A DNA stretch of 41,344 bases, taken from contig JAJPHM010000011.1 in NCBI GenBank assembly GCA_021325295.1, positions 1-41,344 on the forward strand. The letters run 5' to 3'. Of this stretch, positions 1 through 41,344 are shown piece by piece (position 1 is the first letter of the stretch; every line of letters starts with the position of its first letter). This DNA comes from Nitrososphaeraceae archaeon. GTDB taxonomy: Archaea; Thermoproteota; Nitrososphaeria; Nitrososphaerales; Nitrososphaeraceae. A model generated the notes under the pieces. That model was given only the letters and a program-made list of their open reading frames with translations, made no database searches and was not told the origin of the DNA. Made by a program: the position numbers and the translations under genes.

Positions 1-180
1 CAATGAATAAGCATTGCCATCAAGCGTGAATAAATGAATAATCCAAGCACAGGATGAATGAATAACCAATATATTTTCACGAAGGAATCTGTGAATAAAC
101 CAAGCGTGGATGAATGAATAATATTCATTGATGACGAATATGCATTCATGCATGGATGAATAATTATTCATTCATTGGAT
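1..180. repeat. Iteron-like ATGAATAA repeat block
   Basis: The block is built from variants of one unit, CAAGCGTGGATGAATGAATA. Fuller copies are at about 21-42, 44-65 and 101-122, and shorter TGAATAA pieces lie between and after them. It ends in a perfect 16-bp palindrome (156-171, ATGAATAATTATTCAT), and a near-palindrome sits at 115-129. Unit spacing is irregular, so it is not a CRISPR array. Possible roles are an initiator or regulator binding array or a mobile-element end; no replication initiator gene is visible nearby. Confidence 0.7.
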
Positions 181-362
181 CACCACGATATCACAGGTCC
201 TAATTCAGAGAGGAACGGATCAGTTATCCGCAAATCGACCAATGACGATTTCTTTTTCCTTCGCCGCCGGCTCCTGCTGTAATTTGCTCGATCGCCATCC
301 AGTCTGTTTCCACATATCCTGCAACGACCTACGTTTTCAGAGGGTGTTTTCTTGGTTGCCAT
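180..362 (-). CDS. Small basic protein with a CxxC knuckle (hypothetical)
   Basis: This is a 60-residue reading frame starting at ATG 362. It has one zinc-knuckle-like motif (CRICGN, residues 14-19) followed by a strongly basic run (SRSRRRRKKKSS). Only one Cys pair is present, so any zinc site would need a dimer or other ligands. The basic patch suggests nucleic-acid binding, but I recognise no family. A perfect palindrome lies 56-78 bp upstream and could be its operator. It could also be a chance frame in an intergenic region. Confidence 0.35.
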   Translation of the reverse strand: MATKKTPSENVGRCRICGNRLDGDRANYSRSRRRRKKKSSLVDLRITDPFLSELGPVISW

Positions 363-417
363 AGATGGACATACTCACATACACCATAGGCCTTGTCAGG
401 TATAAGAGAACTAATTT

Positions 418-440
418 TAGGATAGGTTAAACCTATCCTA
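418..440. promoter_or_regulatory. Perfect 23-bp palindrome
   Basis: Two 11-bp arms (TAGGATAGGTT and its exact complement) are separated by one A. A one-base loop makes an RNA hairpin end unlikely, so an operator for a dimeric regulator fits better. It lies just upstream of the small basic protein start at 362. Confidence 0.5.
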
Positions 441-479
441 CCTTCTATCGTATTTACCTGGAGAGCTGGCCTGCGGGTA

Positions 480-499
480 GTGCTGATCAGGATCAGCAC
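480..499. promoter_or_regulatory. Second perfect palindrome
   Basis: The 9-bp arms GTGCTGATC and GATCAGCAC are separated by AG. It lies 40 bp from the first palindrome and about 100 bp before the tRNA gene. Its sequence is unrelated to the first palindrome, so two different binding factors or two RNA hairpins are possible. Confidence 0.4.
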
Positions 500-601
500 C
501 ATGTAGCCAAGATAGTTGCATTATCTTTCAGGTCATTTTGTTGCGAATTATGCATATGAAAAAGATATTATTGCAGTCTACCATGAGTGATGGCGACTGT
601 T

Positions 602-730
602 GCGGGGGTTGCCAAGCCCGGTCAACGGCGTGAGATCAGACCACATTTCTGACACGATGCTCAGATGTTAATGATTGACTGGGATACCTCATCCCTTAGG
701 GGTTCGTGGGTTCAAATCCCACCCCCCGCA
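602..730 (+). tRNA. tRNA-Leu (probably CAG) with an intron
   Basis: The acceptor stem pairs GCGGGGG (602-608) with CCCCCGC (723-729), with A730 as discriminator and no encoded CCA. The D-arm GCC/GGC is followed by the anticodon region near 630-642. A long class II variable arm (691-703) and the T-arm GTGGG-TTCAAAT-CCCAC (706-722) mark it as Leu. About 46 extra bases (near 641-686) lie after the presumed anticodon CAG (637-639), the canonical 37/38 intron position. Exact splice sites are uncertain because my bulge-helix-bulge fold is imperfect and one anticodon-stem pairing is non-ideal. The 3' end is partly duplicated downstream, as expected of an integration target. Confidence 0.8.
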
Positions 731-836
731 CTATTTTGCCGGGGATATAGTTAGGGCCGAAAATTTTGCCAATCTCATGTACTGTTGACAAAGAATTGAC
801 CCCCGCTTGTTATTGCCGGTAAATTGGCAGAATACG
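711..836 (+). repeat. tRNA 3' end plus flank (repeat copy A)
   Basis: The tRNA T-loop and acceptor end (711-731) and the flank at about 761-836 reappear in degenerate form at 1591-1611 and 1612-1680. Shared blocks in the flank include CAATCTC, TACTG-TGACAAA, TTGACCCCCGCT and CCGGTAAAT. I take this as the parental copy because only here is the tRNA complete. Confidence 0.6.
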
Positions 837-1007
837 AATCCAAAGGGGCATTCATGGAAAGAGGATTCAGAAACTGAGCGGTAAGCCGTTGGGGCAACTG
901 TAAAACTCCAACTTTTTCTAGCTCATGTTGCCGACAGGTTGACATTCAATGACATGGACAGTGCCTAGTGACTGGCAAAGGCTGACAGCGCTAGGTAGGT
1001 CTGAGGA

Positions 1008-1020
1008 GGTTTTTATATTC
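1008..1020 (+). promoter_or_regulatory. TATA box of the RelB-like gene
   Basis: The run TTTTTATATTC is centred about 26 bp before ATG 1041, the archaeal TATA-to-start distance. This predicts a leaderless mRNA and supports ATG 1041 as the start. Confidence 0.55.
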
Positions 1021-1040
1021 CAAACACCAATCTTGATCAG

Positions 1041-1247
1041 ATGGCTTCCCGGCAGAACCTCAAAGACATCGTTGATGAAATACGAGTGCTACGCGGCAAG
1101 ATAGACAAGCTTGAAGATATCGTTGAGAAGAGGCTTGTCGGCGAGGTAAAGCCTGATAGGTACGAAAAAAAAGCGATATCTGAATTTGAGAAGAAGAAAA
1201 AGTCCGGCAAGGCGAAATTCATCCCTCTATCAGAAATCGAGGAATAA
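1041..1247 (+). CDS. RelB-like antitoxin (small helical)
   Basis: This 68-residue, highly charged protein has an N-terminal amphipathic helix and heptad-like spacing (residues 5-31). Its basic and acidic C-terminal tail ends in PLSEIEE, typical of antitoxins that wrap a RelE toxin. A RelE-like frame begins 3 bp after its stop, which is the classical antitoxin-toxin order with translational coupling. It would neutralise the ribosome-dependent or free RNase toxin and autoregulate the operon. The toxin is frameshifted, so the antitoxin may now act only in trans or be a relic. The family call rests mainly on context. Confidence 0.75.
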   Translation: MASRQNLKDIVDEIRVLRGKIDKLEDIVEKRLVGEVKPDRYEKKAISEFEKKKKSGKAKFIPLSEIEE

Positions 1248-1249
1248 TA

Positions 1250-1503
1250 TTGCCGTACAAGGTTTTTCTTGAAGACAAGGCTGCCAAGCAGATAAGGGGC
1301 TTGGATCCGACCACGCGGTCCATGATCTTGGACGCGCTAAGGGAATTAGAAAAGGGTTCTCCGCTAGATTGGACATAAAGAAGCTAAAGGGTGCTAAATA
1401 TCATTACAGGATACGCGTGGGTGACTACAGAATCTTGTTTGCGTTGCAGTCGAGCAATGCGCTAGTTTATGATGTTGCACATCGACAGAATGTCTATGAT
1501 TAG
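1250..1503 (+). pseudogene. RelE/ParE-type toxin, frameshifted
   Basis: From TTG 1250 the frame reads as the N-terminal half of a RelE toxin (YKVFLEDKAAKQIRGLD) and stops at TAA 1376. The C-terminal half continues in the -1 frame from about 1363 (LDIKKLKGAKYHYRIRVGDY, then RILFAL) to TAG 1501. LKG and YRIRVGDYRI are signature segments of the RelE/ParE fold, so the two halves were one protein of about 84 residues. A one-base deletion near 1361-1368 explains the break. A sequencing error or programmed -1 shift is possible, although I see no slippery heptamer. Confidence 0.8.
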
Positions 1504-1572
1504 TTCCTGTTTGAAATATGGGTCCGTACTTCCATAGGATCCGGGTCCAGAGGAACTCGAACCACCTTTTGG

Positions 1573-1680
1573 CTTACCGGTAAAAGCAAGTGTAAATCCC
1601 ACCTCCTGCACATTTTTGTCAATCTCGTACTGCTGACAAAATTTTGACCCCCGCTCATGTTTACCGGTAAATGTTGTCAT
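1573..1680 (+). repeat. tRNA-derived direct repeat (copy B)
   Basis: Bases 1573-1611 are identical over 39 bp to 2389-2427. Within them, TGTAAATCCCACCTCCTGCAC resembles the tRNA-Leu 3' end (17 of 21 bases by eye). The stretch 1612-1680 then follows the flank of the tRNA (761-836). No acceptor 5' half exists here, so this is a remnant and not a second tRNA. It separates the RelBE-like module from the PIN module. Confidence 0.75.
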
Positions 1681-1725
1681 AGACATGATAAGATTCTTAC
1701 AAGGCATCTCTATTGAGCAAGATGG

Positions 1726-2208
1726 TTGAAAGTTTACCTTGACACTTCTGTTATAATTTCACTTGCGGATTCTCTTGACGTATTCCATACCCAATCCTTG
1801 ACATTTGTGAACAGTCTAGCCAAACGTGACATTGAGTGCAAAGTTGGCAGTCCGCTTCTGGTAGAGCTTGGAGGGATCTTCAAAGTCAGGGGAGCAGCAC
1901 GATGTTTTGAAGTTACAAGTACGCTTGATAGATTTGGAATTGAACTTGAGGTCATAGATATGAAAGAAGTTTGGCAACTGTCCCAGTTATATCTGGATGA
2001 ACATGCACTTACAGCAAGGCATCGCTTGGACATGCTTCATTATGCCGCAGCATCACTTATCCATTGCACTCACTTGGCTTCTTGAAACACAAGGCAATTC
2101 AATGACAGGGTTGCAGCAACGGTAAGCAACATAAATTCAAAACTGGGGCTGCTAAATTTAATAGCAGGTAGATCTGAATATATTACAAGGCGAGAAAACC
2201 TTGGCTAG
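1726..2208 (+). pseudogene. PIN-domain toxin (VapC-like) with an internal stop
   Basis: Translation from TTG 1726 gives a PIN domain: LDTSVIISL with the first metal Asp (residue 6), a mid Glu in LLVELGG, and HRLDMLHYAAAS with the third acidic residue. TGA at 2083 ends it at 119 residues, exactly where the family has the Trp of the S-W-N motif. Reading on in the same frame gives NTRQFND and then 34 more codons to TAG 2206, for 160 residues in all. The stop therefore removes the last strand and its metal-site region. The gene is probably dead or hypomorphic, and the lesion is recent because the rest is intact. It sits between two tRNA-derived repeats. Confidence 0.8.
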
Positions 2209-2374
2209 AGGAAAACAAGATAACCTCAAAATGCTACGCGACATTCGCAAAGAATTATCTTCAGAACTGGAAAAAATGACCCCTGATCAACGCGAGGAAT
2301 TCTTTAGAGGAGCAGAAGAATTCTACAAAGGCTTGACCAGGATGGAAAAGGTCAGAACCGCTGTTGCAAGGTAA
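2201..2374 (+). CDS. Small helical protein after the PIN gene (possible antitoxin)
   Basis: A 57-residue frame starts at TTG 2201 and overlaps the last 8 bases of the original PIN reading frame, so the two were translationally coupled. It is charged and helical (LRDIRKELSSELEKMTPDQR, then EEFFRGAEEFY) and looks like a small antitoxin or DNA-binding partner. The order toxin first, partner second is the reverse of most VapBC pairs. I recognise no family. ATG codons at 2231 and beyond are alternative starts. Confidence 0.5.
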   Translation: MARGKQDNLKMLRDIRKELSSELEKMTPDQREEFFRGAEEFYKGLTRMEKVRTAVAR

Positions 2375-2388
2375 TTAACCGAGACTTT

Positions 2389-2427
2389 CTTACCGGTAAA
2401 AGCAAGTGTAAATCCCACCTCCTGCAC
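2389..2427 (+). repeat. tRNA-derived direct repeat (copy C)
   Basis: This is the exact 39-bp copy of 1573-1611, beginning CTTACCGGTAAAAGC and ending in the tRNA-3'-like TCCCACCTCCTGCAC. It lies 816 bp after copy B and closes the PIN module. The flank after it is not conserved. Confidence 0.85.
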
Positions 2428-2745
2428 TTTTATATCGAATATATAGTTGGCAGCACCGATTTTTCGCATTACACATTGTTACATGAACATGCCATTGTAA
2501 CGTGACAAGCTTTAACGTCTGGTTACAGTCGATACATGGTAAATGGTTACTGTCATTTAACGTATTTACTGGAGCTTGTTTGGATGTCTATCCGTGTTGC
2601 AAGGAAAGATAAGGAATTGACCGAGCATCATGCAAAAGAAATTGGCAAGAAAATCATGGTGTGTATGGAGCGTTACAACGTATGTAATTGAGGAATATAT
2701 CAAACTGCCAGCGAAATATGGTAAAGCTACGGATTGACTAATGCA
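2428..2745. other. Gap with a possible gene remnant
   Basis: The only coding-like stretch is a 35-codon frame from ATG 2584 to TGA 2691 (MSIRVARKDKELTEHHAKEI), which has good composition but no recognised family. It may be the start of a decayed gene. The 5' part (2500-2570) has repeated GGTTAC and CGTATTTAC words that I cannot assign. Confidence 0.35.
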
Positions 2746-3150
2746 CTAGATTATTCTGAGCATTTCTTCAACCGATACTATCCTAGCCCTTCTGAATCTT
2801 TTCAAATCAAGCAAATGCCTATCGCCTGACACTATATAGCTTGCCTTACCATCAAATGCTGTATTGATTATTGCATCGTCATCTGAATCTTCCTTTATTA
2901 CTTCAAATCTTGACTTCACCTCAACTATCTTTGAAGCTGTTGCAATGTCCCGCAGAAAATCAGCTACATCTTCGTCTGAAACGTATCTTCTGATTCTAGG
3001 CTCATCAGCTATGATGACTAGCTCTTCCAATATCTCTTTAGAAGCTATCAATTGATGTCTGCTTTTGACTATCTTGAATAATAGTTGCCTGGGCCCGCCT
3101 TCCTTTATCAAAGCAGAGACAAGCACGTTTGTATCAAGCACTATCTTCAT
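2746..3150 (-). CDS. PIN-domain RNase toxin (COG1569-like)
   Basis: This 134-residue protein is full length for the PIN_3/COG1569 toxin group. Metal-site acids are visible: Asp6 in VLDTNVLVSAL, Glu in SKEILEELV, the DSDDD cluster, and Asp in SGDRHLLDL. It probably cleaves RNA, and it is neutralised by the AbrB-like protein whose gene ends 1 bp upstream (3152). It is the only toxin in this island that appears undamaged. ATG 3150 directly follows the antitoxin stop, which argues for coupling. Confidence 0.9.
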   Translation of the reverse strand: MKIVLDTNVLVSALIKEGGPRQLLFKIVKSRHQLIASKEILEELVIIADEPRIRRYVSDEDVADFLRDIATASKIVEVKSRFEVIKEDSDDDAIINTAFDGKASYIVSGDRHLLDLKRFRRARIVSVEEMLRII

Positions 3151-3151
3151 G

Positions 3152-3436
3152 CTAACGCATTCTCTTGCGCCTGCTTTCCTGCACTATGTCGTAAATCTCT
3201 TCATCAGACAGCGTCCCGTATTTCGCTACTTTGTTGTCCACTCGCTCGTACAGCCTTTGTAAATCCCTAGCCACATCAGAAATCTCTATCTTTTTCATAA
3301 TGACAGCGTCGCCATATCCGTAGACGAGCAGCTTTGTCTTCGGTCCAATCTTGAGCTTTTCTCTGATTGACTGCGGTATCACTACTTGGCCTTTGCCACT
3401 CACTACTGTCACGCCAGCTTCTTCGTATTTTGCCAT
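3152..3436 (-). CDS. AbrB/MazE-type antitoxin
   Basis: The SpoVT-AbrB swapped-hairpin domain is clear near the N-terminus: VTVVSGKGQVVIPQSIREKL, then KIGPKTKLLVYG. A helical, basic C-terminal tail (about residues 50-94) would bind the PIN toxin encoded next. I chose ATG 3436 (MAKYEEAG) over ATG 3451, five codons upstream, because the TATA-like run at 3467-3476 predicts a start site near 3446. Such antitoxins repress their own operon. A 13-bp palindrome at 3521-3533 lies upstream of the promoter. Confidence 0.9.
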   Translation of the reverse strand: MAKYEEAGVTVVSGKGQVVIPQSIREKLKIGPKTKLLVYGYGDAVIMKKIEISDVARDLQRLYERVDNKVAKYGTLSDEEIYDIVQESRRKRMR

Positions 3437-3466
3437 ATTCCCGCCAATCATATTCTTACTTTCTTA

Positions 3467-3476
3467 CTTTATATGT
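3467..3476 (-). promoter_or_regulatory. TATA box of the AbrB-PIN operon
   Basis: Read on the minus strand, CATATAAAGT is centred about 36 bp before ATG 3436. It is the only AT-rich box in the right place. A perfect palindrome ATCTAG-A-CTAGAT at 3521-3533 lies about 50 bp farther upstream. Confidence 0.5.
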
Positions 3477-3920
3477 TTGACGGTATCTGGTTTCTATTTA
3501 CCATTGTCTTGACAAGAGGTATCTAGACTAGATCTTGTGGAGATAGCTGGAAAGAAATGACTCGGGCGGTAGCCCAAGGCTTCGAATTACATAAAAAAAG
3601 CTGGATGAATATATGACTGTTACACGAAAGCCAAAATATCTGAGAATCCCTGTAGGTTCAGCAAGAGCCCCATTCCCTTTACGAGGTATAGTTCTTCTTG
3701 CCTATCCTACGAGGGTACCTGTATACTACTGGGAGAGGTTCGCTAGTCATTACCAACTTGTCTCTCTTTTCACATACAGGTGCTATCCTTTGGGCCACAT
3801 CTCTTAAAACACTTTTCAGTTCAAAACAAAAATAAAGTATTCTTTCTATCAGTGATAATAATGAAATTGAAGCATTTCCAATAGGCACAATTACTGACCT
3901 GCAGCATATTACAGGCAGTT
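3477..3920. other. Non-coding gap
   Basis: Apart from the 3521-3533 palindrome I see no supported gene. Short open frames on both strands (for example 3613-3807 plus) lack domain features, a promoter or a plausible start context. Confidence 0.5.
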
Positions 3921-4364
3921 TCAAGCAATCGATTCTGCTGCCGGTCTTTTCCTAAACCCTTCCGGATATCTGGCCTGCTTTTTGCCCTTGAAGCTGCCAG
4001 CAACTTTCTTGCTCAACTCTAGCGCTCGCTCTGACTTTTGCGGATCGGTTCTTTTGAAAAATACCTGCAATGCGCGAAGCTCGCCTACTACCTTCTTCTC
4101 GCCAACTTCTTTTGCTCGGTCAAATACTATTTTTTCTTGCTCTTCAGTGGAACGGTCAAAGAATCCTGGACCTCCGAGAGCGCCTTTTTGAAGAGGCGGC
4201 ACTACTTTTGGTCCCCTTCCGGGCTTGCCACGGTCGTGAATAGTAAAGGTTGAAGGCTTTACAGAAGTTCTTCCTACTTGTACCTTCTTGCCTCCTCTTT
4301 TTGCAGTATATGGTTTTCGTGTGTAACCCTTGCGATGGACAGTCATCTTCTTATTGTTTCTTGC
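3921..4364 (-). CDS. Basic protein with a giant-virus-like PGRGPK motif
   Basis: The protein has about 147 residues and is very rich in Lys and Arg. Its N-terminal part reads HRKGYTRKPYTAKRGGKKV and then TFTIHDRGKPGRGPKVVPPL. From memory this resembles the short DUF5771-type proteins of nucleocytoplasmic giant viruses and relatives in ammonia-oxidising archaea; I could not check this. The C-terminal 70 residues are helical (TEEQEKIVFDRAKEVGEKKV). I chose ATG 4364 because the TATA-like TTTTATG overlaps the upstream ATG 4403; ATG 4346 is also possible. The molecular role is unknown, and nucleic-acid binding is likely from charge alone. Confidence 0.85.
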   Translation of the reverse strand, partial: ARNNKKMTVHRKGYTRKPYTAKRGGKKVQVGRTSVKPSTFTIHDRGKPGRGPKVVPPLQKGALGGPGFFDRSTEEQEKIVFDRAKEVGEKKVVGELRALQVFFKRTDPQKSERALELSKKVAGSFKGKKQARYPEGFRKRPAAESIA

Positions 4365-4563
4365 CATTCTTCCATCTGAGCTGGTACTGGCAATATAGTA
4401 CATAAAACTACACCAGATGTGGTTAACATGCAGTTCAGCAACACAGCATCGTATCGTATTGGTTTGCTAAATGACCTCGATCACTTGCCGCCTTACTGTC
4501 ATGCCACGGGTAAAACCAAGAATGTTAGAATAGCAATTTGTGCAATTACATGATGGTTAAAGG

Positions 4564-5493
4564 ATGAAAGTAGTGCTTGACATGGATCCCGGGATTGACG
4601 ATGCCATGGCACTCTTGCTTACTCTGAATAATTCCAGATTAGAGATATTAGCAGTCACAACTGTAAGCGGAAACGTCAATGTTGACAAGGCTACATTAAA
4701 TGCGCTAAAGATTATAGAGGCAGCAGGTGGCAGATGTGGCCAGGCTCCAGTGTACAGGGGTGCAGGCAGACCGCTGAATAAAAGAAGGCATCCTGTTTAT
4801 TCTGAAGATATTCATGGCAGAAACGGTCTTGGGAATGTGGATCCAAGTCCGCGGCTCCGGGCCAAGGAAGAAAAGACCTCTGCTGTGGACAAACTTGTGG
4901 AGCTATTGTCATCGCACAAGAAAAAAGAAATATCAATTGTAGCGACAGGCCCCCTGACCAATATAGCGATGCTTTTACAAAGAGAGCCCTCTGCTGCCAA
5001 AAAGCTCAACCAGCTATACATTATGGGTGGCATATACGATAACGGCCTTACCAAAGGGAATGTGACTAAACACGCCGAGTTTAACTTTTTTTGCGATCCA
5101 GAGGCGGCCAAGATTGTAATCGATAATGCAGAGAGGAAAGGCTTGAGCATTATAGCATCCGGCCTTGACATCACCAGTACTTCGGCCTGTGCAATACGAA
5201 ATGACGAGCTTGGCATGATATGCTCTATCAGAAGCAAAATAGCGGATATTGCTTGCAAAATTCTTCAATACCCTTTGCGCAATTATTCCTTCTTCAACCT
5301 GCATGATGTATTTGCGTTATTCTCGCTACTTTACCCGGAGATATTCAGGACCCAAAGGTGCAGAGTCAGGGTCTATACATCTGGAAGGCATAGGGGAAAA
5401 TGTGTCGTCTCATACGGCAATGGGAATGTACAAGTAAACAGGCAGGTTAATTCTGTCAGGTTCAACAAATATTTACTCGACGGCCTAGCATGA
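4564..5493 (+). CDS. Inosine-uridine-preferring nucleoside hydrolase
   Basis: The 309-residue length is normal for the IUNH family. The calcium-site signature DMDPGIDDA is at residues 6-14. AEFNFFCDPEAA supplies the nucleoside-binding Asn and Glu, and NLHDVFAL near residue 252 supplies the last metal Asp. The enzyme cleaves the N-glycosidic bond of ribonucleosides to base and ribose, serving nucleoside salvage in the cytosol. GGTTAAAGG lies just before ATG 4564 and may act as a ribosome site. A peptidase gene follows after about 40 bp on the same strand, so a catabolic operon is plausible. Exact substrate preference cannot be read from the sequence. Confidence 0.93.
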   Translation: MKVVLDMDPGIDDAMALLLTLNNSRLEILAVTTVSGNVNVDKATLNALKIIEAAGGRCGQAPVYRGAGRPLNKRRHPVYSEDIHGRNGLGNVDPSPRLRAKEEKTSAVDKLVELLSSHKKKEISIVATGPLTNIAMLLQREPSAAKKLNQLYIMGGIYDNGLTKGNVTKHAEFNFFCDPEAAKIVIDNAERKGLSIIASGLDITSTSACAIRNDELGMICSIRSKIADIACKILQYPLRNYSFFNLHDVFALFSLLYPEIFRTQRCRVRVYTSGRHRGKCVVSYGNGNVQVNRQVNSVRFNKYLLDGLA

Positions 5494-5533
5494 TTTTTAT
5501 GATATTTCTGAAGGAAGAGTGTGTGTACAAGTG

Positions 5534-7042
5534 ATGCTTGATATGAAATCCAAGAACCCTGTCATAAACCAGATCCTTGATGCTTACAAACCAATATGGT
5601 CCATAAAGCATGCCACAGCTCTGATGGAGTGGGATTTTGAGACATATATGCCGCGGAAGGGCACTGAAGAAAGAGGGGTAGCCGACTCCCAGCTTCACCT
5701 GCTGTACAAGGAACGCCTGCTAAGCAAAGATTTTGTCGACCTTGTCGAGTCGGCCAAGAAGCAAGAGGGGCTTGACAACCTTGAAAGGGGTGTCATACGG
5801 ATGCTTGACAGAAAGATAACCAAGGAGACAAAGATACCAAAAGAGTTGACTGAGGCAGAATCTTTGGAGAGAATAGAGGGCAACATGGTATGGAGGCAGG
5901 CAAGAGCAAAATCTGATTTCAAGCTATATGAGCCCCATCTAGAAAAGATGGTAGAGATAAAGAAGCAGATTGCAGACAAGATAGGTTATGAGAAACACCC
6001 GTATGACGCGCTTTTGGATACATTCGAAGAGGATCTTACAGTAGCCGATCTGGATAGGGTATTTGATGTCTTGACCCCTCGCATCCAGAGAATATTGAAA
6101 AAGCTGGTAGATTCGGGCAGCCCGTTTTGCAACGAGAGCAGCCTTGGAAGACAAGAGTATGACATTCAACAAGTCGATGCACTCAACCGCGAAATCCTGA
6201 CTCTGATGCAATTTGATATGGAACGCTTTAGGATGGACATATCGACCCACCCCTTTACCCAGTCTATGAGTCTCAATGATGTCAGGATAACTACTAGGTA
6301 CGAGGGAACTGATTTCAAAAGGTCAATATCCAGCACTATCCACGAAGGCGGCCATGCCCTGTATGACCTGCAGTGCGATCAGTCACTGTCTGCCACTCCT
6401 GTCGAAGGCGGGTCTTCGCTAGCTATCCACGAGTCACAATCGAGGTTCTGGGAAAACATTGTGGGCAGAAGCAGGCCTTTTGTTCAATTGGTATCGCCCC
6501 TGATTAGAAAGCATGTAAGTTTTGCAGATCAAGCCTCAGATGACGAGCTGTATCTGTACTTCAATACTGTCAAGCCTGACTACATACGGGTCGATGCTGA
6601 TGAAGTTACATACAATCTGCATATAGCAATAAGGTACGAGATAGAGAAGAAGATAATTGAAGACAAGCTGGCTGTCTCTGAAATTCCTGAATTCTGGAAC
6701 GACAGGATGGAGCAACTTTTGGGGGTAAGGCCGGCCAGAGACTCGCAGGGCGCTCTTCAGGATACACACTGGAGCAGTGGCCTTTTTGGCTATTTCCCTA
6801 CCTACACTTTGGGGAATCTGGTTTCGGCTATGATTGCTTCAAAGATGCGCCAGGACCTGACAGATTATCAGGAAAATATCAGGAAAGGAGATTTCAAGCC
6901 TATCAGGGAATGGTTGAGACTAAAAATCCATCAATATGGATCTGTCTATGCACCCAAAACACTCCTTCAGAACATCTTCAATGAAGGCTACAACCCTGAC
7001 TACTTCATAAAATACATAGAGGACAAGTACCTTATGTCTTGA
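5534..7042 (+). CDS. Carboxypeptidase Taq family (M32) metallocarboxypeptidase
   Basis: About 502 residues matches the M32 family. The zinc motif HEGGH (IHEGGHALYD, codons from 6341) and the downstream IHESQSRFWEN with the third ligand Glu are both present, as are the family segments SGLFGYFPTYTLGN and GVRPARDSQG. It removes C-terminal amino acids from peptides in the cytosol. I prefer ATG 5534; GTG 5519 and ATG 5543 are alternatives, and GAAGGAAG at 5509-5516 is a weak ribosome site. It is likely cotranscribed with the nucleoside hydrolase gene 40 bp upstream. Confidence 0.95.
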   Translation: MLDMKSKNPVINQILDAYKPIWSIKHATALMEWDFETYMPRKGTEERGVADSQLHLLYKERLLSKDFVDLVESAKKQEGLDNLERGVIRMLDRKITKETKIPKELTEAESLERIEGNMVWRQARAKSDFKLYEPHLEKMVEIKKQIADKIGYEKHPYDALLDTFEEDLTVADLDRVFDVLTPRIQRILKKLVDSGSPFCNESSLGRQEYDIQQVDALNREILTLMQFDMERFRMDISTHPFTQSMSLNDVRITTRYEGTDFKRSISSTIHEGGHALYDLQCDQSLSATPVEGGSSLAIHESQSRFWENIVGRSRPFVQLVSPLIRKHVSFADQASDDELYLYFNTVKPDYIRVDADEVTYNLHIAIRYEIEKKIIEDKLAVSEIPEFWNDRMEQLLGVRPARDSQGALQDTHWSSGLFGYFPTYTLGNLVSAMIASKMRQDLTDYQENIRKGDFKPIREWLRLKIHQYGSVYAPKTLLQNIFNEGYNPDYFIKYIEDKYLMS

Positions 7043-7085
7043 CATTGAGATCGCTTATCATCTGTTCAAATTGACCTTTGGTTAA

Positions 7086-7128
7086 GGGGCAATTCATCCC
7101 TATCCTAAAGGCATAAGGGCTTTGCCCC
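7086..7128. terminator. Stem-loop between convergent genes
   Basis: GGGGCAA (7086-7092) pairs with TTGCCCC (7122-7128). Inside it CCCTAT (7098-7103) can pair with ATA-A-GGG (7113-7119, one bulge) and CCT with AGG. It lies in the gap after the M32 gene, whose neighbour converges on it. Archaeal termination relies mainly on T-runs, so this could equally be an mRNA 3'-end stabiliser. Confidence 0.4.
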
Positions 7129-7228
7129 GGATTCATTGTAAAAGGCCAGAGTAGACAGATAGCAGTAGAGCCACAGCTCTAATTGGGGTCTATTCTATTT
7201 TTGCTGCAACAGATTCAGCATCCTATCC

Positions 7229-7627
7229 TCATTTTGGCTGGAGCATGCTCAGTCTATTTCCTTCCGTGTCAAGAAACGGCACATACAATCCAACTCCCGG
7301 TATTTCCATCGGTTCGCCTAGCACTTTGCCGCCTGCTTGCTCTACCTTTTTCATATGCTCCTTGATGTTATCTACAGCAATTACAAAAGAAGGATATTGC
7401 GCCGGCATATCTTTTGTTTTTTGGAAAAATCCTCCGTTTATAGCTCCTGACATTTTTGGGCGGCCATTTGCATCTGATTCAGTTGTTGTGGCAATAACAT
7501 ATTCACCCATCTCAGGTCCCATCTGCTGGGTGCGCCACCCAAATGTACGAGTGTAAAAGTCGATCATGCGTTTCTTGTTTTCAGCTGGCATTTCAAAATG
7601 GACAACCGGATTCATTTCTTTTTTCAT
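7229..7627 (-). CDS. VOC-family (glyoxalase/bleomycin-resistance fold) protein
   Basis: At 132 residues it is a single VOC unit with two beta-alpha-beta-beta-beta modules: VVHFEMPAENKKRMIDFYTR at the start and FVIAVDNIKEHMKKVEQAGG in the middle. It ends with LYVPFLDTEGNRLSMLQP. His9, and a Glu/Asp pair near DTEGN, could contribute to a metal site in a dimer. The family includes many small-molecule enzymes and antibiotic-binding proteins, so the substrate is not deducible. The TATA-like TTTATAA at 7645-7653 (minus strand) is about 23 bp before ATG 7627, which predicts a leaderless message. Confidence 0.9.
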   Translation of the reverse strand: MKKEMNPVVHFEMPAENKKRMIDFYTRTFGWRTQQMGPEMGEYVIATTTESDANGRPKMSGAINGGFFQKTKDMPAQYPSFVIAVDNIKEHMKKVEQAGGKVLGEPMEIPGVGLYVPFLDTEGNRLSMLQPK

Positions 7628-7653
7628 TTTAGCTTTGATTCTGGCCTTATAAA

Positions 7654-8037
7654 GATAGTTATACTTTCACTGTGGATATCATCTATGGGGAATTGAATGA
7701 TCTCAATCTTGACTAATTGTGATTCTGCCGCCAGTTCTGGTCAGATTATTGCAATCTGCAAATTTGGGCAGGCGAGGATTAATTTCAGTTACTTGTCACC
7801 AAATGGTGATCGTAAATTCATCTACGCTTTTCAGTGCGTATCAGTTAGAATTGCCAAGGTCTGGCAGGTGTTGCAGTATTCATGGCTAAACCTGTGAATT
7901 AATTGCATGGGATATCTCGGTATTTTGTACCGTATTTCTTTACGAGCAAATTGCATTGATTAAAAATTCTTTTTTTTCTTTTATGTCTAGTAACTCTGTT
8001 ATCCAACCTTGATATGGCATTTTGACCGGAGACTGGC
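7654..8037. other. Intergenic region, no gene seen
   Basis: It contains the promoter of the VOC gene at its left edge and a T-rich run at about 7968-7980. No convincing coding frame is visible; one 66-codon frame (7697-7897) has no protein-like features. Confidence 0.5.
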
Positions 8038-8289
8038 ATGACGGAAATAGATTCTTCCATAGATTGGAATGAAATAGCAAAATCAAAGAAGGGTGTAAGA
8101 ACAAATGACAATGTAAGTGCGGGAAATGTAATTGCTGAAACAGGAGATAATATCATAATCTCTGCAGGTGCTGTAAAAGAGCATGAATACATTGTACCAA
8201 AGGACAAGCTAGATTTCTTTGATGGGGCAGAGGTACACCTAAACATCTCACATTCTGAATTGGCAGGTTTTGAAGTGCCTGCCAAGTAG
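8038..8289 (+). CDS. Small PRC-barrel/DUF2171-like protein
   Basis: The 83-residue beta-rich protein has a GVRTNDNVSAGNVIAETGDN motif, then a strand-turn-strand segment ending YIVPKDKLDFFDGAEV and HLNISHSEL. This pattern matches small PRC-barrel-like proteins common in Nitrososphaeria and many bacteria, where the fold is thought to mediate protein contacts. There is no signal peptide, so it is cytosolic. It starts at ATG 8038, and no partner gene is adjacent on its strand. The family call is by pattern only. Confidence 0.85.
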   Translation: MTEIDSSIDWNEIAKSKKGVRTNDNVSAGNVIAETGDNIIISAGAVKEHEYIVPKDKLDFFDGAEVHLNISHSELAGFEVPAK

Positions 8290-8378
8290 TGGGATGGGCA
8301 AACAGAAAACAACAGTAGGGTTTTACGGAAGTATAGGCACCGGCCCTCGCTGAATTGCTGCATCTAACTTTTTTCTTT

Positions 8379-9263
8379 TTATGCTGCCTCTGCTGACAAA
8401 ACTGCCCATGTATGCGGCCGAACGCTCGCCGGAGCATAGTATATGTTCATGTTGGTTCCGTTTACTGTTTCAGTCTGCCATCCTGATTTGCCTGCAAACG
8501 CAGCTTTGACGCTTTCAAGAGTTGAGAAGTTTTGCGGACTACTGCTGGACGCAGTATCTCCTGTTTCTATTTCTATTCCTGTTCCATTGTGATCGACAAT
8601 GATTATCTGGCTTTTTCCCTGGTTAAGGCTGGCTAAAGAATCCCGGAGGTCGGCAAGGCTAACTATTGCAACCCAGTATCCTGATATATCTGACGGAGAA
8701 CCCGCAGGGCGGTCTGGTGCATAAACTGGAACAGCAACAGCTATAGCTGGCTGATGAATTGCTGCAGAAGTAAATACCGAGCTGACATACGGAGCATTGG
8801 TACTGGCTACTCCCTTGTACCAGTCCCTGTCTGCATAGTTTAACTTTGGCAGCTGGGCCTGTTGCTGGTAAGGCTCGCCCATATACAGGTCACCCTTTGG
8901 CGTAAGGAAGAAAATGCTTGCAATATCATGATACTGTGCAAGAATATTCTTGGCAACCTGTCTTTTTGCTGTATCAGCATTTTGAGGTATGCCCATTTGG
9001 GCTGTACTGATTGATGATTGAAATGCAGTACTTCTGACCTCTTGCTGCATGCTTGTAAGATTCATGACGCTGATTAGATTATTGATTCTTGTTTCAAGAT
9101 TGTTCGCCAGAAATTTTACCCCTCTTTGCTTTGCAGCAGTAATGATTTGATCTTGTTGCTGGGAAGGCGTATTTGCATATGATAGAGTAAAAACGATGAT
9201 GGTAGCAATCACCGCTACAGCAACTGCACCTGCAGATATTACAATAGTTTTGCTAGAAGACAA
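8379..9263 (-). CDS. Membrane-anchored dCache-domain protein
   Basis: Residues about 7-30 form one hydrophobic segment, followed by an extracytoplasmic region typical of double Cache domains: NNLETRINNLISVMNL, IASIFFLTPKGDLYMGEPY, YADRDWYKGVASTNAPYVSS and AIAVAVPVY. The protein ends after the Cache domain without kinase, HAMP or methyl-accepting parts, so it is a stand-alone ligand-binding protein. Such proteins recur in Nitrososphaera-type genomes and could present ligands to a separate kinase. It starts at TTG 9263, with no in-frame ATG upstream; ATCTTAAATTAC near 9300-9312 is a candidate TATA box. The ligand is unknown. Confidence 0.88.
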   Translation of the reverse strand: MSSSKTIVISAGAVAVAVIATIIVFTLSYANTPSQQQDQIITAAKQRGVKFLANNLETRINNLISVMNLTSMQQEVRSTAFQSSISTAQMGIPQNADTAKRQVAKNILAQYHDIASIFFLTPKGDLYMGEPYQQQAQLPKLNYADRDWYKGVASTNAPYVSSVFTSAAIHQPAIAVAVPVYAPDRPAGSPSDISGYWVAIVSLADLRDSLASLNQGKSQIIIVDHNGTGIEIETGDTASSSSPQNFSTLESVKAAFAGKSGWQTETVNGTNMNIYYAPASVRPHTWAVLSAEAA

Positions 9264-9495
9264 GCAGATTGACTACTACCGACCATTGCTATTTTGGCGT
9301 AATTTAAGATAATCTATTATCTTGCCTCAAGGTGGGAAAGGAAAATGTGAAAGGACAGGAGAGAATTTGACTTGCTTGTCTGTGCCTTATTTCGTAGATG
9401 GCTTATAAATTTGAGATTCGGAATCCTTTGCCTTTCAATAGATTATTTTGTTTTATTTTGAAATAGCCGATTCCGTATACAAGTGAATCCTGTCA

Positions 9496-10410
9496 CTAGA
9501 AATCAATCTGACCCATCCTGCCGCTCCTGTAATCTTCTATAGCTTGCTGTATTTCGTGTGGTTCATTCATCACAAAGGGTCCGTATCTTACTACCGGCTC
9601 GTTAAGAGGGACTCCGGCTATGAGGAGAAGATCAAGAATAGAGTGAGATTGGTTCTTTATTGATATCAAGTTGCCTTCAGAGGAAAAGACTACCACCTGT
9701 CCCCGGGTTACGACCTTGCTATTGGAGCCAAAAACGCCTTCTCCATTTACTACATAGGCAAATGCATTATAGTTGGCCGGCACTGGCTGGTTGATTTCAC
9801 TTTTGGGCTGTAACGTAAAATGCACATACATTATCGGCGTCTTTGTTTCTATTACTGCGCTGGACCCCAGCGCCTGTCCGGCTATCACCCGTGCAATTAC
9901 TTTGCCGTCAGCGCTTTTTCCCACTGGAATTTTTGACCCAGGTATTTCTTGATAGCGTGGTCTGACCATCTTGTCACGCTTTGGCAGATTGACCCAGAGC
10001 TGAAATCCATGTATCTTGCCTCCATTTTGTATAATTTCGTCGTCTGGCATTTCAGAGTGTATTACACCGGAGGCAGCAGTCATCCACTGGATGTCACCCG
10101 GGCCCAGCTTGCCAGAGTGACCATGTGAATCCTTGTGCCGAAACTTGCCCTCAAGCATATATGTCACTGTTTCAAATCCCCGGTGCGGATGGTCCGGAGC
10201 GCCCACGGCTTCACCGGGCTTGTAGTCTGCAGGGCCCATCTCGTCTAGCAAGAGGAAGGGATCAATATCGGAAAGAAAATGCGTAGGAAACGCCCTGTGA
10301 ACTATAAAGCCACCACCTTCTACAGTTTTTGAACTGTTGACAACCTTTAGAACTGAACGTGACGCTGAGTGAGATTGATTGATTTTATCAATTGTTGAGC
10401 TTTTTGCCAT
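9496..10410 (-). CDS. Pirin family protein (bicupin)
   Basis: The 304-residue length and two cupin barrels match pirin. The N-terminal cupin has DHPHRGFETVTYMLEG, with the iron-binding His pair, and later GVIHSEMPDDE, supplying the remaining His and Glu ligands. Bacterial pirins can act as quercetin dioxygenases or as redox-sensing partners; which applies here is unknown. The minus-strand TATA-like CTTAAATAAT at 10431-10440 is about 24 bp before ATG 10410, predicting a leaderless transcript. A phosphatase gene diverges from it about 200 bp away. Confidence 0.95.
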   Translation of the reverse strand: MAKSSTIDKINQSHSASRSVLKVVNSSKTVEGGGFIVHRAFPTHFLSDIDPFLLLDEMGPADYKPGEAVGAPDHPHRGFETVTYMLEGKFRHKDSHGHSGKLGPGDIQWMTAASGVIHSEMPDDEIIQNGGKIHGFQLWVNLPKRDKMVRPRYQEIPGSKIPVGKSADGKVIARVIAGQALGSSAVIETKTPIMYVHFTLQPKSEINQPVPANYNAFAYVVNGEGVFGSNSKVVTRGQVVVFSSEGNLISIKNQSHSILDLLLIAGVPLNEPVVRYGPFVMNEPHEIQQAIEDYRSGRMGQIDF

Positions 10411-10429
10411 GCCATTCCTATAGGTATCA

Positions 10430-10440
10430 TATTATTTAAG
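10430..10440 (-). promoter_or_regulatory. TATA box of the pirin gene
   Basis: CTTAAATAATA on the minus strand is centred about 24 bp before the ATG, the normal TATA-to-start distance for a leaderless archaeal gene. Confidence 0.55.
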
Positions 10441-10607
10441 TCTGGTAGCAATGCCTGACTAAGTAGGTAAGTTGCATCAGACAGGGTAAGCCAGCAATTA
10501 CTGGATATTCCAGCAAGTCTTTCGATGCTGCCTGGTGCCTTCAATTGCGACTGCCGTACAATTACGTTTAGAAGTGAGCTGGCTCCCCAACTCATTTTAC
10601 TGCACCC

Positions 10608-10994
10608 ATGTTCAAAATTACTGACAACCTTGCGACCCATGGATTGGGCGGCTCAATGCAAGCCCATACCCTTTTAGAAGATGGATATCTAGATGGCACA
10701 GATTTCTGGATAGTCGATGTTAGAGATATGCTGGACAGCAGCCAGCCATTAGAAGCCTATAAAAGAAAAATAGATTATGCTGTCTCGTGCCTGAACAAAT
10801 ACGAAAAGATTGTTGTCTGCTGCAGAATAGGGGCAAGCAGAAGCAATGCCATAGCTTTGGGAGTTTTGGTAAAGCATTACAAGATGGATTTTTATGATGC
10901 CTACAATCTGGTGCGAGAAAAAGTGCCGATAGCTCAGATACACCCCGGGCATATTGAGAGACTAAAAGAGCTATTTACCGTAGGCCTGCCTTAA
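10608..10994 (+). CDS. Dual-specificity (tyrosine) protein phosphatase
   Basis: The phosphate loop CRIGASRSNA (Cys72 to Arg78, CX5R) is intact, and Asp residues in WIVDVRDML at about 36-40 are candidates for the general acid. The protein has 128 residues, close to a minimal DSP catalytic domain, and ends in a HPGHIERLKELF helix typical of the family. It is cytosolic and would dephosphorylate Tyr/Ser/Thr residues or a small phosphorylated molecule. It starts at ATG 10608, divergent from pirin. No cognate kinase gene is adjacent. Confidence 0.9.
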   Translation: MFKITDNLATHGLGGSMQAHTLLEDGYLDGTDFWIVDVRDMLDSSQPLEAYKRKIDYAVSCLNKYEKIVVCCRIGASRSNAIALGVLVKHYKMDFYDAYNLVREKVPIAQIHPGHIERLKELFTVGLP

Positions 10995-11062
10995 TTATCT
11001 TGGTCTGGTTCAATTAGTTAATTGCATATTTCGTTCGTCTGCTTGTTAGCTCGCTCATTTAC

Positions 11063-11635
11063 TCATTCTTTTCTATAAACGAACTTTTCTTCAATGCCAG
11101 AATTCTTCGGTTTTATGACTATAGTATTTGCAGCTCTACTTAGCAATCTCTGCCTCTTGTCATTTGTGAAGATCCATCCAAAGAATACATCTATAGGAAG
11201 CAGAAATGCCTTGCCAAAGCTCTGTATTATTATGCTTCTGGTTCCAGCTATATTTCCTGACATATCTGTAGTCTTTATTTTCAGAAGCCTCTTGCCTATT
11301 GATTGTCCCGTAGTGCTTTCAAAGTATATCCAGTAAGCAAAGAACATTGCACTTTGGATAGCATATTTTGCTCCACCAACCCACGCTTGGGCGCTTCCAT
11401 TGAACCCTTGCAGCCCCATTGGCGGATTGAATCCCTGAGTAAAGGCCAATGGCGGATAACTAATTGCAAATATAATTTGGAACGCCACGGTTACGATTAT
11501 GAAATCTATGAGCCATGCCCAGAACCTTGTGCTCCATTTTGCCAGCACTAGCTCTGGTTGTGGTTTAGGCTGGCTGTTATTACTGCTCCCACTGTCTGGA
11601 CTGGGGGTGGGGCGATCGTTTGATTCGACTGTCAT
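11063..11635 (-). CDS. RDD-family membrane protein
   Basis: A Pro/Ser-rich N-terminus of about 30 residues precedes the RDD domain, which shows the signature ARG-ASP-ASP pattern elements RFWAWLIDFIIV and QSIGKRLLKIKTTD plus three hydrophobic segments (about 42-62, 88-108, 140-158). RDD proteins are membrane proteins of poorly known, possibly transport-related, function. The minus-strand CCTTATATCG at 11655-11664 is about 25 bp before ATG 11635, fitting a leaderless mRNA. It converges on the phosphatase gene. Confidence 0.9.
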   Translation of the reverse strand: MTVESNDRPTPSPDSGSSNNSQPKPQPELVLAKWSTRFWAWLIDFIIVTVAFQIIFAISYPPLAFTQGFNPPMGLQGFNGSAQAWVGGAKYAIQSAMFFAYWIYFESTTGQSIGKRLLKIKTTDMSGNIAGTRSIIIQSFGKAFLLPIDVFFGWIFTNDKRQRLLSRAANTIVIKPKNSGIEEKFVYRKE

Positions 11636-11654
11636 ATTCTATACTCACAGCTCA

Positions 11655-11664
11655 TCGATATAAG
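11655..11664 (-). promoter_or_regulatory. TATA box of the RDD gene
   Basis: CCTTATATCG on the minus strand is about 25 bp before ATG 11635. The rest of the gap to 11939 is AT-rich, with a TATATAAAAT run near 11731 and a tandem AAGCTAAGCTAAGTTAAGTT block at about 11910-11930 just before the Lrp-GAF gene. Confidence 0.5.
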
Positions 11665-11939
11665 GATTTACAAAAAATCTATGCCAATAATGAAAAAGGC
11701 TTACATATTCTATTATAGAAGATAAGAAGTATATAAAATAATTTATAATCAACAAAAATCTATAAGACCAAGCCTCTTTAAACTTTATTTCGGTATCACT
11801 AAATCATGTATTCTATCGCATATTACAAGCGTCTGTTGTTTGCACAACCCATAGATAGTCATCCACGACTATCTGAACCGTTCAAAACCAGACAATTATT
11901 CACTGGTTTAAGCTAAGCTAAGTTAAGTTAAAGATACCT

Positions 11940-13013
11940 TTGGGAAAAGGTTGTAGTGCAATTTCCGTTTCGGAAAATGATAAAGCATTCCAGCTGCTCT
12001 GTATTACAATTGAATTGAAAATAGACGAAATAGACAGTGTCATACTTGCACAACTAGGAAAAAATGCACGCACTTCAGCATACGAAATAGCAACCACGCT
12101 GCACAGCTTGGGATACCTGATAACTGACAGGGCAGTCAGGCAGAGGCTAAGCAGGCTAGAAAAGAGAGGCGTGATACTGGGCTATTCGGTCCTTCTGAAT
12201 CCAGAGATGGTATCAGACAAAGTCAGCAGGACTGTACTTATCAAGTTCAGATTCTCCAGCAGGACAGCAGGCCTTGTCCAGGACCTTGCGACCTACTCTC
12301 AGCAGGCTTCGTTTTGCCTGTATTCTGCGCGCATGACAGGAGACTTTGACTGGATAGGCCATTTTGTTTTCGACTCTGCCGAGCAGTACGAGCTTGAGAG
12401 CAATAATTTCCTAAACAGGTTTGCAGACCTTATAGCGGATTACCGCTCGTATGAATCGACAACTTGGAAGGTGTCCCCATATGCTATTGCAGACAATGCG
12501 CAGCTGTCAGAAAACAGGGCCAGAGTTTACGAGATTCTCAAGTTTGTCGGAAAGCAGGAGAGCCTGCGCGACAAGCTTCAGCTTATTGTGGAAAGTCTGG
12601 TCAAGTTCTTGGATGCCGAGTTTGCGAGGATATGGCTTCTGGACAAGTCAAAAAGAACTCTCGTTCTGAAATTTAGCGCCGGCAAATACAAAAATACGCA
12701 AGGCGAGTTTGCAAAAGTAAAAGTGGGTTCTTTCAAGATAGGCACCATAGCAAGCACAGGCAAACCGGTGATAACAAATGATGTTGTGCATGACCCCCGG
12801 ATCAAGTATCCTGACTGGGCAAGAAAGGAGAAGCTAAGATCTTTTGCCGGTTACCCACTAACTCACGGCAGAGATGTCGTCGGCGTAATGGCCATATTCA
12901 GCAAGAAAAAGCTCTCTCCAGCAGACTTTGAGCTTTTGGGAATATTTTGCGACAAGGTATCAAAAGAAATATCTTCAATATACGACGCAAGGGAATATCT
13001 GGCAATAGGCTGA
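11940..13013 (+). CDS. Lrp/AsnC-type regulator fused to a GAF domain
   Basis: The 357-residue protein has three parts. An AsnC winged helix is at about 28-82 (IDEIDSVILAQLGKNARTSA, then RAVRQRLSRLEKRGVILGYS). A RAM-like effector/dimer domain follows at about 85-170 (CLYSARMTGDFDWIGHFVF). A C-terminal GAF domain is at about 195-350 (LVKFLDAEFARIWLLDKS, GKPVITNDVVHDPR, SFAGYPL). The GAF domain probably senses a small molecule or redox state and adjusts DNA binding; ordinary Lrp proteins stop after RAM at about 150 residues. TTG 11940 is the first start, but initiation at the TTG of IELKIDE would remove about 25 poorly conserved residues. Confidence 0.9.
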   Translation: MGKGCSAISVSENDKAFQLLCITIELKIDEIDSVILAQLGKNARTSAYEIATTLHSLGYLITDRAVRQRLSRLEKRGVILGYSVLLNPEMVSDKVSRTVLIKFRFSSRTAGLVQDLATYSQQASFCLYSARMTGDFDWIGHFVFDSAEQYELESNNFLNRFADLIADYRSYESTTWKVSPYAIADNAQLSENRARVYEILKFVGKQESLRDKLQLIVESLVKFLDAEFARIWLLDKSKRTLVLKFSAGKYKNTQGEFAKVKVGSFKIGTIASTGKPVITNDVVHDPRIKYPDWARKEKLRSFAGYPLTHGRDVVGVMAIFSKKKLSPADFELLGIFCDKVSKEISSIYDAREYLAIG

Positions 13014-13125
13014 TTAACCGGTTTTGCCTAGATTATTTCCAGGTCGGAAATGCAGACAGTGATTTGTTTCCGCAAGCAATATCCTTGCTGTCTGCCCTAT
13101 TGATAACGGGTAGAGGTGAACCTGA

Positions 13126-13503
13126 ATGAAATTGAAACTCAAATTTGAACGTGGTATCGTAATAATTGCCGCGATATTCGCTATTGCAATTGCTACTACA
13201 GCATCCATAGAAATTGCTCATATCAATGGTGAGGTAGCCAAATTGCGGACGCAGGGGGCTCAGCTGCAAGCGGCCCTCAATGCGACTGTTCAGGCCAGAT
13301 CATCGCAAAGTGAGCCGACCAACCAGCAACAGTATATTCTGGTAACGGCAATTCTCAACAATTGCGCCGGCCAGACAGATGCCAATGCAATATCCATATG
13401 TAAAAGCGACCTGACTGAAATGTACAGGTGGTGCCTTGCTGATAATTCACTTGCCGCCTGTTCTGACCCGAGGATTGCAGACTATTTGAAGTCGCAGAGC
13501 TAG
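13126..13503 (+). CDS. Membrane-anchored extracytoplasmic protein (hypothetical)
   Basis: An N-terminal hydrophobic segment (about residues 10-30, IVIIAAIFAIAIATTASI) is followed by a short coiled coil (NGEVAKLRTQGAQLQAAL) and a Cys-containing domain. The four Cys residues (in LNNCAGQ, SICKSD, RWCLAD, AACSDP) could form two disulfides outside the cell. The protein has 125 residues and no family I recognise. It starts at ATG 13126, about 110 bp after the Lrp-GAF gene, and may be independently transcribed. Confidence 0.8.
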   Translation: MKLKLKFERGIVIIAAIFAIAIATTASIEIAHINGEVAKLRTQGAQLQAALNATVQARSSQSEPTNQQQYILVTAILNNCAGQTDANAISICKSDLTEMYRWCLADNSLAACSDPRIADYLKSQS

Positions 13504-13623
13504 GCAAACAACAGCTTGAATCGAATAGATTGTTGTAGAATACGGTGGTAATGCTTTCGCCAATTTTTCGGCTCAGTTCAATCTGAAAAGCTATTATATC
13601 TTTTATGATAACGTCTCCTGTTA

Positions 13624-14295
13624 ATGAGCTATTCTGAAGATGATATCAGGCACGCCGCCGAAGTGCGCGAGTGGCTGATAAAACAAATATCTGACAAGCA
13701 AGACGAGATTGAAAAATTGCGTGTTACACTATCTCTGGTTGATAGCCTGCTAAAGCAGGGAAGCTTTAGAGCGGCTGCAGCTCTATCTATACCGCCACAG
13801 AAGGCGCTGGCTGCCTCTGCCAGTGGAATGTCGCAGTCCCAATCACAATCCCAGTCAGCTGCACAGGTTTCAGCTGCAAAAAGAGGAGCTGTGGAGAGCC
13901 AGAAAAGAGAGGAAGAACGCGCAGAGAGTGAAGGCATAGAAACAAGGCCCATCAGGCGCGCCAAAGATAACTTTTTGCTTGCGGAAGCGCAGGTCTCGCC
14001 TGATTCTGTTACAATAATTCCTTCACCCGGAGTTGACCTGAATGCCAATACTCCACCCTTCAAGTCGTTTTTCATAAACAGGATTCTCGAAGGAATGAAA
14101 ACAAAGGACGCTGAAAGGGCAGGGCAGGGAGCACTCAAACAGTCCGAGATCCTCAGCTATGAAGTACAAGAGGACAATGGTGGCGCCATCAAGAAAATAA
14201 CGATAAACAACTACCGCGAAAAGGAGAGGCTAAACGAGATATTCAATACTTCTGCGTGGGTCTTTACAAGGATGCTTGAAAAGGTAGGCAAGTGA
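13624..14295 (+). CDS. Conserved-type hypothetical protein with an SQ-repeat linker
   Basis: Three parts are visible in 223 residues: an N-terminal coiled coil (residues 8-45, VREWLIKQISDKQDEIEKLR), a low-complexity linker with SQSQSQSQSA at about 70-80, and a compact C-terminal domain from about 148 (FFINRILEGMKTKDAERAGQ to VFTRMLEKVGK). The C-terminal part looks like a real globular domain, but I cannot name it. There is no signal or membrane segment. The linker and coiled coil suggest an adaptor or scaffold role; that is inference. It starts at ATG 13624. Confidence 0.85.
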   Translation: MSYSEDDIRHAAEVREWLIKQISDKQDEIEKLRVTLSLVDSLLKQGSFRAAAALSIPPQKALAASASGMSQSQSQSQSAAQVSAAKRGAVESQKREEERAESEGIETRPIRRAKDNFLLAEAQVSPDSVTIIPSPGVDLNANTPPFKSFFINRILEGMKTKDAERAGQGALKQSEILSYEVQEDNGGAIKKITINNYREKERLNEIFNTSAWVFTRMLEKVGK

Positions 14296-14375
14296 AAAGC
14301 AATGCGTCTTTGACTTGGCAACCGATTCGATTCAACTGGCCGTTAGTTAGTCCAGATCCCAGGGAGCTGGCCGGT

Positions 14376-14540
14376 CTATCTAGTTCTTCTGGTAGTAATG
14401 TCTTGCTCTCTTCTTGCCGATTCGGCTTCTATTTGGGAGATCTTTTCATCAATTGATGGGTGGTATTTTTTCAATGCAAACCATACAAGGCATGAGCCGG
14501 CAAGTATTATTCCCAGTCCATACAATATCTCTTCAAACAT
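14376..14540 (-). CDS. 54-residue single-TM protein
   Basis: On the minus strand ATG 14540 begins a 54-residue protein: one hydrophobic helix (about residues 4-23, ILYGLGIILAGSCLVWFA), then a charged cytoplasmic-type helix (DEKISQIEAESARREQD). The frame stays open for its whole length and stops at TAG 14376. The minus-strand AT-rich box at 14561-14572 (AAATATATATCA) is about 26 bp upstream of the ATG, so a leaderless promoter fits well. Small TM proteins of this kind often modulate membrane complexes, but the function here is unknown. The plus-strand frame over the same bases is its antisense shadow. Confidence 0.75.
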   Translation of the reverse strand: MFEEILYGLGIILAGSCLVWFALKKYHPSIDEKISQIEAESARREQDITTRRTR

Positions 14541-14560
14541 GATCGAAACAAGATACTATG

Positions 14561-14572
14561 TGATATATATTT
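14561..14572 (-). promoter_or_regulatory. TATA box of the 54-residue TM protein
   Basis: GAAATATATATC on the minus strand is centred about 26 bp before ATG 14540. Confidence 0.5.
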
Positions 14573-14741
14573 CTAGTTTTATGATAATTACACAGCTCCC
14601 CAAAGCAATGATTGATTGGGACTACGAATTCAGCGTGGTGTCGAGTTGCTGATAATCATGCAACTATTGCCTTGCTTTATTCGGCATGGCCGTTCATGCA
14701 TGTTATCGGATGGCAACCAGCGGTCTTATTAACTGGTTATC

Positions 14742-15539
14742 ATGTCTAAATCTGGAGCTTGCAGCATGGGTCGATTCGCAAACAATGACTCTACAATAAA
14801 CAAGCAAAGTATCTCTTCAAAGCATGAATACAGAATGATCTCTGGTCGAGCAAACGTCCAAAAATATATGAAGAACTGGACGCTCAAAGCAGGCAAATGG
14901 ATTGACGTTTGCACCAACGATATTGGCTTATCAAATACAATCAATGTAAAGCCCTATCTTCAATACACTATGATGGCATTGGAGCGCGGAGCTCGAATAA
15001 GATTCATCGGCGACATAACAAAATCAAATTTGACAGGAGCAAGAAAGCTTGCTAGTATAGTAAGCGAGCTTAGGCATGCAAGCCCGGTGAATACAACTCT
15101 TGTTATCAGCGAAAATGGCATAATGATGTCGCCCTCTATAATTGACGGTAAGGTCGAACTGCGGCAGTTTGTTTCAGAGTCAAAAGAGTTGATATCCAGA
15201 CAGAAGGAGCTATTTGAAACACTCTGGCATCAATCAGTGCCGGCAGACCAGAGAATAGACGAGCTTGAGGGTAGACCGAATCCAATGTCGCTTCATGGGC
15301 TCAGACAAGCTGCATACATTCTGCGATGCATCGAGCAGGGAATAGAAATGAACTCGATAGTGAAAAGATTTGGCGGGGACCAGCAGCTTGTCAATATGTG
15401 GATTAGTTTTGCTGTCCATAACTACTGGATGAGCCAAGAAACGATCATTGCAAAGGCCAGAATTACGTCGAGGGGTAAAGAATGGGTAAAAAAGCTAGGC
15501 ATGGACTCAGTTGATCTGAGGCAAAAAGCGCCAAAGTAA
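14742..15539 (+). CDS. Cytosolic regulator-like protein (TrmB/PLD-like sensor pattern)
   Basis: The 265-residue protein has a central region resembling the PLD-like sensor of TrmB-type and related archaeal regulators: WIDVCTNDIGLSNTI, MMALERGARIRFIGDITKSN and TTLVISENGIMMSP. It lacks the HKD catalytic motif, so it would bind a ligand, not cut a phosphodiester. The C-terminal part is helical (GLRQAAYILRCIEQGIEMNS, then VKRFGGDQQLVNMW) and could be an interaction or DNA-contacting region. ATG 14742 is used, and a second ATG nine codons on is also possible. Function remains a guess from the pattern. Confidence 0.82.
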   Translation: MSKSGACSMGRFANNDSTINKQSISSKHEYRMISGRANVQKYMKNWTLKAGKWIDVCTNDIGLSNTINVKPYLQYTMMALERGARIRFIGDITKSNLTGARKLASIVSELRHASPVNTTLVISENGIMMSPSIIDGKVELRQFVSESKELISRQKELFETLWHQSVPADQRIDELEGRPNPMSLHGLRQAAYILRCIEQGIEMNSIVKRFGGDQQLVNMWISFAVHNYWMSQETIIAKARITSRGKEWVKKLGMDSVDLRQKAPK

Positions 15540-15646
15540 GTCAAGTTAGAGCCAAAACTCGTGACTTGATGAAGCTGCATGACAGGATGTCAGTTATTTG
15601 TGGTAAATTCTATTCGATCGGTTCGTCGTATCCATTAGCGCTGGTG

Positions 15647-15721
15647 TTCTAAACCATCTATATTAGCATCTTGCACCGATCATTATGTAGATTCCCGATA
15701 TTCTAAATCATCTAAATAGCA
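15647..15721 (+). repeat. Pair of near-identical direct repeats upstream of a small gene
   Basis: TTCTAAACCATCTATATTAG (15647-15666) and TTCTAAATCATCTAAATAGC (15701-15720) are 54 bp apart, about five helical turns. The second ends 27 bp before ATG 15748. They could be regulator sites or duplicated promoter parts. Confidence 0.45.
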
Positions 15722-15747
15722 ATTCATATTAGATAGAACATATAGAT

Positions 15748-15918
15748 ATGAGGCAAATGGCCAGTCAAAGGCGATTAGCACACCAAGATGAGATGATTGA
15801 ACTTATGAAGGTAAACAATCGCATATTGGAAGCCAACAGAAAAAGTATACTCGAGTTGCAAGATTCTTTTTCTGAAATCAAAGACTTGTTGCGCAAGATA
15901 GTGATAAATACAAGCTAG
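15748..15918 (+). CDS. 56-residue coiled-coil protein
   Basis: ATG 15748 opens a 56-residue frame that is helical throughout, with hydrophobic residues in heptad spacing (MIELMKVNNRILEANRKSIL, then ELQDSFSEIKDLLRKIV). No Cys, signal peptide or TM segment is present. It is likely a small oligomeric coiled-coil or an adaptor. It has well-placed upstream repeats and normal codon use, which favours a real gene. The family is not recognised. Confidence 0.68.
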   Translation: MRQMASQRRLAHQDEMIELMKVNNRILEANRKSILELQDSFSEIKDLLRKIVINTS

Positions 15919-16093
15919 GCTGGCAAGCACTCACTGATCATAGTGGTTAGGCAGTGTTAGAATCAAGACCAGTATGAATAGCAGGATAAAGCGGACAAAT
16001 GCAACTAAACTGGAATCAAAGAAAACCCTTGCTTTACCCTTGAAAGATGGTTGGTAAAGCTACTTGCTTTGCTTTCACTCGAAAGCGCTGGAA

Positions 16094-16531
16094 TCACAGA
16101 GTTTTGTTCATTATGCTCCTCTGCCTCAGAGTCAATACCACAATTGCTATTGTCGAGATAGTGATCATTATTGCTCCAATCCCAATGTGCTGTGGATGGG
16201 CAAGACCAAATCCGATGCCAGAGGCCATGTGGATCTCGTGTGGCGCGGATTTGTAAAAGAACCCAACTCCAATAACCACTCCTGCTATCAGGATATACTT
16301 GAGTGGTACAAGTGCCCTTCCAGCTGCTAGCACAACCATAACAAGGCCCAAGGCATATAGTAAATCACCGACCGGAGCAAGCGACGCTATGCCCGTGTTT
16401 ATTCCAGCAATTCCTTGCAAAACCAGTCCTTCGCCGGCGTATCCAAGTGCAAATCCCACAAGATGCATAGCCAGACCGGTGTATGCTAATTTTGATATCT
16501 GGCCTGCTGAACTGGCGATTCTGTTTTGCAT
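16094..16531 (-). CDS. Four-TM membrane protein (hypothetical)
   Basis: The 145-residue protein has four or five hydrophobic helices (about 15-35, 52-75, 78-98, 112-134) and several His residues in the last half (SAPHEIHMASGIGFGLAHPQ, HIGIGAIM) that could coordinate a metal or a haem. No family is recognised. It lies 96 bp downstream of the PepSY-like gene on the same strand, so it may be read from the same promoter. The same spacing would also allow its own promoter. Confidence 0.8.
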   Translation of the reverse strand: MQNRIASSAGQISKLAYTGLAMHLVGFALGYAGEGLVLQGIAGINTGIASLAPVGDLLYALGLVMVVLAAGRALVPLKYILIAGVVIGVGFFYKSAPHEIHMASGIGFGLAHPQHIGIGAIMITISTIAIVVLTLRQRSIMNKTL

Positions 16532-16627
16532 TTTTTACAATCCAGCCCGTAATAGTGCATCCTTCCTAAGATTATGATTGATTCTTGTCATTTCAGTCCA
16601 CATCTACTCTGTGCGACTCTACTCATT

Positions 16628-17203
16628 TTACTTCCAGATGCCCCAGCTGCCACCAAACATTCCACTGCCATGCCAGAGTCCGTATCCTGTGGCCATATTG
16701 ATCTGGTTGTTCTCAAGCAGATTTCCATTGCCTACATCGATTATCAATCTATGGATGTTGTTTGAGCTGTCTATCCCGTATGCCTGATAAACCAGATAAC
16801 CATTGACTGGTGCCAATGTGATAGCACCTACTCTTCCACCACTACCCAGCGCTTTTTCAGCCGCACTTGCGGCATCAGCCAAATCGACTTTTACATTGCT
16901 TTTTATTGTATCAATGATCCCAGCTTTCAGCGAGCTGATCGAAACAGTACCTGTCCAGTTAGCCTTGCTTTCATTTCCAGATGTCATATATCCAAAACTA
17001 TTGCCGTTCCATCCTTGCTGCCACATCATCGGCCCCGCATGGTTCCATGGGCCAAATCCCCTATGCGGACCAAACATCCAAGGATGTCCAGCTGCAAACG
17101 CCGGTGCAGGTGCTAGAGCAAAAGCCAGTCCGATAGCCAGAGCGGCAGATGCTACAGCCGCTATCGCAGCGACTATAACGATTTTCTTTGCCTTTGAATT
17201 CAT
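16628..17203 (-). CDS. Secreted PepSY-like protein
   Basis: A strong signal segment (residues 7-36, hydrophobic Ala/Val/Leu) ends at PAPAFAA, a good signal-peptidase site. A region rich in His, Trp and Gly follows (HPWMFGPHRGFGPWNHAGPM), which could bind metal. The mature C-terminal part (about 85-175) resembles a PepSY unit: VDLADAASAAEKALG, AITLAPVNGYLVYQAYGI and HRLIIDVGNG. PepSY domains bind or inhibit peptidases or act in surface stress sensing. The gene has a 30-bp promoter element at 17237-17266 shared with the gene at 18378. Confidence 0.85.
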   Translation of the reverse strand: MNSKAKKIVIVAAIAAVASAALAIGLAFALAPAPAFAAGHPWMFGPHRGFGPWNHAGPMMWQQGWNGNSFGYMTSGNESKANWTGTVSISSLKAGIIDTIKSNVKVDLADAASAAEKALGSGGRVGAITLAPVNGYLVYQAYGIDSSNNIHRLIIDVGNGNLLENNQINMATGYGLWHGSGMFGGSWGIWK

Positions 17204-17236
17204 AGCTAAAAAGTAGATGAAGATTGAATAAAGTAT

Positions 17237-17266
17237 TGTTCACATCTATTACGTAACCGAGTTACC
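17237..17266 (-). promoter_or_regulatory. 30-bp promoter element, copy 1
   Basis: Read on the minus strand, this is identical over 30 bp to the plus-strand copy at 18314-18343. It carries a GTAAC-TCG-GTTAC dyad followed by GTAATAGATGTGAACA. It sits 33 bp upstream of ATG 17203, directly before a TATA-like TTTATT (17228-17233) that is about 27 bp from the ATG. Position and dyad suggest an activator or repressor site next to TATA/BRE. Confidence 0.8.
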
Positions 17267-17471
17267 TTAAGCTTTATCTGTTACTGCTGTCTTTTCTCAT
17301 TGAAAGCATACCTGAATGACTTCCAGAATATGATAAAAAACTATTATTATCATGTCAAATTTGCTCCTGCTCTGTTACGCTGTACCAGAGTCCAGACAAC
17401 ACTAACAATAATTACAACAATTCATTCACTTGATAGTGGTTAAAACGGCAATTGATTTGATTTGATTTAAT

Positions 17472-17795
17472 TTGGTCCATGAGCATCGGGAGAGGATTTA
17501 CATTAGAAAGGACATAATACTCAAGCTTTCAGATTACGGGGAATTAAACCAGAGCCAGCTTATGAGCTACTGTGGCCTCAACAATGTCAAGCACAAAGGG
17601 ATTATTGATGAAATGGTGAAAAAAGGCCTCATAATCCGGACAGAAGAGCCATGGGGCGGCAAGAAAATTATCAAATACAAAGTATCAGAGAAGGGAAGGG
17701 AGCTGGTAAAGGCAATCCTTGAGCCATACGAGCTATTATTTCCGAGAAGCGAGACGGGAGAAGAAGAGAAGGGAAAGGGGCAGTCAATGACATGA
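17472..17795 (+). CDS. Winged-helix transcriptional regulator
   Basis: The 107-residue protein is a single winged helix-turn-helix of the archaeal PF14947/ArnR-like kind: RERIYIRKDIILKLSDYGEL (helix 1 region), NQSQLMSYCGLNNVKHKGII (helix 2 and recognition helix), then the wing with IIRTEEPWGGKKIIKYKVSE. An acidic, Lys-rich tail follows. TTG 17472 is the first start and no ATG is available in frame. It is the best candidate to bind the flanking 30-bp elements. A two-TM protein gene follows after 58 bp. Confidence 0.9.
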   Translation: MVHEHRERIYIRKDIILKLSDYGELNQSQLMSYCGLNNVKHKGIIDEMVKKGLIIRTEEPWGGKKIIKYKVSEKGRELVKAILEPYELLFPRSETGEEEKGKGQSMT

Positions 17796-17853
17796 CGACA
17801 ACAAGTAACTTGGTGCCTAATGTATTTTTAAGAAAAGGCAGGAGAATGCATTC

Positions 17854-18228
17854 GTGAAAGATTCAAACAAAAATGACGACCAAGCAAGTGAGAACATCTT
17901 TCACATAGTCGACGGCATAGTTCAGAACGTAGACAGGACCAAGAGGCTGGTGGTCATTATGCTGATAGCCATTGTGGTATCAATTCCATTATCTTTTCAC
18001 ATTACAAATATCCTTACTGGTCCTCCTTACTTGTTCAGTCCGGCAAGGATTATCATCCCGTCCCTTGTAGTGCTTGCGTTTATAGTCATAGGGGTAAGGC
18101 AGTGGCTTGTACTGTCAAAATGGACAAAGAAATACAAAGCGTACAAGGAATTGCAAGAAAAAATCGATGAGAAATTTGATTTTGAATCAGAGAACAACAA
18201 GTCCGGAGAACCAGGAGCCAACAAATAA
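17854..18228 (+). CDS. Two-TM membrane protein, partner of the winged helix
   Basis: The 124-residue protein starts at GTG 17854. It has a charged N-terminus (1-30), two TM helices (about 32-52 and 66-87) and a charged helical C-terminus (WTKKYKAYKELQEKIDEKFD). No family is recognised. Its place directly after the winged-helix gene recalls the ArnR type, in which a winged helix and two TM helices are on one chain; here they are separate proteins. It may tether or signal to the regulator. Confidence 0.82.
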   Translation: MKDSNKNDDQASENIFHIVDGIVQNVDRTKRLVVIMLIAIVVSIPLSFHITNILTGPPYLFSPARIIIPSLVVLAFIVIGVRQWLVLSKWTKKYKAYKELQEKIDEKFDFESENNKSGEPGANK

Positions 18229-18313
18229 TAAAACAAAGATAGATTCCACTGCTCTGCCAATATGAGTTCCCTTGCTTGATTATGAAGGTATTCTGATCGA
18301 GCCGGATCCTCTA

Positions 18314-18343
18314 GGTAACTCGGTTACGTAATAGATGTGAACA
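18314..18343 (+). promoter_or_regulatory. 30-bp promoter element, copy 2
   Basis: Identical over 30 bp to copy 1 but in the opposite orientation. It ends 34 bp before ATG 18378, and a TATA-like TTATAAC at 18347-18353 is about 28 bp from the ATG. The same geometry at both genes is hard to explain by chance. Confidence 0.8.
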
Positions 18344-18377
18344 AATGTTATAACAGAAATTCTGGCTTTATGCAAAT

Positions 18378-18764
18378 ATGGCAAACCAAAGAAGAAGATA
18401 CATGCTTGCACAGATATTGGCAGCAGCTACACTTGCATTCGCTCTTGTCTATACAGTCGGCTTTTTTAGCAAAAGTCTGGATATAGCCTCTGAAAGAAAC
18501 TCTGCATTTGCAGCGATCGGACTGTCTGTTGCGGCATTTGCTATGGCAATAAAGATAAGGTCAATGGTTGTGGCAGGATTGCTAACTGCATCGGGCATCA
18601 TTATGCTGACACCGCCTATAGAAGCACTGGCAGCTGTTAGAGTGATTCTAATTCCCGGGCCCATTCTAGGAGTTATCTTTTATGCGCCGATCCTTGGGCT
18701 CGGAATTGCAAAAGCCGTGACAAGCACCATGATGAAAAGAACTGTAAATACAATGACCCGCTGA
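18378..18764 (+). CDS. Four-TM membrane protein (hypothetical)
   Basis: Four hydrophobic segments are visible in 128 residues (about 9-31, 43-60, 63-82, 88-113) with short basic ends. No family is recognised. It starts at ATG 18378 downstream of the shared 30-bp element, so it is probably controlled together with the PepSY-like gene at 17203. The role in that regulon is unknown; membrane stress or metal handling would fit, but only as a guess. Confidence 0.8.
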   Translation: MANQRRRYMLAQILAAATLAFALVYTVGFFSKSLDIASERNSAFAAIGLSVAAFAMAIKIRSMVVAGLLTASGIIMLTPPIEALAAVRVILIPGPILGVIFYAPILGLGIAKAVTSTMMKRTVNTMTR

Positions 18765-18878
18765 TGATGCAAAACATTGACAATGGGGCGAGAGCATGGC
18801 TCGTATAACCCATGATAAATGTTCTAGAACAAATGACCTAATAATTTAACTACCTAATGCGGCCTATCCAGACAAAAT

Positions 18879-20948
18879 GTGGCGAGTATCTTTCTGAGAA
18901 ACACAATAGTGATTCTTGCGATTATAGCAACAACTACAATTGTCCTCGGGGTAATTTCTGCATCGTACTCTGCAGGAATAATTGATAGTATCAAAAGTTC
19001 CGCTACAGACAAGGTCAGGGCCTCAACAAATGATAAAGCGATTATACTGTCGGACAGGATGAGCGCAAAATTCACAGATATTTTCCATAACCTCCAGATA
19101 ATTTCTGATGGACCTTCGGTTCATGCAGCTCTTCGTTCTGGAGATTTTTCATCCGCAGACCCTTTGCTGAGATCAGGCCAGCAGACGACTGGCAATATTA
19201 CAGATAGCTATAACATGATAGACAGGAATGGCAGGATAGTCTGGACAGCTGGATCCGGGAACTCTGGTAAAACCAGTCAAGGAATTATCGGACAGGATTT
19301 TAGCCTCACCAAGTGGTTCACCTACCTGAGAGATAATAAACAACCATATATCGCAGTACAGTCCGGAAAATCAGAGGACAATGCAGAAGCTGGATCGTTA
19401 CCGGATAGCTATGTTATCGCTTACCCAGTGTTAGAACAAGAAAACACAAGCTTTCAGGGTGCAGTATACACAGTTGTTCCTTTTGAGAAAATCAATTCAT
19501 TCACTTCGAATTTTATAAATTTAGGACTTTCTGATACGAATGCATCCCTGATCGACAATCAAGGGGATATCATAGCATCAACCATCAGCGCAAACCTAGG
19601 ACACAATATCTATGATCCTCAATTCTTGTCTGCAAGGCTTCCCAAAGTTATTACAAATGAAACACAGACTTCTAATTTTTTGAGATTTATGAGAGAAGGG
19701 CTTGTCCAGAATAACACAGGCGTTGCAGACTTTGAGCTGTATGGAAAGGCTGCTGCTCTTGCATATGCGCCTGTGATGGTTAATAATGTAAGGGTTATGA
19801 CCGCATATACATCAGCTCAATATTTCTTTGCTCTTGATGTAGCTTCTGCGATACAGCACCAAGCAGAACTGAATGCCATTTTCATTACAACCATCGGAGC
19901 CTCTGCTCTTGCAGCATCAATTGTCGTGCTTACTTGGAACAAGCGCCTGAAACTGCTGGTAGGTGCCAGAACCAAAGAACTCCAGTCGTCAAATGAGTCC
20001 CTTGAGACTCGGACAAAGGAGCTCAATAAGGCGAACGAAATTCTTTTAGAGAAAACCGATATGCTAGAAAAGATGACAAAGTCTCTTGAGAAGCTCAATG
20101 AGGAGCTTGCTGTATCCAACAAGCGGCTGGAAGCGGCTAATGAGCAGCTGAAAGCTCATGACGAGAACCAGCGTGAGTTTATCAACATTGCAGCACACGA
20201 GCTTCGAACTCCGATTATGCCTATCCTAGGGGTCGCTGACTCGCTTGAAAATGCAGCTAAAAACGATAGTGGTCAGGACATCAGGCTGTCCAAGCCGGAG
20301 CTTGACATGTTAATTCGAAACGCAAAGAAACTGCTGAATCTGTCGTCTGATATTTTGCATGTGGCCAGAATAGATAGCAATTCGCTTGAGCTGAAAAAAG
20401 AGTCTGTTGACCTAAATGACTTGGTGGCAGATGCTGTAATGGATGCCGAGAAAAGCCTGCCAAAAGGCAGCGATGTGATTGTAGATTTTGAGCCATTAGC
20501 AACCGGCATCATGGTACAAGCTGACAGGTCAAAGCTCATGGAGGTGTTATCTAATCTTCTGAATAATGCAATCAAGTTCACCAGCAGTGGCACAATTAAA
20601 GTTGTAACTGACAGGCAAGGACACATAGACGCCGCAAGGGCTCTTAATGACAATACAGCACTGGTTCAGGTAATAGATACAGGTAAAGGAATTGATCCTA
20701 CGGTGATGCCAAAGCTATTCACAAAGTTCACAACAAAGCCTGAAACAGGTGGAACAGGGCTAGGATTGTACATATCAAAGGCAATCATAGAGGCACACGG
20801 GGGCAGAATATGGGCCGAGAACAACAAAGATAGAAGTGGTGCAATATTTTCATTTGCTCTTCCGCTTGCTTCTGAAGCAGCCACCAGTAGCGGTATCAGG
20901 CCAGATAGTCAAAGCATTGCAGAGATAGATGACGGTGAAGTTAAGTGA
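18879..20948 (+). CDS. dCache sensor histidine kinase
   Basis: The 689-residue protein starts at GTG 18879. TM1 is at about 5-30, an extracytoplasmic dCache domain at about 35-310, TM2 at about 325-348, then a long coiled coil (about 350-425). The HisKA box INIAAHELRTPIMPIL has phospho-His440. The ATPase domain carries the N box LNNAIKFT, G1 VIDTGKGID and G2 TGGTGLGLYISK, all intact. It would autophosphorylate in response to an external ligand and pass phosphate to a receiver, most likely the double-receiver protein encoded about 180 bp downstream. The ligand is not deducible. Confidence 0.95.
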   Translation: MASIFLRNTIVILAIIATTTIVLGVISASYSAGIIDSIKSSATDKVRASTNDKAIILSDRMSAKFTDIFHNLQIISDGPSVHAALRSGDFSSADPLLRSGQQTTGNITDSYNMIDRNGRIVWTAGSGNSGKTSQGIIGQDFSLTKWFTYLRDNKQPYIAVQSGKSEDNAEAGSLPDSYVIAYPVLEQENTSFQGAVYTVVPFEKINSFTSNFINLGLSDTNASLIDNQGDIIASTISANLGHNIYDPQFLSARLPKVITNETQTSNFLRFMREGLVQNNTGVADFELYGKAAALAYAPVMVNNVRVMTAYTSAQYFFALDVASAIQHQAELNAIFITTIGASALAASIVVLTWNKRLKLLVGARTKELQSSNESLETRTKELNKANEILLEKTDMLEKMTKSLEKLNEELAVSNKRLEAANEQLKAHDENQREFINIAAHELRTPIMPILGVADSLENAAKNDSGQDIRLSKPELDMLIRNAKKLLNLSSDILHVARIDSNSLELKKESVDLNDLVADAVMDAEKSLPKGSDVIVDFEPLATGIMVQADRSKLMEVLSNLLNNAIKFTSSGTIKVVTDRQGHIDAARALNDNTALVQVIDTGKGIDPTVMPKLFTKFTTKPETGGTGLGLYISKAIIEAHGGRIWAENNKDRSGAIFSFALPLASEAATSSGIRPDSQSIAEIDDGEVK

Positions 20949-21124
20949 AACCAGCAGCCGGCAAGTTTTAATCCACTCCAAGTAGGCCAAATTCACCTAA
21001 ATGATGCGTTGCAGCCAGCCGGTGGTCAATGAAGCAATACTACATTATCCTGTCAAGCTTAAATATCGCAGTTGAGACATTACAATGGGCAATGACATTG
21101 TTTGGTTGGTTGTTCTGATCTAGC

Positions 21125-22012
21125 ATGGGCAATGCTGCGCTTGATGCAAGCCATAGCCGGAAGCTGCGCATACTGGTAGTCGACGATGACAAGGACATTG
21201 TACAGGCAGTAAAATCTGGACTGGAAAGGCATGGCATCGATGTGAATGCATTTTCCGACTCTGTTGCCGCGTACAAGCACTTCATGTCAGGTCCAATCCA
21301 CTATGACCTTGTTCTGCTTGATATTAAAATGCCAAACCTGAACGGATTTGATTTTGCAAGGGGAGTAAGAAACAAAAATTCAGATATCAAAATCGCGTTT
21401 ATCACAGCGTTTGAAGTAAGCAAACGAGAATTTGATGCTTTGATGCCATCTTTAAAGATAGATGCATTTATCCAAAAGCCAATTTCTCCTACAAACCTTG
21501 CACGGCTACTGCGCCAAATATTTGCAATAGACTATCTTGCCAGTGCTGACAATCAACACCAACGCCAATACCAGCATCAATACAGTAAACCGGGCGCAGA
21601 ATCATCATTAGCTCTCCAGCCTACCCTGCCAAAGCACCCCGACAAGAAGACAGTTATGCTCTGCGATAGCGATCCTGATCTGCTAAAGCTTTACGCAAAA
21701 ACTCTGCAGATAAAATACAACATTATCTCTGCCTTTTCTGGCAATGAGTGCATCGACAAGTATACCAAGTTAAGGAGTACAGGGCAGAGCGTCGATGTTC
21801 TTGTACTCGAATACAGACTAGGCGATATGCTCGGAACTGATGTTGTGAACAAGATCAGAGACATGAATGGAACGCAGGTAGTGCTTGTCAGCATATCCGA
21901 GATCGAGGATTTGCAGAGGAGCGACATAATATCTAGAATATTAAAAAAGCCGGTAAGCATGAAATTGCTGGCTCGAGAAATTGAGCATGCGATAGCTGCT
22001 CAGGCTACCTAA
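21125..22012 (+). CDS. Double-receiver response regulator
   Basis: Receiver 1 (about 14-130) is complete: VVDDDKD, phospho-Asp66 in LVLLDIKMP, a Thr in FITAFE and Lys118 in IQKPIS. A Gln/His-rich linker (about 141-172) precedes receiver 2 (about 175-290), which keeps CDSDPD and Lys275 but has Glu229 in VLVLEYRLGD where the phospho-Asp belongs. There is no DNA-binding output domain, so it acts through protein contacts. The adjacent dCache kinase is the natural donor. GCTTAAATATC near 21057-21067 is a TATA candidate. A Glu at this site often mimics the phosphorylated state. Confidence 0.93.
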   Translation: MGNAALDASHSRKLRILVVDDDKDIVQAVKSGLERHGIDVNAFSDSVAAYKHFMSGPIHYDLVLLDIKMPNLNGFDFARGVRNKNSDIKIAFITAFEVSKREFDALMPSLKIDAFIQKPISPTNLARLLRQIFAIDYLASADNQHQRQYQHQYSKPGAESSLALQPTLPKHPDKKTVMLCDSDPDLLKLYAKTLQIKYNIISAFSGNECIDKYTKLRSTGQSVDVLVLEYRLGDMLGTDVVNKIRDMNGTQVVLVSISEIEDLQRSDIISRILKKPVSMKLLAREIEHAIAAQAT

Positions 22013-22139
22013 CCGAACAAATAACGACTGATAGATACTTTTTCACAGCTTGGTGACAGGATAGAAGGAGACAATAGAGGAACGAAAGAATGAAAAGGGA
22101 ATGAAATAAAGGAAAAACAGTAGGCAGGCAAGCAACTAG

Positions 22140-23675
22140 ATGGATAAAATAATAGTTCTAGATTTTGGCTCTCAGTACAGCCACCTGATATGCAGGCGCA
22201 TACGTGAGGCAAACGTGTACTGCGAGCTGTTACCCTATAATACTCCAGCCAAGGTGATACAGGAGCTAAACCCAAAAGGCATTATCTTTTCAGGGGGCCC
22301 GGCAAGCGTATATGACAAGAATGCCCCCAAGCCGGATAGCTCAATATTTGAAATGGGCAAGCCTATCCTGGGCATATGCTATGGCCACCAAGTGATGGTG
22401 AGCAGTTTTGGCGGGCAGGTCAAGCGAGCAAACAGCAGAGAATACGGCAGGGCAGAACTTGCCATTGACGACAAGTCGGACCTGTTCAGCAACCTTGCAA
22501 GCCAAAAGATAAAGTGCTGGATGAGCCATGGCGATGCGGCAGAGAAAATCCCCCGCGGGTTCAGTGTTCTGGCCCACACGGACAACTCTGCGTCAGCTGC
22601 CATCGGAAACAAGGAGAAAAGACTCTACGGGATACAGTTCCACCCCGAAGTTGTACATACCGAAAACGGCACGCAGATCCTCAAGAATTTTGCCCAGAGG
22701 ATAAGCGGCGCAAAGGCAGAGTGGGACATGAAAAGTTTTATCGATATGACCATAGCTGATATCAGAAAACAGGTAGGCAATGAAAAGGTGCTTGCTGCAG
22801 TCAGCGGCGGCATAGACTCGACTACAGTTGCTGCATTGATGCACAGGGCAATAGGCGACAACCTCCGGTGCGTCTTTATCAACCACGGCCTGCTGAGGCA
22901 GGACGAAGAGAAAGACGTGGTCAAGCTTTTCAAAGACCATCTCGGGATTGAGCTGATTTATGTCGATGCAACAGAGCGGTTTCTGGGCAAGCTGAAAGGC
23001 GTGGCAGACCCGGAGGCAAAGCGCAAGATAATAGGCGAAGAGTTTGCTCACGTGTTTACTGATGTTGTTACAGAAAAGGGGCCGTTTCACTGGCTTGCAC
23101 AGGGCACACTCTATCCAGATGTCATCGAAAGCGGAGTCTCGAAAGGACCGGCGGCAGTTATCAAGACGCATCACAATGTTGGAGGGCTGCCAAAGTGGCT
23201 CAAGCTGAAGGTAATCGAGCCGCTGAGCAGCCTGTACAAAGATGAAGTAAGGAAAGTAGCCAAGCTGTTGGATGTGCCCGATGAGCTGCTCAAGCGACAT
23301 CCATTCCCGGGACCTGGGCTTGCCGTGAGGATAATTGGAGAAGTTACATCTGAGAAGATTCGGATGACAAAGCAGGCAAGCAAGATAGTAGAAGACGAGC
23401 TCAAAGCTGCTGGATGGTATGATAAGGTATGGCAGGCATATGCTGCAGTTGGAGACGACAGGGCCGTTGGCGTGCTGGGAGATGAAAGGGTTTACGGGCA
23501 TATTGCAATAATCAGGGTTGTTGAATCTGTTGATGCAATGACTGCAGACTGGTCAAGGCTGCCAGCTGAGCTGTTGGAGAAGATTAGCAACAGAATAACA
23601 AATGAAGTTGACGGGGTGACTTGGGTGACATATGCAATTTCAAGCAAGCCGCCTGCGACAATAGAGCCACAGTAA
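22140..23675 (+). CDS. guaA: GMP synthase (glutamine-hydrolysing), one-chain form
   Basis: The 511-residue protein has both parts: an N-terminal class I amidotransferase (LDFGSQYSHLICRRIRE, ILGICYGHQ with the catalytic Cys, then IQFHPEVVHTENG with the His and Glu) and a C-terminal ATP pyrophosphatase (AAVSGGIDSTTVAALMHRAI, the P-loop) plus the dimerisation domain ending VTYAISSKPPATIEPQ. It converts XMP to GMP using glutamine and ATP in purine synthesis. Several other archaea encode the two halves separately, so the fused form is worth noting. It starts at ATG 22140. Confidence 0.98.
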   Translation: MDKIIVLDFGSQYSHLICRRIREANVYCELLPYNTPAKVIQELNPKGIIFSGGPASVYDKNAPKPDSSIFEMGKPILGICYGHQVMVSSFGGQVKRANSREYGRAELAIDDKSDLFSNLASQKIKCWMSHGDAAEKIPRGFSVLAHTDNSASAAIGNKEKRLYGIQFHPEVVHTENGTQILKNFAQRISGAKAEWDMKSFIDMTIADIRKQVGNEKVLAAVSGGIDSTTVAALMHRAIGDNLRCVFINHGLLRQDEEKDVVKLFKDHLGIELIYVDATERFLGKLKGVADPEAKRKIIGEEFAHVFTDVVTEKGPFHWLAQGTLYPDVIESGVSKGPAAVIKTHHNVGGLPKWLKLKVIEPLSSLYKDEVRKVAKLLDVPDELLKRHPFPGPGLAVRIIGEVTSEKIRMTKQASKIVEDELKAAGWYDKVWQAYAAVGDDRAVGVLGDERVYGHIAIIRVVESVDAMTADWSRLPAELLEKISNRITNEVDGVTWVTYAISSKPPATIEPQ

Positions 23676-24106
23676 AATATGGATACCTGCATTTGTGCTC
23701 AGAAATCTGCGTACGGTAGTATTGGTCGCGGCTAAAATGCTCATGCTGATGTAACGTTACGATAGACGATGAAAACTTAGAAATAGAGCATATTGGAAGA
23801 GCGGTCTCAAGAAATCTGAAATTATTTGGATCAAATCGCTTTCTAAAATAAATTAAAATTAATTAAAAAATAGAGCATATTCTAATAAATAGGCCGGACT
23901 TCAATTTCCTTCTGTAGCCAGTCTTAGTATTAGCATGCACAACTTCTTAAGTTAAAATATGAATCTCCAAGTAGTGGAGATTGAAAGGTTAGTACCCTCC
24001 ACTTCAGGCTCAATGTTTGCTAATTTCAGCACTGATACTTTAACTAGCTGGATATATCTGGCAAAAACTAGATAGACAAAAATAATTGAGGCGGATCTAA
24101 TCACGT
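23676..24106. other. AT-rich intergenic region with short repeats
   Basis: No gene is seen. It contains the palindrome GTAACGTTAC (23751-23760) and a 14-bp direct repeat AAATAGAGCATATT at 23781-23794 and 23868-23881, plus a run of A/T at about 23848-23870. These may regulate the ABM-domain gene that follows, or be relics. GAGGCGGA at about 24089-24096 is a candidate ribosome site for ATG 24107. Confidence 0.5.
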
Positions 24107-24670
24107 ATGGTTAACATTTCTACCGACGGCGTAACTCGAGTTTATTCTAGGAGCATAAAGCCAGGTTATGAACAACAATATGATGACTGGCTGAGACGCT
24201 ACCTAGCATTTGAAAGAGAATCACGCGGCTACATTGGAACCACTGTAATTGTGCCAGGAGGATCTAATTCTCACGTCCGATATATTATTCACAGGTTTAC
24301 CGACAATGAGTCTTTGGATGAATGGGAAAGGTCAGAGCAAGCAATAAGGATGCTTGAAGAAGTCAATAACTACTCTACAAGACACTATGAAACGGCTACC
24401 GGCTTGGAGACCTGGTTTATTGTACCTGACGTAAAGATAATGGTAGCGCCACCAAAGTGGAAAATGGCAATTATAGTATTTACTGCTGCGTTTGCAATTA
24501 GCACTACTGCGCGTTACTTGCTTAATCCCTATCTTGAATCGTGGGCACTTTTGATATCAAATATAATATATACTGCAATACTTGTTGTGCTTTTAACTTA
24601 TTTTGCAATGCCTGCATTGAGCCGGGTGCTGCGCGATTGGTTATATTCAGAAGCGAAATGTTCTTCCTAG
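24107..24670 (+). CDS. ABM-domain protein with two TM helices
   Basis: Residues about 8-105 form an antibiotic-biosynthesis-monooxygenase-like ferredoxin fold: VTRVYSRSIKPGYEQQYDDW, GYIGTTVIVPGGSN, YIIHRFTDNESLDEWERSEQ and ETWFIVPD. Two TM helices follow (about 120-140 and 147-170). Small ABM proteins bind haem or a quinone-like substrate or are of unknown function. Membrane-anchored versions with two C-terminal helices are known in bacteria, with no assigned reaction. The N-terminal domain faces the cytosol if the helices form a hairpin. Confidence 0.88.
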   Translation: MVNISTDGVTRVYSRSIKPGYEQQYDDWLRRYLAFERESRGYIGTTVIVPGGSNSHVRYIIHRFTDNESLDEWERSEQAIRMLEEVNNYSTRHYETATGLETWFIVPDVKIMVAPPKWKMAIIVFTAAFAISTTARYLLNPYLESWALLISNIIYTAILVVLLTYFAMPALSRVLRDWLYSEAKCSS

Positions 24671-25549
24671 AACAAGCTTACACGACCAACTAGGAGGTTA
24701 AGCTTGCACAAAAGTAGATGGCGATTACGTAATTTTTCTCAGCTATTAGATGGTTTCATTACTTTGAATTGCCAATCCTTTTCTGTAAGACCGGCAGCAA
24801 ACAATATCTCCTGCGACTCCTCATTTGATAGAAGACTGGTCAGGCTCAATCTTGTTAAACAAGCTGAGAATTGAATCGATATATCTGATACTTGATTCAA
24901 TTCTACTATTGCACCGGATCAAACCCAAATTTGTAATTTAGATGACATAATTTTGATCTGGTTTTTGCATTACTTCTGCTAAATACCGGTGAAAGTAGGT
25001 AGGCATTTGAAGGCTCTGGTGATAGGATATCTTCGCTGACATAGAACTCCACTTTATAAGCGCAGTTTTCATATTCACTGCGGCTGCAGTTCCTATTGGA
25101 GTCTTTCCGTACATTTGTACGTTCCATCAACCATCAATGAGAGGCGAGCTGATAGTGGAGCTACCAGCACCGGACGATGTGGCAGCACAGCAATAATAAT
25201 CACACCTATCGAGAAGGTCAGGCTGGAATTTCAAAGGTATAGCTAGCCTTATTTATTGGGCACTCTATTTCATTCAGATAGTAAAAGGTAACAGGGGACG
25301 AAAAGATTTGGATACAGACTTGCCAGTGTGTCAAGAATCTTCTTTCAGTCTTCTAGGTTAAGGATGGCAAATCAAATTTGTTATCGCACCAGATGGTGCA
25401 TGAGTCCAAGGTAATAGAAGTGGTGAAGATGTGCCTTCTGGCGCTCTAAAGATTAATTGACACTAAATTGCCCATACTTGCAATGGTGGTGGGCATTCTT
25501 GGCTCCGAAAAATCAGAGCTTTCCTGTAACGAATAATCGTGACAATTAC
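24671..25549. other. Long low-coding gap, possibly with a gene relic
   Basis: Nothing well supported is present in 880 bp. The best candidate is a minus-strand frame of 53 codons from TTG 24900 to TGA 24739 that ends EILFAAGLTEKDWQFKVMKP; it looks protein-like but is too short to assign and may be a fragment. Other open frames (24906-25130 minus, 25457-25678 plus) have poor composition and no start context. Confidence 0.35.
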
Positions 25550-26494
25550 TCAAAAGATATAGCTTGTTCCGACACTATTCTGCATGAAAGCATCAGGCAG
25601 CCTTCTGGCTATCTCGGCCATCGCCTTCAAACCGGAGCAATGGCAGGGAACGACAAACTTGGGTCTCAGTCTTCCTAATTCTTCAACAGTTCTAGGTATC
25701 AGTGGTTCAAAGATTCCACCAGTTAGGTGCATCCCTCCTATCACAGCATAGATTCTATCTTGTCCTGTCAAGTCCTTTGCGTAATTCAGGGTGTTTACTA
25801 CCCCAGCATGCCCGCAGCCTGTAATAACGAGAAGTCCCTTGTCTTTGATATTCAAGATAATAGCCTGATCATCTTTGATCAGTGGATCGTATTCCATCTC
25901 TCCTCCGCCGTCTGCCCCGGAATAGTGATTTGGAAATCCTTTTTCAAAATTATTGGTCCTGGCTATCTCTCCCGTGACAAGAATATTGGCATCAGCCCAT
26001 AGGCTATGGGAATTCCTTTCTGTTATTTTATATCCTGCTTTGGTCAACCAAGATCTATTCTGGGCGGGTAAGTTCACTTTTCTGCCATCTTGAAACTTTA
26101 CCATCCTATTTCTGAAAGCATCTTTATGAAGAACTAGGGGAACTGGTCGTTTCTTGTCCATCCTTTTCCTGATATTGAGTAACCCTCCGGCATGGTCAAT
26201 GTGGCCATGACTTGAAATGACGGCCTCGCAATCAGATAGGTCAAAACCAAGTACCTCTGCATTGTGGGCAGCAGTCATTGGATCCAGACCAGAATCAAAA
26301 AGTATGATGCGTTTTCCTGCACTTGATTTCACGGTTACCGCTACAGAAAAACCGTGTTCTGCTATAAGCGGTCGCTTGTACCAATTTTTGGCTAGATATG
26401 GCCGACGGGCTGTTTCATTACTTGGCAGGGTTATATCCACATTATTGTCAACTAGGCAGCTAACTACTGCATTCTCGACTTCCCTTAACTGCAC
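25550..26494 (-). CDS. Metallo-beta-lactamase-fold hydrolase (COG1237-like)
   Basis: The 314-residue MBL fold has the HxHxDH motif SSHGHIDHAGG, the later His in VITGCGHAGVVNTL, and a final HCSG segment (VVPCHCSGLKAM). The layout matches the COG1237 group, some of which act as methanopterin-pathway phosphohydrolases or synthases; here the substrate is unknown. The frame starts at GTG 26494. The minus-strand AAAATATTTTATC at 26518-26530 lies about 30 bp upstream, the expected TATA position. Likely cytosolic, with two metal ions. Confidence 0.9.
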   Translation of the reverse strand: MQLREVENAVVSCLVDNNVDITLPSNETARRPYLAKNWYKRPLIAEHGFSVAVTVKSSAGKRIILFDSGLDPMTAAHNAEVLGFDLSDCEAVISSHGHIDHAGGLLNIRKRMDKKRPVPLVLHKDAFRNRMVKFQDGRKVNLPAQNRSWLTKAGYKITERNSHSLWADANILVTGEIARTNNFEKGFPNHYSGADGGGEMEYDPLIKDDQAIILNIKDKGLLVITGCGHAGVVNTLNYAKDLTGQDRIYAVIGGMHLTGGIFEPLIPRTVEELGRLRPKFVVPCHCSGLKAMAEIARRLPDAFMQNSVGTSYIF

Positions 26495-26530
26495 TAGGTT
26501 GTTATAACAGGCGCTTGATAAAATATTTTA

Positions 26531-26979
26531 ATGCTGTTTTGAAAAGGACATAATACAACGGCATCCAAAACTTTAAGACTGCACGCGGATTTCTACGCAC
26601 GAATGCGGGTATACATATTTTTATAGAGCCACAGTAGATGGTAACTACATTGTCTAGTCATTTAGGCAGCGGAGTTAGCTGCCGTATCCAGTACTTGAAC
26701 AAATCCTTATTCTAAACTGGCTCATTTTTTACAAATTTGCCACAAATATGTTGCAAATTGTAAGTATGTAATAAATTCTTACGGCAACTGTCTTAAATAA
26801 TTACGACATTTAACTATAGTAATTGAATCTGCGCAATGTGCTTGAGATAGCCGCATTTGCTGGAGTTGCCCTGATGCTGATATCGAAATTTATTTAACAA
26901 ATCAGCAGAGCAGGCTTTTGCAGGTTAATCAATTACCTGCTTTGAGAGTTTAGTTTCTAAACCCCTAGTTTATCTCAAT
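26531..26979. other. AT-rich gap with one possible micro-gene
   Basis: I see no confirmed gene. One 24-codon frame, TTG 26823 to TAA 26895, would encode a hydrophobic peptide (LEIAAFAGVALMLISKFI) and is the only protein-like item. The region around 26730-26800 is AT-rich with ACAAAT and TTGCAAATTG words. Confidence 0.3.
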
Positions 26980-27906
26980 TCATGTTCTCTTCTTCTCACC
27001 AATGACAAATTGGTACTCATATCCACGAACCAGAGTAATATTGCGGATACTAAATCCATAGCCAGTCAAGATAGACCTTACCTCCTTCATGTTATTCTCA
27101 CCATGAACCTCGACAACTATTTTTCTTGTTATCTTGGCTGTCTCCCTTGCTCCTTGCAGCGCCTTGACTTCTGCTCCTTCAACATCTATTTTCAAGACAC
27201 CGATGTTTTGGATTTTGTTTTCCCGAACCATATTGTCTATGGTATCTGTCTGAACTTGCAGTATCCTGCAATTATCATCCGGTCCAGAGTGTTCAAAACA
27301 AAGAGTTGCATCGTCTGTCGAAATCCGATTGCCTGACGAGGTACTTACTATCCTCTGGCGCAATCCACGGTATCCTGTCAAATCCCATACGGCCTTGTTG
27401 ATTGTGATAACATTCGAAAATCCATTACATGTGATATTGCGACGTAGCGCTCCATAGTTGTCAGGATCAGCTTCAACTGACATAATTTTTATCGGAAGGC
27501 TCTGATTAGCAAATGCCGATGCCGCCTTTAGTGTGTAGTAGCCTACATTTGCACCAACATCGAGAAAGGATTCTCCTTCCTTCAAATCCAGAATTTCTGG
27601 CTCGATGTCTTTTTCATGTCGCCAGAATAGCATGTAAAGATCCTGTGTACGCTTGCGGGGAATCCCCATGATTCCACCCTGGGCTTTTATCGGCTTTTCG
27701 AATAACAGAAAATGACCCATGTTAATGTGGGTATCTTCCAGAAATTTGTCTCTTCTTTGTTTTCCCATCCTGACGCGCAACCAAACTCTGTAACATAGGT
27801 AGAGATTCTTTGCTATCGAGACATTCCACCCTCCCTTCTCGTACAAAATCATGAGGCTCGAGTAGGGTAGAGTCTTTGAAAGCCAATAAAGATGATTCCA
27901 CTCCAA
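26980..27906 (-). CDS. FkbM-family SAM methyltransferase
   Basis: The 308-residue protein has the class I methyltransferase motifs: SFLDVGANVGYYTLKAASAF (SAM-binding loop), IKIMSVEADPDNYGALRRNI (acidic end of strand 2), and KIDVEGAEVKALQGARE, the family-typical motif. FkbM-type enzymes methylate hydroxyls of sugars or polyketides, often in surface glycan pathways; the substrate is unknown. TTG 27906 is the first start, and about 85 N-terminal residues precede the fold. No glycosyltransferase genes are adjacent. Confidence 0.92.
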   Translation of the reverse strand: MEWNHLYWLSKTLPYSSLMILYEKGGWNVSIAKNLYLCYRVWLRVRMGKQRRDKFLEDTHINMGHFLLFEKPIKAQGGIMGIPRKRTQDLYMLFWRHEKDIEPEILDLKEGESFLDVGANVGYYTLKAASAFANQSLPIKIMSVEADPDNYGALRRNITCNGFSNVITINKAVWDLTGYRGLRQRIVSTSSGNRISTDDATLCFEHSGPDDNCRILQVQTDTIDNMVRENKIQNIGVLKIDVEGAEVKALQGARETAKITRKIVVEVHGENNMKEVRSILTGYGFSIRNITLVRGYEYQFVIGEKKRT

Positions 27907-28057
27907 TCTGGACGATTGTTGTAGTTAATGGTATCTTTTGATAATTCTCTGAAATATATCTATCTATCTGGCCCCTCTTCCTATCATAAAGCGAAACTGT
28001 TGTCCAGTTTATCTTACCTACTGGTCCATGAGATTTCTTATATAATTCACCCTCGGT

Positions 28058-29401
28058 ATGGAACTGTTGATTTTGGAAGTAATTGATAGGAAAACATCAG
28101 TCATGACTGTTGTACTCTATGGCATATTACTTGGGGTAGTTGTAATTGGTACATTTGTAGATGTCATAGGAGAGACCTTGACTTCTCAATTTGGTTTGCT
28201 ATTGTTTATTACAATGGCTGGCGGAGCTTTTTTTACAGGTCAATATGTCCTGAGGAATTATGTTAAAAAATTGCATCTTGATCTTATTGATTCTCGATTT
28301 TTGAATGTACTATCAAGAGCAGCTCCATTTGTTCTCTATGCAGATTTGGCAATTATTGTATGCATGATATTCCAAATGCTGACAATCGAAAGCTATAGTG
28401 TATGGTTGCTGATAGCAACCACGATATTAACCGGCTCAGTAGGATGTTTGCTCTTTGGCTTTCGTTTCTACAAATTCCTGTCATGGTATAAATCAAATAA
28501 GAGTAGCATGATGGTTCTGGCCTTTACTATCGAGACATTTCTCTTAACAGTCGGAATGTCTAGCACTGTGATAATAAATACGTGGTCACTTTCAGAAAGG
28601 CCGGCAGCTATTACTCCACAATTCGTGGTAAACCTTGACCCGGGAACATTTCTCTCGCCTACTCAAAATCTGGTCAACATGTATGGTTATCTGGTCCCCA
28701 TAATTGTTTATGTCATTCCCGAGATGGTTGGTATAGCACTTTTCTTACGTTATTTTATTGATAGGCTAGGGAAAGCAAGGTTTTGGGTAATCGTAACTTT
28801 GCCGCCTCTTCTTCTTATAACTTCGACTTTTCTTCCACAAGTATTCACATCAGGGCAAAACTTTGCATATCTTGATTCAAAGTTCACATCATTTAGGATA
28901 ATAGGCACACTAGGATGGGTGGTTGGCTCATTTGTCATGGCCTTTGCATACCTTTCTGTTGCAAGGACAATAAGACAGGTCAGTCCCAATAGTGCTGTAA
29001 TTAATTATCTGATAGTTGCTGCATTTGCACAAATACTCTTTCCTTTGACGGCCAACAATGTCATAATGGAAAGTTCATACCCATCTTTTGGAAGCATCTT
29101 GTATTCATTTTTTGTTCTGTCCGCATTTCTATTTAGTATGGGAATTTATTCAGCGGCACTGTCGGTATCACAAGATGCAAAGCTGCGCCAATTAATTAGG
29201 AAACATGCAAAAGAATCTACTTTGTTGGATACAGTTGGAACTGCTGAAATGGTAATAACTATTCAAAATAGGGTTAATATCATAAGAAACCAAGCTGATG
29301 CCATGACAAAGAATTCTGGTGTAGAATCTTCAATGACTGACAGCGATATCAGAAGGTATCTAGAGCTGGCTATTGTAGAGGCAAAGAAAGAGCAGAGATA
29401 A
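28058..29401 (+). CDS. Polytopic membrane protein with a helical tail
   Basis: The 447-residue protein has about ten hydrophobic helices between residues 15 and 375, then a charged cytosolic tail (376-447: LRQLIRKHAKESTLLDTVGT, later LAIVEAKKEQR). I recognise no family; it resembles the multi-TM sensor-type proteins common in Nitrososphaeria. A TTATATAA box at 28039-28045 is only about 16 bp before ATG 28058, so ATG 28103 (MTVVLYGI) may be the true start with about 36 bp of leader. No His or Asp phospho-motif is seen. Confidence 0.85.
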   Translation: MELLILEVIDRKTSVMTVVLYGILLGVVVIGTFVDVIGETLTSQFGLLLFITMAGGAFFTGQYVLRNYVKKLHLDLIDSRFLNVLSRAAPFVLYADLAIIVCMIFQMLTIESYSVWLLIATTILTGSVGCLLFGFRFYKFLSWYKSNKSSMMVLAFTIETFLLTVGMSSTVIINTWSLSERPAAITPQFVVNLDPGTFLSPTQNLVNMYGYLVPIIVYVIPEMVGIALFLRYFIDRLGKARFWVIVTLPPLLLITSTFLPQVFTSGQNFAYLDSKFTSFRIIGTLGWVVGSFVMAFAYLSVARTIRQVSPNSAVINYLIVAAFAQILFPLTANNVIMESSYPSFGSILYSFFVLSAFLFSMGIYSAALSVSQDAKLRQLIRKHAKESTLLDTVGTAEMVITIQNRVNIIRNQADAMTKNSGVESSMTDSDIRRYLELAIVEAKKEQR

Positions 29402-29872
29402 CAAGCTCATTCATTCATTAATTAATTCATTCAATACATACATTGCCATACAGTGGAGCCAGCAAACTGATTTTGCATGACCTGCGCCTTTTGGCTGGCT
29501 ATTACAGATCTTGTATATATCCAATTTGATATACACATATTTTAAATCGTCTTGCTCTGTCCAAATTCTGGTTTTTTGACGACATTAAAAAGAAGCAAGC
29601 TGTTCGACCCAAGCTGCACCTCTGGAACTGACTGTCTATGCAGGTAGACCAGATACTGCATTCCTTGCTCATGCGGCCAGTCCAAACGCAGTCTCAGTAC
29701 GATATAGCATGCTTCCAGCTAACACAACACAGTGGATAATCAGAAGCACCAACTTTTCTTTTTTTCAAGTTACAGTTCCGACTACGCTACAAGTTGATCT
29801 GGTTAGGAGGGTCTGAATATAATATAGCATAGTATGATATAATATAGTATCATCCACTTCTAGAAATATTAT
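29402..29872. other. Gap with short tandem AT repeats
   Basis: No gene is seen. Near 29406-29435 is a run of TTCATTCATT and TTAATTAATTCATTCA, the complement type of the repeats at the window start. ATATAATATAG occurs at 29817-29827 and 29837-29847, 20 bp apart, just past the end of the decayed kinase gene. Confidence 0.5.
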
Positions 29873-31315
29873 CTAACTCTTGCCGATCCCTGTAGGTATA
29901 GTAAATCCAAAGGTTGCTCCACCCGCGGAGGTATTTGCTCCCCACAGCTTGCCCCCGTGGCGTTCTATGATGTTTTTTGACATGTACAAACTAAGGTCGG
30001 TGCCAGCAACATGCGGGCTGCTATATTTTTGAAAGAGCCGAGTTATAACATAAGACATGCCAGCACCACTATCACTGATTGAAAATGTAACCTGCTGATC
30101 CGTATTCTGAGCTGCAACGGTGATTGTACCCTTATCGGTAAACCTGAGCGCGTTGTTCAGCAGAGTGGAGACCACCCTTTCGATCCTCAGTTTGTCAGCG
30201 TAGATCAGAGTATGCGGCGGGATATCATTTCTTATCACAACTCTGCTCCTCCTAGTAATTCCGAGGTCCCTTACTATGTCACCGACTGCATCCGAAAGGT
30301 CGAATGTTTCTTTCCTCAATTGGAATGATCCTGCTTCAATTTTTGCGATGTCTAGAATCTCCTCAATCAGCAACTGCAGGCGATGTGCATTTCTCAAGAT
30401 AGCATCAATGATCTCATTGTTCTCTTTATCTTGGTCTTTTTCATGCAGCACTTCTGCCAGCCCAATTATCGGCTGAATTGGATTCCGAAGCTCGTCTGCC
30501 ACATTGTTTATAAATTCCTGCTGTTTCTTGTCGCGATTCCTCAAGCCGTTTACCATTTCACTGAAAGAAAGAGTCAATTCCGAAATTTCCTGATGGGGCG
30601 AAGAGGTGTCCAGAGAGACATTAAGATCTCCGTTTCTAACCTGCCTTACTGCGCCAGTCAGTGCAATTATGGGCTTGACCATCTTTATGATAATATACAG
30701 CATGATAACATGAACCGCGATGTTGAGAAGTAACAAAGATAACTGCACCATGATGAGATTTCGTGAATTTTGTGAGGAACCGTTGCTTATCTGTGATACC
30801 AGCATGTCAGACTGGGCAATCAGGCTGTTGCCTTTCTGTTCTATTTCTTGTATTGAATTGATTTTTGATCCCGCATAATTTGGATTGATGGCCTGTGTTA
30901 TCAAGAGCCTGAATTCATTCCATTTCTGATTGACTGACTTTCATCCCGGAATATATTCAGATGGAAGTGGTCCAAGGTCCAATCCTGCAATGTTGCCGCC
31001 TGTTTTGAGGATCGCAATGTTAGAGTTCAGATCGTTCAGTGATCTGTTTACCTGCGTAACGCTAGACCGGCCATCAAGATACTTCTCAGCTTCAAGAATT
31101 GCGCTAACTGTGAGGAACCTGTTTTTCCCGGCGATATTTATCGAATTTCCAATCAAGGTTGATTCTGATTGAAAGTAGGCAAGGATACCAAGACTTGCAG
31201 CTATTATGACAATTTCAATTACTATTAGAAGTGTGATTTTAGCGATGAGACTCCGCTTGATTCTGACCAGATTCCTACATTCCTTTGCCTGAGTGGTTAT
31301 GCGTGAGACAAAGAT
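29873..31315 (-). pseudogene. Decayed membrane histidine kinase (PilJ/NIT-type sensor)
   Basis: The frame reads from about 31315 down to 29873. It begins with a TM helix (KITLLIVIEIVIIAASLGIL), then a PilJ/NarX-like sensor segment (NSINIAGKNRFLTVSAILEA). A TGA at 30941-30943 interrupts it, and reading continues in frame (KSVNQKWNEFR) to a second TM helix, a HAMP domain, HisKA and ATPase. The H-box reads NNVADELRNPIQPI: Asp replaces the phospho-His (GAC instead of CAC at 30494-30496). The G2 box is altered (GTDLSLYMS). No canonical start codon precedes TM1. Several independent lesions indicate a pseudogene, though a shorter pseudokinase from 30904 is conceivable. Confidence 0.8.
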
Positions 31316-31463
31316 TTACGGTTATCGGTGACTTTCCTTGCAAAGAAGAAGGAAGGCAGCAATGACTATAGATAGAAATAGCAGTTTATGCTAAAAGGGC
31401 CACTTGCTCAGCTTCATTTTGATCGGCCTTATAGTTTTGGTTGTGAGAAAGTAAGTGACTATA

Positions 31464-31476
31464 CTTAAATAATTCA
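31464..31476 (+). promoter_or_regulatory. TATA box of the cyclase-receiver gene
   Basis: TACTTAAATAATT is centred about 37 bp before ATG 31507. It is the clearest TATA-like run between the divergent kinase relic and this gene. Confidence 0.45.
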
Positions 31477-31506
31477 TAAGCGATTTCATTCAATGCCAAT
31501 GATTCT

Positions 31507-32664
31507 ATGCTAGATACTGCCGGCGGTTCAGAAGATGGAGAACCGTCTCCATTTAATCATGCACCTAACGAGATTTCAATAGCAAATCGGTCCGAAAATT
31601 ATTGCATTTGCCTTATCGACATGGTTGGTTCAAGCAAGGTCACTGCACATATTGGCGACAGCAGAAAGGTAGGCCTGTATTATTCCATATTCCTTAATGG
31701 CGCTTCTACCATAGTAATGAAGTTTGGCGGCCGAATTATAAAGAATGTAGGCGATAGCCTGATCTTCTACTTTCCAGAAACTTCAGACTCTGCAAACCGT
31801 GCAGCATTTGAGGTCGCCCTCAGATGCCTGGTTGCCCTGATAGCTGAGCGGAGCGCAATTAACGAAAAACTGCAGCTGTCAGATCTACCTCAGATAAGCT
31901 ACCGGCTGAGCGCAGACTATGGCAAGGTGCAGATTGCTTCGTCAAACACTTCTGGACGCGAGGACCTTTTTGGCTCAACCATGAACATTATCGCAAAGAT
32001 AAAGCCACTTGCAGAGCCTAATAGTTTGGTAATAGGCGACGACCTGTACAGGGTAATCACGTCACTTTCTCTAAACGAGGAATATCATTTCAGGGAAACA
32101 ACTGCCTTTGCTCTTGGTTTCAAATTCTCATATCCAGTTTACAGTTTGCGTGACAGAACAGTCAGGAGACAATCAGCATTAGGCGCGGCTGCCACCTTGT
32201 TCAAAAGGACAAAGCCCAGCCTGACCCAAGTTGAGGGCAGGTCTGTCAGTACTTATGACAGCATGCAAGAAATGGAAACAAGGGACGGGGAGAATCATCT
32301 CCGTAATATCATGATAGTAGACGATAACGAGGATATGCTTCTGACCTTCAAAGCATTCCTTTCATCAGAACAGTACAGCGTTGATACATTTTCAGATGCA
32401 GAAATGGCGCTGGAGCATTTTGAAAGGCAGGGGCCTTGCTATTATCATCTCTGCATACTCGACATAAGAATGCCATACATGAACGGCCTGCAACTGTACC
32501 AGAAGCTAAAATCAATCTCACATGATGTCAGGATTATGTTCGTGTCTGCCCTTGATGCTGCAGAAGAGCTTGTTAGCCTTCTTGAGATAAATAGCATGGA
32601 TATTATGAGAAAACCCCTGTCTAAAGAGCAATTCGTTAGATGTGTTAAAGAGCATTTGGCCTAA
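31507..32664 (+). CDS. Class III nucleotide cyclase-receiver fusion
   Basis: The 385-residue protein has an N-terminal class III cyclase domain (about 30-215): metal Asp38 in CLIDMVGSSKV, Lys79 and Asp83 in IIKNVGDSLIFYF, Asp153 in EDLFGST, and Asn160 in MNIIAKI. The transition-state Arg expected at 164 is Lys. A linker (about 216-262) leads to a receiver (about 266-385) with VDDNED, phospho-Asp319 in ILDIRMP and KPLS. It would make cAMP or cGMP, with output set by phosphorylation of the C-terminal receiver. The divergent kinase gene is a pseudogene, so the phospho-donor is unclear. Confidence 0.92.
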   Translation: MLDTAGGSEDGEPSPFNHAPNEISIANRSENYCICLIDMVGSSKVTAHIGDSRKVGLYYSIFLNGASTIVMKFGGRIIKNVGDSLIFYFPETSDSANRAAFEVALRCLVALIAERSAINEKLQLSDLPQISYRLSADYGKVQIASSNTSGREDLFGSTMNIIAKIKPLAEPNSLVIGDDLYRVITSLSLNEEYHFRETTAFALGFKFSYPVYSLRDRTVRRQSALGAAATLFKRTKPSLTQVEGRSVSTYDSMQEMETRDGENHLRNIMIVDDNEDMLLTFKAFLSSEQYSVDTFSDAEMALEHFERQGPCYYHLCILDIRMPYMNGLQLYQKLKSISHDVRIMFVSALDAAEELVSLLEINSMDIMRKPLSKEQFVRCVKEHLA

Positions 32665-32932
32665 CGCACTCGTAAGGTGCAGCACAACTGATCTGAAATA
32701 CGGGATTGCCGAAGGTCGGAATTTAGCATAACTTTCAGGTTTATAGGATAGATGGAAGAGTGGCTGCTTGAAACTGCCGTTACCAATCCACCTAGGGCAT
32801 GGAAAGCAAACAATGCAACCTGGAAACTGTTTGTTTGTATCTATAGGTAGATCATTGCTTTGCAGCAATAGTTGGAGTTAGAGGGGAAGGCGGAGCTAGA
32901 CCCACACGGCCTGTTCACGTTAGGGTCACAAC
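32665..32932. other. Intergenic spacer
   Basis: No coding frame or RNA is recognised between the cyclase gene and the inverted repeat. A minus-strand open frame overlapping the end of the cyclase gene (32518-32868) is antisense shadow. Confidence 0.5.
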
Positions 32933-32975
32933 CCTTATTTGCAAAAATAATAGTAATTGTTACCTGCAAATAAGG
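32933..32975. promoter_or_regulatory. 11-bp inverted repeat around a TATA-like run
   Basis: CCTTATTTGCA (32933-32943) and TGCAAATAAGG (32965-32975) are exact complements, 21 bp apart. AAAATAATAG lies between them. A dimeric regulator bound here could block a promoter. The arms overlap the presumed start of the next gene, so that start is in doubt. Confidence 0.6.
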
Positions 32976-33409
32976 CAGAGAATGATATCGGCAGTAATCG
33001 TAATAACAACAATAGCTATCACTACCAAGTCCCTAGCACTTCAGAAGATCCTGCTATAGTTAAAAGAGGCATAGGTCAAAGTGTACTTCATTTGTGCATT
33101 AGGAATACAAATACTGAAGATATGACATGGTACCTATCAGCAGTTGACCCCAATAACATTTATGGAGCCCCTGAACATAGACTCCACGTAACAATTGATA
33201 AAAGTTCGATATTTGCTCCCAAGTATGCGGGAGCAAAAGATGATTTTGGTAGGGGACTTGGAAACCTTGATCACTTCAATGTCTACATAAGTGCAGACAA
33301 GAGTGCAGATCTAGGATTACATCAAGTAATGATACTCGCAACATACCATGCGGAGCTTAATCATGATTTTGTGTTCGGCTATGCTATAGTAGTAAATACG
33401 GTGGAATAA
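32957..33409 (+). CDS. Hypothetical beta-rich protein
   Basis: The 150-residue frame has an Asn-rich N-terminus (IGSNRNNNNSYHYQVPS) and a beta-rich, Ig-like segment (QSVLHLCIRNTNTEDMTWYL, then HRLHVTIDKSSIFAPKYA). No family is recognised and there is no clear signal peptide. TTG 32957 is doubtful because the inverted repeat covers it; a later start would leave a shorter protein. It lies 9 bp before the BNR gene, so an operon is likely. The pair is more AT-rich than its neighbours, suggesting recent acquisition. Confidence 0.65.
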   Translation: MLPANKAENDIGSNRNNNNSYHYQVPSTSEDPAIVKRGIGQSVLHLCIRNTNTEDMTWYLSAVDPNNIYGAPEHRLHVTIDKSSIFAPKYAGAKDDFGRGLGNLDHFNVYISADKSADLGLHQVMILATYHAELNHDFVFGYAIVVNTVE

Positions 33410-33418
33410 ATTATCTAC

Positions 33419-35089
33419 ATGAAAATCCTTTACAGATATTCAAGAGACATAAAAACACAATCTCATAAGTGGTATTTTTCCTTTACAATACTAGCAATTA
33501 TTGTAAGTAGTGGTTTTGTAGGCTCAACAAATGCAGTGGCAGAAGTATCTGGCGGCTCTAAACTAGCAGAGGTTCTAGCTCAAGGTAATGATGTCTATGT
33601 TTTGTGGCAAAACCTGAGTAATATGCATTCTATATTATTTGCAAGAAGTGTCGATGGAGGTCAAACCTTTGGCAGTCCTGTTGTTTTGGTTCAGAATGCA
33701 ACACTTAGAATTTCATCTGCTCCGCAGATGTCGATTGCAGGTAATACTATTGTTATTGCATGGACAGATAGCCTAAATCCAACTGGTCAAAACAATATTC
33801 ACATTTTTTTAACAAAAAGCAATGATGGTGGACGCACCTTCAGTAATCCTGTCATAGTTGATGATAAAGACAATACGGGATTCTCAACTTTAAACAAATT
33901 ATATAGTGATGGCCAGAACGTATATGTCATCTATCAAAATGGAGATTTTACAAAAATTTCCAAGCTTTTTCTTTTAAAGAGTGATAATAACGGGAACACC
34001 TTCAGTAAGCCACTTTTGCTAAGTGCTAATTATAGCAATACAGACAACAATATCTATAGACCATATTCACCATCTATAGTTGCATCTGGGAATAATGTGT
34101 ATGTAGCTTGGCTTGAGTGGCAAGTCAAAGGTCCACAATTTGATTTTCTTCCAAAGCCTTTCAATATTGTTTTCAGGGAAAGTAATGATTCTGGCAATAG
34201 CTTCGGAAAGCAACTGATTTTGGGAAGCGGGAATGCTACAGCAGCTCTATACTCTTCTCCACAGTTGGCACTTTCTAATGACAGCAAACAACTTTATGTT
34301 TCATGGCTAGATCTATGTGATTTTAAATGCTACAAAGTATTTTTCGTTCGTAGCACAGACGGCGGACATTCATTTCAAAATGTGGTTGATGTGAATGCTG
34401 GAAGATATGGCAATTTCACTTCGTTTAACTTGAATTCTTCTCCGCCAATATATCCCTATATTGGCACATCTGGAGGTAATACGGTATTTATGATGTGGCA
34501 GGATGCCTACAACAGTACTACTGGAAGGAATTCTCTAATTTTGGCCAGAAGCTTCAACGGTGGAGATACATTTGACATCAAGCAAATCAAAGACAATTTA
34601 ATTAATGAGAGCTCAATTTCATCACATATACCTTCACAGTTTATTGTGAATGGAACAAATCTTTATTTAACATGGTTTGGCAGCACTACTGCAATAAATG
34701 ATAGAGTGACCTTTCCTATCAGCTATACACTGTTCTTTCAAAAAAGCGATGATAGTGGGTCTTCTTTTGCGAGCCCAGTGGATCTAAGCAATGGAAAGAC
34801 ATTATTTTCAAATCCATCTCAGATAGATAGCAAACTTTCATCATTGCTAATTAGCAATAATCGCATTTATGCAATTTGGCAGAACAATGACTCATCTCAA
34901 AGAAGTATCTCTATCAGAATGAGTGCTGATTCTGGAAGTACATTTAATCTAATGACCAGTTTTAACTTTGATTCTTCTTCAAGCGCGCCAGAATTTCCTA
35001 TTGAAATTTTAACTATGGGTCTGCTATCTACTGCTATTGGCATAGCTTTAGCAGCGACTAAATATTTGACAAAGCAGATTGGTAGGTAG
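33419..35089 (+). CDS. Secreted BNR/sialidase-type beta-propeller protein
   Basis: The 556-residue protein has a signal/TM segment at about 19-38 (WYFSFTILAIIVSSGFVGST) and a C-terminal TM helix (about 529-548). In between are at least seven Asp-box repeats of the form S-x-D-x-G-x-T-F: SVDGGQTF, SNDGGRTF, SDNNGNTF, SNDSGNSF, STDGGHSF, SDDSGSSF, SADSGSTF. Asp-boxes mark blades of sialidase-like propellers. No Arg triad or Asp/Tyr/Glu set of a sialidase is evident, so enzymatic activity is uncertain; binding of a surface glycan is as likely. It is anchored outside the cell at both ends. Confidence 0.92.
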   Translation: MKILYRYSRDIKTQSHKWYFSFTILAIIVSSGFVGSTNAVAEVSGGSKLAEVLAQGNDVYVLWQNLSNMHSILFARSVDGGQTFGSPVVLVQNATLRISSAPQMSIAGNTIVIAWTDSLNPTGQNNIHIFLTKSNDGGRTFSNPVIVDDKDNTGFSTLNKLYSDGQNVYVIYQNGDFTKISKLFLLKSDNNGNTFSKPLLLSANYSNTDNNIYRPYSPSIVASGNNVYVAWLEWQVKGPQFDFLPKPFNIVFRESNDSGNSFGKQLILGSGNATAALYSSPQLALSNDSKQLYVSWLDLCDFKCYKVFFVRSTDGGHSFQNVVDVNAGRYGNFTSFNLNSSPPIYPYIGTSGGNTVFMMWQDAYNSTTGRNSLILARSFNGGDTFDIKQIKDNLINESSISSHIPSQFIVNGTNLYLTWFGSTTAINDRVTFPISYTLFFQKSDDSGSSFASPVDLSNGKTLFSNPSQIDSKLSSLLISNNRIYAIWQNNDSSQRSISIRMSADSGSTFNLMTSFNFDSSSSAPEFPIEILTMGLLSTAIGIALAATKYLTKQIGR

Positions 35090-35655
35090 CTATATCGCCG
35101 TATTACTTCAGATTATGATATCATACATACCAAAGTGGAAGTTGCACCACATTATAAGCTGCCAACGGTATTATTAGTATGATGAGTTACTTATTCCTTG
35201 TACTAAACTGCGTAAGATCCGAAGTTTGTATCATTATCAATTTACAAGGGATCCTTCTTTACCAACCAAGTTTCTCGAAAGCACCTTCACCGCTTCAGTC
35301 ACTACGGTTGTTCGGTCGTTCCTTCGCCTTACGGTGATGGCTACATAATTGATTGAGGATCTGATCATAGTGTCAGGTGTTTCATCCATCGAAAGTTGTG
35401 GCAACCTTCGCAGACTGCGGTTTCCTTATCCGATGGAATATCCGCTCTCGCTCCTTCCCTTGTGGGTTTTGTCTACCCATTGGAAGTATAGCATAGCATC
35501 AGATTCGCAAAGTCAACTGAAATGTTTTTACATCACTGACAATAATGCCTAGCAAATACTAGACTGATAGATCAGAATATGGGAATCCATAAAAGTACTT
35601 GACTTTTGCCAAAATCTATGGTCGTGCCCCTGTTTGGGTATACAATTCACGTTCC
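35090..35655. other. Intergenic gap with a structured, IS200/605-like stretch
   Basis: No intact gene. At 35281-35345 the composition changes: a GC-rich run of CTTC, CGTTC and GGTCG words is enclosed by TCACCG (35287-35292) and CGGTGA (35332-35337), a 6-bp stem. It resembles the right-end or guide-RNA regions of IS200/IS605 elements, from memory. No tnpB coding frame is readable next to it, so at best it is a relic. Confidence 0.35.
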
Positions 35656-36168
35656 CTATTTTCCTTTCTTCTCCCAGTCAGGATTTTCAATATACCGGTC
35701 CCTTATCCTTTTATAGCCTTTTTCCACTTCTTTTTTCCATCCCTCAATGGATTCTTTGTTCCTACCAGTAGTATCGGGGAAGTATTTTTCAAAATGCTCG
35801 TTCAATTCCTCATAGAACGAGAGCTGTTCGCCATATGCTTCTATTTCTCCATGCCCAAGCAGATGGTCTGCCTCGTGCAGAAGTGTAGCTGCAAGATCTA
35901 TGAAGTCTTTGCTGTCTCTATCAAGGGGCTTTGGTGGATCGGAACCTTTAGACAACGGAACTCGAGGGTTAAAGTTAACCGTGCCTTTGTAGGAATTTGT
36001 CTCGGCCCAATGGGTAAGCGGCATGTCAAGATCAACGTTTATCTTTCCGTCAGCAAGGGCCTTTCTCAAAGCCTCGGCTTTCTCTTCCCATCCGGCTGCA
36101 CGGACAAGGTCGATTGCCTGAGAAACGCTATCGCGTTCTGCCGGAAGAAGAGAGATAGTAGTGGTCAT
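35656..36168 (-). CDS. HEXXH metalloprotease-like protein
   Basis: The 170-residue protein carries a zinc motif HEADH (residues 98-102) in a helix (DLAATLLHEADHLLGHGEIE), followed by a Glu-rich helix (AYGEQLSFYEELNEHFEKYF) that can supply the third ligand (Glu110 or Glu114). There is no signal peptide. It is the last gene of a tight minus-strand operon with the pseudopilin-domain gene (12 bp upstream) and a degenerate paralogue. The first 45 residues are predicted helices. Whether it has a substrate, or is an effector-type protease, is unknown. ATG 36168 is the start used. Confidence 0.85.
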   Translation of the reverse strand: MTTTISLLPAERDSVSQAIDLVRAAGWEEKAEALRKALADGKINVDLDMPLTHWAETNSYKGTVNFNPRVPLSKGSDPPKPLDRDSKDFIDLAATLLHEADHLLGHGEIEAYGEQLSFYEELNEHFEKYFPDTTGRNKESIEGWKKEVEKGYKRIRDRYIENPDWEKKGK

Positions 36169-36180
36169 TGTGTCGTCACA

Positions 36181-36519
36181 TCACATCCTCTTGAGCTCGC
36201 AGAGGATCCTCTCCTCTGGCCTAGTTCTTCCCTTCCCTGAAGGGCCGACGCTATAAAGGTCAAACAGCTCGGGAAAGGTGTTGCCTGGAACCAGATAGAC
36301 GTAAGGCCTGCCCCACGGGTCTATGACCTCTCCTCTCGCGTTGAGCTCTCTTTTCCAAAATATGCGAGGATTCAAACTTTGAAGAGCACGCACCATGTCG
36401 GCATTGCTGCCAGCAGGTAATTGACCCGCTACTTCCTTGTATTCCAAGATGGCATTTGCTATCTTATCCATATGTGCAAGGACACGCGATGTAAGGGGCC
36501 TTGGGTAGCTCACTGGCAT
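36181..36519 (-). CDS. Soluble pseudopilin-type (GspG-like) domain protein
   Basis: The 112-residue protein matches the C-terminal half of type II secretion major pseudopilins: an alpha helix with ANAILEYKEVAGQLPAG, then VIDPWGRPYVYLVPG, FDLYSVGPSGKGRTR and PEERI, corresponding to the DPWG and SxGxDG elements. The N-terminal class III signal and TM helix of real pseudopilins are missing, so it is not itself a filament subunit. It lies between two related genes, 12 bp from each. A role as an interaction or binding domain of a small complex is inferred. Confidence 0.85.
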   Translation of the reverse strand: MPVSYPRPLTSRVLAHMDKIANAILEYKEVAGQLPAGSNADMVRALQSLNPRIFWKRELNARGEVIDPWGRPYVYLVPGNTFPELFDLYSVGPSGKGRTRPEERILCELKRM

Positions 36520-36531
36520 TTGTTACTCGCC

Positions 36532-37107
36532 TTACTTGTCCTCTGGGACAAGCTCAATCTTTACTTTCCCTTTCTTTTCTGGCTTTTCCTTCTCTTCCTT
36601 CTTTGCAGGAGGGTACTTGTCCACCTCTTGGCGATATTTCTCTGCGTCTTTCTCGAGCTTTTCTTTTTTGTTCTTTATCGCCTGCTGGTCGGTCTCGGAC
36701 AGGTCCCCAAAATATTTTTTAAAGTTTTCATTCATTATTTTATAGAACGCAATCTGCTCGCCATATGATTCGCTCATTGTATGGCCATGCAATCTATCAG
36801 CAGCATAAATCAAAAGGCCCACCAGCCTGATAAATTCAGGGTCGCTTTTGTTGCGCGGGAATTTCACGTCCGGACCGAATCGAAGATATTTTGCAGACTT
36901 TGGATTATTGTCTATTCCAAGGGAGCTGTCCTTGTTTGTGTCGTCTATCTTGAGACATTTCCTTTCAAGCATGTCATCGATAATTGCTGCCTTTAATCTC
37001 CAGACAGGCTTGCTTTCCTTGCGGCCGGCAGTGCGGATGAATTGGGTTGCATCTGCGATACTTTGCCTCTGGTCTGCAGTCAGATCGGTCAACGTCATAA
37101 AAGACAA
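36532..37107 (-). CDS. Paralogue of the HEXXH protein with lost active site
   Basis: The 191-residue protein aligns with the 170-residue protease-like protein: SDPEFIRLVGLLIYAADRLH against SKDFIDLAATLLHEADHLLG, and then SYGEQIAFYKIMNENFKKYF against AYGEQLSFYEELNEHFEKYF. The HEXXH residues are Tyr101-Ala102-x-x-Arg105, so zinc binding is lost. A basic, Lys-rich tail follows (about 150-191). TTG 37107 or ATG 37098 could be the start; TTATAAAAT at 37146-37154 is about 52 bp before ATG 37098. It is the first gene of the operon and probably a regulatory or structural partner. Confidence 0.85.
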   Translation of the reverse strand: MSFMTLTDLTADQRQSIADATQFIRTAGRKESKPVWRLKAAIIDDMLERKCLKIDDTNKDSSLGIDNNPKSAKYLRFGPDVKFPRNKSDPEFIRLVGLLIYAADRLHGHTMSESYGEQIAFYKIMNENFKKYFGDLSETDQQAIKNKKEKLEKDAEKYRQEVDKYPPAKKEEKEKPEKKGKVKIELVPEDK

Positions 37108-37142
37108 ACGCTCCGAAAACTGGCTTCTGGTGTCAAGAACAA

Positions 37143-37154
37143 CTTGTTATAAAA
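37143..37154 (-). promoter_or_regulatory. TATA box of the three-gene operon
   Basis: AATTTTATAACA on the minus strand is followed after about 26 bp by the expected initiation region and then a short leader to the first gene. A second TATA-like run (37171-37181, CTTAAATAAG) lies farther upstream. Confidence 0.45.
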
Positions 37155-37263
37155 TTCTTGGGAAAGATCTCTCTTATTTAAGGATTTGATGGTTATTGTT
37201 GGCAGCCACTAGATGGGCTGTTTTTTCTATAACTACTAAATACCATTTTCTGCAGCCGTAGCC

Positions 37264-37638
37264 ATGAGCTTGAACACAATAGCTTCAATGCTGTCAAATA
37301 GAAGTGGTCTGCAGCAGTCTGTCAGCACGGCAGTAATGTCCACTGTAATGAGCTACATGATGCAGAACATGATGCACAAAGGTATAGGCAGCTTCTTTCA
37401 CTCAAAGGGAAACAACAAAGCTGACATGAAGTCTGCAATATCTGACCTTCAGAATGGTGTTGGCAGCAGCAATCAGCATGAGCTTGTACAGCAGGTGCAG
37501 CAAAATGCTGGAATACAGGATCCGTCTCAAGCACAGCAATATACACAGCATGCTTTAGGTGTGCTGGACGAGCATACTGATAGCAATCCACAGCAGCTGA
37601 GCACGACTCTTGGCAACTTTATGGAAGGCAGCAGGTAA
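37264..37638 (+). CDS. Met/Gln-rich hypothetical protein
   Basis: The 124-residue protein has a Met-rich helix (VMSTVMSYMMQNMMHKGIGS, about 24-44) and a Gln-rich helical C-terminal part (HELVQQVQQNAGIQDPSQAQ and later HALGVLDEH). It resembles small DUF937/YidB-like proteins in composition, but I cannot place it in a family. It starts at ATG 37264, divergent from the protease/pseudopilin operon. No signal peptide is visible. Confidence 0.8.
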   Translation: MSLNTIASMLSNRSGLQQSVSTAVMSTVMSYMMQNMMHKGIGSFFHSKGNNKADMKSAISDLQNGVGSSNQHELVQQVQQNAGIQDPSQAQQYTQHALGVLDEHTDSNPQQLSTTLGNFMEGSR

Positions 37639-37837
37639 TTATAATACCAACCAAGGGTCGCAGCAGGAACAGGGCTTGCGGGGGTTTGCAAAGCGGCTAG
37701 GATTCTAGTGGCCACTTTCTTTTTTTTATCTTCATTGTACATCTTTATTCTGCAGCTTGATGAATCATCTTGATGTTATAGGAAATAGGGTAGACATACA
37801 GGAAAGATGGTTTAACTTGGTTGGCTAAAGAAAACTA

Positions 37838-38575
37838 TCAGCTCTTCTCATCCTTGAAATCGATAACGTTATGTGTACCATCACAGAAGGGCTTGTTTGC
37901 AGAAGCGCCGCATCTGCAAAGCGTATAATGCTCCTTCGATACTTCCTCTCCAAATTGCTGATTGGTGTTATTCTCACCCATTAGCTCTATACTTCCGGTT
38001 ATAATATACGGACCATTTTTTGACACAGTTATCATGGGCTTTCTATCATACTGGTCTCTAAATTCCACTCCATCGATTGAATAGCTGAGCGCACCAGATG
38101 GACATTTTCTTATTGTCTGAATTATCTCTTCTGCGAACGAGCCATTGGGATCGATCCAGGGTTTTGAATTTTCTCTGAACACAGATGGCAAGTTGTTCAC
38201 GCATTCTTTTGCATGAGAGCATATTCTTCTATTATCATGGATTGTTATTTTATTTCCGGCGTAATTTTTTCTTCTGTCTTTGACTGTATTCCTCTTGCTT
38301 TCATCATTTTGACTTGAAAATCCAATTATCGAATGTGTACCATCACAAAAAGGTTTATTCTTTGATGCGCCACACCTGCACAATGCTACTCCAATCATGG
38401 TAGAGATTGGTTCACCTCTTGAATTCTGAAGATTTTCAACGATTTTTGGTTTTGTATCATTTAACAGGTAATATGGTCCATTGGGTAGCGGCAGAATCTT
38501 TGGCTTTTCTTTTTCTTGTTTTGATGATTGCTCTTCTTTGTTTGCTTCTTCGATGGCTTTATTATCTGATTTCAT
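37838..38575 (-). CDS. Double-CDGSH iron-sulfur protein with Fer4_19 domain
   Basis: The 245-residue protein has two CDGSH [2Fe-2S] motifs: Cys66/Cys68/Cys77/His81 (CRCGASKNKPFCDGTH) and Cys220/Cys222/Cys231/His235 near the C-terminus. Between them is a Fer4_19-type domain (about 105-165) with Cys119, Cys125 and Cys158 (RRICSHAKECV, and RKCPSGALSY). A charged, low-complexity N-terminus precedes them. It probably carries electrons or iron-sulfur clusters in the cytosol. It starts at ATG 38575. No partner enzyme is adjacent. Confidence 0.95.
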   Translation of the reverse strand: MKSDNKAIEEANKEEQSSKQEKEKPKILPLPNGPYYLLNDTKPKIVENLQNSRGEPISTMIGVALCRCGASKNKPFCDGTHSIIGFSSQNDESKRNTVKDRRKNYAGNKITIHDNRRICSHAKECVNNLPSVFRENSKPWIDPNGSFAEEIIQTIRKCPSGALSYSIDGVEFRDQYDRKPMITVSKNGPYIITGSIELMGENNTNQQFGEEVSKEHYTLCRCGASANKPFCDGTHNVIDFKDEKS

Positions 38576-38670
38576 TATTCACATCGATGTCAATTTTTCT
38601 CACATATTCAATCTATAGCTTGACATACCGAAGCCCCAGATGTAGCTATACAATTGCTATCACTTGAAAA

Positions 38671-38943
38671 TTACTTTTTCACGTAACGCTCGTCGGGATA
38701 ACACCATTCCCAAGTTTCACCCGGTTCAAAAGATTTGATGATAGGATGTTCTGTTGTATTGAAGTGTTTTGTGGCATGCTTGTTAGGAGAAGAATCACAG
38801 CAGCCTACATGGCCGCATGATAGACATAATCGTAAATGTACCCAGTCAGAACCCATTTGGAGGCATTCTTCGCACCCTTCTGGAGTGTTAGGCTGTGTAT
38901 TCTGGTCAACTTGTTTAAGATGACTACAGGCTTGTACAGGCAT
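38671..38943 (-). CDS. UBP-type zinc-finger protein
   Basis: The 90-residue protein is one UBP-type zinc finger: CSHL, CEECLQMGSDWVHLRLCLSC, GHVGCCDSSPNKHATKH and a final TEHPII segment. In eukaryotes this fold binds the ubiquitin C-terminal tail; archaeal and bacterial copies stand alone, and their target is unknown. I chose ATG 38943 (MPVQACSHL) because the minus-strand TATA run CTTAAATAACATG at about 38965-38977 is centred about 26 bp before it; ATG 38967 overlaps that box. Confidence 0.93.
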   Translation of the reverse strand: MPVQACSHLKQVDQNTQPNTPEGCEECLQMGSDWVHLRLCLSCGHVGCCDSSPNKHATKHFNTTEHPIIKSFEPGETWEWCYPDERYVKK

Positions 38944-39234
38944 TTGTAACAAGAAGAATGCAAACATGTTATTTAAGAAGTAGCACTGCTCTGACCCGAC
39001 TACGAAAAGTAGTAATTGAAAACTGGCTGCTTGATGGAGCTCAATAGCTGATGATCATACTGCTGGATTAACTATTTAATCTCAAAGTTTTGAGATATAT
39101 TTATCTGCTACTTGACTGACCTAACATGCTGCTACAGAATAAAAATTCAACTCAAAATGCTGTCAATGCCCAGTATTTGGTGCATGTTGATAGCAGCCAA
39201 GAAAGCCGTAATAACTGATTTGACTTAGATATCT

Positions 39235-40425
39235 GTGGTGGAGCCGCGCAATGACGATGAAAAGGAGCGTCATTCAAGCTGGCTTGAAAATTTTTATGAC
39301 CTGATTGCTGCAATTGTTGTTGCGCAGCTAGCGATAAGCTTGAATGAGAATGTCTCTGCACCTGGCTACCTTCAATTTGCATTTCTGTTTATGCCTGTTT
39401 GGCTGTCATGGCTTGGCGTTACTTTCTACAACACTCGCTTTGAAACTGACGATGTCCAGCATAGGTTACTGACTCTGCTGCAAATGACAGCAGCTGCATT
39501 TATGGCTGTGAACATTATCAATGGCTTGGGCACAAATTCGGTTGGCTTTGCATTGTCTTATAGTGCCATCAGAACAATTTTGGTAGTTGAGTACTTGCTT
39601 ACGGGAAGAAGGGTCAGGTCAGCGCGCCCTCTCACAGGCCTTTATTCAAAGGGTTTTATTGCTGCGATCGTTCCTTGGTTGATATCTTTGTTTGTTCCTA
39701 CGCCAGTCAGGTTCTATCTTTGGCTTGTTGGTCTTGCGATTGATATAGCTGCACCAGTTCTCTTTACACGCAGATTATCAACCAGGTTTGCTCCACATAT
39801 CTATCACCTGCCCGATCGCTTTGGCGCCTTCACAATAATTGTTCTAGGAGTTACCATCTTGGCATTTGTTGACAATATAGCGACTCATAACTGGACTTTG
39901 TCTTCCATCCTATCTGCAGCATTGAGCCTCAGTGCAGCTTTTTGCATTTGGTGGATTTACTTTGACAGCATTGATGGCGCTGCCGTCAGAGCTTTTCGCA
40001 GGGAAAAAAAGATGGTTGCGTATTTTGCATGGGTTTTTGTCCATTTCCCGTTGTTGGTAGGAATTGCAGGCTTTGGGGTCAGCATAGATCACATAGTTTT
40101 GAGCAGCCCTGACTCGCCGCTACCAACTAGCGATAAATGGCTCATGTGTGGCTCGATAGCCTTGTGCCTAGTGTCTCTGGCAGTGATCAGGATAACCTCT
40201 TTCAGGTCTGGACCTATGCCTCAAGGAGAAAAATTAAGTGAGAGAAATCAGGCATTCTACATTCTCGCCGCAGCTGGAATAATTCTAGTGTTTGCCATAA
40301 CAATTTCCGGGTTATTGCCACTGTACCTTGTACTTGTAATTGCAGTGACGTTAGCAGTCCTTGTAATGCTCGATATTAGGCATCATCCTTTTCACCGTAT
40401 TCTGAAACTCAAGTTAGAGAATTGA
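39235..40425 (+). CDS. LtrA-like membrane protein
   Basis: The 396-residue protein has about eleven hydrophobic helices and the family-typical start SWLENFYDLIAAIVVAQLAI. It also has a conserved central WWIYFDS segment and HLPDRFGAFTIIVLGVTILA, features of the low-temperature-requirement A (PF06772) family. LtrA proteins are of unknown transport function. It starts at GTG 39235; the last residues are basic (HHPFHRILKLKLEN). About 270 bp separate it from the zinc-finger gene upstream, with no gene between them. Confidence 0.93.
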   Translation: MVEPRNDDEKERHSSWLENFYDLIAAIVVAQLAISLNENVSAPGYLQFAFLFMPVWLSWLGVTFYNTRFETDDVQHRLLTLLQMTAAAFMAVNIINGLGTNSVGFALSYSAIRTILVVEYLLTGRRVRSARPLTGLYSKGFIAAIVPWLISLFVPTPVRFYLWLVGLAIDIAAPVLFTRRLSTRFAPHIYHLPDRFGAFTIIVLGVTILAFVDNIATHNWTLSSILSAALSLSAAFCIWWIYFDSIDGAAVRAFRREKKMVAYFAWVFVHFPLLVGIAGFGVSIDHIVLSSPDSPLPTSDKWLMCGSIALCLVSLAVIRITSFRSGPMPQGEKLSERNQAFYILAAAGIILVFAITISGLLPLYLVLVIAVTLAVLVMLDIRHHPFHRILKLKLEN

Positions 40426-40520
40426 ACTTCGCCATATGTTTTCAAATTAATTTAATTGCAGCTTCAACAATTGCCAAAATGAAAAATGCAGAATGACATT
40501 ATTATCATTATCCAACAATC

Positions 40521-40982
40521 TTGTACAAATCTATCTATCTATCCTCTCTGCATAATGCATTTACCTATCTCATTTCTTCACATAATGGAAGACAAACAGA
40601 ATTGGTCAAGCGGAAAAGCAGAGGATATGGAGCACGCGAGCTTCCTTGGTTGACAGAAAATGATATTGCACAGATGAAAAAGGAGGTAATGTTCCTTGAG
40701 AAAAGAAAATCAAACAATTCTGATGTTTCGTGGTTTAAGTTACAGGTGCTAGACAGATATAGAAAGCACAAATTCTGTGCACTTGAAACCGGGAACAAAT
40801 TCAATTGTATCTTGGCGTTTCTAGATTATAACAGGAAGGACATTGTAGCTTCACTGGAATTTTCAATCAATAACAACAGTATACTGATGATGCGGTCCAC
40901 TGAATTTGTCAAAATCCCACCAAAGGAGCGCAGACACTGGCAAAAATATGAAGTGGAAGGTGACCTGAGGTCAGGCACGTGA
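40521..40982 (+). CDS. Hypothetical basic protein
   Basis: The frame is open for 153 codons from TTG 40521, but the segment before residue 28 is unlike the rest. TTG 40602 (LVKRKSRGYGARELPWLTEN) is a likelier start and gives about 126 residues. The protein has a charged helix (IAQMKKEVMFLEKRKS) and a beta-rich half (ILAFLDYNRKDIVASLEFSI). No family is recognised. It could be DNA- or protein-binding; the basic character is the only clue. Confidence 0.65.
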   Translation: MYKSIYLSSLHNAFTYLISSHNGRQTELVKRKSRGYGARELPWLTENDIAQMKKEVMFLEKRKSNNSDVSWFKLQVLDRYRKHKFCALETGNKFNCILAFLDYNRKDIVASLEFSINNNSILMMRSTEFVKIPPKERRHWQKYEVEGDLRSGT

Positions 40983-41118
40983 TGCTATAGATGAAATGCT
41001 ACAGATAAACTAGATTCAGCTTGTAATGATCATCTTTGGCAACAGAAATCTATTCATTTGGGAATTCAGCATTTAGAAAAATCATCCAGAGTCCCAATAG
41101 ATTGTCGTTAAATATTTT

Positions 41119-41344
41119 ATGAAGGCCGATAAGTCGATGCAAAGGGCAAGACACCAAATAATCACCATGATGATTGCAGCTGCGCTGACTGTATCGCTGG
41201 CTGTTATCGCAGCGCCTATGGCAGCTCAGGCTCAAGTGGCATCTGTTTCTGCTGGCACAGGCCAGGGAGCCATTGTCTATCATGCACATAGAATTGCATC
41301 ACCTGACTGGGCTCCCTGCTTTGCAACAACATGTGATGCAGGGA
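41119..41344 (+). CDS. Secreted protein, 3' end outside the window
   Basis: ATG 41119 opens a frame that runs to the window end. It starts with a basic region and a strong signal peptide (about 14-35, ending MAAQAQV, with cleavage after AQA). The mature start (SAGTGQGAIVYHAHR, IASPDWAPCFATTCDAG) resembles secreted proteins that I recall from other Nitrososphaeria, but the domain cannot be named from 75 residues. The two Cys residues suggest a disulfide outside the cell. The short gap before it has no visible gene. Confidence 0.8.
   Translation, partial: MKADKSMQRARHQIITMMIAAALTVSLAVIAAPMAAQAQVASVSAGTGQGAIVYHAHRIASPDWAPCFATTCDAG

Follow-up and report, generated by a model that had tools for sequence, protein, structure and literature searches.

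The DNA analysed here, referred to as the window, is a 41,344 nt stretch from a Nitrososphaeraceae archaeon of the soil-dwelling, ammonia-oxidizing type (GenBank contig JAJPHM010000011.1). It includes two identical sequences in mirror orientation that flank two small genes, one for a putative winged-helix regulator and one for a protein with two transmembrane segments (2-TM). The question raised by this locus is whether these arms are operators of a local regulon, recombination sites of an invertible segment or the ends of a mobile element.

The initial annotation recorded the 30 nt at 17237-17266 as the exact reverse complement of 18314-18343. This is correct, and the exact inverted repeat is in fact longer, namely 32 nt (17236-17267 and 18313-18344), and bounds a segment of 1109 bp. 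Outside the arms the identity ends sharply, with agreement at 3/10 and 9/35 positions. The arms are the sole inverted repeat of at least 24 nt detected in the 41 kb window, and shuffled windows contained no arm matches with ≤3 mismatches. A direct repeat of 48 nt (94 % identical) is also present in the window, at 1573-1620 and 2389-2436, 816 nt apart. The exact 32 nt arms were found nowhere else in the 2.69 Mb genome, and a 17 nt arm core, allowing ≤2 mismatches, occurred at two places, both at these arms. Many unrelated copies of the 30-mer would have spoken against a local role, as the initial annotation noted; the genome has two copies. None of 69 further genomes in the family contained a 25 nt version of the arm, allowing ≤3 mismatches. 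The outward-facing ATG codons, at 17203 (-) and 18378 (+), are indeed 33 and 34 nt from the arms, and the dyad GTAAC-TCG-GTTAC is seen in both arms. However, of the TATA-like boxes that had been assigned to the arms, the right one is clear and the left one is weak (Table 1).

Table 1. Features of the cassette and its surroundings, in window coordinates
Feature	Position	Strand	Remarks
Small four-TM protein, beyond the PepSY gene	16094..16531	-	L099, L109 and L110 have a homologue in this neighbourhood
Putative target 1: secreted or membrane-anchored PepSY-like protein, 191 aa	16628..17203	-	Pfam PF03413, under the curated cut-off
Weak TATA-like box TTTATTC, PepSY arm	17226..17232	-	At the conserved offset, +33 to +39 from dyad start
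Class A promoter module of the PepSY gene (putative)	17236..17267	-	Dyad 17253-17265, spacer, GTGAACAA; exact copy of 18313-18344
Putative winged-helix regulator, 107 aa, TTG start	17472..17795	+	PF14947 HTH_45, 26.6 bits against a gathering cut-off of 25.5
Putative class B operator GTAACTTGGTGCC	17805..17817	+	36 nt upstream of the 2-TM gene
2-TM partner protein, 124 aa, GTG start	17854..18228	+	Conserved motif RQWxVLSKWTKKYxxYKELQxKID after TM2
Class A promoter module of the four-TM gene (putative)	18313..18344	+	Dyad 18315-18327, spacer GTAATAGAT, GTGAACAA
TATA box TTATAAC, four-TM arm	18348..18354	+	At the conserved offset
Putative target 2: four-TM membrane protein, 128 aa	18378..18764	+	Homologues in Nitrososphaera-type genomes also have this module
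dCache sensor histidine kinase, downstream of target 2	18879..20948	+	

The motif that follows TM2 of the 2-TM protein is presumed to be cytoplasmic, and the predicted model of this protein is of modest confidence. The histidine kinase gene is possibly co-transcribed with the four-TM gene, and a homologue of it lies near the cassette in two other loci, L099 and L109. Elsewhere in the window, an AsnC-like HTH fused to a GAF domain (11940-13013) may be a ligand-sensing regulator, and long open frames of 223 aa and 169 aa overlap on both strands at 13624-14138.

In the DNA surrounding the cassettes of relatives, the dyad GTAACNNNGTTAC recurs at one fixed place and is followed by a 9 nt spacer, GTNAACAA, the TATA box and the start codon. 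This arrangement is referred to as the class A module. Searched as a composite pattern with ≤1 mismatch, it occurred 58 times in 37/70 genomes of the family, compared with two occurrences for the reversed control, and across the order it was found in 48/250 genomes (reversed control, four matches). As the bare dyad showed no genome-wide enrichment over its reversed control, only the composite module together with its position is informative. The site profile is an alignment of 55 module sites with a reading frame at the right place. It includes a conserved block from -1 to +29 (dyad, GT, spacer and GGTNAACAA) and the TATA box at +33 to +41, and the distance from dyad to start codon is 49 nt in 27 sites and 48-55 nt in 53 of the 55. 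In these coordinates, the arms in the window span -2 to +29, that is, the module and nothing more. Approximately 30 bp separate the centre of the class A dyad from the TATA centre downstream of it, and the dyad overlaps neither the TATA box nor the start codon. With approximately 26 nt between the TATA centre and the start codon, transcripts with almost no leader are expected.

A further site, missed by the initial annotation, precedes the 2-TM gene, at 17805-17817 (class B). L235 has the identical site and L248 and L250 have near-identical ones, and in most cassettes a class B dyad is located 33-49 nt before the start of the 2-TM gene. It was exact in 20/40 cassettes (shuffled expectation 0) and present with ≤2 mismatches in 30/40, where shuffling predicts about 1. 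The right half is often GTGCC in the clade that includes the window, and the dyad is nearer to the TATA box than the class A dyad. The window thus has three sites in total, and the 2-TM gene is itself a member of the predicted regulon.

A local regulon with a GTAAC-N3-GTTAC operator had been proposed for this locus, and the proposal is strengthened by finding the same module, at the same spacing, with the same winged-helix/2-TM pair in dozens of genomes of related archaea. The same operator stands at a fixed promoter distance before each target, and this is conserved across genomes, where the targets are membrane or secreted proteins and most of the modules adjoin paralogues of the pair. From the sequence evidence, the arms are very probably a pair of outward-facing operators close to promoters, and the regulon that they serve would be local and governed by the winged-helix protein whose gene lies between them. 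As the element recurs with the same spacing, it would mark a whole family of gene switches that has not been described.

A possible mechanism is as follows. A homodimer of the winged-helix protein would bind the dyad, perhaps with a second unit on the GTNAACAA half, and the bound dimer, upstream of BRE/TATA, would recruit basal factors. From this position alone, which is the usual one for archaeal activators, we infer activation and not repression. The regulator would control the PepSY gene, the 2-TM gene and the four-TM gene, perhaps with the histidine kinase gene that follows the latter. As a partner at the membrane, the 2-TM protein would hold or release the regulator and so provide feedback; that it tethers or releases the regulator is a guess from the gene pairing and the strong conservation of the helix after TM2. 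Alternatively, the winged-helix protein could be a repressor, with dimers that block access of TFB/TBP until a membrane signal relieves them. Its fold matches those of the MarR/PadR type, which are often repressors, and the class B dyad is the closer of the two classes to the TATA box. However, the class A dyad lies clear of the TATA box and start codon, and we consider repression unlikely, although it is the most serious of the alternatives.

Which protein reads the module was addressed via the spacer, for which there are three types: alpha, GTGTCATRG; beta, GTAGGACAG; and gamma, GTAATAGAT/GTAATACAG, the type in the window. Gamma modules with the spacer of the window or variants of it occur in other genomes, including named metagenome-assembled genomes (MAGs). 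Named MAGs carry the same or similar spacers, and the notion that the spacer of the window is idiosyncratic was dropped. On a tree of 90 winged-helix proteins, with spacer labels for 24 alpha, 6 beta and 7 gamma, spacer type requires two changes, which is the minimum, compared with a mean of 12.2 for shuffled labels. Residue 5 of the winged-helix protein is Tyr in 24/24 of the alpha group, and His in all of the beta group and 6/7 of the gamma group. The beta regulators also have one additional residue in the wing. As spacer type tracks the winged-helix clade, the winged-helix protein is the likely reader and hence the likely binder of the module. However, the correlation with clade includes few independent changes, and another linked factor could therefore be the binder.

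It is also conceivable that a genuine module is recognized by some other protein, such as a TFB paralogue or a regulator encoded elsewhere, and that the winged-helix gene is a passenger under the same control. In favour of this, PepSY genes unlinked to a cassette carry the module too. However, alpha and beta cassettes coexist within single genomes, and spacer type follows the winged-helix clade there as well, with different types for different cassettes; the sites also adjoin the winged-helix/2-TM pair. A reader other than the winged-helix protein is therefore improbable. If the winged-helix protein is the reader, the cassettes could be viewed as a large paralogous family of membrane-coupled regulators (winged helix plus 2-TM) in the Nitrososphaerales that share one core operator, are insulated within one cell by clade-specific spacers read by N-terminal residue 5 and the wing, and have local copies kept identical by gene conversion. 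We put this composite proposal forward tentatively, as possible rather than probable.

Relatives of the winged-helix protein were found in 39/61 genomes searched and relatives of the 2-TM protein in 37/61. They are often adjacent, in several copies, and many are beside PepSY or four-TM genes. Close homologues among the named loci come from Nitrososphaera and Nitrosocosmicus, which places the genome in a family of this type, and the genome sets searched included no second member of the genus to which the window belongs. The module-bearing genes beside the pair encode PepSY-like proteins (21), four-TM proteins (8), SRPBCC/polyketide-cyclase-like secreted proteins (7), cupredoxins (4) and others, and most of these target families point to the cell surface. 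The genome that includes the window has an alpha cassette in addition to the gamma cassette, and the alpha module (L090:3653, contig 51) is found with a paralogous pair and faces an ABC-transporter ATPase-like gene that lacks a clear ATG start. In a Nitrosopumilus-type genome, three identical modules on the same strand (L298:1936, 2434 and 4705, all -) lie within 2.8 kb and precede genes for a long coiled-coil-like repeat protein, a 50 aa ORF and a 224 aa secreted protein. A second winged-helix clade (L267-L313, e.g. L293; Nitrosotalea etc., approximately 36 rows) had none of these operator sites, and the association with the module is thus not universal for the winged-helix family.

Mirrored modules flank the pair in the window and in L101/L249, L103, L104, L105/L251, L117 (where one of the two sites is weak), L119 and L208/L242. 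Each of the four largest target clusters is found on one side of the pair in some genomes and on the other side in others, indicating that gene order has been rearranged in evolution. Mirrored arms are identical in the window (30/30) and in L101, where the exact match is 57 nt, but in none of the other loci. Exact module identity was found in 2/9 within-locus pairs versus 5/2071 between loci (Fisher P=3.5e-4), a count that rests on two loci. Within-locus pairs were generally no more alike than between-locus pairs, and homogenization is therefore claimed for the exact pairs alone. As the same or similar spacers are found elsewhere, constraint by a shared reader explains part of the identity of the arms, and it accounts for most of the arm similarity. 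A further, probable cause of the exact identity is local homogenization, recent duplication or gene conversion. In L101, the 57 nt exact inverted repeat (2574-2630 and 3810-3866) includes the module and flanks the winged-helix/2-TM pair, and the identity extends across the TATA box and into the sequence that follows, which suggests recent conversion or inversion.

The initial annotation had also remarked that the repeats could permit inversion. In such a case, recombination between the arms would flip a phase-variable segment with the regulator pair in it. The exact, mirrored arms and the pair in L101 are in keeping with this, as are the positions of the main target families on either side of the pair; for example, the PepSY gene is on the 2-TM side in L208/L242 and on the winged-helix side in the window. 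Thus, the remark is upheld to the extent that target order is rearranged between genomes. However, the differing orders may stem from separate gene gains, the arms are promoter modules with conservation of their own, and in other loci the two members of several mirrored pairs differ in sequence. No recombinase was recognized in a Pfam scan of 29 window proteins, which for the overlapping frames at 13624-14138 took in the plus-strand one. A flip between the arms also leaves both outward promoters intact, and inversion would consequently be no switch for the PepSY and four-TM genes. We regard an invertible switch as very unlikely. A small mobile element with 32 nt terminal inverted repeats, suggested by the 1109 bp between exact inverted repeats, is so improbable that it can be dismissed, as there is no transposase between the arms, the segment is single copy in the genome, there is no convincing target-site duplication (AT/AT only), the 'ends' in other genomes are at a fixed distance from a start codon without being terminal repeats, and modules are repeated on the same strand in L225, L207 and L298. 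Both the mobile element and the recombinase-driven switch were therefore rejected.

A literature search on the motif, PF14947 and Nitrososphaera regulons retrieved no description of this system and no winged-helix regulon. Regulators with palindromic operators are of a known kind; the composite, clade-specific and membrane-paired form in the Nitrososphaerales was not found in the literature searched. Sequence-specific control of transcription in ammonia-oxidizing archaea is poorly charted, and here, for many genomes, sequence alone provides a candidate regulator, its operators at base resolution, the promoter geometry and the putative targets (PepSY, cupredoxin, SRPBCC and small membrane proteins). 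The three spacer types represent a natural experiment on how cross-talk is avoided among paralogous archaeal regulators.

Promoter motifs reported for copper limitation in N. viennensis, TTCSGSMTTTGWACYANT and RATTTAAABATAGATTTAAATAATAAS (PMC7785015), are likewise short, lie upstream of start codons and come from the same order of archaea, but their consensus sequences are unlike the module described here. The winged-helix protein belongs to PF14947, and its predicted fold (pLDDT 86) matches structures of MarR, PadR, Sso10a-2 and AspA, which is consistent with a dimer on the dyad. With PF14947/Sso10a-type proteins it shares a small, single-domain winged helix, and Sso10a-2 (4hw0) is among the fold matches. 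However, it scored 27 bits against a cut-off of 60 for the Sso10a chromatin proteins (NF053610, NCBIfam) and falls outside that family; Sso10a is a chromatin protein by its NCBIfam name, whereas the window has sequence-specific, promoter-positioned putative sites and a gene for a 2-TM partner. The best fold match by E-value is the pNOB8 centromere-binding protein AspA (4rs8 and 5k5q; TM 0.56-0.58 by query length), but the gene in the window is a chromosomal regulator gene with promoter sites, and there are no partition genes among the scanned neighbours. MarR/PadR regulators, which have palindromic operators and are often in divergent arrangement, are alike in fold and in having a dyad operator beside the regulator gene. 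The resemblance to MarR is one of fold only, as the score against PF01047 was 18.1 bits (cut-off 24.6). In contrast to these regulators, the dyad in the window precedes the TATA box and forms part of a composite module in which the spacer is clade-specific, and the partner of the putative regulator is a membrane protein, the gene for which has a site in its own promoter.
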